From: Cystobasidiopsis lactophilus
Taxonomy: Eukaryota; Basidiomycota; Agaricostilbomycetes; Agaricostilbales; Chionosphaeraceae
Length of the DNA: 64,000 nucleotides
Assembly (NCBI GenBank): GCA_001599975.1
Contig: BCIO01000001.1
Location: 5,081,631-5,145,630, forward strand
Direction of reading: 5' to 3'
Within the stretch, counting starts at the first letter, position 1. Each line of letters opens with the position of its first letter. Of the stretch, positions 1-64,000 are shown in pieces. The translations under genes and the position numbers were made by a program. The notes below the pieces were generated by a model. The model ran no database searches and was not told the DNA's origin. It saw only the letters and a list, made by a program, of their open reading frames with translations.

Positions 1-1
1 G

Positions 2-2362
2 CACGGCGTCTCCTACCCTTGGTCCTGCGCCATCGACACGCGCCAGTTCGGCTCCGAGGCCCGCTTCGCCCGCTCCTCCTGCCACCCCAACGCCGTCATC
101 CGCCCCATCCTCTACCGCCTCAAGTCCACCTCCAAACTCACCGAGTCTTTCGAGCTCGGCTTTGGCTTGCTGGCGCTCACCGACATCTCGAAGAGGGAGG
201 AGATCGTCCTGCCGTGGGACTGGGACGACAGCCACCTCATCCACTCCCTCCCCGCCTTGCTCAACCTGCCCACCTCCCTCTGGGTGCTGGACCCCAGCCC
301 GGACCTGTCGAGGAAAATGGCGGCCGTGTCGTCCACGCTCTTCGGCTTGGGCGTGTGCGCGTGCGAGAAGCGCAAGGACTGCGCGGTGGGCTGGATGTGG
401 AGGCTGGCGTGCTCCTCCCAGCCGTCGTCGGTGGGCGGGAGCAACAGGCGGGAGGTGGAGAAGGACGAGCAGATCAAGGAGCGCATGGTCGTTTCTTTGG
501 GCATGGGCGCGAAGAAGGGCGTGGGCAAGGGCAAGAAGCAGCCGGATCTGGGGCCGATGATCGAAGTGGTCAGAGGGTGGCTGGAGATGCCGCCCGCAGA
601 GGAGGAAGCGCTGGAAGAAGTGGCGGAAGAGGAAGAGATGCAGGTTGATGTGCGTCCTTCTCGTCTCAAGCTGTTTAAGAGAGAGCTAATCGATGAAGTC
701 GTCGCACAGGAGCCGCAGTTGGAAATGGTCCAGCCTCCACCGCCTCAAACTCCAATCACCCAGACAACAGAGATGGAAGTCGACCCTCCCGCCCCTCCAG
801 TGGAAGACCTCCCGCCTCAAACTCCAGAGAGGTTCCACCATCCTCTACCACCTCATCATTTCGACCACCCTCAGCCTTTCCCGGCCACCCCTCAATTCGG
901 TGGCCCACCGCCAATCATGACTTTCCAACCCACCACCACCCCGCAGTACCCTCCACCACCTCAAGCCTACTTCTCGCCTCAGTTCGGCTCGCCCCAATTT
1001 GCCTTCTCGCCCCAGCAAGGCTTCCAGCCTTATCCCTCGCCTTACCTCCAGCAGCAATACGCGCCGCAGCTGGTGGCGTCCACCGACTCGCCGTTCGATT
1101 ATGGCGTGCCGCCACAACCTCCCATGCCCGAAGTCTACCCACCTCCGCCCGCGCCAGTGGAGCCGGAGAGAGAGCCAACGCCACCTCCACCGCCCAAGCC
1201 CAAAACGCCCAGCCCGCCACCGGTGCCTAGGGCCAAATTGTCATTCGCGGACTACAAGAGGCGGATGGCCGAGAAGAAGGTCGAGCCTGAGCCCGCTCCC
1301 GCCCCCGTGGAGAAGGTGATCGAGGAGGAAGAGAAGCAAGTCGTGGACTCACCGAGAAGTCGGACCCCGCCTTCCGAGCGCAAAGAGAGCGAAGAGGCCA
1401 GGGTGGCTTCTCCCTCTTACTCGCCGAAAGCGCTCGATTCGCCCGAAGCGCCTCGCGAGCAACATTTTTACTCGCAGTCAGCTTACCAGCCTTCCAGAGC
1501 TGCGCTTTCGTTGCGAGAGCCTTCGCCCACCACGCCGAGCGAGACCCAGTCGGCTTGGTTGACGCCTTCAGCATTGATGATGGACACCCCTCAGCCTCAA
1601 ACTCAGCAGCAGACGTCTTACTTTCCCTCGGCCTACTCGATGTCCTACGAGCCCCAACGAACTTATCGCTCTCCTTCGGCTGATTCGTACAAGGCAGACT
1701 CGCCGCCTCCCGGAGCCCAGTATCTGTCGCCCGTGGAGCAGCCGCAACAGCAGCCGCAAGGACCGGTCATCCATGAAGCCCGGAGAGCGCAGTTCACTGC
1801 GTCCGTCGGCAGCAACAGCGGCGGGATGGAGGAGAGGAGGTTGCAGCCGCCTTCCGAGCCAAGTCGGTTTAGGCGCACGCCCGACTCTCAATCGCAACCT
1901 CTACCACCTCAGCAACCTCCTCTGGTGCCAACTGGACCGCGAGGTATCTACAACCGAGTGCCAGGTCGGGGCGCCAATGTCCGAGGTCGAGGCATCAACC
2001 GGCCTTTTGGGCAGCAGCAACCCCCTCGAGGTCCGGCCGCCTCCAACCCGAACTTGGACAACGTTGAGCCCCCAAAAGGGCCCAGAGCTTACACCCGGCC
2101 GTCTTGGCCTCCTCGCCAGACTTCGCCTACCCGCCAGAACTCGCCTCCACCTCAACCGCCAGCTGGCCCAGCTTCCTATCGAAACCAACCTGTTCCTACT
2201 GGCCCCGCAGCAGATCGAGGGTATCGACCAATGCCACCGCAGAACGAATACCAAGAGCAGCAGCAGCAGCAAAGGTATCAACCTCAAGGTCCGTCGAGGG
2301 GAAGGGGGTTCTCGCAGCCCAGAGGAGGCGGATTCGGGTGGAGGGGAAGGGGCAGGTATTGA
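2..2362 (+). CDS. Set3-like SET-domain protein, 5' truncated by window
   Basis: The frame is open from base 2, so the start lies outside the window. The first ~80 residues are the C-terminal half of a SET domain: RFARSSCHPN matches the RFxNHSCxPN motif, followed by FGLLALTDISKREEIVLPW and DWDDSHLIHSLPALL. This arrangement, with WDWDD in place of a catalytic GEELTxDY tyrosine block, is typical of the Set3/MLL5 group, which scaffolds a histone deacetylase complex and usually carries an upstream PHD finger (not visible here). The remaining ~650 residues are Pro/Gln-rich and look disordered, ending in an RG/RGG-rich tail (RGRGFSQPRGGGFGWRGRGR) that may bind RNA. No introns are needed. I infer a chromatin reader without methyltransferase activity; the assignment to the Set3 group is by motif only. 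Confidence 0.8.
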   Translation, partial: HGVSYPWSCAIDTRQFGSEARFARSSCHPNAVIRPILYRLKSTSKLTESFELGFGLLALTDISKREEIVLPWDWDDSHLIHSLPALLNLPTSLWVLDPSPDLSRKMAAVSSTLFGLGVCACEKRKDCAVGWMWRLACSSQPSSVGGSNRREVEKDEQIKERMVVSLGMGAKKGVGKGKKQPDLGPMIEVVRGWLEMPPAEEEALEEVAEEEEMQVDVRPSRLKLFKRELIDEVVAQEPQLEMVQPPPPQTPITQTTEMEVDPPAPPVEDLPPQTPERFHHPLPPHHFDHPQPFPATPQFGGPPPIMTFQPTTTPQYPPPPQAYFSPQFGSPQFAFSPQQGFQPYPSPYLQQQYAPQLVASTDSPFDYGVPPQPPMPEVYPPPPAPVEPEREPTPPPPPKPKTPSPPPVPRAKLSFADYKRRMAEKKVEPEPAPAPVEKVIEEEEKQVVDSPRSRTPPSERKESEEARVASPSYSPKALDSPEAPREQHFYSQSAYQPSRAALSLREPSPTTPSETQSAWLTPSALMMDTPQPQTQQQTSYFPSAYSMSYEPQRTYRSPSADSYKADSPPPGAQYLSPVEQPQQQPQGPVIHEARRAQFTASVGSNSGGMEERRLQPPSEPSRFRRTPDSQSQPLPPQQPPLVPTGPRGIYNRVPGRGANVRGRGINRPFGQQQPPRGPAASNPNLDNVEPPKGPRAYTRPSWPPRQTSPTRQNSPPPQPPAGPASYRNQPVPTGPAADRGYRPMPPQNEYQEQQQQQRYQPQGPSRGRGFSQPRGGGFGWRGRGRY

Positions 2363-3028
2363 GCCTCTGATTGTTGTACTTCTTTTTACTGTAGGAGGAA
2401 TGCCACTTGTAGGACTTTCAACCGTCGCGTTCTGCTGCTGGCAGCCGCCACCACTTTTGCGCCGTGACTGTGCTCCGCTCTTTTTCTCGGCGCGGTGCTG
2501 CCGGTCTGCTTGCCTGATTGAGGCTCCGTAGTGACGTCGACCTGCCCCATGCGCATATGAGCGCCGGCCACGCAAAACCGCTTGCCTTGCGGTTTTTGCT
2601 GATTCTCGCTCGTCTCGCTGTCTGAAGGCGAGAGTCTGCCAGAGCTTTCCCTTTGTTTGATGCAAGTGTCTCAGGCATTCACTTTCATAGAATTCTATGC
2701 GCCCTCGAAGCGGTCCGGGTCCTTGTCGAACGCCCAACTCCAGCTCTTGGCCCGCATCAATTCCAGCTTTCCTTGTTCGACGTGAACTACAATGATTCGA
2801 ACGGATTTCGTTCGAAACCGAGAAGGTCCTCTTGAGCTGACGGCAACAATCTCTGTTCGAACGTGCCTCGGGACCAGAGACGACTTCTGGCCGACAGCCT
2901 ATAAAAGGTGTCGCTCTTTCTTGCTCGTTGCTCGCCTGCGTATCAAGAAGAATTCCGGAGCACTCTGTCTTTGACTCTCTCAGCATTCTCCCGCCACTCG
3001 ATCGCCGCGTTAGCAAAACGATTGCAAA
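2363..3028. other. Intergenic region with TATA-box promoter
   Basis: No coding signal is convincing here. A good TATA element lies near the right end, about 120 bases before the ATG at 3029. The repeated TTCGAACG/TTCGAA-type motifs around 2785-2860 may be regulatory, but I cannot assign them. Confidence 0.5.
2900..2907 (+). promoter_or_regulatory. TATA box
   Basis: TATAAAAG, a consensus TATA element, 122 bases upstream of the ATG at 3029 and followed by a pyrimidine-rich stretch suitable for transcription initiation. Confidence 0.5.
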
Positions 3029-4101
3029 ATGTCACAGTCTCTGATCATGGGTGCCCAACTCTACCGCGATCAGTCCAGCGACTTGGCTTACTATCTTGGC
3101 CACCACGAATCGCCTCAATCTACCTATGACATTGCACGTTTTATGGAAATGGAGTTACGACCCAGCCGGGGACAGCAACAAACTTTGAAACTTCTCTCCT
3201 ACTACTGTTGGAACACCAAGGGCCGGAACTTTTGGGACAAATGGGACAGGTACGACTACATCATGGATAATCAATCTCGCCTGTTTTTGCCGGCCTATAA
3301 GGCTGGCACGAGTTGGACTTTTTACCAGGCCAATGATGTCTTGACGCCTTACATGTATGTCGTTTGGCTTGCGATGGTGGCAAATGCTTATAACAACTGC
3401 ATAGACCTGTGGGCGAAGCAATGTTTCAGCTGTCCGGGAACTTGCAGCATCTGTGGCAGGGCAAAGACAACCATCAGGCAGAGCCAAGCGATCGACGCTA
3501 CTTCAAGTTGGCTGCCAAGAATCAGCACGGCGTCCTGTCACAATGCTTTGAGGAAGTTCCAGCGGCCGAACACCCCCAGGTACACCCAAGGTATGTGCTT
3601 GCGCATTCGCATAAGCTCCTTTCGATAATTTTCGAGCTGGCCATCAGGAATGTGGACGGTGCCATTGTTGTCAAACCCGTCACTCAGCCGGCATCTACTG
3701 CTACGGCAGCTGAGAAGAGTCACTACGTGGGAAGTCACCTTAGACCTTGGTAGGCATTGTTGCCCAGGTCTCGCACGTCCTCCAACTTAGAACGATTTGT
3801 ATGAAACGGCCAAGATGGCCTTTGCTCTTCTCAACCACTTCGGCATCCTCACTAGGTGCCCAGCGCGTATCCCCATGCCCTGGCATCTCCGAATTGCCAG
3901 AGTTTCTTCCTTTCACACACACAGTGGGAGCCCGGATCTTGTCTCCTGCGTCATTTTGAGGCCCAATACAGGGTTTAGACAATACGTTTATAGTTATAAC
4001 CACTACACAATCTCTATGATGAGCGCCTTTACCTTGATCCTGCTACCAACAACTGCTGCGAATGCGATGAGCGAACTTTCGCCACCGAGTGGCCGCCTTG
4101 A
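3029..4101 (+). CDS. Unrecognised protein, exon structure unresolved
   Basis: An ATG at 3029 opens a 199-codon frame with a convincing aromatic-rich start (SYYCWNTKGRNFWDKWDRYD, then LFLPAYKAGTSWTFYQANDV) and a Cys cluster (KQCFSCPGTCSICGR) near 3420-3465. A canonical intron appears to start at the GTATGT near 3592 and end near 3650. Cys-rich stretches in other frames downstream (CGRCHCC near 3653, and NNCCECDERT ending in a stop at 4099-4101) could be later exons. I could not find one splice chain joining all these pieces, so the right end is a guess. It may be a diverged small secreted or zinc-binding protein. No family was recognised. Confidence 0.35.
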
Positions 4102-4458
4102 TTCGCGCAATCTCTCACTTTTCGCCAATTCGACTGTTCCTCTATTCTTCCTAGCCATGCTCAATCTTAATGATGACACTGTTGGATGAGCTACTTGCGC
4201 CTTGGCCACTGTGGTGGCTTTCCAGCCTTTTCCCGAAGGTCGAAGGACCGTCGAAGACGTCGCGACCGGGCCAGCTTCTTGGTCAGTTTCAACGTCGAAG
4301 ACTGTTCGACGGACGTTTCATGCACTAGAAAAAGTCCTTTGTCGTGTGTGCAGTGCCTACAGTGAACCCTCGAACGTTTCGACGAATACTGTTCCCCAGG
4401 CGGACGATTTCCAGGCCTAGTGCGCTTGCCTCCCTCTCTATCTTGGCTTCGTACCGCC

Positions 4459-5051
4459 ATGCCGCTCCCAAAAGCAATATTCGCTTACGTTTTGATCACC
4501 GGCATCCCGACCATCTTGGCCCAACTCGCCGTCTGTGTCGGATCATGCCCTGGTGCGGCGCAGACGGGAGGATGGGGCACCTATGTGGGCTCGTCAAACT
4601 GTCTGACGTCTGAAGATACCAACGCCCACAACCCGGATCTTGCGCGCCTGATCGACGACTTGCCATGGGATGGCAAGGGCACCTTCTCCGGGCAGTGCAC
4701 CAACTCTGTGTCTTCGAGCGGCACCCCAGGCTTCAAATCGGCGTGGTACCCTGGTACTGATGACCACACTTTGGTAGGGACATGCACCGCAACAACAAAA
4801 AGACCGCCTTCTGAGCTGCTGCCAGGTCCTTGTCTACAATGACCTTGACTGCTCTGGTTCTTCAGTCGCTTGGCTCAACCCAAATCAAGGTGGCACGTGT
4901 GTGCAAGCAGCGGATGGTATGCTGAGCCGTCCCTGTAGTGATGCGGGGTCTGATGGGCCTGCTGTCAGGCGTCAACTTTCGCTCCTTTGCCATCTTGGCG
5001 AAGACGGGCAATCAAAGACGCGCGCACCGGCATCGTCTTCGCCTCCACTAA
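4459..5051 (+). CDS. Small secreted protein, unknown function
   Basis: Three exons: 4459-4773, 4826-4916, 4969-5051. Residues 1-22 form a signal peptide (MPLPKAIFAYVLITGIPTIL, then AQ). The mature part has several Cys (VCVGSCPGAAQ, SSNCLTSEDT, GQCTNSV, NDLDCSGSS, GGTCVQAADG) suited to disulfides. Both introns are canonical GT-AG of 52 nt. The final exon reads GVNFRSFAILAKTGNQ and then a basic run to a stop at 5049-5051. A neighbouring frame of the same exon reads KDARTGIVFASTNF to a stop, so a 1-base sequence error or frame change near 5010 is possible. No catalytic motif was seen. It lies beside a second secreted-protein gene on the same strand. Confidence 0.65.
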
Positions 5052-5522
5052 CTTCTGAAAGTCTCTGCTGCTACAATCTACCTCCGATGACGCAAGAGCT
5101 GCTTCGCCAAGTGGGTGGCGTTGTCGCAGATATCATTGTGGCACCGGACGTGGCGGACGTGGTTTTGGAGAAATCAAAGAAAGGGACTCTCACGGACCTC
5201 ATGTATCCTTTACCTTTCTTGTAGTGGTGGCTGCGCGTATGTAATAAGAAAAGCCACTCGTCAATTTTGACCTTTTGCCACCTCGACTCACCACTTGCAG
5301 ATCCTGACTTTCGGGCAATCGCTTTGTTTTCTTGCTCTCAGCCTTCTCTTTGCCTTTGGAAATGCTTGGACTCTTGGCAGCTCCCATCGAACTGCGGCTT
5401 TCGAGAGGCATTCCCGCATGAAAAATGAGTGCCGAGCAGAATGCCTGCGCATGCCGGACCTCTAGCCTGGTCCTTTCGAGTATATACGGGTCTCATGTGT
5501 CTCTTGGACCCTTACAGACATC
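5052..5522. other. Intergenic, promoter of next secreted gene
   Basis: No supported gene. The stretch separates two same-strand secreted-protein genes and must hold the 3' end of the first and the promoter of the second. GAGTATATAC near 5478 may serve as a TATA-like element about 45 bases before the ATG. Confidence 0.35.
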
Positions 5523-6536
5523 ATGAGGACAGCTGCCTTCACTTTCATAGCCGCCTTGCCCTTCTTCTCTGGCTTTGCTCGCGCCTGCGAAGGGGCTTGC
5601 ATCACGGACACCACCTTGGCGTGAGTGCCTTGCTCGTTGCATCTGAGCTCACTGATATAGTAAACAGGTTCATGGGCAACTACTCGGTCATCCTCAGCCA
5701 AGTCTACGACGCCATCACGACCCAGATCCACAACGACATCCTGCTGAACACGTCGCCCCAAGTCATCGCGCCTTTCCTCAGCCCCATCAAGAACCAGTTC
5801 AGCGACGGCGAGTACAACAGGACGGAATACGCCATCTTCCCCTCCTACTTCCACGGCAAATGCCAGATCAACGGCGTCAACCCGCCTGGCTGCCCCAACC
5901 CTTCTTGCCACGTGTGCGTTGCTTTCTCCCATTGGTAATCCTTTTCTTTTAGACTTCAAAGTCTGAGCTCTTCTCCAGTGTCTGCGGTACGCCGGGCAGC
6001 ATGGTCTACCACTACGACAAGCTGGTCTCACTCGTCTGGAATATCATGTCGTCTTCTTTCGCTTCATCGTTGTCCCATTCTTCCAGCGGCTACAGGTACC
6101 TGGAGAAGGCGGTCTTGAAGCAAGCGGAGGCCGACAACTTTGCCAGCCCACCTTCGATGGCCAACGCAGTCTCCCCCGGCTCCTCCTCCCCTTCCTTCTT
6201 GGGCAATGGCGGTGGCGGGTCTCCACTTGCTGGACTACCTCTTCCTCTCAAGATGAGGACCAAGCGATCGTGAGTTCTCCTCTCCTTTTTCCCTCCAGAC
6301 ATCAATTCAGCGCCACCTTCAGCAGCCCCGTCGGCGTCCGCATTTCCCAAGACATCGCTAAAGCCCGACGTCTTCGTCGACAGGTCCGGCCCATGGATTC
6401 CGAAGCCATCAAGTCCAAGCTCAAGCAGATCATGGCGAGTGCCGCTAGGGAAGGACTGCAAGCGGCGTGCGGCCCAGACTTGACCAACTGCCGCTGGGAG
6501 AAGGCGATGAAGGCGTTCATTCTCACGTTTCCTTAG
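5523..6536 (+). CDS. Predicted secreted protein, unknown function
   Basis: Four exons give a 290-residue protein: 5523-5620, 5668-5913, 5979-6269, 6299-6536. The first ~20 residues are a signal peptide (MRTAAFTFIAALPFFSGFAR) followed by ACEGACITDTT. The body has helical segments (YSVILSQVYDAITTQIHND) and paired Cys (GKCQINGVNPPGCPNPSCH, VVCGTPGS) and a basic C-terminal third ending near CGPDLTNCRWEKAMKAFIL. Introns 1 and 2 are canonical (47 and 65 nt). The third would be only 29 nt (GTGAGT...CCTCCAG), unusually short. A longer alternative from the GT at 6096 also keeps frame, so the Ser/Gly-rich middle may be partly intronic. No family was recognised. Confidence 0.65.
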
Positions 6537-6647
6537 GAATTAAGGAATGGAGAGAGAGGGCGAGGGCGGGTCAGGTGTAGCATGTCAATTCTTCTAATAG
6601 TCTAATTCTACAAGAACGCAAACGGGTTTTTCGGGACCGCTCATACG

Positions 6648-8605
6648 TCACCCGTTGATGAGGCGGGTCATTTGGAAGAAGAATTTGACGGCATCGACGT
6701 GGGCTTGGAGCTTGAGGCGCTCGTTGAAGGTGTGGATGGCCACGCCGTCGCCCTTGCGGTGGGGCGTGAACCGGTAAATATTGGGCGTTACGTTCCAGTA
6801 CTCCTTTGTGTCAGTGTTGCCGGCCAGCTGGAGAACATCGATCGTTAGTCTGTGTTGGGAGGTCCAGAAGAAGGCAATGCGCACCGAGTAAGGCGCAACG
6901 ACGGTGTCCGGCCCAAAGACGTGGCGAAGAGCGCCACTGAAAAGCTTCCAGCCGTCCGAGGTGAGAGGCGAGAACGGAGAAGGAGGGAGCGGGTTCAGCG
7001 CTTCTAGTGTGATGTCGGCGGTCGAGCCATTGAACGCCGCCAGCGAGAGGCTGAAGCGTTTCGCGATGGGTGCAACAATCGAGGTGATCCGCTGCTGGAT
7101 CTCTTCGATGCTCGAGTGATGTGCTACCCGGTAGTTGATGGTGAGCTCGGTCTTTTGGGGAAGGAGGTTCGATTTGACTCCTCCAACGATAACGTCAAGG
7201 GCCTGGGTCTGTGACGGATTCAGCAGAGGACGGAGAGTGCCAGTGTGTAGCACTGGATTCGCTCACGTTTGTTACAAGAGCTGCATCTGCCAGCGAGATG
7301 GAAGCGATAGTGTTGGCCAGCTGCTTGAGCGCCTTGTCGCTCTTCGCGCTCCGCCGAATGAGGCTGGCCCACTTTGAAGGAAGAGAGTCCGGAGTCTGTT
7401 CAAGCCTGCATTGTGCCGCAGTGAACATGGGATTGTCTCTGGAGAGGCCAGGAGGAAAAGGCCGGTCCTCTAGTGCGACTGAAATCAAAGCCATGATGCC
7501 AATTCCGGTGTGCGGTGGGGGAACGGCTGCAGTAGAATAAGCTGAGGTCAGGTTCAATATCAAAGGAGAAGGAAAAGGACAAACATGAATGGCCACCAGC
7601 GCTATTGACTGTGATGACCACGTCGAGCCACCCTTTCTCTGCGGTGGATGGTAGGACAAAGGTCTTCCCTCCGATCGACTCGATTCCACCTCCACCTTCG
7701 TCGATAATCAGTTCCACCCCGTCCTTTCCGTACAGCTCTTCGATCCTTTGAGCTAACGGTGTCGCCCCTTCGTTATTGTTGCGCACCAACTCTTCGTCGA
7801 TTCCCAAGCTGATGAGCAGCGTTCGCTTGGGAGTAAAGCCGGCATCAATCAAAGCAGTGACGGCTTGGAAGATGGCGACCAAGCTGGACTTGTCGTCGCT
7901 GACGCCGCGGCCAAAAACAAATTCGCCATCGAAATAGCCAGAGAGAGGAGGATGGACCCAAGACTCTTCGGCACCGATTGGAACTGTGTCCTGGTGTGCC
8001 ATCAAGATGGAGGGCTTGAGCGAAGCGTCCGAACCCTTCCACGTGTAAAGCCGAGCAAAAGTGTTGATCTTCTCTAGTTCTAGATTACTGTGAACAGAAG
8101 GGAAGTGGCTCTCGAGATAGTCGCCGAACTTTGCGAAGCGACTGCAAGCTCAAGAAGCTTTCATCATGCTGTGTTATTATGCAGTATCGAAAGCGGTGAC
8201 TTGCCTGAATCGAGGATCATCGTGGACAGTCCCAGTGTCCCCGAAGACTTGGGTGTCGACCTGGACAGCAGCGACAAGGTGCTCCAAGCTAGCATTTCGA
8301 TACTCTGGGCTGGCCAACTCTTGTAACTTCTGCTCCAGACTTTCCGAAGGCGCAGGCTCCAAAGCAGGCTGCTGAGGACACAGCTCCTTATGGACTCCGG
8401 AGACGAACAATGCATCCCAGTTGAAGACGATCCGACACGCCTGATATAGAACAAACAACAGGAGGGTCCAGGACAACAGCTTGCCGACTCCAAATCGGTT
8501 ACGTTTCTGGCATGGGCGAGCAGGTTGGGGCCGCAGCGGCCCGTTCAAAGGCTGCTTTTCTAGGTCGGAAACAATCAAGCTAGTCTTTTCTTGAGCTGCG
8601 GACAT
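6648..8605 (-). CDS. CPS1: Vacuolar carboxypeptidase S-like M20 peptidase
   Basis: Five exons on the minus strand (8605-8205, 8141-7585, 7526-7267, 7208-6885, 6827-6648) give 573 residues. A basic N-terminal tail precedes one membrane anchor (LLSWTLLLFVLYQACRIVF), as in fungal carboxypeptidase S, a type II vacuolar membrane zinc peptidase releasing C-terminal residues from peptides. M20 metal-site motifs are in order: MAHQDTVPI, FGRGVSDDKSSLVA, GIDEELVR, DEGGGGIESIGG, and GGHSSVPPPHTGIGI of the dimerisation domain. The intron at 8142-8204 is GC-AG (AG|GCAAGT). The intron at 6828-6884 (57 nt) is stop-free and in frame, so its retention would add 19 residues. I chose the ATG at 8605 because an upstream extension would begin with GTG. 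The gene diverges from the PP2C gene at 8692 with only 86 bases between. Confidence 0.92.
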
Positions 8606-8691
8606 TTTGGCAAAGCCAACAGTGCGAGAGGTGGCCGGCGGCGGAAGAGTTGCAAAGAAGCTCTCTTGGAGCGAGTCCGCCAACACCGCTC

Positions 8692-10800
8692 ATGCAGCGC
8701 TCTGCCAACCTCTCCTTCAAGCTCTTAGCTCGAAGGTACTCAGAAACAGCGCACAAGCGGCCGCCACCCAGCCCACAGCGCCGGCGGACGCTCGATTTCG
8801 TCTTCATCGGTCTTGGAGCGGCAAGCGTCGCTGGCCTCATCGTGCGTTCGAAAGCGCCTGCTCTTGAGGCGTCTCTCATCTGCGAGAACAGATCTTTTCC
8901 ACTACGAACGCGAAAGCGAAGGAGAAGATCTCATCGGCCATCTCACCCGCCCCTCAACCCTCCACTTTCACCATCCGACTGCCTGGCGCGGACCCCAAAA
9001 CACTGCGAGAAAAGACGCTGGCGTTGATGAACGCGCAACAGGCGGATACCAAGCTCAGGGAGCACGAGAGCTCGTTCGCCTTGGGCCGCCCTGGAAATCC
9101 GATTTATCGGTTCGACACCAGTTTCCTCGCCTCCAACCAGCCCATCGAGGACGACAATGCCGTTCAAATCTTAGCAAGAGATCCCACGGCCCCGGTGCAG
9201 GGCGATATGCTGTTGTTTGGCGTGTTCGATGGGCACGCGGGCTGGCAGACGTCGCGCCTGCTGGCGGAGCGGCTCATCCCCTATGTCGCCAGGGAGCTCA
9301 ACAACGTCTTCCGTGGAGCGTCTCAGTACCAAAACCTCCGAATATCGACCATGTCCGACGAGACCGCCAAGCAGTCGCAGCCGGGCAAGCTGGCCTACTT
9401 TGCTTCGCTCATCAAGAAGGGCCTTTTGGTCCGGGATGAGAGCGGTGGATACGTGCTCACCGACCTCGATCAGGACGATACCATCGTTCACCAAGCTTTG
9501 AAGAACGCGTTCTTGACGCTGGACGACGAGATCGTGAATGCTCCCATCAAGGAGCTTAAGAAGCTCTCCAGCCAGAGCGAGACCATTCGCAAAGCTGACA
9601 CCCCTTCTGTTTCTCAAACTCAAGCCCTGCAAACCCTCCTTCCAGCCTTGTCCGGCTCCTGCGCTCTGCTGTCCTACATTGATGTCGGTCGGAACAAGAT
9701 CCACACAGCGTGCACGGGTGACTCGCGGGCCATCATGGGGACCTACGAAGTTGATGCTAAGGGAAAGGGGCGGTGGAAAGTGACGGTGCTGTCGGAAGAC
9801 CAGACGGGCCGGAACGAGAAGGAGGCAGATAGGATGCGCGCAGAACACCCGGCGTCGGAGAGCGCCACCGTCATTCAGCGTGGGAGAGTTCTTGGAGGCC
9901 TGGAGCCTACCAGAGCTTTCGGTGCGTCACATTTTGCTGATTCTGCCCTCATGCCTTTGTTGACATGTTTTGGTAGGCGACGCGATTTACAAATGGAAGC
10001 CCGGGATCTATAACCAGCTCATGGAGAAGCTTCATCCAGGATCAGGGAGGAAGCTCCGGCCGGATTGGTGCGCTTCGTTCATCTCGGGCCGCGAAGTGTG
10101 CTTTGTTTTGATTACTGATTTGAACACCCAGTCTCACTCCTCCTTATGTGACGGCACAACCCGAGATCGTCACCACCGACCTGCTTCCTGAAGTATCAGA
10201 AGCGAGCCCGCAAGGCAGCCGAAGGCGGTTCATCGTCATGGCGACTGATGGACTTTGGGACCGCCTAGAAAACAACACCGTGTACGAGCTTCGATCCTAT
10301 TCTCTTTCTCACATTTCATACTTATGATCTACAAATCACAGTGTCGGTCTCGTTGGTGCTTGGCTCGACGGCCAGAAGGGCCAACTGCGAGAGGCCGACG
10401 TTTTGCGGAATGTCGTGCCGGACACGGTGGCCGGCGTCCAGACTGGCCACGTCCCAGGCACCCGCCAAAACGGCAAATTCGTGTTCGAAGACTCCAATCT
10501 TTCCACTCACCTCATTCGAAACGCCCTCGGAGGCGCGGACACCCAATCCCTTTCAGCATTCCTCAGCATCCCAGCTCCCTTGTGTGAGCGCCTCTTCCCG
10601 CCTCTTTTTGAGTCTTTGAGCACTAATTAGAGTCTTCAGCGCGGCGGTACCGCGACGATATGGTGCGCTTTCATACTTTCCCCTTTCGGCCAGCAACTGA
10701 CGTTTTGTTTTGTAAACAGACCGTGACCGTCATTCTCCTCGGAGACGAAGAGAAGGGACAGCCCGAAGGCGTCAGGCGGCTACCAAAGGCCAAGCTGTAA
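8692..10800 (+). CDS. PTC5: Mitochondrial PP2C phosphatase (pyruvate dehydrogenase phosphatase type)
   Basis: Seven exons: 8692-8841, 8892-9921, 9977-10067, 10132-10281, 10342-10583, 10640-10662, 10720-10800. The start (MQRSANLSFKLLARRYSET) is an amphipathic basic presequence followed by a short hydrophobic segment (FVFIGLGAASVAGLII). PP2C motifs: SNQPIEDDNAV, LLFGVFDGHAGWQTS (metal-binding Asp), CTGDSRAIMG, GGLEPTRAFGDA, TPPYVTAQPEI, FIVMATDGLWD (metal-binding Asp) and RRYRDDMTVTVILLG. The LREKTLALMNAQQAD leader and SNxPIEDD block resemble pyruvate dehydrogenase phosphatases, so I infer dephosphorylation of PDH E1-alpha in the matrix. The 23-nt exon 6 completes the conserved RRYRDDMTV motif, showing that very small exons are real in this genome. 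Confidence 0.92.
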
Positions 10801-11244
10801 TGAATAGCGAAGGCTTTGACAGCTCACGTCGACCAATGTCTGGAGCGCTTTGGAGGACGAATTTGAGAATCAAAAGGTCTCAGCATTCACGATTAGGCTA
10901 CAGAGGACACTCTTTGACCATTGTAGCATGTCCTTGGTTTGCCACCGGTGCCACCGCCGCCCGCCACCTCGCCCGCGGGCAGCTTCAGGCATTTCTTGCT
11001 TTGGTCCCATTTGCGCCCGTGAAAGCGTTTCCAGCTCCAACTCTGCCTAGATTGCCGCTCTCCTTGTTTACTCGTTCTATTTGCATATTGGCTGCTCATT
11101 CACATATTCAGGGAACGGAAAAACCAAGGCACTTGCTGCTCAAATCAGCGTCACTTTGCGTTGCCCGCTTGAAGCCCCACTGTGCAGAGTTCCTCGGTTT
11201 CTTGGACCGGGCTTCTCCTCTGTACGACGAAGCTCCTTACAAAG
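10801..11244. other. Intergenic, promoter of SDR gene
   Basis: No gene supported. Reading frames across it lack conserved features. It holds the 3' end of the PP2C gene and the promoter of the short-chain dehydrogenase that follows. CTTATATAGC lies just inside the start of that coding region and is not a promoter element. Confidence 0.4.
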
Positions 11245-12303
11245 ATGAAGCAACCTTATATAGCGATCGTCTCCGGAGGCAACAGGGGAATCGTGCGTGG
11301 ATGAAAATGAGGTGGCGAACAAGTCTAATTGTTTGTTGAGCAGGGCGAAGAAATCTGCAAGAAGTTCGCAGCCGATTCAAGCCTGGCTCCATTAATTCTG
11401 TACTGCACTAGTCGAAGCGGCGAGGAGACCTCAATCAAGACCAGCCTGCCGAATTCGGAGATTCGATTCGAGAAGCTTGACCAATCCGAGCCGGCAAGCA
11501 TCAAGCGCCTTGTTCAGGTCATCAAAGAGCGGCACGGGCAGCTGGATTGTCTTGTTTTGAATGGTGGATACACGTCCTTAGACCTGACCTCAAAAGAAGG
11601 TGAGCTTTCCGTTCTCTGCCGCCCCCTTGATGGCCCTATCTGACAGATTTCCTCTGCGTTTGACAGTCGCCAACCAGATCTTCAAAATCAACTATCATGG
11701 GGTGGTCGACGCGTCCCTCCAGTTCTTGCCCCTTCTCAAGCGACCGGGAGGGCGGATCGCGATCACTGGCGCTACAGCCACCCAAACAGTCAAGCTAGGC
11801 GACGAATTGCAAAAGAAGCTCTTTGCTCCCGACCTGACTCTCGAAGAACTCACCTCCATCTTTGCTTCCTACGAACACTCGGTGCCCAACCCACCAGCGG
11901 GCTGGCCTCGAATGGACGAAGGCTTTAGCCCCATCTATTCCTTGAGCAAGTTCGCCGTCAACGTTGGTTCTTTCTCCTTGCATATTTGCTACGTTTTTGC
12001 CACATTTCTCAATACTCTTGACAGATCTTCGCCAGGATCCTGGCGCGCGACAATCCGGACATCACCATTAACGTCGCGTGTCCAGGCCTCTGCGCCACTC
12101 GAATGGTCGCAGAAACGAATCTTCTGGGCGACATGGCAAAGACACCGGAAGAAGGCGCCCGTAATATCTACAGGATAGCAGTCGACGATCTCGCAGGCGA
12201 GAACGGCCAGTTTTGGGCCACGTACAACGTCCTTTCGACCAAGCCCGTCCAAGCTGTGCACAGTTGGTATGGCTTGGGCTTTGTAGTTGAGCGCGAACAG
12301 TGA
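11245..12303 (+). CDS. Short-chain dehydrogenase/reductase (carbonyl reductase-like)
   Basis: Four exons (11245-11292, 11344-11599, 11667-11962, 12025-12303) give 292 residues. A classical SDR Rossmann fold is visible: the cofactor loop SGGNRGIG (split by intron 1), the LNGGY variant of NNAG, FKINYHGVVDASLQFLPLL helix alpha-4, the strand RIAITGATAT supplying the catalytic serine/threonine region, and the YSLSK catalytic Tyr-x-x-x-Lys, followed by NVACPGLCATRM. The insert between the ITGA strand and YSLSK is long, as in carbonyl reductases of the CBR1 type. It is probably cytosolic and NADP-dependent; the substrate is unknown. Confidence 0.88.
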
Positions 12304-12442
12304 GCGATCGCGGATGAAGCGCAATGCAATTGCTCGTTCGTTCGCAGATGTCCTTCCAAGTTTGTACTCTAGGAATTCATGTTTCTCGTTATTGTGAATT
12401 ACAACGACTTTTGCAAGTCAATTTTAAGGGGGTAGCCAGGCT

Positions 12443-15400
12443 TCATGCCTCGGCCATTTCCACATCGCCATCCGCGTCCGCCTCCTCCTCCTCCGACGAG
12501 TCGTCATCCGAATCATCGTCGCTGTCTTGTCCCTCTGCCACGTCGATCTTGAATGCAAACTCCCGGTCGGCGCCGATGTACGAATCGCAAACGACTGATA
12601 GAACAAATTAGTCGGCTGAGCACACAACCAGAAAAAGGCAAGCAAACACACCTGATAGCGTGAGCTCGTGGGCTCCCTTGCTTGAAGTCCACTCGAGGGT
12701 GGCAGTGTGCTTCTTGAGCAGGGGCACCTTCTTGATGCCAAGCAGGGTATCGGTCTTGCCCTTCTCCGTGACCACCAGCCACCAATTCTCGATCTTCTTG
12801 AGCGGGTAGAAGGGCGCGACGACAGCATAGCCGCCTTGCTGCTCTTGCTGTGAGATATCGTCCTCGTCGTCCTCGCGCTCGAGCACGACCTGCATGCGAA
12901 TCGGCTGGCCGGCGACCAACTCGGTTTCGTTGAGCACCGTATGTTGGATGTCGAGACCTGCGATCACATCCATGAGCACGACCAAGCAGAAGAGAAAAGA
13001 AGTACAAGAACAAACCTGGGAAAGAGTTGCAGAATCGAGCGACGTGGCCGAGCTCGCGCGGGCTCATCTGCAGCAGCTCGTTGCGCTGGTCGTCCTCCAA
13101 ATCCATGATGTCCCATACGCTCTCGACCCCAGCGGCCTTGCACCTCTCGATAATCGGGAGGGTGAAGCCAGGAATCTGGCGCAAAGGCGAGTCGGACTCC
13201 CACACAGCTTGCACCACCATCTGAGTCATGTCCATGGCTTTGAGGGCGTTGGCGTAGCCCGAAGACGACATGACGTCCACAGCCGCCGACAGCAGCTTAA
13301 CGACCTTGCCCAGAACAATCTGCTGGTCGATTTGCAAGTCGGCCGGCAGCGTGAGGCGCGAAAAGTGCGCCTGGAGGAGGAGCGACGTCTTGAAGTTGGG
13401 CGACTGGAAGTCGGCGTTGGACAGCTTGAGGGGCAGGCGGTCGTAAATCTTGCTGAGCGTCTTGTCTTCTTGATGCCGAATCGCAAGGCCTTCGAACTCG
13501 ACCGCCGAGCTGACAATTTCGAGTAAGCCCTTGAGCTTGGTCTTCTCGGTGAGCGACATCGAAAAGGTGTCCAGCGTGATGGATGAGACTTGGTAGAACG
13601 ACGCGATCAAGCCCAAGTTCAACACGCTCAAGTCCACTGCGAGCGAAGAGAGGTTGAGCGGCAGGCCAAAAGGTACACGGAAAACAGGACACTCACTCTC
13701 GTCTTCGATGGCAATGCACTTGGCCTGCTCCAAAGTCGACAGCGTGTCCTCGATCAGCTGAGAGAGGAAGTCGGACAGGTGGTGGTGGTCGGTGCCTTGC
13801 AAGTTGTAGTAGTTCGGGTTCTGGTTGAGGCGGCGATAGCACCACAACCAGGTGAACCAATCGACACACTCTTGCTTGTTCTCGATGGTACCGGATGCGA
13901 TCTCGGCCAGGAGAAAGTCGGCCAGACTGAGGTGAACGTGCGACTCGATCGGTAAACCCTCGTTCAAGAACTTCAAGAAGAAGGGCTTTCGGACTTGAGG
14001 CACCATGAGAACGCATTTCGAGCTCGAGTCTTGCAGGGGGCGGCAGGCCTTGCCCATCATCTGGAGAATGTCGGGGAAGCTGTAGTCCACGTAGCGGTGC
14101 TCTTTGCCTGTTGGCCGAACCTCAGCCGCTGCCGACGACGCAAAAAAGCGAAGCTACCTTCAAAGCTCTGCACGCCCATGAGGATGACCATGTATGCGGT
14201 CAGAGGAATGCTCCATGCGGTCTCCTTTGAGGCGACGACCACTTGAATGGCGCCCAGTTCATACAACCGCTCAACGATGAGGCGGTCTTGCGGCGACAAG
14301 CCCTCGTGATAGAAGGCAATGCCGTTGCGCAAAGTTTCCCGCAGGTCTTCGTCCTGCAGACGCTCCAGATGGGGCTCCAGATCCTCTTGCTCGATGTTGA
14401 GGAAGCGCAGCGGGTCTTGGTCCGCCAAGCAGTAGGTGAGGAGGTCCTGCGCCGCCAGGCGACAGTACTTGCGCGATGGGACGAAAACAATGACGGGCCG
14501 GTCGTCGGACCATTCGGTGATGGCAAGGTAGGTGGGTTTGGCCATTTGGATCATCAAGCTGGGGAAGTGAGGCACGTTAAAGGATTGAAGATGGACTTCC
14601 ATGGGAAGAGGGCGAGCGCCGGGCGAAAAGTTGAACGTATTCTGCGCCGAGACGCCGAGCCAGTCGGCGAGGTCCCGAGCGTTGGCCAATGAGGCGCCAA
14701 AGGCAACGATGCGAGTGGGATGTTCGACCTGGGCGGCAACATAACGCGCCCGAGAGAGGCAGATCTCGTAGGTCGGGCCGTCGTTGCTGCCGATCAAGTG
14801 GATTTCGTCCGCGATGTAGAGGGCGATTTCTTGGACAGCCTTCCGTTGCTTCCACCGCCGCGAGATCAGATCCCACTGCGCCGGAGTCGCAATGACGACG
14901 TCCGACTTGTTGAGAAGACGCAAGTCGTTGGTGGTCTCGCCAGTCAGGCTGACGATCGTCTTGCTCGGGAACTTGGCGGACCACGCCTTCACGCGGGCAT
15001 CCACCACCTCTTGGAAGGGCTCGATGCAGACGCACCGCCCAGCGTCGCTTTGAGACCAGAGCTTGAGCAATGCAAACTCGGCGCAGATGGTTTTGCCAGA
15101 GCCGGTGGGCGCGCAAAGCAAGACGTTGTCGGTGGTGTTGTAGAGGGCTTGGAAGACCTGAGTTTGAATCTTGTTGAAGTTCTTGAAACCGGATGCCGTT
15201 TCGTCGCCATATAGCTTCTCGTAGGACTTGTTGTGCAAGGCAGAGATGGGAAGGGGCTGGAGGTCGAGCAAAGTGGTCACGGGCGGGAACTTTGCGGGCA
15301 AGATGAGGTGTTGGAAAGAGATGGGCAGGCGGGTCAAGGAGTGCATCCAGCGGTCGGACACAACGGTGACAAAGTAGTTGGGTGGCGTGGGCTCCAACAA

Positions 15401-18400
15401 GGGCACAGTGAAGGTCACGAAGTGGTCTTGCTGGTTGAAGCGCTCGCGCAGCTGGAACTGGTCGGCGAACAGGATCATTTCGCCGTCCACATCTTCGACA
15501 ATGATCCAGAAGTTCTCGGTTGAGCCGTGCACCTTCGGATCCCACTCGAAATCGGGAGTGATGGTGAGCTCCATCCGCAAAAGCGAGCGGGTGATGGGCT
15601 GGACGTGCGCGGACAAAAGGACTGCGAGAAGCAAACCAACGTAAGAAGTGGGACCGTCAATGGTAGAACAGGAGGACTCACGCAGCGGGAACTGATGAAC
15701 CAACTTGTGGACGAGACGACCGGCCTTGGGCAAGCCCAGCAACTCGGCCAGCTCAGGTGGCTCAAGGAAGAAGTAGCGGTACCAGGGATACTCTTTGCGT
15801 TCGGCGCGGCGAACAATCTCGACAGGGATGTTCTTGAACTGGCGGAGCGGCGACATGGTGGTCCACATTTTCTTGTCGACCATTTTGCACAACTCGAGCG
15901 CCTTGTAGGTGAGCGAAGCCCAGCCGCGTTTGAGGCAGATCTCAAAGAGGGCGCGCAGGATGCGGCCCGCCGACTGCGTGACGTAGACCATGTCCGCCAA
16001 GAGCGCAAAGCCTTCCAATTTGAGCTGGGAGATGTAAGCTTGCAGCAGGACATTGATCTTGGCTGACGGATCGTCGACGCTTTCCTTGATGGGAATGGGC
16101 ACTCGGTCTGTAAGAACTATGTCAGAGTCCATTGTAAGAAGAACAGAGACAGACAGCTCACCCATGAGCTTGGCCAGCTCGCCCTTCTCTTCTTCGCGCA
16201 CTGGCACAAACTTGAACTCAGCCGAAATGGAGAAGATACGGAAGAGTTCGATGAGGCCGATGCTGGGCTTCAGGTGCTTGATGTAGTCCGCCATTGACGA
16301 GTAGCCGATGAAGTAGTAACTGGCAATGCGGCCATTCTCGGTTGGCTGCAACACGCCACTTGCGCGGTCGTACTTGACCAAGCCGGCCTTTTCGAGCTGG
16401 ACGGCAGCAGTATGCGCGATGTCGGCTCGCTTCTGGATCAACAACGAGTCGTCGTCCTTGTAGTCGGCCGAGATGCCGTAAAGCACCGGACTTTGAAGCG
16501 CCCGCTGGAACCAGTAGGTGTACCCCAACCAGGCAACTGTAGATCGTCGAGAATCATGAGCGAAGTATGGACGAGAGGGAGATAAGAACGCACCAGCTTC
16601 GTCACGGTTGCGGATGTTGCCGAGCACGATCTCGGCGTTGAGATTGTCGGGCATCTTCTTGACCAGCTGACTCTCAATCGGCAGCTGCTGGTTCAGCATC
16701 GACAAGAAGTATTGCAGCTCGGAGTGGTTGGTGATGATGATGCTCTCTGCAAAGGCAAGGATCAAAATCAGAAAACTTGACATCGGAATTAGGAACAAGT
16801 CTTACCTCCAAAGGTATCAAACTGCGGTCGGCCGGCACGTCCAATCATTTGCAAGACATCTGTTCAAGAGAGGTAAATTCAGTCAAAGGACAACTTGGAA
16901 GAAGCCTCCGACGCACCTTGAGGGCTAAGCTCGACCCATCGCCCCTTCTCAGGGTTGTAGATCTGGGTGCCTTTGATGATGACAGCGTGGGCTGGCAAGT
17001 TGACACCCCAAGCCAGAGTGGCGGTGGAGACCAGGCACTGGATGTGTCCGTCGGCGAACAAGTCCTCCACCGTGGTTCGGTCCTCGCGGGTCATGCCAGC
17101 GTGATGAATAGCAAAGCCAAAAGGAAGGAGGTCGCGCAAAGCTGGGTCCTTGATGTTCTCGACTTCGGTTTGAAGAATCTCACGGGAGGCCGAGTCAGGA
17201 CGGATGATCTGGGTGATGGTCTCTTGCTCCAAAGCTTTGTCGCGGAGGAACTGAGCCGTCTTGGAGGTCTCTTTGCGAGAGTGGACGAAGACCAGGCATT
17301 GGCCGCCGTCAGAAGAGGTGACCTGCTCGAGCAGCTTCTCGTAGCACACCTCGTTCATGACTTGGTGTCGGGTCAAGGCGCGCTTTTCGGTGACGCCGAT
17401 GAACTGCTGCTTCAACGGGCACGGTCGGAAAGACGAGTCGAAATAAAACAAGCCCTTCTTGGGATCCACGCGAAGGAAGCGGGCGACGTCCAAGTAATTG
17501 GGCAAGGTGGCGGAGAGGCCGACGAGACGGACGTAATCCTGCGTCTGCTCCATCCGGCGAATGATACGGGCGACCAATGCCTCCAAGACTGGCCCACGCT
17601 CGTCGTGCAGCAAGTGGATCTCGTCGATGATGACGAGGCGGACGAGGTTGGTGTAGGACGTGTCGGTGGCCTTGCGGGTGATGACGTCCCACTTTTCGGG
17701 CGTGGTGACGATGATCTGGGTAGAAGAGATCTGCTCCTTGGTCAGCGAGCGGTCGCCGGTGAGCTCGGAGACTTGGATGCCGAGGTAGGAGAGGCGGGCA
17801 GAGAAGTTGCCGACTTGCTCAGCCACCAAAGCCTTCATGGGTGCAATGTAGATGATCTTGAAGCTGTCAAGGTCGATCTGGCCCGTCGCTGGGTCCCGGT
17901 GCTTGTTGATCTCGTTGAGCATGCAAAGCATGGCCACGTTGGTCTGTGCGTTTGATCAGAAAAACTCAGCTCAAGCGAACGAGAAGCTGAGGGAAACGAG
18001 GACGCACCTTGCCAGCACCAGTAGGCGCGCAAAGAAGCAAGGGCTCATCTTGAGCTTCCGGGTCGGCGTGGAAAGCAGCCGGGAAAAGGCGAGACTGGAT
18101 CCTGTTCAGGGTGGGGTGGCTCTTGAACGGCTCTCGCGCCCACTCTGGCAGCGAAGTGGTGGGCACCAGCTTGTCGGTGAAGTTTTGCTTGGGAGGAATC
18201 GGGATGTGGACCTCCTCGTAGGACTTCTTGGAGCGCTTGAAGGAGCCTTCTGGCAGCTTGCACTTCTTGTTGGACATGAGCCTGGCACCTTGGGAGAAGG
18301 CCATGGACTCGAGGTCGACCGTCTGGCGAGGCTTGGCCAAAGAGCCGGGGGCCAAGGTGACCTTCTTGGGAATGGCTTCGGGCTGGTCGAGCTGCATGGC

Positions 18401-19627
18401 GGAGCCGTCTTTGGCTGCGCCGGCGGAAAGCTCCTTCAAGACCCAGCCGACGCCCTTCTCGCGCATGGCCACTTCCAAATCCATCTTCTCGTCGTCCGAA
18501 GCACGGGCGAGGCGGGTGCACCAGACGATGCGGTCGCGGTTCTCGACTAGCGTCTTGACAATCTCGAAGTGCTCGAACTCGAACAAGTCCATCAAAGCGT
18601 TCTCGAGGTCGCGGGCGTTGGCATCGGAGCCCATCTGGGTAAGGGCGTCGGTCGCCTTGGAAGTTGCCGTTTGCGGATCGGAGTAAACAGTGGCAATGAG
18701 GCGCTGGAGCCAGAAACCGTCGATGTCGCGAGCTGTTAGCCGGGCCTCTTGCTTCTTCTTGGAGGAGGCGCCGCCAATAGTGATAGCCTCGTCGGCGCCC
18801 TCGTCGTCGTCAGCCTTCACAGCATCGTCGTCCGAGTCTTCCTCCTCAGAGTCGTCGATGAAGCCTGCAACAGCGTCCTCATCGTCTATTGCGTCGCCCT
18901 CTTCCTCCTCCTCGTCATCGTCCTCGAAAACAACGGCCACACCGGTGTCCTCGTCAATGTTGCCATCCTCCGCCTCCGGGTCTTTGGCCGGCCCGTCGTC
19001 GTCCTCGTAGTCGGTGATCTTCTTGGACAGGCTGACGAGCTCGTTGAAGGTGGCCTCGGGCACCGTGGTGCCAACGGTGGCCTCGATCTCGCGCTTGCGG
19101 TCGAGGTCTTTTTTCGAGGCGTCCTGCTCCTTGAGCACCTCAACAACGTAGTCAGTAGCGGATCGAACGACGTCTTGAGGCTGGTCGCCGACGAGGGAGT
19201 GGACGGCGGCGAGCATGAGCTCGAACACCTGCCTGGTCTCTTGGGTCCTCGGGCGGTACTTGAGGCCCTCGAGCTCGTTGGTGGCGGCCAGGACGTCCAT
19301 GTGGGAGAGTCTGGCCTTGGTCCGGACCTGCTCCTTGTCTTTTAAGGCCGGCTTGAGCGTCGGTTTCGCCGCCGTCGTCCTCGCCACCCTGGACCCCATC
19401 TCTTTGGGGTCGATCTTGCCGACCAACGACTCAATCTCGCCGCCGGCCTCGTCGTTGCGCCTCGAGACGAACCGGCGATCTGCGGTCGTCACTTTGGAGC
19501 TCATCTCGCTGCGTGTGGGATCGACGGTCAGCGCGAATGCTCGAACAACAGGCAGAGTGAGAAGGACGACGCACTTGTAGGCATATTGCCCCTCGAGCGC
19601 CCGCTTTTTCTCCTCGTAGGACGCCAT
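12443..19627 (-). CDS. BRR2: U5 snRNP 200 kDa helicase Brr2
   Basis: A multi-exon gene of roughly 2,150 codons, the usual Brr2 length. It starts at 19627 ([17 protein letters not shown], intron from 19574) and ends in an acidic tail ([20 protein letters not shown]) at 12443. Two Ski2-type helicase cassettes are seen in order. The first has [11 protein letters not shown] (split by an intron), [40 protein letters not shown] and [12 protein letters not shown]. The second has [32 protein letters not shown] and a [13 protein letters not shown] equivalent. Each is followed by a Sec63-type domain. The N-terminal cassette is the active ATPase that unwinds U4/U6 snRNA during spliceosome activation; the second is regulatory and carries degenerate motifs, as known for the family. 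Long plus-strand frames opposite this gene are codon-bias shadows. Confidence 0.95.
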
Positions 19628-20207
19628 GGCTGCTGCTTGTTGGCTCTTGCAGCTGCTGGCGAGGGCGGGTCCTGCTGCTGTCGAGGCTGACCTGCTCCAA
19701 ATCAGCGCTCGTCTGCAAAAAATTTCGAGGCCAGCACGGCAAACCCTCCTTGTGGTGCGGCGGCCGACTTTGGCTCTGGTTGTGGCTTTGCTTTGCCTCT
19801 TGTGTGCTTGATGTGGATGTTTATTGTCTGTTTTGCTCGACCGAAGAAGTGCGGGACCGTTGCGTCGACCTCAATTCATGCAAATGCGTCCTGCCAGCTG
19901 CGGCGACAAGTTCTTTGCAGTTGCTTTCCTTTGGTGTCCGCCCCTGTCACTTCCGCAAAAGCTTTTGCAGCTTAGAGCTTGACAGTCAATAGGTCGACAA
20001 TTCCGCGGGCTGCAGCTGAACTCAGTTAGCACTCGATTCGCGGTGGCGCAACTACGACACAGCGGCGCATAAAGGATCCACTCTCCGGTGCATCTGGATT
20101 CGACAGAGCAGTTTAACGAGATATCATGATCGGCTGTTGCTGCTGGATGATCGAATTACATGGAAGTCAAGGGCGCCCGCTGCCTCTCTGCCGCATCCCC
20201 TCGTTTT
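19628..20207. other. Intergenic between BRR2 5' end and small unknown gene
   Basis: No coding feature recognised. It contains the BRR2 promoter (transcribed leftward) and the 3' flank of the minus-strand gene ending at 20208. Confidence 0.4.
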
Positions 20208-20771
20208 CTACCCCTCTGCCGAACCCGAGAGCGCCAGATCAAGTGACGACTGCTCTCCAAACTGATGTCTCAGCTCGACCTGCACGTCCCGGTCCGCGTC
20301 GTACGCCTTGTCCACCTTGGCTATCCTCTCCAACGTGGCTTCCGCGATCCTCTTGCTCACGGTGAACGACCATGTCACGCGCCTCATGATCCCCCCGCCG
20401 CCAGAAGTGTGCTCGGTGCTCCAAGGCAACTCTGAGAGCTGGCTTCGGCACCACTGTTCGAGGCTGGTGTGCTCGGTCGTGAGCTGCGCCAACCGGGTGC
20501 GCTGCCGTTGGATGCTTTTTAGAACTCCCCCGTCCGTCTGTTCTGGTGGTCCCGTCAATTGGGACGACTCCAGCCGGTTCAGCTCTTCCTGCATGGCTCC
20601 TAGATCGCGGCTTCGTTCGGCTGCGCTGTTGACCTAGCGACCGATACTTTCAGGATCGAAATGACGAGGCAACAGCTAGGAGCGGCTTCTTACCCAGCTC
20701 TGGACTCGATTCCACTTTGACCGAAGCTCCGTCTTGTCTCGACCACTGAAGACCTCGGTGAAGATGTCCAT
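20208..20771 (-). CDS. Small helical protein, unknown function
   Basis: Two exons (20771-20694 and 20633-20208) joined by a 60-nt GT-AG intron give 167 residues beginning MDIFTEVFSGRDKTELRSKW. The first half is strongly helical and charged, with heptad-like spacing (NSAAERSRDLGAMQEELNRL, KSIQRQRTRLAQLTTEHTSL), suggesting a coiled coil. A glycine run (HTSGGGGIMRR) separates a second helical stretch. No signal peptide, membrane segment or catalytic motif is present and I do not recognise the family. Confidence 0.6.
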
Positions 20772-21439
20772 CTTCCGGCCTTCTTCCCTTCACAGTACCC
20801 AATGGCCCAGCTCGGGATCCGCGAATTCCAAGCGCTAAGGTCGTAGCTTGCCTTCAAAGCTGCTCTTGTCCGGACAAGGATGGACGTAAAGAAAAGAGGG
20901 GCTTTGTGTCTGAGACCGTTGGTGAGCGGCCAATTACGTATAGCCGTTCATGCGATGCATCGCTGAGGTGGCACTTTCACGTCTTTAGGCGCTCTTACCT
21001 GCACTTTGAACCTGTCTGTCTTACATATGGAACGCGAATCTAGGCTGAGTGCCATGGCGCCCATTCGGCTCGTTGTTGCTGGCAAAAGCAGTCGACCAGC
21101 TTCATCCCGGGGCCGGCGACTTCTTCTTGCTCTGCTATCAAACCACATCTCTTGCCGAATAGAATCGCTGGCTGGGGGCATAGTAGGTCCGGAGGCCATT
21201 CGTCCCTGCACTGCCTCCCCCCTCCTCCTCCCCAGTCTTGGACAAGGTCTTCGCCAACGACCAACAACCGCTTCAGAGCCCTGGCCTTGCATGGCCACAG
21301 CATGAAGTCGACTCAGAGAGCTGGTTTCTCCCTGGGCTTCTGCGCTGGTCCACCGCGGCTGTCTCCCGGCCGTGTCGCTATCAATCATTCGAACTTTCGC
21401 TTGTAACCCACTTTCAACTCTGAGTAAAGCCGGCCCAAG
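20772..21439. other. Intergenic, divergent promoter region
   Basis: No gene supported; overlapping frames on both strands lack family features. It lies between the 5' ends of the minus-strand coiled-coil gene and the plus-strand Gly/Met gene, so it should carry both promoters. Confidence 0.4.
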
Positions 21440-23551
21440 ATGGATATGTATGGTGGTATGGGAGGAATGGGAGGAGGCATGGATATGATGTACGTCCAGT
21501 CCTGCTACATCTTGCCGAAAGAGGCAAGGGCACTAACGTATTCTGGGTGGCGAATGTCTTCAACAGGGTATGAGCTCTCCCGTCTTTGCCTTGGACTATC
21601 GCTCAGCTAGGATACATTCGAATAGGGAGGAATGTAAGTCGCTGGCGATGCTTCTTCAGTCGGGGCAAGTTGACGAAAGTTAACCTTGCGATGGATGCAG
21701 GGTATGATCTCTCGCTGGCAAGATCTTGGACCTGACAGGTTACTGACGCTCCCTTTGATCTCTTCAGGGCGGAATGGGAGGAATGTAAGCTTGTTAACTC
21801 CAAGACGCGTTGCATCCGGGGCTAAGGCTGGCCGACCTTTCCGGTTTGCAGGGTTAGTTCCCGCCTTGTTCTTCTTGGTCTTGAGTCTCTGACGGATAGC
21901 CATGAACGATGGTATGCAGGACATGATGGATAAGTCGCTTCCCTTCTTATTGATCCTCTTGGCGACAAGCTAACTCGTTGACGCGCACGGGGTGGAGGAA
22001 TGATGGGAGGCGAGTTTCTGGGCTTTTGAGCTGGCCTGACCTCTCTGAACCCTCGCTTCACCAGGTATGGGCGGCGGCATGGGAGGACGACAGGTAAGGA
22101 GCCTCGAGACTCGGTGGCAAATTGACCTTCGGCTCATTGTCGTGCCCACCTCGAACCACCAGAGATGGCGAGGTTGCGTCCATGGGCTAACGACGTTGCT
22201 TTTCGCTGCTTGTGCTGGCTTGTAAGTTGTTAACACTGAATGGGCAGACCAGCAGCTAAAGGTGGAGCCCAGCATCTTCGCGGGCGCGTTTGTTTCTGTC
22301 TCGACCACGAACGGCAAGACCTTCAAACCAGCTTTCAAGCCCGACCCTAATGATCCTCAAGCGGCCAAAGAACAAGCCTTGTTCTGGCTTCACATTGCAG
22401 GTGCGTTTTTGGCTGCGACTTATGTCGGACGACGGGCGACTTTAGAGCTCGATTTGTCCAGGCGGTATTCTCTGTGTCCTTTGCATCCCTCTAACTCTAT
22501 TCGAGCGGCATCACCCGATTAATCAACTAGGCATGATGTGCATGCGCGGCGGGGTTCGTTCTTAGGCTCCTTTGCCGCAGCCATTGACTGACTTGACGAG
22601 AGGCTCCGATCTCTAGTGGCACCAAATAGGTCAAATGGACCAAGAATGGAAAGAACTACCGCTCATTTTATTCCTAATCACCTTGGCGGTTCGTTGCCCC
22701 CCTTCATTTCATTCAGAGATCTTTGATGACCTGGAGTCTAAACAGGTCGTGATCACCACCTTGGTCATGGACATCCTCGATCTGGGGACCGGATTTAACA
22801 CCTGGAGCCATTTGACGCAGGTCGTGGTCATTGGCTATGGCTCGACGGGCGTCGCCGCCGCCGCGCTCGAAGCGTTCAGCGCCTACGGCCAAAGCATGCC
22901 TGGCATGGGCGGTGGTGAGCTTTCTTTGCAAGCTTTTGATGTCCGGAGCTGATGGAGATTGGTAAACAGGCATGGGCGGTAAGTCTTGCTCTCTCCTGGT
23001 TTCCGACTCTGCAGCTCACTTGGCGTTCTCCTCTAAGGCATGGGCGGTATGGGCGGTGAGCCTCCCTCGTCCTTCTGTTCGGAGATAGAGTACTCACAAC
23101 ATGACTTTGCAACAGGCATGGGCAAGTACTCTGCCCCTTCTTTCGGGTGGCTTGGCTAACCTCTCACCTTGTGCTTTTCAGGCGGCATGGGTAAGCGCAT
23201 CCCTTTCGAGTGTCAACGGAGCTTTCTGACAGTTTTCAACAGACATGATGGGCGGCATGGGGTGAGTGATCGGCGATCCACCGAAAAGACCTTTGGCTCA
23301 TTGCTGAACTTTGTGATCTCGCTCGACAGAGGGTGAGCTGTCGACTCCTCGCTGCGCGTTCCTTCTAACTCTCAAGTTTCTTTTTGTTGCAGCATGGGGT
23401 AAGTTTCCGATATCAAGCTCAACCATGGGCAGCCTCTGACACATTGAACCCTCAATTCAGCGGAATGGGCAAGTTACCCCTCGCGCTCTTGGCTCGGTCT
23501 CACACTAATGCGTTTAATTCAGGTGGAATGGGAGGCATGGGAGGATTCTAA
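21440..23551 (+). CDS. Gly/Met-repeat membrane protein built from about 24 mostly tiny exons
   Basis: My best chain has 24 exons: 21440-21489, 21567, 21626-21633, 21701, 21768-21784, 21827-21852, 21900-21929, 21989-22009, 22065-22093, 22163-22172, 22248-22400, 22462-22464, 22531-22553, 22617-22688, 22746-22914, 22970-22978, 23038-23055, 23116-23121, 23182-23190, 23243-23261, 23330-23332, 23393-23398, 23461-23468, 23523-23551. The sum is 720 nt, 239 residues plus stop. Both ends are GGM repeats (MDMYGGMGGMGGGMDMM at the N-terminus, GGMGGMGGF at the C-terminus). The core has EPSIFAGAFVSVSTTNGKTF and two likely membrane segments (ELPLILFLITLAVVITTLVM; TQVVVIGYGSTGVAAAAL). Introns are 42-77 nt, with GC-AG at 22010, 23122 and 23469. 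Least certain are the 1-nt exons, the 21827-21852 exon, the 10-nt exon and the 21930-21988 intron. A canonical alternative at the last joins 21911 to 21998. I do not recognise the family. Confidence 0.6.
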
Positions 23552-24110
23552 GGAGTCTGACCTGCTCAGCTCTGTCTTGCACAGCGCCCTCACGCCACCG
23601 GCGCAGTTTTTGGTCGTCACCCGGCATTCGCGTCTGTTCGGCTGGCACCTTGCCTCCTCGCGATGCTCGTTATACTCGTCGTGAGTCTGTTCAATGACAA
23701 TGAGACGAGGCTTGGCTGGAGTCTTGATTCAGCGGCGAGTAACCGGCAAGGTGGTGACCGCCTTCAGTGGTCCAAGTGGACTGCAACTGGCTCTCGCTTT
23801 CCTTCAAGAGTGTTCAGGTGCGTATTAAAACTTCTGAAGCTGTTTGGTGGCTAGCTGACCACAGCATCGCGGCAGGTGGCAAAAGTCATTTGAACCTCCT
23901 GCTCCTCTATCGAGCCCGGACTCTTTCGAATGATACCTCCGTACATTATTTGGGACTGTAATAGTGCCATACAGTGTTCAAAATGATTTAAACTGCCGCT
24001 TTTCGGAGATCGGTCAAAACCACAAGCAGCGAGCGAGCCAGCGTTATGGACAAAGATTCCCTGGGCGCGGGACCCAAGGCCTTGCGGAAGGCGACCAAAT
24101 CTCTGCAGCA
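23552..24110. other. Intergenic, promoter of eL34 gene
   Basis: No gene supported. It precedes the ribosomal protein eL34 start and should contain its promoter and leader; I see no TATA element. Confidence 0.4.
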
Positions 24111-24632
24111 ATGGCCCCACGAGTTACCCTCCGAACGAGGAAGAGCTACAACACTGTTCGTCGTCGTCGTTTCCGTCCAGAGCTCAGAGACTCACACGCA
24201 TCGAACAGGCTTCGAACCTCCGAAAAATCTCAAAGACGCCAGGTTCGCTCGCCCCGGCTTCCGTTGACAGCTCATTTGGACACAGGACTGAGACTGGGCA
24301 CTATGTACAGGTGGCAAGACCGTTTACTTGAGGCAAAAGAAGCGCGGCGGCCAGCCCAAATGCGGTGACTGCCACTCGGTCCTTTACGGCGTGCGTTTGC
24401 CCTCCCTTCGCTTTATACAGAGCTGGTATTCACCTTCAACGGATGCGCACAGATCCCAGCTCTCCGCCCAAGGCAATACGCCACCATCTCCAAGCGCCAA
24501 AAGACCGTCACCAGGGCATACGGCGGCTCGAGGTGCTCAAACTGCGTCCGCGACCGGGTCGTCCGCGCCTTCCTCATCGAGGAGGCCAAGATTGTCAAGA
24601 AGGTCATCAAGGCGCAGAAGGAGGCCAAATAA
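24111..24632 (+). CDS. RPL34: Large-subunit ribosomal protein eL34
   Basis: Four exons (24111-24155, 24209-24242, 24311-24390, 24453-24632) encode 112 residues. The sequence follows eL34 end to end: [75 protein letters not shown], and [19 protein letters not shown]. The CGDC and CSNC pairs are the zinc-finger cysteines of the family. It is a cytosolic 60S subunit protein. The first exon has only 45 nt and the second 34 nt, a common layout for fungal ribosomal genes with 5'-biased introns. Confidence 0.96.
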
Positions 24633-24884
24633 GCGAGGGACAGGGGACTAGGGGATTTCCGGACGACTTGCCTCCCTCTCGACTTTTACCTCCTTCGGCT
24701 TCGACCCACCTTCTCGGACGCTCCACCATGCTTGCACGGCTTTGAGGAAAGGACGGGGCAATGCAATTGTCATCTTTTTTTCATTCACAGGAACTTCTCA
24801 TTGGCAGATGGTTTGGTACAACAGGATGAGTGGGAGGCCTAAGGTCCACGACAACAGAAAAGTACAGCAACAGGCGGCTTCCAC

Positions 24885-25965
24885 CTAGGGCGTCCTCGCA
24901 CCTCGGCTATTGGGCCTCTGCAAGCTGGCGCCGATCAAGTCTGGCGGCATCAGCAGGCTCGACTCGAGCGTCGGCGTCAACTTTGGCTCGCCGACTTTTT
25001 CGGCCTTGGCCGTCTCTTCCAACAGCAGCTTCAACTCGTCCGCTGCTGCCGAAGAAGGTGCCACCACCTTGAGCGCTTCCTCCGCCATCCATTCTTGAGC
25101 TTGGCCCGAAGGTCGCCACTCATCCCTGAACAGGCCGCTATCGCCCACCATCATCTCCAGCCACTGAGGCCGGCCCTCGTCCTTGAAGCCAAAAACATGC
25201 GGGAAGGCCATGATGAGCCCGAACAGGTCGTAGAAGCTGACCACCGAGACACTTTCCTGTTCAGCCAAGGCGAAGGCCTGCGAGTTGAGCAGGCAGCTGA
25301 AGAACGACAGCCGGTGCAGTTCGTCCTCTTCCAACCCGTGCGGCGGCTGGTAGGACCGAGGCACGCGAGTCAGAGAGTAAGGGACAGCGAGCAGGATGTT
25401 GGTAGCGCCTGAAAGGCTACAGTGAGCTCGGTGGTGGCGAGAGCCGGATACGAAAGGCTTACCGAGATGCTTGAGCTGGCGAACGGCATCTCTCATCGCA
25501 ACGATAGTCACAGCGGGATCCTTGTCCTTGGTGAGCAAGGCATCGTAGGAGCCGGCCGCGAGGATGAAGAGCGTCTGGGCCGCGTTGAAAGATGAGACGG
25601 CGGCTGAGTACCTCTGAATCTGAGCTGACAGGTTGGCATCTGCGTCCCCCGTATCACTTAAGTAAGCTGTTGTCCCCGGCAAGACGTCAAGAGGCCTACC
25701 GCCAAGCTTCGGGAAGGTAGGGTCCAACTTGAAAGTGGTGGCTGAAGGCTTGCTAGGCTCAGGCTCTGACGCGGCTTAGACCTCCAGAAGGCGCTCATAC
25801 CTTTTGGCTGCGTGAAGAGTTCAACATCGGCATTGAGCGACTCCCCGAGTTTCTTGGTCCAGCCTGGGCGAGAAGTCGTCAGAGCAAGCCTTCCAGCGCG
25901 CATCAGACATTGAGCGACTTGCCGACGCAGGCTTCGTCTCCAAAAACGACGACTTGATTGGGCAT
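24885..25965 (-). CDS. SGNH/GDSL-like protein lacking the block I serine
   Basis: Four exons (25965-25923, 25863-25801, 25741-25463, 25408-24885) give 302 residues. The layout resembles fungal GDSL (SGNH) carbohydrate esterases. A strand ending in FGD opens the protein (MPNQVVVFGDEACVG), then AQTLFILAAGSYDALL occupies the block III position, then GATNILLAVPYSLTRVPRSY, and SFYDLFGLIMAFPHVFGF leads toward the C-terminal region. The nucleophile of GDS is replaced by Glu (GDE), so an esterase would be inactive unless another residue serves. No signal peptide is seen, unlike secreted relatives. Intron 1 (25864-25922) has a GC donor (G|GCAAGT). The family call is by overall layout and is moderate. 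Confidence 0.6.
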
Positions 25966-26718
25966 TCTGGTCGAATGAGGTCAAGAGCGAGTCAAAGTAC
26001 GTAGGCCGGGAGGAGAAGAAAGTGGACACTGCGCTCGGGCAAGGGAGGTTCACTGCCTCATTCTCCTGAACCCTCCATTTTTGGGACAGACAATGACGAC
26101 ACTGCCTGCAAAGGAGCTCTCGCCAAAGAAGCAAGCTACCTTCGGACACCGAGCTGATCTGGCGCATCAAATTTCCGCGCTGGTGGCAAATCACCACCAA
26201 GGTCACTCGAGGTCTCCAGAACTTCAAGCACGCGCTCGTGGGCAGGAGAATACACAAATCATAGTATCTGGGCCACAATCGGAGCGTTCAAGGCAACACG
26301 AGAATGAAAAAGAGCTGTCGACGTTGGGGGCGAAGCGTCGGTTCGACCTCGTCAACGAAGCGCCTGCGCCTCGCCGTTGATGGCCACGTTTGAAGATTTG
26401 TCCGATTCAAAGAGATTGCTGCCTCAGCTTCGGCGGCTCCATCACCTGTTGGGTGGCAAATGCGCTCCCGCTGCCAAAATCCACTCGGCCGCCGCGGCGG
26501 CAGCCGCCGCAGATTCGATGCTCAGCGGCCTTGGAATCGCCAATGCCTTGCCCCATTGTCTTGACAATGAAGTGGCGTCCTAGCAAAGAGCCGGAACAGA
26601 CTCTTATCGCTGCCATGCCTGCCCGGCAAAAGTGCGTGGCGGGGATCGCCGCCACACCGTGACCTCGTTCATCCGGTCGCCATCCCCACGTTTCTGAGCC
26701 TTTTGACCAGCAGCAACC
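25966..26718. other. Intergenic, divergent promoter region
   Basis: About 750 bases between two divergent genes (SGNH-like to the left, esterase to the right). No coding unit is supported. Short Ala-coding GCC/GCA runs near 26490-26515 reflect low complexity. Confidence 0.4.
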
Positions 26719-27934
26719 ATGTCTTCGACCAAGTATACACCTTATCCCAAGAGCGGGCTCTATGTCAGCTCGTCGTATGCCGCCCAGGCACTCAATGCCA
26801 CCTTGCCCGTCAAAGTTGTGTTGAATGTGTGCTCGAGCCTGCTGGAGTTTGTGCATCCCCAAGCCGCTCGTAGCATTGTCAACTTCCTGCTCTGCCCTGT
26901 CAAAAGCAGCACCTTGGCCATGATCACTGAAGTCGTCCACGAGAGCTTCAAGGGCACCTGGACGGCCCAAGGGGCTGATTGGGAGAAGAACAACGATGTG
27001 ACTCTGCTTTACACGCATGGTGAGAAGTAGTCCACCGTGGTCCCTCATGATCCCGAAGGCTTAAGGTTGATACACTAGGCGGCGCATTCGTCTATGGTTG
27101 GTCTTAGCCTTTCGCCACTGCTGTTGTTGCTGACACCCAGCTGCTCCCAGGTCACAGTGTGCTCTGGCCCGACTACTTTGAGGACCTCATTGTAGGGTTC
27201 AAGAAGGCGACCGGCAAATCCCTTCGCATTCTGTCCGTCGAGTACTGTAAATCATTTTGCTCTTGTGACTTGTCTACCACGCTAAAGCAAGCTACACAGC
27301 CTTGGCTCTTGATGCGCCTTATCCAACTCAAATCAACGAATGTGGAGCTGCCTACAAGTATCTCTTGGAGGAATTGAAAGTGGATCCGAGCAAGATCCTT
27401 TTCGGTGGGGATCTTCTCCCTCAAAGATTGCGTCTTCGAGACTGACCTTGCTTGTCTGTTTCAGGCGGCGACTCGGCTGGCGGCAATTTGGCTTTGGACC
27501 TCTGGCTGTCTAACAAATCTTCCAAGCCTCGTCCCGCCGGCCTTATCCTCCACTCGCCCTGGCTCTGCCTCGACACTGGCCCGAGCTACAAGAGCTTTGT
27601 CGAAAACAGCAGCTCTGACTGGGTTGGTCCTCGATTCCTCAAACTCGGCAGAGAAAAGTACGCGACAACGCTGCGCTCGGTGCCTAAGTCGTCCGACTTG
27701 GGTGGCGCGCCTCCAGCTTTCCTCACCGTGGGGCAATCCGAGAAGCTCAGAGACTCTGTCATCGAGCTCGAGTCGTCCTTGAAGGCTGCCGGAGTTCAAA
27801 ATGTCGAGATCACCGTTGCCGCCGGCGAGTATCACGACTTTGCGGTGGCACCGAGCCTCAACATTGACCCTTCCAAGTACACTGCATGCTTGGCACAGTC
27901 GATCACTTGGATTCAAAAGGTGGCCAAGGTGTGA
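26719..27934 (+). CDS. Alpha/beta-hydrolase, HSL-type esterase
   Basis: Five exons (26719-27019, 27079-27096, 27151-27246, 27288-27404, 27465-27934) give 333 residues. The oxyanion-hole motif THGGAFVYGHSVLW (HGG) is assembled across three exons, including an 18-nt exon. The nucleophile elbow is GGDSAGGNLALDLW (GDSAG). The acid and histidine are likely in FLTVGQSEKLRDSVIELE and AAGEYHDFAVAPS. This is the hormone-sensitive-lipase family (alpha/beta hydrolase fold 3) of carboxylesterases. An N-terminal helical region (SLLEFVHPQAARSIVNFLLC) may cap the active site or touch membranes. The substrate is unknown. The intron at 27247-27287 is 41 nt, among the shortest seen. Confidence 0.9.
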
Positions 27935-28495
27935 TGGGCGTGGCTTCTTTGGCGGATTTTCTGGATGTGTAAATGGGCTGGGTGGCGTATGCTCCAGAGA
28001 GGGCAGCTGGCGATGTCGATGCAATATGGATTGATGAGGAGCTTTTTCACATGTTCTCACTGGAGGGCCAAGAATCGGCGAGCGACGGTCTGGTGGCTTT
28101 CCGCGCCTGACTTGGGCGTCCCTGCGGAAGTTGATAGGCAACGTATGATCTTACAGCTCTAAGAATTAGTTCTGTAATACAAATATAGAAGTTGGACCCA
28201 TGTCTTGATGAGGCTCGATGGCTTTCCGGACCGCCTTTGTGCGTCCATCTCGCCATTTCCTTCGCACTTCCTCACTGAGAGCGTCGTTCTCTGTTTAGGA
28301 TGTTATAGGTGCACGACGGTAGGTATATAATTGAAGCTACCTGGCAGATACGCAGGCTACTTGAGGTGTGGATGCGAAGGTTGCCACCAAAAGTGGTATC
28401 CTCTTGGTTGCATGACCACACCAAAAGGACGAACCTTGAAATCTCGGATGGGCCCTGCGAAAGATTTGAAGTGCGCAACTAATAAAAACACAAAA
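27935..28495. other. Intergenic between convergent genes
   Basis: Convergent 3' flanks of the esterase and of the minus-strand unknown gene. No coding feature is supported; short A/T-rich stretches may hold polyadenylation signals. Confidence 0.4.
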
Positions 28496-29886
28496 TCAGC
28501 TCTGTCCTAGGCGACCCCAGCGCTTTTCGACCGCACAGATAGCGGCAAGGGGCTCCGCAAGTCTGGGTAGCACCGTCGCGAGTTTCGCAAGCTTGATGGA
28601 GTAATCGGATGTCTCTGTTATAATCATTAGATGTCGCCTCGATTCTTCGTCGCCTGCCAGTGAGTTCAAATACATCTTGCCAGCCTTGTAATCAAAGCTG
28701 GGCATCGACAGCAGCAACCCGCTTCGAGGAGGCGAATGGAACCAGTGTTTACGTCGATCATCATCAGTGGCCCCTTTGAATGGCTTGCCGACACAGGCGT
28801 GAATCCCAAACAGAGCGAGGAGAATAACATCAAAAACGTCGTAGTCCGAGTCGTACGCGCGGAGCCAACCAGCAGGCACCTGCACGGACCATCGTTATGA
28901 TTTAAGATCTTAATTCAAGACCCTTAGAATCGAATGTAGACTAACCTGTAGGAGGCGGCCTGTTTCGGCGTATTGGAGCACGTCGATCCAAGAGCAAAAG
29001 TTATACGGGGCAAGGAGGCGACTAGGGTCAAATTTCCGCCAGGCAGTGCCAGAGCCGATGAGAACTCCTTCTGGGATAGTGCTTTGGCGAAAGTGGATGG
29101 GGGCAAGATTGTAATCAGATTCGCTAAGAACACTGCGGTCGGCGCATGTTCGGAGACCAGCTAGCGGCGACGTCAGGGTGGACACGTAACACAGTGTGCT
29201 GGGGACTAACTTTCATTGTCAGCAAAGAAGGAGTCTTCTCGTAAGAAGTCGTGCGCAGCCGCAAAAGAGTTCAAGATTTCTGGAGCCCGCTGGAGCACTA
29301 CACCTGCATGCTCAGTGTCTATCTCCACAGCAGCGAACCAAAGGAACGCACCCTCGTCGGATAAGAAGGCGGCAAAGACAGGTGGGATCACAAGTGGGAT
29401 TCGGAAAGGGTGATTCCAATGTTCTTTCCAAGCTGCACTGGCATGGAAGCGTTCAATCGTGTGGTGCAGACGCGTCAGATCATCCGACTTGGGTTCGTCG
29501 TAGGAGACATGGCAGCCGGCTTTGTTGCAGTCATGGCCTCCACCATGCTCAGGGCAGGCATAGTAGTGCTGGCGAAGGAGTTCGTGTACGACCGCTTGCT
29601 GCTGCGGTGTCCGAGGCGGAACAACGGCGCCATCTACAAAACGATGAAGAGCCACGTTCATATCCTGGCAGTCGGCATGATGGCAGACCGGGCGGCCAAA
29701 AGGATGCGCGGGAGAAGGGTCGACGAATTCGTGGCGGACGTCCGCAAGATTCATTGGGGGATGATTGGTGATAGCAGAGAAGGACGCGGACCAGACCTTG
29801 GCACTTGTCTTGCCGGGTATTGTACATGTTCTCCGTGCCTGTAAGACCGTCGAGGCAGCCAGGTGATGTCTCTGTAACATTCTCAT
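28496..29886 (-). CDS. Unknown protein with Cys/His-rich segment
   Basis: Three exons (29886-29211, 29160-28946, 28879-28496), both introns GT-AG (50 and 66 nt), give 424 residues. No family was recognised. Features: a basic start (MRMLQRHHLAASTVLQARRT) that could be a mitochondrial presequence; a Cys/His-rich region (GRPVCHHADCQDM, then YYACPEHGGGHDCNKAGCH) that could bind zinc; a hydrophobic stretch (FRIPLVIPPVFAAFLSDEGA); and a C-terminal half with WIDVLQYAETGRLLQ and DVFDVILLALFGIHACVGKP. The start could also be the ATG two codons later at 29880. Confidence 0.6.
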
Positions 29887-30375
29887 CCAGGCTTTCAAGA
29901 GGAAAGGGGGACAAGACAGAGACACTGCAAGATGAGTTCTCAGCACGCCGTACAGCGCGACAACTTGGCAAGCTGGTCAAGGCACAAGTAGCCGGGGGCA
30001 GGGGGCAAGGGGCAGGCGAAGCCTAACTTGGGGGCCAGAAGTTCAGCGTTCTGGATGTTGACGCTCGCAGTACCGTTTTCTTCAGAATAACAAAGATTAC
30101 CGAGGGTCGCAGAAAGCCAGACAGCCATCTGATCCAAAGTAGTCAAGAAGTTAAGAACCGGGGTCGGTCCAGCAGCGGTGGCAAAAAAACTTAAAGCTTC
30201 TGGTTCACAGTTGGCCAAAGGTGCAGCATGAGAACAAGCGTATGTAGTTTCAATTTCGTTAAAGAAAGACTAGTAGTAGTAAAGCGAGCGTAAAAAGAAC
30301 ACAATAATCAGGGGGGTCAATGGAACAAGCTATTCTTCTAAGACGATGAAAAAGATCACAGTGTCCGTTTGTTGT
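29887..30375. other. Intergenic
   Basis: A 92-codon minus-strand frame at 29940-30218 does not begin with ATG and has no family features. I do not support it as a gene, though an upstream exon of the neighbouring minus-strand gene cannot be excluded. Confidence 0.35.
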
Positions 30376-32194
30376 TCAGTTCCAAGTCAGGCCAGGGTGC
30401 CCTCCTGCTTGCCCAGCGACGACCGGTTGCACGGGCGGAAAGCCGGAAGCGGATGGGTGCGCCTTGAAGATGGGAGAGCTGGACATAGGTTGGAGGAGGT
30501 TGGAGATTTGAGGCTTATGCGAGAGGCCCAGAGCCATGCTGATGCCCGGGTGGCTCGGGGAGGAAAGTATTGGCGAGATCAATCGATGACCGGCGCGAGG
30601 TAGGAGGTGAGGGGGAGTAGCTGTCGGGGATGAGTCGCCACCAGAAGCAAAAGTGAGGTCGGGAGGCGAAGATGGGGCGAAGCCAGAGCTGAAAGACGCA
30701 TCTTGGCCTTGCTGCTGGAAGTGATGAGGGTGATGGTGGTGGAAGGCGAACGCCGCGCCATCTTGCGGCTGCAGCTCCTCCTCCTTGACCCGCTTGACCA
30801 TCCCCTGCAGCTCCTCCGTCCCGAAAGCATCCACCTCGGACGTCTGCGACCGCGACCGTTTCCGGCCCATGGACTCCGAAGAAGCAGAGTGCATCGTGGA
30901 CGACGACTCGCTTAGGGTTGCCGACAATGGCGGCCCGCCAGCCAAGTGGTCTGGCGAATTCGGCGCTGACGAGTTGCCAGTTTTAAGAAGGAGCAGGTTA
31001 AGCGCTGCAGCTTGTGGCTCTTCCGACACGCCGCGCGACAAGGGTTGCCGGTGCAGGTTGGGGTCGAGGAATTGGTCCGTTGGGTGTTGGAGGGCAGGCG
31101 AGTGCTGCTGCGGCCATTCGGGAGGGACGGAGCGCGAGAGAGGGTGCTCCCGGCCATCGGACGTGAACACATCGCCGGACGAGGTGGACTGGTGGTCGTA
31201 GCTCTGCTCGTCGGCGGAGTGCGAGTGCCACAACTGGGGCGGCTGGTAGTGCGGGTGCAAGCCTTCGGGCATCATGGACGGGTGGAGGTATTCCATGTGG
31301 TGGTGCTGGTGATGAGAGGGTAGGGAAGGGTGGCCGGAAGGGTTGGGAGTAGAAAGCGAGCGCGTCATGACTAGGTGGTCCGGCCGCTGGCTGTACGGCG
31401 GCGGCGGGCCTTGGGAGTGATGCGGTTGGAAGAGGTCGTATTGATTCCCGCCCATCTGCGGCGGCATGCCGTACGAGTGGGAGGACGAGGCGTTGGAGAC
31501 GACGGAGGCCTGCCTGGATTGGTGGTGGTGGCCCCAGTCCTGCTGCTGCTCGTACATGGCCTGCTGCTGTTGCTGCTGCTGGTACATGTGGTGGTCGTCG
31601 TTGGCGTAGAGCGGTTCGGGCTCGTCCACCAGCACGGAGCCGCCGCGCTTGGCCGCCTTTTTGTTGGCCCGGTTCTTCCTGGCCCAGCGCCTCTTGGACT
31701 CAAGTGTCCGCTGCCTCCGCTCCTCGTCATTCTTTGGCCGATCCGCAACTGTGATTGTCACGCAATGTTTGCCCACACGATCAATTCCAAGATCCACAGT
31801 GTGATAAAAATGGAGGCTGGCACATACCATTGTCCCAGCGGGTTTTGCGAGGCTGGACGGCAAGCGGGATGGCGTGCTTGTCCTGCAAGTGCCGGCGCCA
31901 GATGGACCGGGCGTGCTTGCCGGTGTAGGACTTGTCGCAGTGGGGGCACGGGAAGGACTGCTGGCCGGTGAGCGGGTCGGTGATGGCCTGGGGCTGGATG
32001 TCATTGACGGTGAGCGGCTTGACGTCCTGGCCGTCTTGCTGGCCGCCGAGCTGGCTGCTGTCTAAGTGGTGCTGGCCAGAGCCGAAGAAGGGCGGCGACG
32101 AGATCTGGTCGTTGTAGCTGAGCATCGGGGCGGCCGTGTGCTGCTGGGCCGGACTGGAAGCCAGCAGCAGCGGATCTGAAGTGTAGGCGAACAT
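30376..32194 (-). CDS. C2H2 zinc-finger protein with long disordered tail
   Basis: Two exons (32194-31828 and 31748-30376) give 579 residues. One C2H2-like finger lies near residues 80-110 (FPCPHCDKSYTGKHARSIW, then RRHLQDKHAI), followed by a basic segment completed across the intron (RKTRWDNVADRPKNDEERR, then SKRRWARKNRANKKAAKRGG) that should contact DNA or act as a nuclear localisation signal. The remaining two thirds are Ser/Pro/His/Gln-rich with a glutamine run near 31540-31590, typical of a fungal transactivation region. Target genes are unknown. A second zinc-finger gene lies upstream on the same strand. Confidence 0.75.
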
Positions 32195-33030
32195 GCACAG
32201 CAACAGAGAGCAGCACAGAAGTCACGGTGACAGTATAAGGTAAGAGGAGGAGGAGAGAAACAACAAGGATCAGCCCCGAAAAAAAGAGGCTTTCCGGGAA
32301 ACAGCATACCTAAGGGCAGGTCACTGTGGCTAGCAGGTTTGGCGGCCGGGGCACGCCTGGGAGAGCGCCGCATGTTTACAAACACGTCACTTTCGCAAGG
32401 CAAGGCCCGATTCCAGGGTGGCAGGCGGACGTTGGACGCAGCGGCGCAAAAAGCCGTTTGGCGCTGGGAATGCGCTCGCGGGTGGTCACGCACAACGCGG
32501 CGCGCTCGGTGTCTTGCTGGCAAGGGCACCCTGGTCACTGGTGCACTGTGACAAGACTAAGGGCTAGCAGTGGGCTAGCTGGCTGGTCGTATGGAGCCAG
32601 AAAAGCAAAGGGCCCTTCTCGGCGCTGGGCGGGCGGGCTGCGACCCGGCCGCCTCGTTTGTTTTGATCTTGGACGAGCGCGTAAACAAACGTCAATCTCA
32701 ACAACACACTTTAACAAAAAAGCTTGTGTGAAGCACCGGCTTTAAAAGCGTATAAGGGGCGCGGGACACAAGTCTACAGTATTCCAAGGAAGGAGAGACG
32801 CGAAAATCTAAATCCAACAGTGTCGCCTGGGTCGCGACAGACGTCTAAGCACACGATCCATAAGGGTTTTGAGACGTTTCGTTTTGAGCAGAGGATTGGG
32901 CTCCATAGGTAAGGTGGGAAAGTGGCGGAAATATGATACAGTCGCGAAAGTTTTTGTGTGAGAGAGCGGTGGCAAGAGGAATATGCGACAGTGATTTTGG
33001 TGATAAGAGGCATAAAGGAAAGAGTAATGT
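32195..33030. other. Long intergenic/5' leader of zinc-finger gene
   Basis: About 830 bases between two tandem minus-strand zinc-finger genes with no convincing coding frame. It is likely the promoter and a long leader of the gene at 30376-32194. Confidence 0.4.
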
Positions 33031-35098
33031 TCACTCTTGAGAGGCGCCAGAGTCAGAGGACGTCGCCGCGTGCTGAGCCGCCTGGGCGTTGAAGTATTCT
33101 TGAGGCGATTGGTACTGTGCATCAAAACGCAAACTGAGCAAAGGTCATTGCTGATGGTAAGGAAACGGCGCACATAGTAGTCGAAGCCTTCGGGAGCCGG
33201 CTCGATGCAGTGGTTGTCCAGCCCATCGACCAGCGCGGCCTCGGCCTCAGCCCGGTAGTGCTTTTGCAGGCCCTCGATGCGCCGGAAGCCCTTGCCACAG
33301 GTGGCGCAGGTGTGCTTGTTGGGCTGTGGATGTGAAGCGACGTCTCAGGCAGGCAGCAGAGAAAAGAGGGAGAAGGACCCACGTTGAGATGCAGCTCGTT
33401 GTGCCGGCGCAAGTCGTGGGCGCGCGCAAAGGCCTTAGGGCAGGATGCACATTTGAACGGACGCTCGCCTGTGCACATCGGTAGGGGTTTGCTTAAGTCA
33501 TTGACAGCGGCTAGAGGGAGAGCCATGCGCACCTTTGTGAGCTCGGATGTGGCCCTGTCCGTGGATCGTCAAAACACAGTCCGAATCCGAATTGAGAAGG
33601 AGGTCCTACATTCAGGTTGTACTTGCGCGTGAAGGACTCGTTGCAGTAAGGGCAAAAGTACTTGGCTTCAACCCCCGGCTTGCGGCGGGCGATAGCGGCC
33701 ATTTTAGTCGCCGAAGCTGTGCAAGGTAAAGAGAGTGGAGATCAGACACGAGGATCACAAGATCTGACAGGGTTACAAGATCGGCCACGCACTGGTTTGA
33801 GATTGCCAGTAGAGCGGCTCGTCCAAGGAGGACATGGTGGCCCGCCGAGTGCGGCCGTGCAAGGCCTGCTCGTCCGGGAGCGACTTGCGACGCTCGTCGT
33901 GGTAGTGCTGCTGTCGGCGGAATACCAAGTTCAGCCTAAGAATGGCAGATGGGAGGGTGAGGTTTCAAGCACTGACCGCAGAAGAGGCGGCGGAGCCCTG
34001 CGACAGGTGGAGGTTTTGCTCCGAGCGCCAGCCCACCGACGAGCCGAGCGAGGTGTTGAGGGAGGAGCGCGGGTCGTAAAAATGCATGCCTTGGAAGCCG
34101 GACCGCATCTCGTCGTACGGGCCACCAGATTCGGGCAGGGAGACAAAAGACGAGGCGGGAGAGGCTTGGGGATGGTAAGAGGCCGGGCGGCCATCTTGAG
34201 GGCCGTGGTGTGGGTGCGGGTGGTGGTGTAAAGGAGGCGGACCATAGTTGTTGCCAGTGCCGGGGCCATAGGAGTAGTGCAGGAGCGAGTTAGTGGACGA
34301 AGTGCGGGAAGGCGGGTTCGAGCCAGCTGGCACGGCGGCTGACGAAGGAACGTAGTGGACGGGCGGCAGGACTCCCGGGCCATAAGACTGCAAAGCTTTC
34401 TGTACGAGTGGTGTGCCACGTCACTTTGAGTTCAAGAGATCTCAGGAACGGAAGAGGGGTGCCCGAAGGCTGAAACGCACGGGCGTCGGGTCCAAATCGT
34501 CGAGCAATGTGCGCTCAGCAGCGGGCCGGCTTTGTGTGACCATGCCCAAAGTGGTGGGCGGCTGGGCGCTGTCGAAGCGGTCTCCCGAGGGAGCGCGGGA
34601 AGAGGGCGAGGTCAACGGGGTGGGCCAGGTCCAGCGGTCGTCAGAGGCGGCCGAGGAGGAGCCATCGTCGGAGAACTCGCTCGAGGCGGACGCTGGGGAG
34701 GCCATGTTGTCGCGGTACTCTGGAAATGGGAACGGGGCCTCTTGGCGCAGGGCATAGTTGACGAAGCTGCCGGGCGCGTTGTTGTCCGTGCCCGCACCCG
34801 ACGCGGGATCGACCTTGGTGTCGAGCGGGCTGATCGACGTCCTCAGCGGCTCGCCCCTGGCCCTGGCAGCCGCCACTGCGGGATCCTGGTGGTGGAAGAC
34901 GTAACCAGGCTTGGGCTCGAAGCCGGGCGAGGGCAAAGGGGGCGGGAGCATCTGGTGGGTGGCCGCGCTTCGTCCAAACCAAGGCTGGCTGGCTCCAGTG
35001 GTGGCCATCTGAGATGCGAGCTGTGAGGAGCTTGAAGGGCCGCGAGATGAAGCTATGTCCTGAGGGGCGGGCTGGGCGATCTGCGGGCCAGGTTGCAT
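33031..35098 (-). CDS. Crz1-like C2H2 transcription factor
   Basis: Eight exons (35098-34481, 34399-33977, 33910-33793, 33716-33610, 33554-33533, 33468-33383, 33323-33174, 33114-33031) give 535 residues. About 400 residues of Ser/Pro/His-rich disordered sequence precede three adjacent fingers: [20 protein letters not shown], then [20 protein letters not shown], then [19 protein letters not shown]. The FTRxYNLxxHIRxH and AFARxHDLRRHxxLH pattern is that of calcineurin-responsive Crz1-type factors, so I infer calcium/stress signalling in the nucleus. I did not identify a PxIxIT docking site. A 22-nt exon (33533-33554) encodes the end of finger 1; all introns are GT-AG. Confidence 0.8.
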
Positions 35099-35971
35099 TG
35101 CTGCGTTAGCTTTGGGATTTCGCCGGGCAACAAGCACGAAAGTCTGCTGCCTGATATGGACGCACGGGAGCAAGACGGGTAGAAAGCCTGGTCTTGAAGA
35201 GGTCGAGGGTTGACTCACGACGTACGAGGGCAAAGAGCGGTTCGGCCACTGCAAATTTTGAGCGCGAACGCACTCAGCACAGCCCGTCTTTGTTCGGTTC
35301 TTTGTACGTCGACACCGGACGTCCAACTCTCCTCATCCTTAACGGGCACCGCAGAGAACGAGGGCGATGTCGACTGGCCCAACTGGGCAACTGCTTTGCG
35401 GACAGCCAGTGGCGCGCAGGACACTGGAAAAGTATAATGGCTTTTCCCAATCTGCTTCTGAGGGTGCCCTGTCCCTCGGCAGGCGTGCAAGGGCCTCTTT
35501 TTTAGGCTGAGAGCCGGCTTTGAAGGAGGCAACCTCGTTTCGCCACTGAATTGAAATCTGTTGAAAGGATGCCGGAGCGACGGTCATGACGAAATGGCCC
35601 GCCTGGCTTATCGTTGTCGTCGTCGTTGCGAGAAAGTCAGGAGTAGTTGGAGTAGTGTGGCTTTGGATTCAGAGCGTAGAAGAAACCGAGCGAATCATTT
35701 CCACTGCCCAAGAGCGCGGACTCTGGACCCTCGGCGAATGCAGTTGGGGGTGCGCTGGCAACGTCGGGGGACAGCCTTGCCGCCTTTGCTGCGTTCATCT
35801 TGATGAAATGTAACAGAGCAAATCGCCACCAAAGCGACGTAGAGCAGGAGAGAGCGTGAATCGATTTTGGCGGCTATCGATCGACCCCCCTCAACAGACC
35901 TGACCCCCCAAAGTGGCGACGGAGCTGATGGAAGTTGGAGCGAGGCAAGGACGTGTCTCAAGCCTGAACCC
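35099..35971. other. Intergenic, divergent promoter of Crz1-like gene and ATG7
   Basis: About 870 bases between divergent genes. No coding feature is supported. If the Crz1-like gene has non-coding upstream exons they would lie here. Confidence 0.4.
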
Positions 35972-38666
35972 ATGGCGAACCCTGCGATTCTGCCTTTTAG
36001 CCCCTTCTCGTCCTCCCTGGACCCAAACTTCTGGGGCACCTTGACCGAACTCAAGCTCAATGTCCTCCAACTGAGCGACGCCGCCATTCCCGCCAAAGGC
36101 TCTTACACCACCGGCAAGACCGTCACCGACAAGGAGACCGGTAACCAGCTCAGCCTCGGCTGCGTCGCGTCCTTCGCCGGCGACGGTCTCACCAATCCTG
36201 CAGAGCCTCTCGCGTCCACAAGGTCAGTGCCCCCTTTTCGCCTCTGAGACCTCGGAACCTCACTTGGCGTGCTACTTCTGAGGGCAGTGAAGCGACAGTG
36301 GCGCTGAAAGGCAGCCTCCGCAACTTTAACACCATTGAAGACTTTCGCAACTTTGACAAGCAGGCCTTCTTCAGTCAATTCGTTAAGGAGGTCGGTTTGC
36401 TCCTCCATCTCTGCGTCTCTCTTCTGATTAGACTGCGCATTTTCCCAAACGACAGCTCTGGGACACGATCCAGACCAAATCAGACCTGGCTGCCGAGGAG
36501 CTCAACCCCTTCTTCGTGCTGACTTTTGCCGACCTCAAGAAGTACAAGTACTACTACTGGTTCTGCTTCCCTGCTTTGCTCTCCACCCCGCCATGGACCG
36601 CCACTGCTCCTTTCCAGGCTCTCTCGGAGTCATTCGAACCGGCCGTCGTGGGTGCCAGCTGTTTTCTTTTGGTTCTGCCCTTCTAATGACATTCGCTAGC
36701 AGATCACTTCGATTGGCGATTCTTACGTCAAGTTCCAGCAAGCCAATCCGTCCCAAGCGGCGTGCGCGTGGCTCCAGCTCGACTCTGACCACAACCCTTC
36801 TCTTTCCGCCATCACCTCCCAACCTCCTTCTCAAGAAGTGAGCATTCTCTCACTCAACTGTGATATCATACTGAAGCTATGAGTAGCCAACTTTGATCTT
36901 CACCGACCCGTCGTCCCTCCCAGAAGCAGCAGGCTGGCCGCTGCGCAACATGCTTGTCCTCATTTCAGCCCGCTTCAACCTGATTAAGCTGCGCGTGATT
37001 TGCTGGCGGGGTCCTACTTCAAGTCGCATCGTGTCCATCGCCGGCCCTTCAGCGTTGGCGCAGACGCCACAAGCGGTCGGATGGGAGAAGAACCGAGCCG
37101 GCAAGCTGGCACCCAGTTTGGCCGACTTGTCGCCCATGCTGGACCCCAAGAGGTCAGTACAGGCTTTTACAAGCTCCAGAACCTGACCCAATGCGTTTTT
37201 TGCCAAAAGACTGGCGGACCAAGCGGTCGACTTGAACTTGAAGCTTATGCGCTGGCGAATCATGCCCGATCTCGACCTCGATAAAGTCAAGGACACCAAG
37301 TGCCTCTTGCTTGGCGCGGGGACGTTGGGCTGCTACGTGGCTCGCACCTTAATGGTGAGCATTTGAAAGCCGGTCGGCGGCCTTCAAACAAAGCTGATGG
37401 TTCCTTGCAGGCTTGGGGCGTTCGAAAGATCACTTTGGTCGACTCGGCCACCGTCTCTTACTCCAATCCGGTCCGACAACCACTGTTCGACTTCGAAGAT
37501 TGCCTCAACGGCGGCAAGCCCAAGGCCGAAGCTGCCGCCACTGCACTCAAGCGAATCTATCCGAACGTGGTGCGTCAAGTGGCCTCGTCTTTGATAGGCT
37601 CTCTTGTTCAAAGTGTTCCGTAGGACGCCCAAGGCATTTCACTGTCGATCCCCATGCCCGGCCACCCGATCCCGCCGAGCGCGACGGACGCCACTCGCAG
37701 CGCCTTGACCAAGCTGGAGCAATTGGTGGACGAGCATGATGTGATCTACCTACTGATGGACTCAAGAGAGTCAAGGTGGCTTCCGACGGTTTTGGGCCAA
37801 GCCAAGGGCAAGGTGCGCTCGTTATTCCCTATTCCGATCCAGCTTCTTCATCACTCAATACGACTCTGGAATAGCTGGTGATGAATGCTGCACTGGGATT
37901 TGACACCTATGTGGTCATGCGGCATGGGCTACCTCCGGCCACCAAGCAAGCGAGAACTCCCGACTCGCTAGACATCAAGCAGCTCGGCTGCTACTACTGC
38001 TCTGACATCACTGCCGCTCGAGATGTACGTTCTGAGCTGGCCTGGTCAGCTTTGATGCTAAACGAACGTGTGATTGTTGCAGTCGCTCTCGGACCGCACG
38101 CTGGACCAGATGTGCACTGTGACTCGGCCTGGCTTGGCCGCCATTGCCTCGGCTACGGCTGTGGAGCTGATGGTCTCCGTGATCCAACATCCTCAAGGGT
38201 GAGCTCTCACTTGTTCGTCGCTTGTCCATATGCGATGTTGATTTGACATGAGCTCAGTCCGCACGCTGCGTCTGACACGCCTATCGAGTCGCATCAAAGC
38301 CATTCGCCTTCACCACCTGCACAGTCTTCGCCATTGGGCTTGGTGCCCCATCAGATACGAGGCTTCCTCTCGCAATACCGCAACATGCTCTTGACGGGGC
38401 AAGCCTACGAGAAGTGCACGGGCTGCAGTCCTTTGGTAGGCTCACCTTCTTGCCGTAGAAATCGTTGCTTATGCCCGCCTTGGTGGCAGATTCTGGACGC
38501 GTACAAGAAGGAAGGCTTCGAGTTTGTGCAGCAGGCCTGCGCAGACGCGGCATACTTGGAGCGCGTCACGGGCTTGGACAAGCTGGCGTCCGAGATGGAG
38601 CAGGCCATGGAGTCGGTGGATTGGGCAGAGGAGGGGTCAGCGGGGTCGGGCGAGGATGACTTCTAG
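35972..38666 (+). CDS. ATG7: Autophagy E1-like activating enzyme Atg7
   Basis: Many short GT-AG introns interrupt this gene. The start [20 protein letters not shown] and [17 protein letters not shown] match the Atg7 N-terminal domain, continuing with [18 protein letters not shown] and [19 protein letters not shown]. The adenylation domain follows: [37 protein letters not shown] (nucleotide-binding GxGxxG), [20 protein letters not shown] and [10 protein letters not shown]. The catalytic cysteine is in [12 protein letters not shown] near 38115-38150. The C-terminal homodimerisation region ends in the acidic [15 protein letters not shown]. It activates Atg12 and Atg8 for conjugation during autophagy in the cytosol. 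Exon limits were checked by continuity of conserved motifs, not individually listed. Confidence 0.93.
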
Positions 38667-39429
38667 CTTCTGGGATGGACTGCTTGCAATCTCTAGAGCA
38701 ATGCGGACGACCGTGGCCTATCCTTTTCAAGAGAGGCCTGCAAGATTTGGGCTCGATGGCATTCTGACCTATGACGCTGTGGCTGACAGCTGGAGACAGC
38801 GGCCCTCGTCGGCTTGGAGCCGTGCAACCATCATGATGCCTCGCTCTTTGCATGCTCGATGCTCTTGAATCTGATATCTGATATGCTGAGGATCTATTGC
38901 ACTCCGTGGCCTTGGTCGCATTGGAACCTAATGCTCGGCTTGGTTGACTTTGCCCGACTCATGCTTGCTCTTTGCCAGACCCCGACGCTTGACTTCATGA
39001 CCTCTTCCCAGATGCCCTTGCTTGAGCAAGTTACGCTGTTATTGAGCTCAGTCTATTGCCGGAATCGTTGAGACGCGGTCAGAAGGCGTGTTCAGGGAGC
39101 AGCTGGTATTACCAGTCTAACGCAAACGCACAGCCCGCGCCCTCTCGTCGACCAGACTCCCTCTTGCCCTCCGACCACTCCAGTCATCAATCGTACTAGC
39201 GTGAGTTGTAGCTCCTCGTTTTCCCTATGACGCCTCCTTATGCCCCATGTCCGCCCCCAAGGAAAAGGCCAACCTTCGCTGCCCACGCCACCGCTTGACT
39301 CTAGCTCGACTTCTTCTTTGGATACAGTAAGACTCAATCTGCCCCTCTCAACTCTATATCGCTGAAGATGAGGGCCAGACCCTCGACGCCCTTTTCTTCG
39401 ACTCGCCAGTCTGCTTTCCTTTTGCAAGA
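38667..39429. other. Intergenic
   Basis: No supported coding unit. It separates ATG7 from the next plus-strand gene and should hold that gene's promoter; CTCTATATCG near 39354 is a weak TATA-like element. Confidence 0.4.
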
Positions 39430-40035
39430 ATGGCGCTCCCTGAAGCCACCTTTGCCGAAATGACCGACGAAGAAGTCGAAGAATACAGAGCAAAGCGCAT
39501 GATCCGTCGCTTTACTACAATTCTGCCAACATGGGTGGCCCTCATGCAGCCTTTGGCGACTACCCTTGGGAGCCTTCGGGACCTTCTGGATAAGTTCGGC
39601 AGCCAGAACTTTAAAGACTTGATGCCTTCCATCGCCGCGCTGTTGGCAGCGCTTGCGTCCTACGAAAACTTCAGGTTTCACGACGCTGTGACAGACTATT
39701 TGAAGCTCAGAGGCGAGGCTGGAGCAAACTTGCACGAGAGACTAGTCAATATCAGTCACTTGATTCGACTCATTGGACCCGCTCTCGCAGCTTCAGGCAA
39801 ATCCTATGAGCAGCAGTGTGCTGTGGTGTGCGTCAGACTGACAGAGCGCCGCGCCCTCTTCGTCTGCCTTCCGAAGGCCGAAGTGGACAACATGCACCAA
39901 CCTGGACCAGATCGTCGCCTGTGCAAGGACGTTTTCAACCATTACCTGCAAGAGCTGAATGGGAAGATTGTTGCCTTGAAGGCTCAAGGCCATCTCCCTC
40001 CAACTTTCCACTGCAAAGTGGAACCACTGCCTTGA
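39430..40035 (+). CDS. Unknown 201-residue protein (family A, copy 1)
   Basis: A single uninterrupted exon starting MALPEATFAEMTDEEVEEY and ending in VALKAQGHLPPTFHCKVEPL, then P and stop. It is mostly helical with a hydrophobic first half (TTILPTWVALMQPLATTLGS; SIAALLAALASYENFRF). A related gene lies on the minus strand at 55649-56243: both share the M-EATFAEMT start and the C-terminal block LFxCLPKxExD....FNHYLxxxxxxxxxLxxQGHLPxxFxCxVEPLP. The function is unknown. A membrane or lipid-binding helical bundle is possible but not shown. The family was not recognised. Confidence 0.7.
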   Translation: MALPEATFAEMTDEEVEEYRAKRMIRRFTTILPTWVALMQPLATTLGSLRDLLDKFGSQNFKDLMPSIAALLAALASYENFRFHDAVTDYLKLRGEAGANLHERLVNISHLIRLIGPALAASGKSYEQQCAVVCVRLTERRALFVCLPKAEVDNMHQPGPDRRLCKDVFNHYLQELNGKIVALKAQGHLPPTFHCKVEPLP

Positions 40036-40332
40036 ACACGCCAAATGTAACGCACTTCTTCTTCAATACAAAGGCCAAGCTGACCACTAACGCCTTACAG
40101 CGAGCAAGGGTAGGCCCGATGTTGCGCCCTGCTCCTTTCCTTTCACCTTTTGCAATGCTTTTCTTCTCGGCGACGGCGGCCTGGTGCTTTGCTTGAACCC
40201 TTTTCTATTGTATCATCGTGTTTTCCTTTCTATTGATGTACCTCTTCTCTTTCTGTTCTGCCCCGTCCGATTCTTGAGTTGCCGCTCCTCAAACCTTGGC
40301 ACCGAGCAAGCAAGTTGTAGACCAGTCCGCGC
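40036..40332. other. Intergenic between convergent genes
   Basis: No gene seen. It holds the convergent 3' ends of the family A gene and YTM1. Confidence 0.35.
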
Positions 40333-41852
40333 TCAGACGGTCGTCTTATGCAATTGCAACGCCATATCCTCGCCTCCTGAGGCCACCAAGCTGCCGTCCC
40401 AGTCACAGCAAAGCGCCTTCTCTGGCCCTCGCAACCTCGCTTGACCTTCCGCCTCCCCTTCCCTCGGACTTGACTGCCTTAGAATGGTGAACAAGCTGGT
40501 CTTGGGCGATCGGGCGTCCCAGATCTTGAGCGTGCCGTCGTATGAGGCCGAGAGCACGAGGAGGGGTGAGGTCGGGTGAGGCGAGACGGAAGAGACGGCG
40601 GAAGAGTGACCGGTCATGATGAGTGAAATGGCCTGTGCATCTGTTTGGGAGCCCGGCACCAGTCAAAGAGTGGTCGAGAAGGGGAAAGGAGAGAATCGAG
40701 AAACGAACCTTGCCGCAGATCCCAGAAGCAAACGGTCCGGTCTGTCGAGCCAGTGACGAGGAGGTTAGGTGACGCCATCTGGTTCAGATCCATGATCGCT
40801 TTGTCCGATGCCTGTGAAGTTACCACCCCTTTCAGAGGGATCGCCACTCGAAAAAAAGGCAGGCCAACTCACCCTAGACGACAGCTCGACGCCATACTCC
40901 AAGCTCCATTCCCGGACCGTGTGATCCCCTTGACCGGCCGAGAAGGCCTTTTCCTTGTCCGACCGGTCAAAGATGGCTTTTGCCACCTTGCCCTGGTGCC
41001 CTTCCAACACATGCGCCGGCTTGTAAGAGGCCATCCCGCCCTCTTGCTTCTTCCGCTTTTTCGTAGCTGGCTCGTTTGCGCGGTCTTGTAGTAGAGAAGA
41101 GTCGAGGACGTGAGATGGGTCCAGAGACCAGTAAGCGACCAGGCCGTCCCAGCCGGCCGAGAGCAGCTTGTCCTTCTGGCCCGAGGAAGAGCGGACGGAA
41201 GACACAGGGGAAGAGTGGCCTTTCAAGGAGTAGAAAGACTTGGAGGTGGAGGAGATCTTGATGGTCGAGTCCATCGAGGCTGTGGCGATCAAGGGGTCGG
41301 TCCGGTTGGTCATCGAAAGCCAGCAAGCGGAGAGGGCGGCCTGCTTGTGCGGGGCGAACGAAGTGGATTCAGAGGTGCTGGGGTCGAACAGGGAGAAGGA
41401 GCCGTTGTAGGACGAAGTCAAGTATGAAGTGGCCGAAATGTCAACGTCCGAGATCCAGTCCTCCTGCGGGATGGAGGACAAGAACGAGGGCGGCAGGACA
41501 GACTCGATGTACTCCAAGTCCAGCGTGTCTTCCTAGAGCCGCTTGCCAAGCTCAGAAAAGTTTTCCACAGCGCGCGCGGGCGACAGGGTCCGCTCACCTC
41601 TGTCAGGCCGTGGCTGGACAAGACGTCCTCCAAGCTCGTCCTCAGCAGCTCTTTGCCTTCGAACAGCACAAAGTCGAAGGGCACCGGGTGCTCGCCGAGG
41701 TCGAGGACCTTGTTGAGCAGCTCGGAGAGCTGGAAGCGCTTCCAAGTGGCCGGCACAAAATATTTCGTCGGCGGCAGCGAGGGCAGCTTGAGCGACTTGG
41801 TGCTCAGCTGGATGGCCACCATCCGCTGCTCTCCATTAGAGTGAGGGTCCAT
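40333..41852 (-). CDS. YTM1: Ribosome biogenesis WD40 protein Ytm1 (WDR12)
   Basis: The gene begins MDPHSNGEQRMVAIQLST and has at least three introns (for example after GLTE near 41595, and in the C-terminal third between 40640 and 40880). The N-terminal NLE/ubiquitin-like domain is clear: LPPTKYFVPATWKRFQLSEL, PVPFDFVLFEGKELLRTSL, LDLEYIESVLPPSF. WD repeats follow: IATASMDSTIKISS, LLSAGWDGLVAYWSLD, AFSAGQGDHTVREWSLE, LLVTGSTDRTVCFWDLRQ, VLSASYDGTLKIWDARS and LVASGGEDMALQLHKTTV at the end. Ytm1 acts with Erb1 and Nop7 in 60S subunit assembly in the nucleolus, where its UBL is bound by the AAA ATPase Rea1. A lysine-rich KKRKKQEGG insertion may be a nuclear localisation signal. Confidence 0.9.
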
Positions 41853-42273
41853 GGTTGCTGCTGGTTTGGGAGCAAGCGTCGGTCGTCAGTCTGCATCTCA
41901 GAATCTCTGCAAAGTTTTTTTTTCGAGGCGAGCGAGAGCGTGAAATGCGCTTGGTGGCGCATGATCTGGCTGAAGCTGGCTTCGCTTAAATGGAACTGGA
42001 AAGAGCTGCTATATGATTGCATTGAAGAGTAGAATTACAAAGACTCGAAGTGGGTGGCGTGGTTAAGAGTCAACTTGGCACGATTGCCAGACGAAAGCGA
42101 GAGGGAAGGCGAAGAGTAGAGACTGCATGTTATGGTTTGTTGAGAGGGATAGAAGCAATGGGGAGAGCCATATCTGTACAGAAGGCCATACTTGGACAGA
42201 GAAGAGTAGGGAACGAGCGCCTTTGAAGAGCTCGGGTTGCCGCGACGATCGCCACGCTGCACCAACACACGAC
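41853..42273. other. Intergenic
   Basis: No coding feature supported. It holds the YTM1 promoter and the 3' flank of the minus-strand gene ending at 42274. Confidence 0.4.
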
Positions 42274-43055
42274 CTAACCTTGGCCAGCATAAAGTGTCTC
42301 CATCAACTCGGGGCAAGGTGGGTCGCAGCCATAGCCTGTCCAGTTGACGGCGTCAGCTTCGGTGCTGTTGGCCGCGCAGGCCTCCTCTTCCGCCGCGATG
42401 TCGGGCTCCACCCCAGTCGTTGCCCAGTCATACAGCTTCCTCAAAGCCGAACGGTGGGATCGACAGGCCTGCAGTCGGCGCGTGCCGACATACTCCTGTT
42501 GGCCGCAATAAGGGCATTGATTCCAGGTCTGCTGCCAAAGGCACGTGATGCTGCTGTTCTGCGCAGTGGAACTTTGTAGGCGATAGAGACTGAACTGTGG
42601 CGAAGGCTGGACCGATGAGGCAACCTGCAGAGAAAGGCGGTGCAGGCGGTCGACGACGCCCTGATGCAAAACGTCGAAGGTTCAACAGAAGATCACTTGG
42701 CAGGCTGTCGAGCTGGATAATATCGGGATTTCACTGGCTGGCGAGAAGACGGAGTTCCTAGAAGGGAGTCTGTCAATCCAAGTCAGTCGACGTTTGGACC
42801 ATTCGCGCTCTGCGCACCCGAGAAGGCAAGAGACGAGACAAGAGGCTACTCTAGGTGAGAAGAGAGCTTTGTGTTAGTGCCAGCAATAAGATCGGCCTCG
42901 AGCTCTTGGTGGTCCACAAGGAAGGACGATTGGAGAAGGTCCAAGGGTCGGGAGGGCGGTGAAGCTTCCATATCGTCTGCGTTGAAAGAAGGGGCATCGT
43001 AAAAGAGATTGAAACTGAAGGCTCGGTACGAATAAACCACAGGGCACTGAGGCAT
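42274..43055 (-). CDS. CPYCGQQ-family protein, copy 1 (exon structure partly unresolved)
   Basis: The C-terminal exon (from about 42669 down to a stop at 42274) reads FSLYRLQSSTAQNSSITCLW, QQTWNQCPYCGQQEYVGTRR, ALRKLYDWATTGVEPDI, AEEEACAANSTEADAV and WTGYGCDPPCPELMETLY. A likely first exon starts at the ATG at 43055 (MPQCPVVYSYRAFSFNLFYD, then RPLDLLQSSFLVDHQELEAD). Between them lies a frame with DSLPSDLLLNLRRFA that could be an F-box start, but I could not close one splice chain. The CPYC and CDPPC pairs suggest metal binding. A tandem paralogue lies at 43430-43702. The family was not recognised. Confidence 0.45.
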
Positions 43056-43429
43056 TATGGCCTCATTCGATATTCGTCGTTATTTCTGACTAGAGAATAA
43101 GGCTCTCTGGAGCAGTACGCGCACTTGGGCACCGATTTCATCTGAGCTTTAAGCCATAACAGAATCCAAAACTCCAGTACCAAGACGCATCCGTAGCAAA
43201 GAGGATCGCTTGCTCCAAAAGGAAGGCTGATCCGACCCACAAACGCAAAATGCTGAGGCAAACGCGGCATGGGCTCCATCTTGTGGGGTCAAAGAAACGG
43301 GAAGAAAGGGACCGGTAAGAAGGAAGAGCAAGACAAAGCAAAGAGCCGAGGAAGGCTGGCATATGTTGTAGACAAAGCGAAAGATGGAGGTCATAGTCGA
43401 AGGCAGCGCATACTACAGAGCGGCCTGGA
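43056..43429. other. Spacer between tandem CPYCGQQ-family genes
   Basis: No convincing gene. It separates two same-strand paralogues and likely holds the promoter of copy 1. Confidence 0.35.
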
Positions 43430-43702
43430 TCAGGTGCGGTTAGCTGCTAATGCCTCTAGCAAATGAGCACATGGAGGGTCGCATCCATAGCCTGTCCACT
43501 CGACAGCGCTGGCCTCTGTGCTGTTGGCCGCGCATGCCGCCTCTTCTGCAGTGATGTCGGACTCGACTCCGGTAGTGGCCCACTCATAGAGCTTTTGCAA
43601 GGCGGCGAGATGAGTTCGACAAGGGCGCATCCGGCGCAGCTCAACGAAATCCTGCTGGCCGCAGTAAGGGCACGCGTTCCAGACTTGCTGCCAGATGCAC
43701 AT
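43430..43702 (-). CDS. CPYCGQQ-family protein, copy 2 (C-terminal exon)
   Basis: A 90-residue frame from the ATG at 43702: MCIWQQVWNACPYCGQQDFV, ELRRMRPCRTHLAALQKLYE, WATTGVESDITAEEAACAAN, STEASAVEWTGYGCDPPCAH, ending LLEALAANRT. It aligns without gaps to copy 1 over its whole length, including four cysteines of the CPYC and CDPPC pairs and the WATTGVE and ACAANSTEA blocks. In copy 1 the homology extends upstream of this Met, so this is probably the last exon of a longer gene rather than a complete one. The frame at 43768-44031 could belong to it. Confidence 0.5.
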   Translation of the reverse strand: MCIWQQVWNACPYCGQQDFVELRRMRPCRTHLAALQKLYEWATTGVESDITAEEAACAANSTEASAVEWTGYGCDPPCAHLLEALAANRT

Positions 43703-43767
43703 AATGGAGATGCTTGAAACGAGAACCTCTCGTTCAAGAAATGGGTGGGACTCTGGTCGAAGGAGTG

Positions 43768-44060
43768 CTAGGACCAGGACGCCAGGTCTGGGGAATCTGC
43801 CATGGCAGTGCGAAGAGCTTCCTCGGTGAGCAGCACCGCCTGTACCTCTTTCGAACGCCAATACACATTCTTGTGGTCGTAGTTCGCCTCGAGTGAATTA
43901 TCATGGAGAGGTGTAGGCTTGAGGTACGGCGGAACCGAGACCGAAAGAACATGGTGCAGCCTACGGCCAGCGAGCGTGCCATGGAAGCGAGCGGGTGGCA
44001 GTGTCCCGAGGCCTTCCTCGGTTGCGATCAAAAGTGTCTCTTCAAGCCTCTCCAGAAAGC
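43768..44060 (-). CDS. Unassigned coding-like frame upstream of CPYCGQQ copy 2
   Basis: An open minus-strand frame with plausible protein character: RNCFLERLEETLLIATEEGL, GTLPPARFHGTLAGRRLHHV, LSVSVPPYLKPTPLHDNSLE and NYDHKNVYWRSKEVQAVLLT before a stop at 43768. The leader resembles the post-F-box region of fungal F-box proteins only loosely. It may be an upstream exon of the copy 2 gene or a separate gene. No start codon could be fixed. Confidence 0.3.
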
Positions 44061-44779
44061 AATTCCGAGAGCATGACAGAAAGACGCAGAGAGTAGACGC
44101 TGAGGTCTTGTCCGCAATTTAACAGCTTGGCATGGCAGCTCGGAGCGTCGTTTCAGGCAATAGGAGAACAGCAGCTGGCTAGCGGTCACCAAAAACAATT
44201 TCGTCGCATGAACAGCTCGGTGGTCCAGGGCTGATCATGAACCATCAGCTTCTCGCCCTGCGGTGGTCAGAGGGCAAGAGTCTGGAAATGCTCTCTGTTC
44301 TGGTCTCCGCCACTTAATATGACCCCTTTGGGATGGAGAGTGCAAGTATGCATCAAGCTGTCCCGTTCCAGGACGAGGGAAGCGCCAAACCCAGAGCTTT
44401 CGCCACCTTGTGTGGACTTGCAAAGACCATGGCGTCGTTGCAAGTCCGGTGCTCTTCTTTGCGCGCTCGAGCGACAGTTTGCGCTCCTCTCTTACTCAGG
44501 AGGTGCAGGTGCTGTAGGAGACCTGTTCCTTTTGCTCGTGCCAGTAGTCGCTCCGCCGCCGCTCTGCCGGTTTTAAGAAGTCGTTTCGAAACGCCCTCGC
44601 ATTCCGCGGATGATCAGACGCAAACATGCGTTGCTGCCCTCTGGGCTTTGTTCTGCATTCCGTCTTCGCTTTGTCTCTTGCGGTGTTAGGAAACCTGGGT
44701 TTGGCCGATCTGTCGACGCGTTCGTTTCCTCTCTTCTGCTCCCTCTCCATCCTCCTTTTCCCTTTTTCAAACACCCATC
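44061..44779. other. Intergenic, promoter of lipase gene
   Basis: No gene supported; frames on both strands lack family features. The final pyrimidine-rich 80 bases (CTCTTCTGCTCCCTCTCC) directly precede the lipase ATG and look like a fungal core promoter/leader. Confidence 0.4.
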
Positions 44780-46708
44780 ATGGTGGCCACCTTCCTTTCT
44801 GTCTTTGCTCTTGCTGCCGCGACCACGCTAGTTCGCGGCCAGGTGCTCGAAGTTGCGCAAGACCCGTTCTACACAGTCGCCGGCTCGGATTGGCTCACCG
44901 CTGAACATGGCACCGTCCTGGCTAACCGCTCGATAGTGCCTGCCATCCCAATTCCAGGCTTGAAAGCTTACCAGCTGATGTACCGCACCAATGGCAACGA
45001 CGCCAACTCGCCCAACTACACAGCGACCACCGTTTTTGTTCCCCCAAACGCAGCGACCGACCGCTTCGTTGTCTACAACGTTGCCGAGGATTCGAACAAC
45101 CTCAAGTGTGCCATGAGCTATGCTTGTGCGTACTTACTTTTCCTTGTGCAGAGGCGCGCTGACTCTTGCGTCTGCATTTGATTTTTGACCTGCTCAGTCC
45201 AAAACGGTTCCAACCCATACAACGCCGAAGCTGTCGGCGAGCTCCCTGAGATTGGCGTACTTCTTGCACTGGGTAGGTCTGACAAGTCCCACACTCGCCT
45301 TCCTCACGAACCTCGGGCTGACGATCTGAGCCAAGGCTACATTGTTGTCTCGCCTGACTACGAGGGCCTGGCTAGCACCTTTTCTATCGGTTGGTGTCCC
45401 ATCGTTTCTCTTGCAGAAGTCGCTTGTGACCTAACTCGCCACGCGCAATAGGTCACTTGGAAGGTCACGCCGTTTTGGACTCCGCTCTGGCCGCCCTCAG
45501 CTTTTCGGAAGTCGGCCTGCAGCCTGGTGCAAAGATGGCGGTGTGGGTGAGTGCGAACGCTTGTCTTATAACCCACAATCATTGAGAGGAATTGTCGACT
45601 CGTCCTCCAGGGCTACTCGGGTGGTGCAATCGCATCAGGCTGGAGTAAGTCGTCATTCTATATGATTCGAGTGACAGCTAAAGCTTTGAGTAGCCGCTGC
45701 TTTGGCTCCCTCGTATGCGCCAAGCCTCAACATTGTCGGCGTCGCGCACGGTGGCACCCCAGCCAACCTGTCCGGTACATTTTACTACGCTGACGGCGGA
45801 GTCTACGCCGGCTTGGTTTATGGTGGCTTTACTGGGCTCGTCGACGCGTATCCCGAAGTGAACGCTCGCTGGCTGGAGGTGGCGACGCCCAAGGGCTTGG
45901 ACATCTTGAACACCGTCCGCAACGGGTGCGCGCTCGACGACATCAAGACCTTCACCAAGCAGAAGTTGGCCAGCGATGAGACCTCTTCCCTTGGAGCCGG
46001 CCTGATCGCCGACCCCGTCATGGCTGCCGCTTTGGCCCAAAATGTGTTGGGCTCCAACGAGGCGGAGACGCCCTCTGCGCCCCTCTACATCTATCACTCC
46101 ACCGATGACGAGATTGTGAGTCTTCTACCTGTAGCTGTGGGAGTTTGTCACTAAAGGCATGACTTCAGATTCCGGTCGCAGACATCAAAACGACTGTCCA
46201 AGCCTATTGCTCGCGCAATGTCAATCTCGCTTATGTCGAAGACACCACCCCTGGACGTGGTCACTCCGTTAGGTGTTTTCTCCGGTGGCGAGAGGGGATT
46301 TTGCTCATCAAATCGACCCGCAGGACATGTCAACCATCTCGGTTGTGGAGGTATGGCTCTTTAACACTTTGATCGTTCCACAAGGTTTATAACCAGACCT
46401 CATTCAAGGTCGTCAACTGGATCACTGACCGCTTCAATGGTGTGGCCATGGCTTCAGGCTGCAACAGCACCACGGTCCAGCGCGCTGCGTACACCGCCGA
46501 TGCTTTGGGAGAAGCGGCGGCGCCCTTCTTGTCCGCCCTCTTGAGCTTTTTGTCTCCCACTGGCTCGTCTTCTGGCAACTCCTCCACGCCTACAAACGGC
46601 GGCTCGCCTGGCCAGAGCGGCTCCCCTGACCCTCAGTCTTCGTCCGCCTACTCTCTCTCCCCTGCCCACGCCTTCGCTCTCCTCCCCTTGCTTCTGGCTC
46701 TATTCTGA
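44780..46708 (+). CDS. Secretory lipase (LIP family) with likely GPI tail
   Basis: The gene starts with a signal peptide (MVATFLSVFALAAATTLVRG) and has several short GT-AG introns. LIP-family features follow in order: EVAQDPFYTV, VPAIPIPGLKAYQLMYRTNG, ATTVFVPPN, YIVVSPDYEGLASTF, the nucleophile elbow VWGYSGGAIASGW (GYSGG), ADPVMAAALAQNVLG, APLYIYHSTDDEI (catalytic Asp region) and TPGRGHS (His region). These enzymes are secreted triacylglycerol lipases of the Candida antarctica lipase A group. The C-terminus is unusual: after NGVAMASGCNSTTV comes a Ser/Gly/Pro linker and a hydrophobic end (AHAFALLPLLLALF), which suggests GPI anchoring at the wall or plasma membrane. Confidence 0.88.
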
Positions 46709-46971
46709 GGTGTGAAAGGGATCTGCACAGAAGCGGGAAAAGGTGGCGTGGTTGTTTCCGTCGAGCTTTGGCACAGACAAGCCTCTAGACCTGTCGTCTA
46801 TTTGACCATGCAATAGCCTTCAGATGCAGTCTTCGCGCCTCCAGAAGCAGCGGGTTGGGAACCGGCAGTGTGTGGGCGGCAAAATTTATTTTTGGCAGAG
46901 TGCTCGCTCTGAGCTTGCACCTCGAGCTCCATAACGCCCCGGCAGAGAATGGTCGTGAGGCAAGCCCAGCC
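46709..46971. other. Short intergenic region
   Basis: No gene. The frame of the CorA-like protein extends upstream into this region only with a non-ATG start, so I begin that gene at 46972. Confidence 0.4.
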
Positions 46972-49524
46972 ATGGATCTCTCGACGCTCGCACCAGAGCC
47001 CAGCAGCAGCAGCAGCCCGCGGTTGCAGCAGCCGGGCGAGGCGTACGAACTCCGCCAGCTGCACTCGAACGTGTCGTCGGTGAACGCTGGCGGCAATGAC
47101 GGGGACGGCGAGGAGAGCGACGGGAGCTCGGTGGACGCAGACGATTTCATCAGGGACAAGGAGGACGAGGACGACAAGCTGCATGTGCCGCGCCGCCCGC
47201 CCCGGCAGCAACAACAAGCAGAGCAGCGCCAACAGCGGGAGCGGGCCCTGTCCATGGCCTCCGACGGCCGCCCTGCCATCCTCAAGGTCGGACGGAAAGC
47301 GCTCAGGAAGCTCAAGGGCGGCAACACCTCGGGCGCGTCCAGCTCAAGCAGCTCCTCGTCCAGCTCGAGCAGCGCAGGCAGCCACGCCTCGAACCTCAGC
47401 CGCTTCTCGTCCATCTCCTGGCCCCGCTGGAAGTTCTGGCGCGACTCGTCTTCTTCTGGCTCCTCCTCGTCCAGCTTCGACAGCGTCAAGTACTCCGAGA
47501 AGCTCGCGCAGGTTGACTATGTGCCGCCAGACCCGGTTTACTCGGTCCTGCTGCCCTGCCTCTCGTCCGCCCCTGTGGACACGCTGCACCCTGCACACAC
47601 GCAAGCCGGTACCGCGTTCGAGCACAAGGACTTTGGCCGCCTCGCCGATGCTTTGCAGCACCTGGCCGCGTTTTGGAAGGCGAGAGATGACCCGGAAGCG
47701 CATTCCGGCGACCTGGGAGCTTCCAATACAGTGCCGCCACCTGGCCCCATCAAGAGGCCAACGTTTATGCGAGTCAAGTCCAGCACGGCTGGAGGTCTGC
47801 CAAAATTGGTGGTGCCAGAACGAAGGGCCGCCTGGCACGGCTCGGCTTGGTGGCTCGACATTCTCTGCCCGACAATCCAAGATATGCGCGCTCTCAAAAA
47901 GGTTCGTGCCCTCTGCCCATAGCTTTTCTCGAGATCCATCTAACGTCTCTTGATCAGGCCTTGCCCTTGCACCCTTTGACAATCGAAGACATCTTGCACC
48001 AAGACCCGCGCGAAAAATTCGAGGCTTTTGACACTTCGGCTCTGGGCTACCAATTTGTCGTCTTTCGCGCCATCGACGAGCAGTACTTTCGCTACGAGCA
48101 GGCCACCGAGGGCGAAGTGCACCACCATCACCATCACTCCTCCAAGCGCGGCAAGCTTACCATCGTCGAGGGTGCTGGCGGCAAAGAAGGAGTGGAGGGC
48201 GTCGGCGTCGGCGCGGTCAACATGTACCTGGTTATTTACGAAGACGGCATCCTATCCGTTCGTTCGAGCTCTCTGCCTCATCCCTGCTTCATTAACAGGG
48301 GCGATGTCGCTGCGAACAGTTCCACTTTGAGCCATTGGACCGGCACATGGACTCGATCCGAGCTCGCATCCAGAGCATCGGGGGCACCCGGTTCATCAAG
48401 TCTCGTGCGTCGGACACTTCTCCTTAAATCCGTTGCCCTTGCTGACTTTGGATCGTCTCAATCGCACAGAATGGATCGCGTATGGCCTCATGGACTCCGT
48501 GGTGGACACCTTCTTCCCTCTAATCAACGTGATGGAGGACGAGCTAAAGGTCCTGGACGGCTACCTGGCCGACCCGATCGCCGTCGTCTCTCAATCCGCT
48601 CCCTCCTACCACCACACCTCCAAATCATCCCAATACTTCAGCCCCAACGGCCCTCCCACTTCGGTCTTCTCTTGGGCTTTTGTCACCTACTACCTTCTGC
48701 CCGCCGCCATCCTCCACATTTTCACCTCGCTCAAGTTTGAGCGCTCTGCCGACGCCCAAGTGCTCAGAGGCAAAGGCGGCAAGGTTCGAGGGGCGTCCTT
48801 GGCCAAGCCGAAAAATCTGGGCAAGGTCATCAGCGCCTCAATGGCCACTTCCAACTCGCTCCAGCCCACCTATCTCCTTGGCCGCATCGCGCATTCCAGA
48901 AAACTGGTCGCCGCCATGTTGAGGCTGCTGGTGCCCAAGACCGACGTGGTCAGAGGCATGAGGAAGCGCAACTTGGGCGTCGACGAGATCGCACTCTACC
49001 TTGGCGATCTGGAAGGTGCGTGTTGGCTCGCTCTACATGCAAAATGTTGCTCAAGTATAGAGTTGAATCAACGAGCATAGACCATATCTGGACGCTGCAG
49101 CAGAACCTCAGCTTTGCCGAAGTTATGTTGGCACATGACCACCCGGTGCTCATCGGCCTCTTGAGGCTGGCGCTGGACGCGGCCAAAATGCACAACGACA
49201 AGCTACTGATTCGCATCTACGTCGTCGGCACCACCTTCCTCGCCACCAATCTGGTCACTTCCATGTGCGGGACCAACGTCGATGTGCCACACAATGGCGA
49301 TCGGGTCCATCATCTCCGAGCGGATGGCTCTAAGCCACCGTACATCGCTTTCGGTGTCGCTTTGCTCTTTTGCTTGCTCGCCGGGTCCTCAATTCAGATC
49401 TACCTCTTTTGTGAGTTGGCCCGCGCATTCCTTCCGATTACAAGCCTGAATGACGGCCTTGCGCACAGTTGTGACCAAGTCGGTCAAAAAGAAGCGCGCC
49501 CAGCAATTTGCCTTATCTCTCTAA
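46972..49524 (+). CDS. CorA-family divalent metal transporter with altered GMN motif
   Basis: Exon 1 is 46972-47901; later short introns end with a final exon closing at 49522-49524. A ~200-residue Ser/acidic disordered N-terminus leads into the CorA fold: WWLDILCPTIQDMRALKKA, LPLHPLTIEDILHQDPREKF, YQFVVFRAIDEQYF, MYLVIYEDGILS, YGLMDSVVDTFFPLINVMED, LDDLEG-like IALYLGDLEG, and two C-terminal membrane segments (KLLIRIYVVGTTFLATNLVT; IAFGVALLFCLLAGSSIQIY). The signature between them reads SMCGTNVDVP, so the GMN that lines the Mg2+ pore entry is GTN at 49269-49277. It resembles fungal Mnr2/Alr proteins, but the substrate is uncertain given this change. A native run of six His sits in a cytosolic loop near 48119. 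Confidence 0.88.
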
Positions 49525-49671
49525 ACTACGCAGACACCATTTAGTACGCGGTCGATTCCTTTAGCATGAACACTCACGCACGCTTGTAATCCCTTTTGTG
49601 GCACGCCTTTCCCTCCGTAGAAGATACCAGCATCATTTCTCTTGCTGTGTTCGGCTTAGATTTGTCCCACC

Positions 49672-51903
49672 CTAGTCTGAAATGCACTCCCTGTAAACAT
49701 TCGCATGATCTTGGGAATAAACGAAGGACATCAACTGACCAACTGAAAGGCGACCGCTCGATGCATTGAAGACTGGAGAAGGGGAAAATGCCGAAGATGC
49801 TTCTGGAGAGGCAGGCGCCGCCGAGGAAGCCACTGCTGACTGAGGGGGGTGGATGGAGAAGGAAGGAAGTTCGGCAGAGGCGCGAGCGGCGATTTTGGTG
49901 AAGGTCTCTTCGCCTTCGCGTCGAGCAAACTTGATGAGGATGTCCAGCGTGTTCTGGTCTGGTGGCGAGCCAGCGAGCGCCATTTGCTCAAACACCACCA
50001 CTGCCGCGTCCTCCATCAAGCCGCACCGGCAGACGCACTCGAGCCAAGTGTCCCACGTCTTCTTGTCAAGCTCCGGCCCAAACTCTTGCTGGGCCAACGC
50101 CCAAACTTGCTGAGCCTGCGAGAACGAGTTGGCCCACGCGCAGACGTCCAAGATGGCGATGACCGTCCTTTGGTCCAAGGGCATGCGCTGCCTGTTGGCC
50201 CACATGGTCTGCCACAGCCTCAACGCGGACTGGTAGTCTCCGACGTGCCCGTACGCCGCAATCAAAGTGTTGTTGAGCGCCAAGTCTGGGTCGTAGAGGT
50301 TGTCGAGCTTGATAATGTCGTGCAGCCTTCGGACCTGCTCCGGCCGCTTATATTTCTGCGAAAAGTAGTGCAACAGCATCGAGTAGGCGTAGCCGTCTGG
50401 AGCGTGGCCGGCCGAGCGCATGTCCTGGAGCACTTCTAGAAACACTTCGGCTGGTGCTTCAGGCTTGTCTTTGGCCGGGTCGAACGAAGTGAGCTTAGTG
50501 AAATGGGAGAGGATCTGGTTGAAGTGGTGGCGCTCGAAGACGAGCGGGTCCAAAGCGAGACACCATGCGTAGGCCTTGAAGGCGCCCGACACGCCTTGTG
50601 CGATGGACATGAGGCCAATGGTGACCTCGAAGAAGGTCTCTACGTTCTCGAATGCGATGTCGGAGTCCCGCATGTCCTTGAGCAAGTCAAAAGACCAAAC
50701 GCGAGCTTCTGGGGTGCCCACTTTGGTGCAGGTCTGCAGAAGGGTGAGGTAGATGCCGGCATCGGGAGTCTCCAGCTCCTCATACATCCGACGCATTTGC
50801 TGAAGGTCGGGTTCCTGAGATGTGGCCAAAGCTCTTAAGATTGGGTCCACCAACGGCGCACTAGGTGGTGGTGCTGCCGGGTCCTTCAAGATCCGCTCGT
50901 AGTAGCGAATGGCGTCTTGCAGGCCTTGTTCCGGTGTAGGCGCTTCAGCCAACACCGCTTTGACCAGTACCGCTTGCGCCTCTTCCGACAGTGGCAGGCC
51001 GAGGGTCTCTTCGATCCAGGCTGCGATTGAGCGGATCTGGCACTGGCTGGCAGGGGTGTACATGCGCTGTTTTTGGGTGGATAGGGAGGCGAAGATGTAA
51101 GAGGTATGCTTGTTGGGTACTGACTCGTCGTCTGGAGAGCTTCGCCAGAGACTGAGTTCATCTTGTGCGGCCTGCCAATCAAAGAAGCCTAGCCGGTAAT
51201 TGAGCCGGGCGTTCCATGCCGGTGCGTCCGTTTGCCCCAACCCTTGCAAGTCGACCACTTGCTCATAGGCTTTATGTGCCCTCTCTGCGTGCTTTTTGAC
51301 GGTGTAGCCATCTAGTAGGACGGTCCAGGTGGCCAGCGTGGTGTCGACTTTGGCGTCCAGCATTTGACCCAGCACCGCATCGACCTGGTCCAGCTGGTCC
51401 GAGTCCATGAAGGCCTTTATTAGCGTGTTGTAAGCCTTGGCGTCGAGCGGGGTGGCGTGCAACTCCATGAGCTGGACGATCTGCTGCATGCCGTCCAGGT
51501 CGGCCTTGGTCCAGCGGGTCGTCGAGAAGCCAGAGAGGATGACGGTCCAGTCGGCGACGTTTGGGATCACCTGGAAAGTGGCCGGCATTTGCTGGGCCCA
51601 TTTGAGCGCCTGCTTGGGCCGGCCAGAGCGCACCATGGCCATGAGCAGATGATGGTGGTCCAGCCTCGACTGCGGCTCGGCGAACAGGCGCTGGATGTCG
51701 TTGAACAGCAGCTGGGCCAGGTGAAGCTGCTTGCGGTGCCTGCTGACCATGCGCAAACCAGCGCGCACGTCCTTGACCTTGAGATCCTCCGTCCAGCGCA
51801 CTTGGTGGTAGGCCTCTTTGAAGGCGGCCACCTCCTGCCGATCGATCAGCCGCGCCAGCTCCTGCCCTTTGCCCTTGCCCCGTCCTCTTAACAAGCTGAA
51901 CAT
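49672..51903 (-). CDS. Pentatricopeptide-repeat protein, probably mitochondrial
   Basis: One uninterrupted 743-residue exon beginning MFSLLRGRGKGKGQELARLI. Repeats of the 35-residue PPR type are seen throughout, for example ADWTVILSGFSTTRWTKADL, AKAYNTLIKAFMDSDQLDQV, ATWTVLLDGYTVKKHAERAH, GYAYSMLLHYFSQKYKRPEQ, LALNNTLIAAYGHVGDYQSA and TWDTWLECVCRCGLMEDAAV. The basic start fits mitochondrial import. PPR proteins bind organellar RNA, and I infer a role in mitochondrial RNA processing or translation. The absence of introns is notable beside intron-rich neighbours but common for PPR genes. Plus-strand frames across it are shadows. Confidence 0.85.
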   Translation of the reverse strand: MFSLLRGRGKGKGQELARLIDRQEVAAFKEAYHQVRWTEDLKVKDVRAGLRMVSRHRKQLHLAQLLFNDIQRLFAEPQSRLDHHHLLMAMVRSGRPKQALKWAQQMPATFQVIPNVADWTVILSGFSTTRWTKADLDGMQQIVQLMELHATPLDAKAYNTLIKAFMDSDQLDQVDAVLGQMLDAKVDTTLATWTVLLDGYTVKKHAERAHKAYEQVVDLQGLGQTDAPAWNARLNYRLGFFDWQAAQDELSLWRSSPDDESVPNKHTSYIFASLSTQKQRMYTPASQCQIRSIAAWIEETLGLPLSEEAQAVLVKAVLAEAPTPEQGLQDAIRYYERILKDPAAPPPSAPLVDPILRALATSQEPDLQQMRRMYEELETPDAGIYLTLLQTCTKVGTPEARVWSFDLLKDMRDSDIAFENVETFFEVTIGLMSIAQGVSGAFKAYAWCLALDPLVFERHHFNQILSHFTKLTSFDPAKDKPEAPAEVFLEVLQDMRSAGHAPDGYAYSMLLHYFSQKYKRPEQVRRLHDIIKLDNLYDPDLALNNTLIAAYGHVGDYQSALRLWQTMWANRQRMPLDQRTVIAILDVCAWANSFSQAQQVWALAQQEFGPELDKKTWDTWLECVCRCGLMEDAAVVVFEQMALAGSPPDQNTLDILIKFARREGEETFTKIAARASAELPSFSIHPPQSAVASSAAPASPEASSAFSPSPVFNASSGRLSVGQLMSFVYSQDHANVYRECISD

Positions 51904-52031
51904 GGCGAGGGTTGGGTGCTTGCTAAAGGGAACAACAAAATTTTGGGCAGGTCGGAGCCGAGCCGGCGCTCACTCTTGTGGGTGCGTGGCGTCTCGTTCT
52001 ATTTCAATGAGCTGTAGGATGCTTCTCTACA

Positions 52032-53108
52032 CTACTTATGCTCAATGTTGATGCTCCACTCCCGCCATTCCTCAATAGACTTGAGCTGCGCCTTGAGCTT
52101 GGCCTCAGCTGCGTCCACCGCGTCCTTGCCAATCAAGACCGCTTCCGGGATCGGCTTGCCCTCGGCCAGACCAGTGCCATGGACTAGGTCAACGCATCTG
52201 TTTGGTCGTGGTTAGACAGCGGGCTTAAATGGACGGCAAAAAGAGCTCACCGGTCGGCCAAAATGCTGGCATCCCCAGACTGAACGTGGTTCATGGCCGC
52301 AAAAGCGCCCTTGATCTTGGTCTCGATAGCTGCATAGTCCTCCTGCGATTCGGGATCACCGGCCTCATACTGCATGGAGCCAGTGTCCAAGAACCGAGTG
52401 CGAATGGCGCCGGGCTGCGAAATTGACTTGTTAGATACATGGCTTTAGCCCTCAAAGCCGAAACACGCTCACACAAATACAGACAGCTTTGATGTTCAAC
52501 GAGGCGAGTTCGCCAGCCATGGACTCGGTGATGGCTCGTACAGCGAACTTGCTCGAGTTGTATAGGCTCATAGCTGGCAGAGAACGCCACGAGCCGATCG
52601 AGCCAAAGTTGAGCACCCAGCCGGTCTTCAAAGCGCGCATGCCAGGCAAGAAGGCGCGGCAGACGTTCATCAGGCCGAAGACGTTGATTTCGTACTGCCG
52701 TGACCTTCAGTGCCGGTTTAGGAGGGCTTGAAAAGGAGAGGTCACTTACTTGAGCTTTGGCTGCTTCTGGAGACGTTCTCTCCATTGCTCCGCCCTGGGC
52801 GTAGCCAGCGTTGTTGACGAGGATGGTGGGTGCCTGGCCGAACAGCTCGTTCGCCTTAGCGGCCGCCGCTTGCAGCTTCTCCAGCGGCCAGGTGACATCC
52901 AGCTCGAGCAGCTTGACCGTCTCGGACTCGAGGCTCTTGATCGAGTCAATCCGTCGGGCAGTTGCGATGACGAGGTCTCCTTTGGCGCTAGCGGCTTCGA
53001 CGAGAGCGGCGCCAATGCCCACACTGCAGCCCGTAATCAACCAGACTGTGCGCCTTTCAGCTTGTACATCCTGCCCAACGAAGTACGACGCTCACTGTTC
53101 TTCGTCAT
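52032..53108 (-). CDS. Short-chain dehydrogenase/reductase
   Basis: The gene begins with a 13-nt first exon (53108-53096, MTKN plus one base), then an intron at 53095-53046. The second exon opens with the strand WLITGCSVGIG (TGxxxGxG). Further motifs: VIATARRIDSIKSLE, LELDVTW, ILVNNAGYAQGGAMERT (NNAG), NVCRAFLPGMRALKTGWVLN, FGSIGSWRSLPAMSLYNSSK (catalytic Ser and YxxxK), ESMAGELASLNIKAVCI, and QPGAIRTRFLDTGSMQYE. It ends REWSINIEHK. This matches classical SDRs related to fungal retinol dehydrogenase/17-beta-HSD-like oxidoreductases; the substrate is unknown. Confidence 0.87.
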
Positions 53109-53759
53109 GGTGTTTGCAGACCAAGAGTTTTCCCGCGGGACTCAGAAGGCGGCTTTCGGTGATTGGCTGCCAACCTGGGGAAGGTCGTCGGTGTTAGCTG
53201 TGGCGTTCATGGAGTCTACCAGAGTTGAGTAGCAACAAAGGCCGATAGCTGGATAATCTCAAAAGGTAGGTCGGGGCCATTATAGTGGGCGAGGAGCGAT
53301 AATGGGGGATTCATGATAATGCAGAATGTGAATCCTTGGCTTTTGCAGCACCCAGCGTTCGATGAAGTCCGCGATCACTTGAGGATTCTCGGCCCTAGAC
53401 TACAGGGTCGTAAAGAATAGCGTCGGTAGTGAGAACGGAGACCGAAATGCGCCTGTCGGTTGCCACCGCGCAAACAAAGAGTCTGTACAACCCTCGATCG
53501 CGAACTTCCTTATACTTGAAAAGCTTCATGACCTGTACAAGGCGTGCTCTTGATCACGAAGGACGAGGAGGCTGCAACGCGACCGAGGATGAAAGGCAAG
53601 CTGCAACGTGACTGAGGATGACAGCACGAAGTCAGTTGAGCCAGTGACCAAGTTTTGCCGAATTGGAATGCTTCAAGAGATGGCTTTGATGGGGGTAGTA
53701 GCAAAGCGCCAGGAGATTGGGCAAGCACGGAGCTACAACATGGTCGACTCCGGCGAAGT
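53109..53759. other. Intergenic left of inverted repeat
   Basis: No coding feature supported. It holds the SDR promoter and the unique sequence up to the decayed tRNA at the repeat boundary. Confidence 0.4.
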
Positions 53760-53836
53760 CTTGGACTGTTGCCCTGGCATTTACTAATACTTTGAAGTAT
53801 ATTAGTACCCCGTCTAACCAACTGAGCTAATCGAGC
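53760..53836 (-). pseudogene. Decayed tRNA-Ile copy at left end of inverted repeat
   Basis: Read on the minus strand from 53836, the first ~22 bases match the intact tRNA-Ile at 59496 exactly, and the anticodon arm plus intron are recognisable (ACTAATATACTTC...AGTATTAGTAAATGCC). The D-arm 3' side has lost pairing, and the T-arm and 3' acceptor strand are gone: after CAACAGT the sequence is unrelated. Without a B box or acceptor stem it should not make a working tRNA. Confidence 0.75.
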
Positions 53837-54694
53837 AGTTAGAGAGGTCCAGCGCGTTTAGAGTGGCATTCTGCTCGTAAAACGCCCCAAAACGCGGCCC
53901 TTCGCCGATTTTCGACATTTCTTCGCCCAAATCACAACCAATCTTTGCATTTAGAGCATCGATGCATTCACCAGCAGTTCACACACGGACCAGGCTTTAA
54001 AGGGATCGATTTGGCGCAAGTTTGACCGAGATCCAAAGCGCTAAAAGAAGCAGGCCCTCGAGCGCAAATCGGTTTCTGCGGGTCTGGCGAGCTTTGCGAA
54101 CACAAGGCACTGCTTGTCTTAGTCATATTGTGCATTGTGGAACACGCAGAAGGGCAGGAAAGAGACGCAAGAGGCCCCAGATGGAGTGCATGAAAATTGT
54201 TGGCATGGTGCGGAAGCGGAAGCGGGACCGCGCTCTCTAAATCGTGCCCAGTCTCATTTCTGCTTGGGACCTTGCCCAGCACGGTGTTGGAAGATCGCCT
54301 ATGAATCGAGAAAGGTGACAAAGTCAGAATGCAAGCACGACAAGCCAATCCATAGCCCAAAGAGCTAAGAAGTTGGCAAGTGGTGATCGCCACTTTTCAG
54401 GCTCCCGCACTTCCCCAACCGTCCCAGTTCATCACCGTCCGGCCACTCTATATCGACTGGCATCACACTTCAAGGTTCGCTGCAAGACGCCGTTGCTGGC
54501 AGAGGGGGAGCGTGTTGGAAAGAGGGCGACGCTGGGCAGCTCGGGCGCTGGGAGCCAAAACAAATCTCGTGAAACAAAGCTTGCGGAATTTGGAGGATCT
54601 GCAAAGACGACCTTGTCAGCGGCTGTGTCCCAAGACGCTGGTAAGACAAGAGCTCACCGAAGCGAGGAGAGCCGCGGAAGGCGCAACAAAGAGG
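53836..54694 (+). repeat. Inverted repeat, left arm (859 bp)
   Basis: The reverse complement of this segment matches 58638-59496 over its full length with only a few differences in the stretches I compared (for example one codon change, A versus T, in a shared 141-codon frame, and one base at the inner edge). The equal 859-nt length implies no net indel. The outer edge coincides with the tRNA-Ile 5' end; inside that point the copies are near identical, outside it they decay. Confidence 0.85.
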
Positions 54695-54780
54695 GCCTTG
54701 CTATCATCTGCTTGGAACCATCGATTAGCCAAGTATAAGAGGAAGGGAGTTCAACAAAAAGCTAACGTTGGATTGGCAAA

Positions 54781-55100
54781 CTACTCTGCTTTCTTGAGCA
54801 TACCCAGGATGCGCTCGCCAAAGACCATCGACAGATCGTTTGGAGCGCCGGTGACGGAGACGGGCATGATGACACCGACGCGCTCACCAGAAGAACCCTC
54901 GGCTTTCTGATCGGGCTCCTCTTCGGCCTTGCGACTGTCTTTACCTTCGTCTTTGCCGGCGGAGCCTGTAAGCTTCGTGATCAGACTCAGTTGGAGGGGC
55001 TGCTCTCACTACGCTGATGAGACGAAGTGCTGTCTTCGCCCGGCACCTGCTGATTTTCAAGGTCTTTCTTGGGCGATTCGGCTGCTTGACAGGATCCCAT
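54781..55100 (-). CDS. Small acidic/lysine-rich protein with MGSC N-terminus
   Basis: Two exons (55100-55013 and 54965-54781) joined by a 47-nt GT-AG intron give 90 residues. The start MGSCQAAESPKKDLENQQVP has Gly2 and Cys4, the usual context for N-myristoylation and palmitoylation. The middle is charged (SAGKDEGKDSRKAEEEPDQK), and the end is GVIMPVSVTGAPNDLSMVFG followed by ERILGMLKKAE. The gene sits just inside the left repeat arm and points toward it. An upstream ATG (55142) opens another frame, MSAREAFCFGQ, resembling the start of the gene at 58322. The family was not recognised. Confidence 0.5.
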
Positions 55101-55648
55101 TGTCAACGCCTGTCATCTGGCCAAAGCAAAAGGCCTCACGGGCAGACATTCTGTCAGATGCGATCCTTTGGGAGTGAGAGATGACTTTTGGTGGTATCAG
55201 GCTTGAAGAGCTATCAAGTTCGAAAGGGACAATCGCGGTTTGGGAAGGAAAAGAAGTGGTCTTCTTTCATTTACGTCTTTGAGTGGCCGGGGGACTTGAG
55301 GTGTGCTTTCATTCGAAGACGTGATTCGCGCCTGATCCATCATACGCACTATCCATGGGGCCAGAAGGGGCTTTATGGATAGGAAGATACCAAAGTCTCG
55401 ACGGAAAGGCTTGAAATTCAAAAGCGGCATAGTGGCATCGAGACGCGGAGATGGTAACAATAGCAAGATGATACAATAGGAAAAATATCGAGGCGAACAC
55501 CATGCTGGCGTTACCGGAGAGAGCAAACAAAGCAAAACATGAGGACAACGGCAATCAAAACACGCGCGCATGGTACGTCTTGCCTCTGCACAGTTGCGAA
55601 TAAATTCGAGAGCTGGGTCAAGAGAAGTAAAGCGCTACCTCGCTGCAG
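55101..55648. other. Intergenic inside inverted-repeat cassette
   Basis: No convincing gene. Frames are short and without family features. Confidence 0.35.
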
Positions 55649-56243
55649 TTAAGGCAAAGGTTCCACATCACATCTGAAGGCTTGGGGGAGGTGACCTTGC
55701 GTTCGGAGCCGAGCAAGTTCGCGCTCAAATCCGGAAAGATAGTGGTTGAAGGCACTCTTGAATGAGCGGCGCGCACCGTCTGGAAGCCTTTCACGGAGCC
55801 TGTCGCTCTCGACCTTGGGGAGACATTCGAAGAGACTTCGCCACACGTTAAGTTTGGCGAGGGCGATATCGCACGCATATTCGCAGTCATCGATGGTGGC
55901 ATAAGAGTGATTCAGTTCGACAAATAAGTCCTCTGATTTCGTCGAGCTTGTCGGGCAAAGCGGCCAATATTTCGCGTCGAAGTTCCAGAAGGTCGCTGGC
56001 GTATTCGGACGCCTTCTTGTTGCGCCATGCGAGAATTAGAGCGCCCGCCATGGTACCCCAGGGAAACAAGTTCTTGAGGGACCAGATACCTTGGCCGAAG
56101 TTGAATGCCTCTTGGCTAGCAGCTGGCAGGATGTGATAGCTAATGGCGGCGGCGGAAACAGTCAGGACCGTCTTCATTTGCAGCTCTTGGGGATGAAGGA
56201 CGATCTGAGGGCCTGTCATTTCGGCAAAAGTGGCTTCTAGCAT
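55649..56243 (-). CDS. Family A protein, copy 2, with one apparent frame change
   Basis: A paralogue of the 201-residue gene at 39430. The 5' part from the ATG at 56243 reads MLEATFAEMTGPQIVLHPQE through SEYASDLLELRREILAALPD and KLDEIRGLI. The 3' part, in the next frame, reads VELNHSYATIDDCEYACDIA, LFECLPKVESDRLRERLPDG, SFKSAFNHYLSGFERELARL and RTQGHLPQAFRCDVEPLP. The total length, 595 nt, is one base off a multiple of three, and the frame shifts near 55920. No intron of usable size fits there, so this is either a recent 1-nt lesion, making it a pseudogene, or an assembly error. The rest of the frame is intact. Confidence 0.6.
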
Positions 56244-56788
56244 TTTGAGCGAAACGTCGACGAGACGAAATACGGCAAGGGAACAAAGCCAAGTCGAAAG
56301 AACAGCAACTCTGAATGGACTGGACGGGCGACAGTCCGAAGAAAGGAGAGAACGGTGATGAATTCGTGGAACTACGACGCGGTGGGCGAAGACAAGGAGA
56401 TCTCAAGGGCGCGAGAAGGGAACCAGGTATTGAACTGGCGGTGCTTGGCAGGCCCTCGGAGCGGATAAGAAGCCCACTGGGTCGAGTCTGTCTGAGCAAG
56501 AGCACGCCATTTTGGCCGCAGTTGATACCTAGGGAGCGCCTAGGAACGCCGCTGTGGCGACCGCGGTCTTCGAGGCGAAGTCAGAAGCAAAGGCAAACTA
56601 AGCAAGCGACAAGAGGCCGGTGAATCGTGCACCAAACTGTGCGAGATTTCTTCTCGGATCCAGGGTCAACGAGCACTTAGGAAGGAAGCGAGGCATCATT
56701 CGGACGTCTGCCTCCAACCCAAATTTTAGCCTTTTTGGAGTCTTTTGGACACGACCACCAAAGGCCAAAACTTGTTCCCGGGCCAAAC
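56244..56788. other. Intergenic, divergent promoter inside cassette
   Basis: Between divergent genes (family A copy 2 and the kinase-like gene). No coding unit supported. Confidence 0.4.
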
Positions 56789-57940
56789 ATGCCATCAAAC
56801 GCGTCCATTGCAGCCCTCTTCCAAAGCCGGATTGGCCAGACGCCGCTCAGCATTGACCCAGTCCAAGGCTTCTCGGAAACCAACTCGCTCTTCAGAGTTG
56901 ACTTGCCCAGCCCGCCTGCACCTTTCAGCTCATCTCTAGTCTACTTGAGAGTCTCAAAGAACCAGTTTCCTAGCATCAAAACGCGCAACGAAGTCGGCTT
57001 CCTGGCATTCATGGCGCGCCACCTGAAGTCTTGCTCGCCGGCTCCCAGCTGGAAGGTCCCGCGCGTGCTCTTCTGGAGTGATGACCCGGCCTCAAATGAG
57101 CTGCAGTCCGAGTTCATGGTCCTAGAGGCGCTGACAGGCGTTCCGCTGCACACCATATGGGAGGAGGTCGATCCGGCGCTCATCGTCACGTCAGTTGTGG
57201 ACGTTGTGGCTACGTTGCGGCAAGCGTCTGCCAGCAGGGAATCGTACTTTGGTGGTCTGGATGCAGATGGCACGACGCCCGGTCCGTACGTCGAAATCAC
57301 CAGCTACAACGAACAACACGTCCAGCGCCACTGGGCCGGCTACCCGCTCGAATCCTTCGCTTCCCTAAACCTGCTTCGTCCCTACATATCCCTCGATGAT
57401 TACTTCCAAGCGCGTCTTGACCGTGACATCCACGTTGTTTCAGTCCACCAGAGCTGCGAGCCTCTGCGCTCCTCCTTCTTACTCAGGCTGCAATCGTGTC
57501 CTCGCCCGAGCTTCACGAGTATCCGTCCTTATATCGCCCATCGAGATCTTCACTTCGCGAACTTGCTGTGGGATGTAAACAAGGGCTGCCTGTCAGGAGT
57601 GTTGGACTGGGAGCTGGCTGGCTGTTATCCTCTAGCTCTGTGGAATCCTGGCAACACACTTTGGACGGTATCGCCACCCAGAAAATCGACCTCGACATCT
57701 CAGAGCCAGTTCTTTGCGCTCCTGGATGCAGAAATGAAGCGCCGAGGCTTGGCGGTTTCCGACGACTTCTCACCGGAACAAGAGGCGTTCCGGAAGATGG
57801 TTTCCCTCACTTTTTGGATCATCAAGAAGCATGTTGAAGGCGATTTCCAACTTGCCAGGGCCGGACTCCAAGAATGGGATGAGCATGTTCGACTGCTGGA
57901 GCGAACGCCTGCCAATCTGGGGACTTCGGCAGCCACTTAG
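56789..57940 (+). CDS. Aminoglycoside-phosphotransferase-fold kinase-like protein
   Basis: An uninterrupted 383-residue frame from the ATG at 56789 (MPSNASIAALFQSRIGQTPL). Kinase-like features: NSLFRVDLPSP and LVYLRVSKNQFPSIKTRNEV in the N-lobe (Lys/Glu region), FMVLEALTGVPLHTIWEEVD in the hinge region, the catalytic loop YIAHRDLHFANLLWD (HxDxxxxN) and the metal site SGVLDWELAGCYPLALWN (D in place of DFG). This is the APH/choline-kinase-like group that is expanded in fungi; the substrates are mostly unknown. It has no introns, unlike most neighbours, and sits between the repeat arms. Confidence 0.82.
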   Translation: MPSNASIAALFQSRIGQTPLSIDPVQGFSETNSLFRVDLPSPPAPFSSSLVYLRVSKNQFPSIKTRNEVGFLAFMARHLKSCSPAPSWKVPRVLFWSDDPASNELQSEFMVLEALTGVPLHTIWEEVDPALIVTSVVDVVATLRQASASRESYFGGLDADGTTPGPYVEITSYNEQHVQRHWAGYPLESFASLNLLRPYISLDDYFQARLDRDIHVVSVHQSCEPLRSSFLLRLQSCPRPSFTSIRPYIAHRDLHFANLLWDVNKGCLSGVLDWELAGCYPLALWNPGNTLWTVSPPRKSTSTSQSQFFALLDAEMKRRGLAVSDDFSPEQEAFRKMVSLTFWIIKKHVEGDFQLARAGLQEWDEHVRLLERTPANLGTSAAT

Positions 57941-58321
57941 CAAAAGTAGGGGATTTTCTAAGGCTCTAAATCATCTCAAAAACTGAATTGAAGTGTTTTC
58001 AAGGCCTTGATCCCCCGAAAATCGAAAACCAACGCTTCGCCACGGACTGAAGCTTTGCGGCTGTGGCGGGGCCGAACCGCCCGCGTCGTCCATGCGCCGT
58101 CAACGTCCTTCAATCATCCTTTGTGATGTCACTGCACGTTTACGGGGCTGGGGCTACCTCAACTTGTGCCTTCCTCAGATGCTTCAGACTACGTAATTCC
58201 AAACGGCTTCCTCTTCTGTTTCACTCTTTCTTCCCAAGACCACCATCCGTCTCTTGATCCCCAGCATTTACTCGATCTTCAAGAGCTTGCAGCTACTCAT
58301 CCACGACGATACCTGGGCAAA
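57941..58321. other. Intergenic inside inverted-repeat cassette
   Basis: No gene supported. It precedes the small gene at 58322. Confidence 0.35.
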
Positions 58322-58648
58322 ATGTCTTCTCGTGAGCCCTTCCTGCTCAGTGCCCATCAGGCTGCGCGGACCGCTAACTTTCGGATGATGTCGAATAGCC
58401 GAATCGTTCCAGAAGGACTCCAAAGTCCACCAATTGCCCACCCATCATCGATTCGATGGTATTTTGGCTCACCAGCAGGGTAGGCTCGGCCTTGAGTTTG
58501 ATGAGAAGCATAGCTTACCGTGGCTACTTGGACAGCCCACACTGCCGATGACAAGCACGAAGACAAAACCAAGACCGACAAGGAGCCCAAGCAGGAATCG
58601 GACGCCCCTGTCGACAAGCCAGAATCTGACAAGCCGGCCTCTTTGTAG
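58322..58648 (+). CDS. Small unknown protein next to right repeat arm
   Basis: The ATG at 58322 opens MSSREPFLLSAHQAARTANF and continues to YFGSPAG before a stop; about 60 bases on, a second frame reads ADDKHEDKTKTDKEPKQESD, APVDKPESDKPASL and stop at 58646-58648. The two parts are probably exons, but no canonical donor/acceptor pair I tried joins them in frame. The MS[SA]RE[PA]F start and Lys/Asp/Glu-rich end resemble the region at 54781-55145 in mirror orientation, so both may descend from one gene. The stop lies within the right repeat arm. Confidence 0.35.
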
Positions 58649-59496
58649 CGCCTTCCGCGGCTCTCCTCGCTTCGGTGAGCTCTTGTCTTACCAGCGTCTT
58701 GGGACACAGCCGCTGACAAGGTCGTCTTTGCAGATCCTCCAAATTCCGCAAGCTTTGTTTCACGAGATTTGTTTTGGCTCCCAGCGCCCGAGCTGCCCAG
58801 CGTCGCCCTCTTTCCAACACGCTCCCCCTCTGCCAGCAACGGCGTCTTGCAGCGAACCTTGAAGTGTGATGCCAGTCGATATAGAGTGGCCGGACGGTGA
58901 TGAACTGGGACGGTTGGGGAAGTGCGGGAGCCTGAAAAGTGGCGATCACCACTTGCCAACTTCTTAGCTCTTTGGGCTATGGATTGGCTTGTCGTGCTTG
59001 CATTCTGACTTTGTCACCTTTCTCGATTCATAGGCGATCTTCCAACACCGTGCTGGGCAAGGTCCCAAGCAGAAATGAGACTGGGCACGATTTAGAGAGC
59101 GCGGTCCCGCTTCCGCTTCCGCACCATGCCAACAATTTTCATGCACTCCATCTGGGGCCTCTTGCGTCTCTTTCCTGCCCTTCTGCGTGTTCCACAATGC
59201 ACAATATGACTAAGACAAGCAGTGCCTTGTGTTCGCAAAGCTCGCCAGACCCGCAGAAACCGATTTGCACTCGAGGGCCTGCTTCTTTTAGCGCTTTGGA
59301 TCTCGGTCAAACTTGCGCCAAATCGATCCCTTTAAAGCCTGGTCCGTGTGTGAACTGCTGGTGAATGCATCGATGCTCTAAATGCAAAGATTGGTTGTGA
59401 TTTGGGCGAAGAAATGTCGAAAATCGGCGAAGGGCCGCGTTTTGGGGCGTTTTACGAGCAGAATGCCACTCTAAACGCGCTGGACCTCTCTAACTG
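58638..59496 (-). repeat. Inverted repeat, right arm (859 bp)
   Basis: The mirror copy of 53836-54694. Its outer end is the first base of an intact tRNA-Ile(AAT). Both arms carry the same 141-codon frame pointing away from the cassette (58939-59364 here, 53968-54393 minus in the left arm), which has no recognisable domain. Confidence 0.85.
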
Positions 59497-59588
59497 CTCG
59501 ATTAGCTCAGTTGGTTAGAGCGTGGTACTAATATACTTCCAAGTATTAGTAAATGCCAAGGTCAACAGTTCGACCCTGTTATTGAGCA
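59496..59588 (+). tRNA. tRNA-Ile(AAT) with 19-nt intron
   Basis: The cloverleaf closes completely. The acceptor GCTCGAT pairs with ATTGAGC (one G-T), the D-arm is GCTCAGTTGGTTAGAGC, the anticodon stem TGGTA pairs with TGCCA, and the T-stem AACAG pairs with CTGTT around TTCGACC. The anticodon AAT is at 59530-59532. The intron is 59534-59552; its TATTAG pairs with the anticodon loop CTAATA, as required for tRNA splicing endonuclease. The discriminator base is A at 59588. The internal A box (TAGCTCAGTTGG) and B box (AGTTCGACCCT) are present. Confidence 0.9.
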
Positions 59589-59591
59589 ATC

Positions 59592-59597
59592 TTTTTT
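59592..59597 (+). terminator. RNA polymerase III terminator
   Basis: A run of six T, four bases after the tRNA-Ile discriminator base, as expected for Pol III termination. Confidence 0.8.
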
Positions 59598-61506
59598 GCC
59601 CCAGCAAGCTCTGAAAGATGCTTGCCCGTCAAGCCGTGATGTGTCCTCCCGCTTTCGTCTTTGGTCCTTTTCTTTTTGCCGGTGCAACTAGAAACGTCTT
59701 CGAACCGGACTTGTTACAACTTGCGTCTTCTTCCCACGGACAGAGTCCAGATGTCAACGTCGTGGTGTCGTGTCGGTGTCGAGCCTCCCTTAATCCAACC
59801 AGAGCCGAACCGTCGTCGGTGCTCTCCACCATGATGTCCTTCTCAAAAGGAAGAGGTGTCACGGACACAAGGCCGGCTGCACATGCTGTGCGAAGAAAAG
59901 CTTCGCACTTGAAACGAGAACACATTTACAACCACACAGACACAGCCACAAGAAGCAGCAGAAGAGCAATGAAGCAGCAGAAGATCAAGTCAAGGATGCA
60001 AGTCTCTGTAAGAAAACCACGACAAAGAACCAAGGAAGCTGAAGCCCCGTTCACACGTCAATGGTGGAGCGCTTGAAAAGAACGCTGATTGCTACCTTGC
60101 TTAAGACTGTGCTCACCCGCACAGAGCAGGCAATAATTGGTCTGAAGTGTGGACCCTGATGTAGATGGAGGAAGGTGGCGAAAAGTATAGCATGGTCGCT
60201 CTTGACATCTTGCAACTTGGTGGCGCGAGAGCAAAGCGAAGGCCAGACCCAGTCTCGGCGGCCATAACATAAGATCAGTGCACAGTGAAAGGGTCAAGAA
60301 GCTGCGGCGCAGCCATGATCCGTTCCAGCCATTCGGCATTTGGGGAGCCTCGCCACCACCGACCGTTCTTGACAAAGCTTCGTTCAGTCCAAGCATCATT
60401 GCTTCTCCCGACGTAAAGCATTTGTTTCCTCTTGCGTTGTTCTCGATATTGACCTGCAGCGCGAAAGCCGATGCTGCGAGCCTTCCGATTGGCGATGTGA
60501 GTGTCAACCTAACAGGGGGCAGGCGAGTGGACTTGAAGACACACCAATCATGAACAGGCGCCATTTCAAGGCCAAGAGCTTGATTGATGATGAGTGTGCT
60601 CAAACCGAGAGCGAGCGAGCTGGCACACCTGGCAGACGCGATTTCGCTAGTCGATGCCTCTTCCACCGTGCAGTCCGCAGCAGTAGACCCTTGATTCACA
60701 AGCCTGAGATCTTGCCATGGCGATAGTTGAACGTGATTGCTGGCACCCAATCGGCCAAGCTTGCTCGCTCATGCGCTTGTCCAGAAGACAACAATCCTCA
60801 TCCCTCGCCCTGCTGCTGTGCGCCAGGGCATGGCATGCACCTCGCTAGATGGCTTGGATTGATTTAGGCACCATGTCGCCGCCACTAATCAGGGCCGAGG
60901 CAAAGGGCAAGAGGCAGTCCAAGCTCGAGGGGCAGAGGGCCGACTTTAATGCTGCTCGTTCCAAAGCGCCAGTTGAAGCTTCCTTTGGGGCTTCACACGA
61001 CGTTGCTGCTCTTCATGAAGATGGCGCCAACGCTCTGAGGACCCAAATGTTGTTGCCGGTGCGTGGCCGAGCGAAGGCAAGGAGCGCGCAGCCAGCCTGG
61101 AGCTGGACGTCCAAATGGCGTTAGCTTCTCATGATTTATTATGCTACAACACCCATCACATACACCAGAATGCCTTCATTAGCCCCCCACGAAGGACTTA
61201 AATGTTCCTGCTTGCCTGCGTCCGTTCGCATTTGCCGCTTCTCGACCACGTCTCTGGCTGCTGATTATTGCTCAAGCCTTGGATCATGCCTAGAAGGGTC
61301 CCGCTGTTTGAGAAGGACTTCTCTGCGGCAGAAGCCTCGGGATGGACGGAGTTTGCCGCGGTTGCAGGACCAGGCGCCAGAAGTCAGCTTCTCGTCCCTC
61401 CGCTCCGCGGTGTCCTTCCCAGTCGTTTCCATTCCTTCCCAAGGCCTATTCCTTGCCTTCGTTACCGCCATCCACCAGCGCGCCGTTCAAGTTATAGCAG
61501 ATCGCC
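59598..61506. other. Gene-poor region right of the inverted repeat
   Basis: About 1.9 kb without a gene I can support. A 152-codon plus frame (59618-60076) and a 230-codon minus frame (60058-60750) lack ATG context, introns or conserved motifs. The last ~150 bases should contain the promoter of the gene at 61507. Confidence 0.4.
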
Positions 61507-62508
61507 ATGGCTCAGCCGCACGGCCCCAAGCTATACGACCCTGAACATGATTTGTACAGCCCTGAACGCAATCCTGCCATGTCGGTAGCCATACCTGGAG
61601 AACCAAGCTTCCATCTCTTTGGGATTTGGCCCGACGGACGGCTCCCTAGGCCGGACTCCGCTATCGTCGACAGTACCTTCGAAGGCCCCTCTGAGTACGA
61701 GGCTCGCAAGAAGGAATACAATTTGATGTAAGAGGAGCGGCCCCACCGTGCTGCCCTGGAAGAGATGAGAGGAGCCCCGAATAGCGTTGCCACGGCTGCT
61801 TGGCTCCTATGGATGAAGACTCGGCAGGCTCACCTTGCGATTGAGGGCCGCAGTGTCGATTTCGACTCATTCATGAAGAGTTTCCATGTGCTGGCTATGA
61901 CACACAGTGGCGACCTGCTGACCCACGTTCTATGTCTCATTCAACGGCGCTAGCACCAGCGAGCCACCAATGCCTTTGGGCTTCAAGATCAATCCTTTGC
62001 GAGCAAAATTTACGAGTTGAAGTTCGCACCCAACGCTGACTTCGATGGATCCGGTGTAGTGTGGGAACCTCAGCCGACATCTGATTTGGAGCGCCTGGCC
62101 AAGTTAACACAAGCGAAGCATCTAGCCAACTTCCGCTTCTTCGTTTTACGAGGCCGCCGAGAGTTCATACCGGTGAAACACTACGATGGTAAGTCGTCGA
62201 GCAATAAGTTGGCTAACGCCTCGAGCTGATGGTCAAGGCGGGTAGACGAGTTCATGAAGAAATGCCTGGAGCATAAGGAAACCTCTCTTTGGATTTGTTT
62301 CTGCTTGTTGATCGAGCAAATCCACAACCGAGAGGTCGCCATCGCTGTCAAAAAGGTCTTTTCGAACAGCAGGCCTCGCAAGGTCACCACTTCTGGCGTT
62401 GAGGCTTCTGAGAACATCCGAGCCATGCACTGGATCCGCCAATTTGGGGAAAGGCATTTGGGCTCTTCTCTGATCCCAGTTGAAGAGGACTGGATGAAGT
62501 ACTACTGA
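61507..62508 (+). CDS. Unknown protein, four exons
   Basis: It starts MAQPHGPKLYDPEHDLYSPE. Three introns remove in-frame stops and keep phase: one from the GTAAGA near 61728 to GAATAG near 61785, one from GTGCTG near 61889 to CGCTAG near 61952, and one from the GTAAGT near 62190 to GGGTAG near 62246. The product includes FHLFGIWPDGRLPRPDSAIV, VATAAWLLWMKTRQAHLAIE, KIYELKFAPNADFDGSGVVW, NFRFFVLRGRREFIPVKHYD, ETSLWICFCLLIEQIHNREV and ends GSSLIPVEEDWMKYY. No signal peptide, and the family was not recognised. The second intron's donor is weak, so that junction is the least sure. Confidence 0.55.
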
Positions 62509-62782
62509 AGATGGATCTACCCCGTTCTTTTGATACTTAGCCATAGAATCCTTTCTCTTCTTGTGACCATATGCGAAATTTAGCTCGTCTTCTCCCGCAT
62601 CGCTCTGAGACGGCGCTCGCTCGTAGACGGCGGCGAGAGGGGCTTCACCAAATTGTCAGATGGTGCCGAGGTCGGCATCGTCCTTTTCGCACGTGAAACG
62701 GCAATCCAAGACCGAGTGGCGCTTGCGGATTTCCAGCCAAGGCAAAAGTGGCCCATTGCTCTCTGTTCCCCAGAATACCAAA

Positions 62783-64000
62783 ATGTCTGGCTACATTGTC
62801 GAGGAGAAACCTTTCGAAGCACCTAGACGCCTGAGGGTCGTCGTCATCGGCTGCGGCTTCAGCGGGTGAGTTGGCCGGACGCGCCCTCCACACGAGACAC
62901 AAGCTCATCGCGCATTTTCAACAGCATCTATCTGGGCGTTCGCATTCCCCAGGTCTTTGGTGACAAGATCGACTTGACCATCTATGATAAGGTGAGCCAG
63001 AAGAGCCAGGGGGAAGCGCATCACGCTGAAACGATCTACCCGCAGAACTCTGCTCCCGGTGGCACCTGGCACGAGAACAAATACCCTGGATGCGCATGCG
63101 ATGTGCCCTCTCATAGGTGAGGATGTGTCCAGCTGATGAGGAGCTGGCCTAATCGAGATCTCTAGATACTGCTACTCGTTCGAGAACAACCCGGACTTCC
63201 CTTCCTACTACTCCGACAGCGATTCGCTGGAAAAATACCTGACCGACACGTGGCGCAAGTACCTTGTGGACCAGCTCACCCAGTTGAACACGGCCGTCAC
63301 CCAGGCCATTTGGAACGAGGAGACGGCAAAGTGGGATTTGGAGCTCAAGGGCCCTAACGGCACCTTCAAGGACACCTGCGATATCCTCATCAATGGCACA
63401 GGCATTTTGAACGCCTGGAAGTGGCCCGAAATCGAAGGCCTGCAGTCTTTCAAGGGCACCCTCCTTCACACTGCCCGCTTCGACCGCAACGTTCCCCTTC
63501 AGGGCAAGAAGGTCGCTGTCATCGGCACCGGCTCGTCTGGCATTCAAACTGTCGCTGCACTTTCAGACGTGGCCGGGACGTTGGGTGTTTACCTTCGTAG
63601 CGTGAGTGTTTTTTTTCAAAACCTGTCGCCGCGACGCAGCTCACCCTTCGAATGTTCAGCCCACCTGGATTGTGCCTCCATTCAACATCGACCAGGCACC
63701 AAAGAATCCAGATGGCTCGCCCAACTTAACCTACAGCGAGGAGGACAAGAAGCGCTTCCGCGAGGACCCCGAGTGAGCCTTGTCTGCTTTTCCGGAATCT
63801 GTCTAACATGCTCGGCCTCCAGATACTTCTCCCAGATCCGCCGCGAGCTCGAAAAGACCCAATCCCAGTTGTTCTCGCTGCTTGACAAGAAGGGTGCTGG
63901 CCAAGCCAAGCTCCGCCCCTTCCTGGAAAAGCAAATGGGCGACATCCTGAAAGCCAAGCCCGGCCTCGCCGAGCACCTCATCCCTAAATTTGCTGTCGGA
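62783..64000 (+). CDS. Baeyer-Villiger-type flavin monooxygenase, 3' truncated by window
   Basis: From the ATG at 62783 (MSGYIVEEKPFEAPRRLRVV) the protein shows VVVIGCGFSGIYLG (FAD-binding GxGxxG, split by the first intron), GGTWHENKYPGCACDVPSHR (the GGTW..YPG..CD signature), YSDSDSLEKYLTDTWRKYLV, CDILINGTGILNAWKWPEIE, the fingerprint FKGTLLHTARFD (FxGxxxHxxx[WF][PD]), and a second Rossmann motif KKVAVIGTGSSGIQTVAAL for NADPH. At least four short introns are present in the visible part. Such enzymes insert oxygen next to ketones or hydroxylate substrates. The frame is still open at the window edge. Confidence 0.9.

Follow-up and report, generated by a model that had tools for sequence, protein, structure and literature searches.

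The region from 21440 to 23551 on the plus strand of the window, i.e. of the whole 64,000-nucleotide stretch of fungal nuclear DNA (GC content 56%) analysed here, very likely holds a real protein-coding gene for a membrane protein of about 240 residues with an array of Gly-Gly-Met (GGM) repeats at each end, in which the arrays are cut by ordinary U2 introns. Computational evidence supports the core prediction of a GGM gene of 22-24 exons, at least ten of them 10 nt or shorter and some a single base long. On the splice and codon model used here, the chain of micro-exons is very probably real and an extreme form of a known phenomenon. From the splice signals, the reading frame and the statistics of the sequence, we infer that the gene is transcribed and spliced as described below.

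Gene model and exon structure

A splice and codon model was trained on the window alone, with the micro-exon region left out, and comprised codon usage, matrices for donor, acceptor and branch sites, and intron lengths. For training, 17 other predicted genes supplied 83 introns, with a median length of 59 nt, a 5-95% range of 49-76 nt and a maximum of 112 nt. As an external check, the resulting decoder returned the ribosomal protein eL34 in full length and conserved form, with three introns, and it called a single internal exon of at most 15 nt among 100 exons of the other genes, so it is not prone to inventing micro-exons. It is blind to GGM, and since its codon table penalises GGA (-1.05) and GGT (-0.77), the repeat gave the model no help.

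The main decoding was pinned at the ATG at 21440 and the TAA ending at 23551, which were found, together with the GGM islands and their flanking donor and acceptor signals, where a preliminary description of the locus had placed them. One non-canonical class, AT-AC, could be used at a cost of 6 nats. The top-scoring path (29.9) consists of 22 exons with 723 nt of coding sequence; variants that score almost as well comprise 22-24 exons and 684-765 nt. This agrees with the about 24 exons of the preliminary description, at least ten of them of 10 nt or less and including single bases; its exact coding length of 720 nt was not reproduced as the best chain. The predicted features, all on the plus strand, are:

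21440-21489 (+), exon 1: 50 nt; start codon and first GGM array (MDMYGGMGGMGGGMDM followed by AT)
21490-21566 (+), intron 1: 77 nt, GTACGT...CAG; posterior 0.53
21567-21567 (+), exon 2: single base G, completing AT/G
21568-21625 (+), intron 2: 58 nt, GTATGA...TAG; posterior 0.84
21626-21633 (+), exon 3: 8 nt, GGAGGAAT
21634-21700 (+), intron 3: 67 nt, GTAAGT...CAG; posterior 0.94
21701-21701 (+), exon 4: single base G
21702-21767 (+), intron 4: 66 nt, GTATGA...CAG; posterior 0.72
21768-21784 (+), exon 5: 17 nt, GGCGGAATGGGAGGAAT
21785-21851 (+), intron 5: 67 nt, GTAAGC...CAG; posterior 0.96
21852-21852 (+), exon 6: single base G
21853-21919 (+), intron 6: 67 nt, GTTAGT...CAG; posterior 0.94-0.95
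21920-21929 (+), exon 7: 10 nt, GACATGATGG
21930-21988 (+), intron 7: candidate U2-type AT-AC, 59 nt, ATAAGT...CAC, branch GCTAACT; posterior 0.39
21989-22009 (+), exon 8: 21 nt, GGGGTGGAGGAATGATGGGAG
22010-22064 (+), intron 8: 55 nt, GC-AG
22065-22093 (+), exon 9: 29 nt, GMGGGMGGRQ
22094-22255 (+), stretch with three candidate structures: scores 29.9, 26.9 and 26.2
22256-22400 (+), exon 10: 145 nt, core start; 5' border depends on the reading of 22094-22255
22401-22461 (+), intron after exon 10: 61 nt, GTGCGT...CAG; posterior 0.98
22462-22553 (+), exon 11: 92 nt; further intron 22474-22530 possible, posterior 0.12
22617-22688 (+), exon 12: 72 nt, second membrane segment
22746-22914 (+), exon 13: 169 nt, core end and start of the 3' GGM array
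22970-22978 (+), exon 14: 9 nt, GCATGGGCG; flanking introns posterior 1.00
23038-23055 (+), exon 15: 18 nt
23116-23121 (+), exon 16: 6 nt, GCATGG, followed by a GC-AG intron
23182-23190 (+), exon 17: 9 nt, GCGGCATGG
23243-23261 (+), exon 18: 19 nt
23330-23332 (+), exon 19: 3 nt, AGG; flanking introns posterior 1.00; omission costs 9.4 nats
23393-23398 (+), exon 20: 6 nt, CATGGG
23461-23468 (+), exon 21: 8 nt, CGGAATGG
23469-23522 (+), last intron: 54 nt, GC-AG; posterior 0.63; read through by the codon-blind decoder
23523-23551 (+), exon 22: 29 nt, GGMGGMGGF and stop TAA

In the best chain, the eleven internal exons of 10 nt or less measure, in order, 1, 8, 1, 1, 10, 9, 6, 9, 3, 6 and 8 nt. 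With 17 of the 22 exons no longer than 29 nt, the gene is coded mostly by micro-exons. The gene has 29 introns per kb of coding sequence; the other genes have 2.8 when taken together, with a maximum of 5.7. Nearly all introns have sizes and splice signals that are ordinary for the window, and the comparison with the training introns bears out the earlier statement that their sizes are normal. Flanks of donor-like GT or GC and YAG, as previously described, apply to most introns; the exceptions are the AT-AC candidate at 21930-21988 and, in the 3' part, the intron at 22979-23037, which ends in AAG instead of YAG. Breaks within glycine codons (G/GN or GG/N, the slash marking the exon border) dominate the 3' part, and the 5' part has six AT/G or ATG/ breaks. 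The proposal that most breaks fall in glycine codons, as if intron gain had been favoured at GG, thus fits the 3' array only.

Of the nine 3' introns, eight have posteriors of 0.99-1.00, the last being the exception (0.63); the six introns around the single-base exons have posteriors of 0.53-0.96. When codon scores were set to zero and AT-AC introns allowed, the AT-AC intron, all three single-base exons and the 3' micro-exons up to 23398 were still chosen, but the decoder read through two introns, namely the one at 22094 and the last. The latter is in frame without a stop and could therefore be retained. The stretch 22094-22255 can be read as one 162-nt intron (29.9), as two introns around a 10-nt exon at 22163-22172 (26.9), or as a 59-nt exon at 22163-22221 with a 51-nt intron at 22222-22272 (26.2), which would add a hydrophobic segment. 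A hand-made chain with an extra intron at 22474-22530 (684 or 708 nt) was dropped, as the decoder favours read-through. Non-canonical donors look enriched in the gene, with three GC-AG introns (22010-22064, 23122-23181 and 23469-23522) and the AT-AC candidate (21930-21988) among about 21 introns, compared to two GC-AG introns among 83 elsewhere.

Predicted single-base exons

Three exons of the gene are, on the decoder's best chain, probably a single base long. Their contexts are CAG/G/GTATGA at 21567, CAG/G/GTATGA at 21701 and CAG/G/GTTAGT at 21852, in each of which a single base separates a complete acceptor from a complete donor. The three 5' gaps in which they lie (136, 134 and 135 nt) each carry YAG/G/GT at a spacing that fits two normal introns, and in all three the motif supplies exactly what the GGM frame needs. 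At valid spacing, YAG/G/GT occurs in about 1.2% of matched window segments, giving about 1.6e-6 for all three if they are independent. Forbidding 1-nt exons lowers the score from 29.9 to 21.9. Omission of all three bases lowers it to 14.5 and turns GGMGGMGGM into EEWRNGRND, so that the GGM frame is lost; the overall frame survives because the three bases are lost together. The near-equal lengths of these composite gaps within 21490-21919 would fit an old unit duplication, but their introns no longer align.

Candidate AT-AC intron

The preliminary description had a GGM frame at both ends of the gene. This frame is kept, but it requires an AT-AC intron at 21930-21988 that had gone unmentioned. 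In the frame of the next exon, the island GGTGGAGGAATGATGGGAG at 21991-22009 encodes GGGMMG. In this frame, a TGA at 21979-21981 lies upstream of the island with no AG between them, and an AT-AC intron is the sole in-frame route to this next GGM island, as is required to keep GGM in frame through 21989-22009. Exon 7 (GACATGATGG) is followed by ATAAGTC, in which the donor equals GTAAGT except for the first base; the candidate ends in CAC, has a good branch site, GCTAACT, 15 nt upstream of this end, and its length of 59 nt equals the window median. It thus combines AT...AC ends with a U2-like donor and branch, and U2-type AT-AC introns are known to deviate in just this way, at the first and the last base together. 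The class is mentioned in PMC7072748, where AT-AC introns account for 0.019% (about 0.02%) of annotated fungal introns. Because such introns are rare in fungi, we consider this step of the predicted chain only fairly likely. If the AT-AC class is excluded, the top-scoring path (25.5) comprises 22 exons with 729 nt, and GGM is no longer kept in frame around 21934-22093.

Predicted protein

The predicted product has 240 residues, including 62 Gly and 35 Met. Its N-terminal part reads MDMYGGMGGMGGGMDMMGGMGGMGGMDMMGGGGMMGGMGGGMGGRQ and is followed by the core and by a second GGM array ending GGMGGMGGF. Two strong hydrophobic segments of the core span residues 87-105 and 139-157, and a third, weaker segment lies near VVVIGYGSTGVAAAALEAF; the two-membrane-segment core described earlier is thus retained, with a weaker segment added. 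Two membrane segments would place both GGM arrays on one side. The GGM arrays resemble chaperonin tails; as a copper-binding or chaperonin-tail-like role would follow from resemblance alone, it is not claimed here. Pfam searches with the core, N-terminal and neighbour pieces returned nothing meaningful for this protein, a PDB sequence search with the core gave no match up to E = 10, and no relatives of exon 13 were found in the prokaryote genome and viral contig collections.

Chance and alternative readings

A decoder that rewards GGM found at most 3 GGM or MGG words in the fully shuffled region, against 39 in the real chain. When the islands, as defined from the observed fit, were kept and the introns shuffled (200 shuffles), the null score was -66 ± 9 with a maximum of -43, against the observed 29.9. 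Partial shuffles (150 trials each) gave maxima of 26.0 for the 5' introns, 22.0 for the core and -7.4 for the 3' introns, none of which reaches 29.9. With only the three 5' intron pairs shuffled, the maximum was 28.1, and the real pairs beat 150 of 150 trials, though narrowly. By these shuffles, the 3' half is far beyond chance, whereas the 5' part is weaker and needs the signals and the GGM frame jointly. A decaying pseudogene or a chance repeat, without splicing, would fit the homologue searches, which returned no match, but it is very improbable in view of about 21 introns with intact splice signals, branch sites and frame, and of the wide margin by which the shuffles fail.

Two further readings accept splicing but modify the 5' part or the extent of the gene. 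If the single-base exons were unused, three introns of 134-136 nt would be removed whole and the frame restored by the joint loss of three bases, leaving it open to the same stop over 720 nt. The extreme rarity of single-base exons in known genes speaks for this, as do the weak donors after the first two of the three single bases (8th percentile of ordinary donors). We nevertheless judge it unlikely, since its chain scores 14.5 compared to 29.9 and reads EEWRNGRND for GGMGGMGGM, its introns are longer than any in the training set, and YAG/G/GT is unlikely to occur by chance in all three gaps. Less probable still is a shorter functional gene, starting at the ATG at 22165 and/or ending at 23402, with the 5' GGM islands as remnants or untranslated sequence. 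The unpinned decoder with ordinary intron cost does prefer a 12-exon gene at 22165-23402 (42.0 vs 29.9), which keeps micro-exons of 9, 18, 6, 9, 19 and 3 nt. However, the 5' islands encode GGM in a single connected frame from an ATG, the GGM islands at 23461-23551 would have no use if the gene ended at 23402, and the full chain wins (59.2 vs 57.3 and 81.7 vs 68.8) when the intron cost is relaxed towards the gene's own intron rate, a relaxation chosen by the analyst. The decoder found no rival gene on the opposite, minus strand. The full chain from 21440 to 23551 is the reading that we follow below.

Comparison with known systems

Single-base exons are known from Arabidopsis APC11 (PMC4674806) and Fusarium CYP621A (PMC12940212); the latter paper, from 2026, put the number of reports on single-nucleotide exons at only two. 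The CYP621A exon is likewise a fungal one-base G exon, located inside AGGGT and needed for the frame, and it is supported by RNA reads; it is the only such exon in its gene and belongs to a conserved enzyme motif, whereas the gene described here would have three predicted ones, situated in a repeat. In APC11, for which intron definition and sequential (recursive) removal were proposed (PMC4674806), the exon is a single A in a plant gene with longer introns and was shown with reporter constructs, whereas here the exons are predicted. Schistosome micro-exon genes (PMC4671649) are also coded mostly by micro-exons, several of which are symmetrical, making in-frame skipping possible. They differ in having a signal peptide, two long flanking exons and micro-exons under 36 bp, of which 79% are symmetrical in the published set. 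The present gene, in contrast, has exons down to 1 nt and short terminal exons (50 nt for the first, encoding a Gly/Met run, and 29 nt for the coding part of the last), and judged from the translation it does not combine a signal peptide with long flanking exons.

In Cryptococcus CNN00420, repeat expansion multiplied introns inside the repetitive region of the gene (PMC2395259). Several introns inside the repetitive region of a fungal gene are common to both cases, but the introns gained in Cryptococcus are identical copies, while those of the micro-exon gene are not recognisably similar. Stwintrons (PMC12403724, PMC6616335) are neighbouring fungal introns with obligatory sequential removal, in which the splice signal of the outer intron is interrupted. 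Here, no internal intron interrupts an external donor, branch or acceptor; each intron is complete, with one exonic base between neighbours.

That no fungal gene of this density had been described, as stated in the preliminary description, agrees with the open-licence literature, in which neither a gene with more than one single-base exon nor a fungal gene with so high a share of micro-exons came to light. Single-base exons and functional fungal micro-exons as such have already been published (PMC11121469, PMC12940212). We see about an even chance that this one fungal gene is spliced accurately throughout, with three GC-AG introns and one U2-type AT-AC intron, and that, besides three constitutive exons of a single base, it includes one exon of 3 nt and seven of 6-10 nt. 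At about 29 introns per kb of coding sequence compared to 2.8 in its neighbours, its micro-exon architecture would then be the densest described for a fungus.

Proposed splicing and intron origin

The GGM arrays would be cut into exons of 1-29 nt by introns of ordinary size with U2 signals. Since nearly all introns are ordinary in size and signal strength, intron definition would be enough for recognition: each intron of 52-77 nt would be recognised as a unit, and exon length would hardly matter. The two introns beside an exon of 1-3 nt could not be occupied at once, and would therefore be removed one after the other. Removal of the intron at 21490-21566, for instance, would join AT to G and create ATG/GTATGA, a complete donor for the next intron. 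In the 3' part, the exons of 9, 18, 6 and 9 nt all have phase 1-1; the loss of any one would do no more than shorten the repeat, so alternative splicing could yield repeat-length variants.

The most likely origin of the intron-rich state is that the repeat presented the same G/G and AT/G site over and over, and that introns accumulated either through duplication of repeat units with an intron inside, through repeated gains at the same motif, or both. The best intron pair within the gene has a similarity of 15.5, compared to up to 21.0 for unrelated pairs elsewhere, and mean similarity is slightly higher within the gene (2.7) than in cross comparisons (1.7). The introns are thus not alike in sequence in the manner of introner-like elements, and an origin from introners or recent duplication was rejected for their insufficient similarity. 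As the introns are no longer recognisably similar, the duplications would be old, or the introns would have arisen separately at the same motif.

If confirmed by cDNA, the gene would provide an extreme natural test of the minimal exon needed by the splicing machinery; how small a workable exon can be, and in which order introns are removed, are open questions. Three single-base exons in a short gene would form a compact natural substrate for comparing intron definition with sequential splicing. For annotation pipelines, too, the gene is a difficult object, and it allows one to ask whether repeats attract introns or introns stabilise repeats.

Neighbouring genes

The gene for eL34 (24111-24632, plus strand, four exons) lies directly downstream of the micro-exon gene. 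Among solved structures, those of filamentous ascomycetes come nearest to its protein sequence, although this sample is too small for placing the fungus. ARAGORN called a tRNA-like gene at 59495-59589 (+) with an anticodon that was not assignable; as the Rfam search returned no match, this call is probably spurious. The predicted gene at 5523-6536 (+) contains a 10-nt internal exon at 6326-6335, which may be real or a decoding error; apart from those of the micro-exon gene, it is the only internal exon in the window's predicted genes that does not exceed 15 nt. BRR2, a core splicing helicase, shares the window with the micro-exon gene; it is encoded on the minus strand at about 12443-19627, and its 12 predicted exons over 2180 aa indicate that intron density is not generally extreme in the window.
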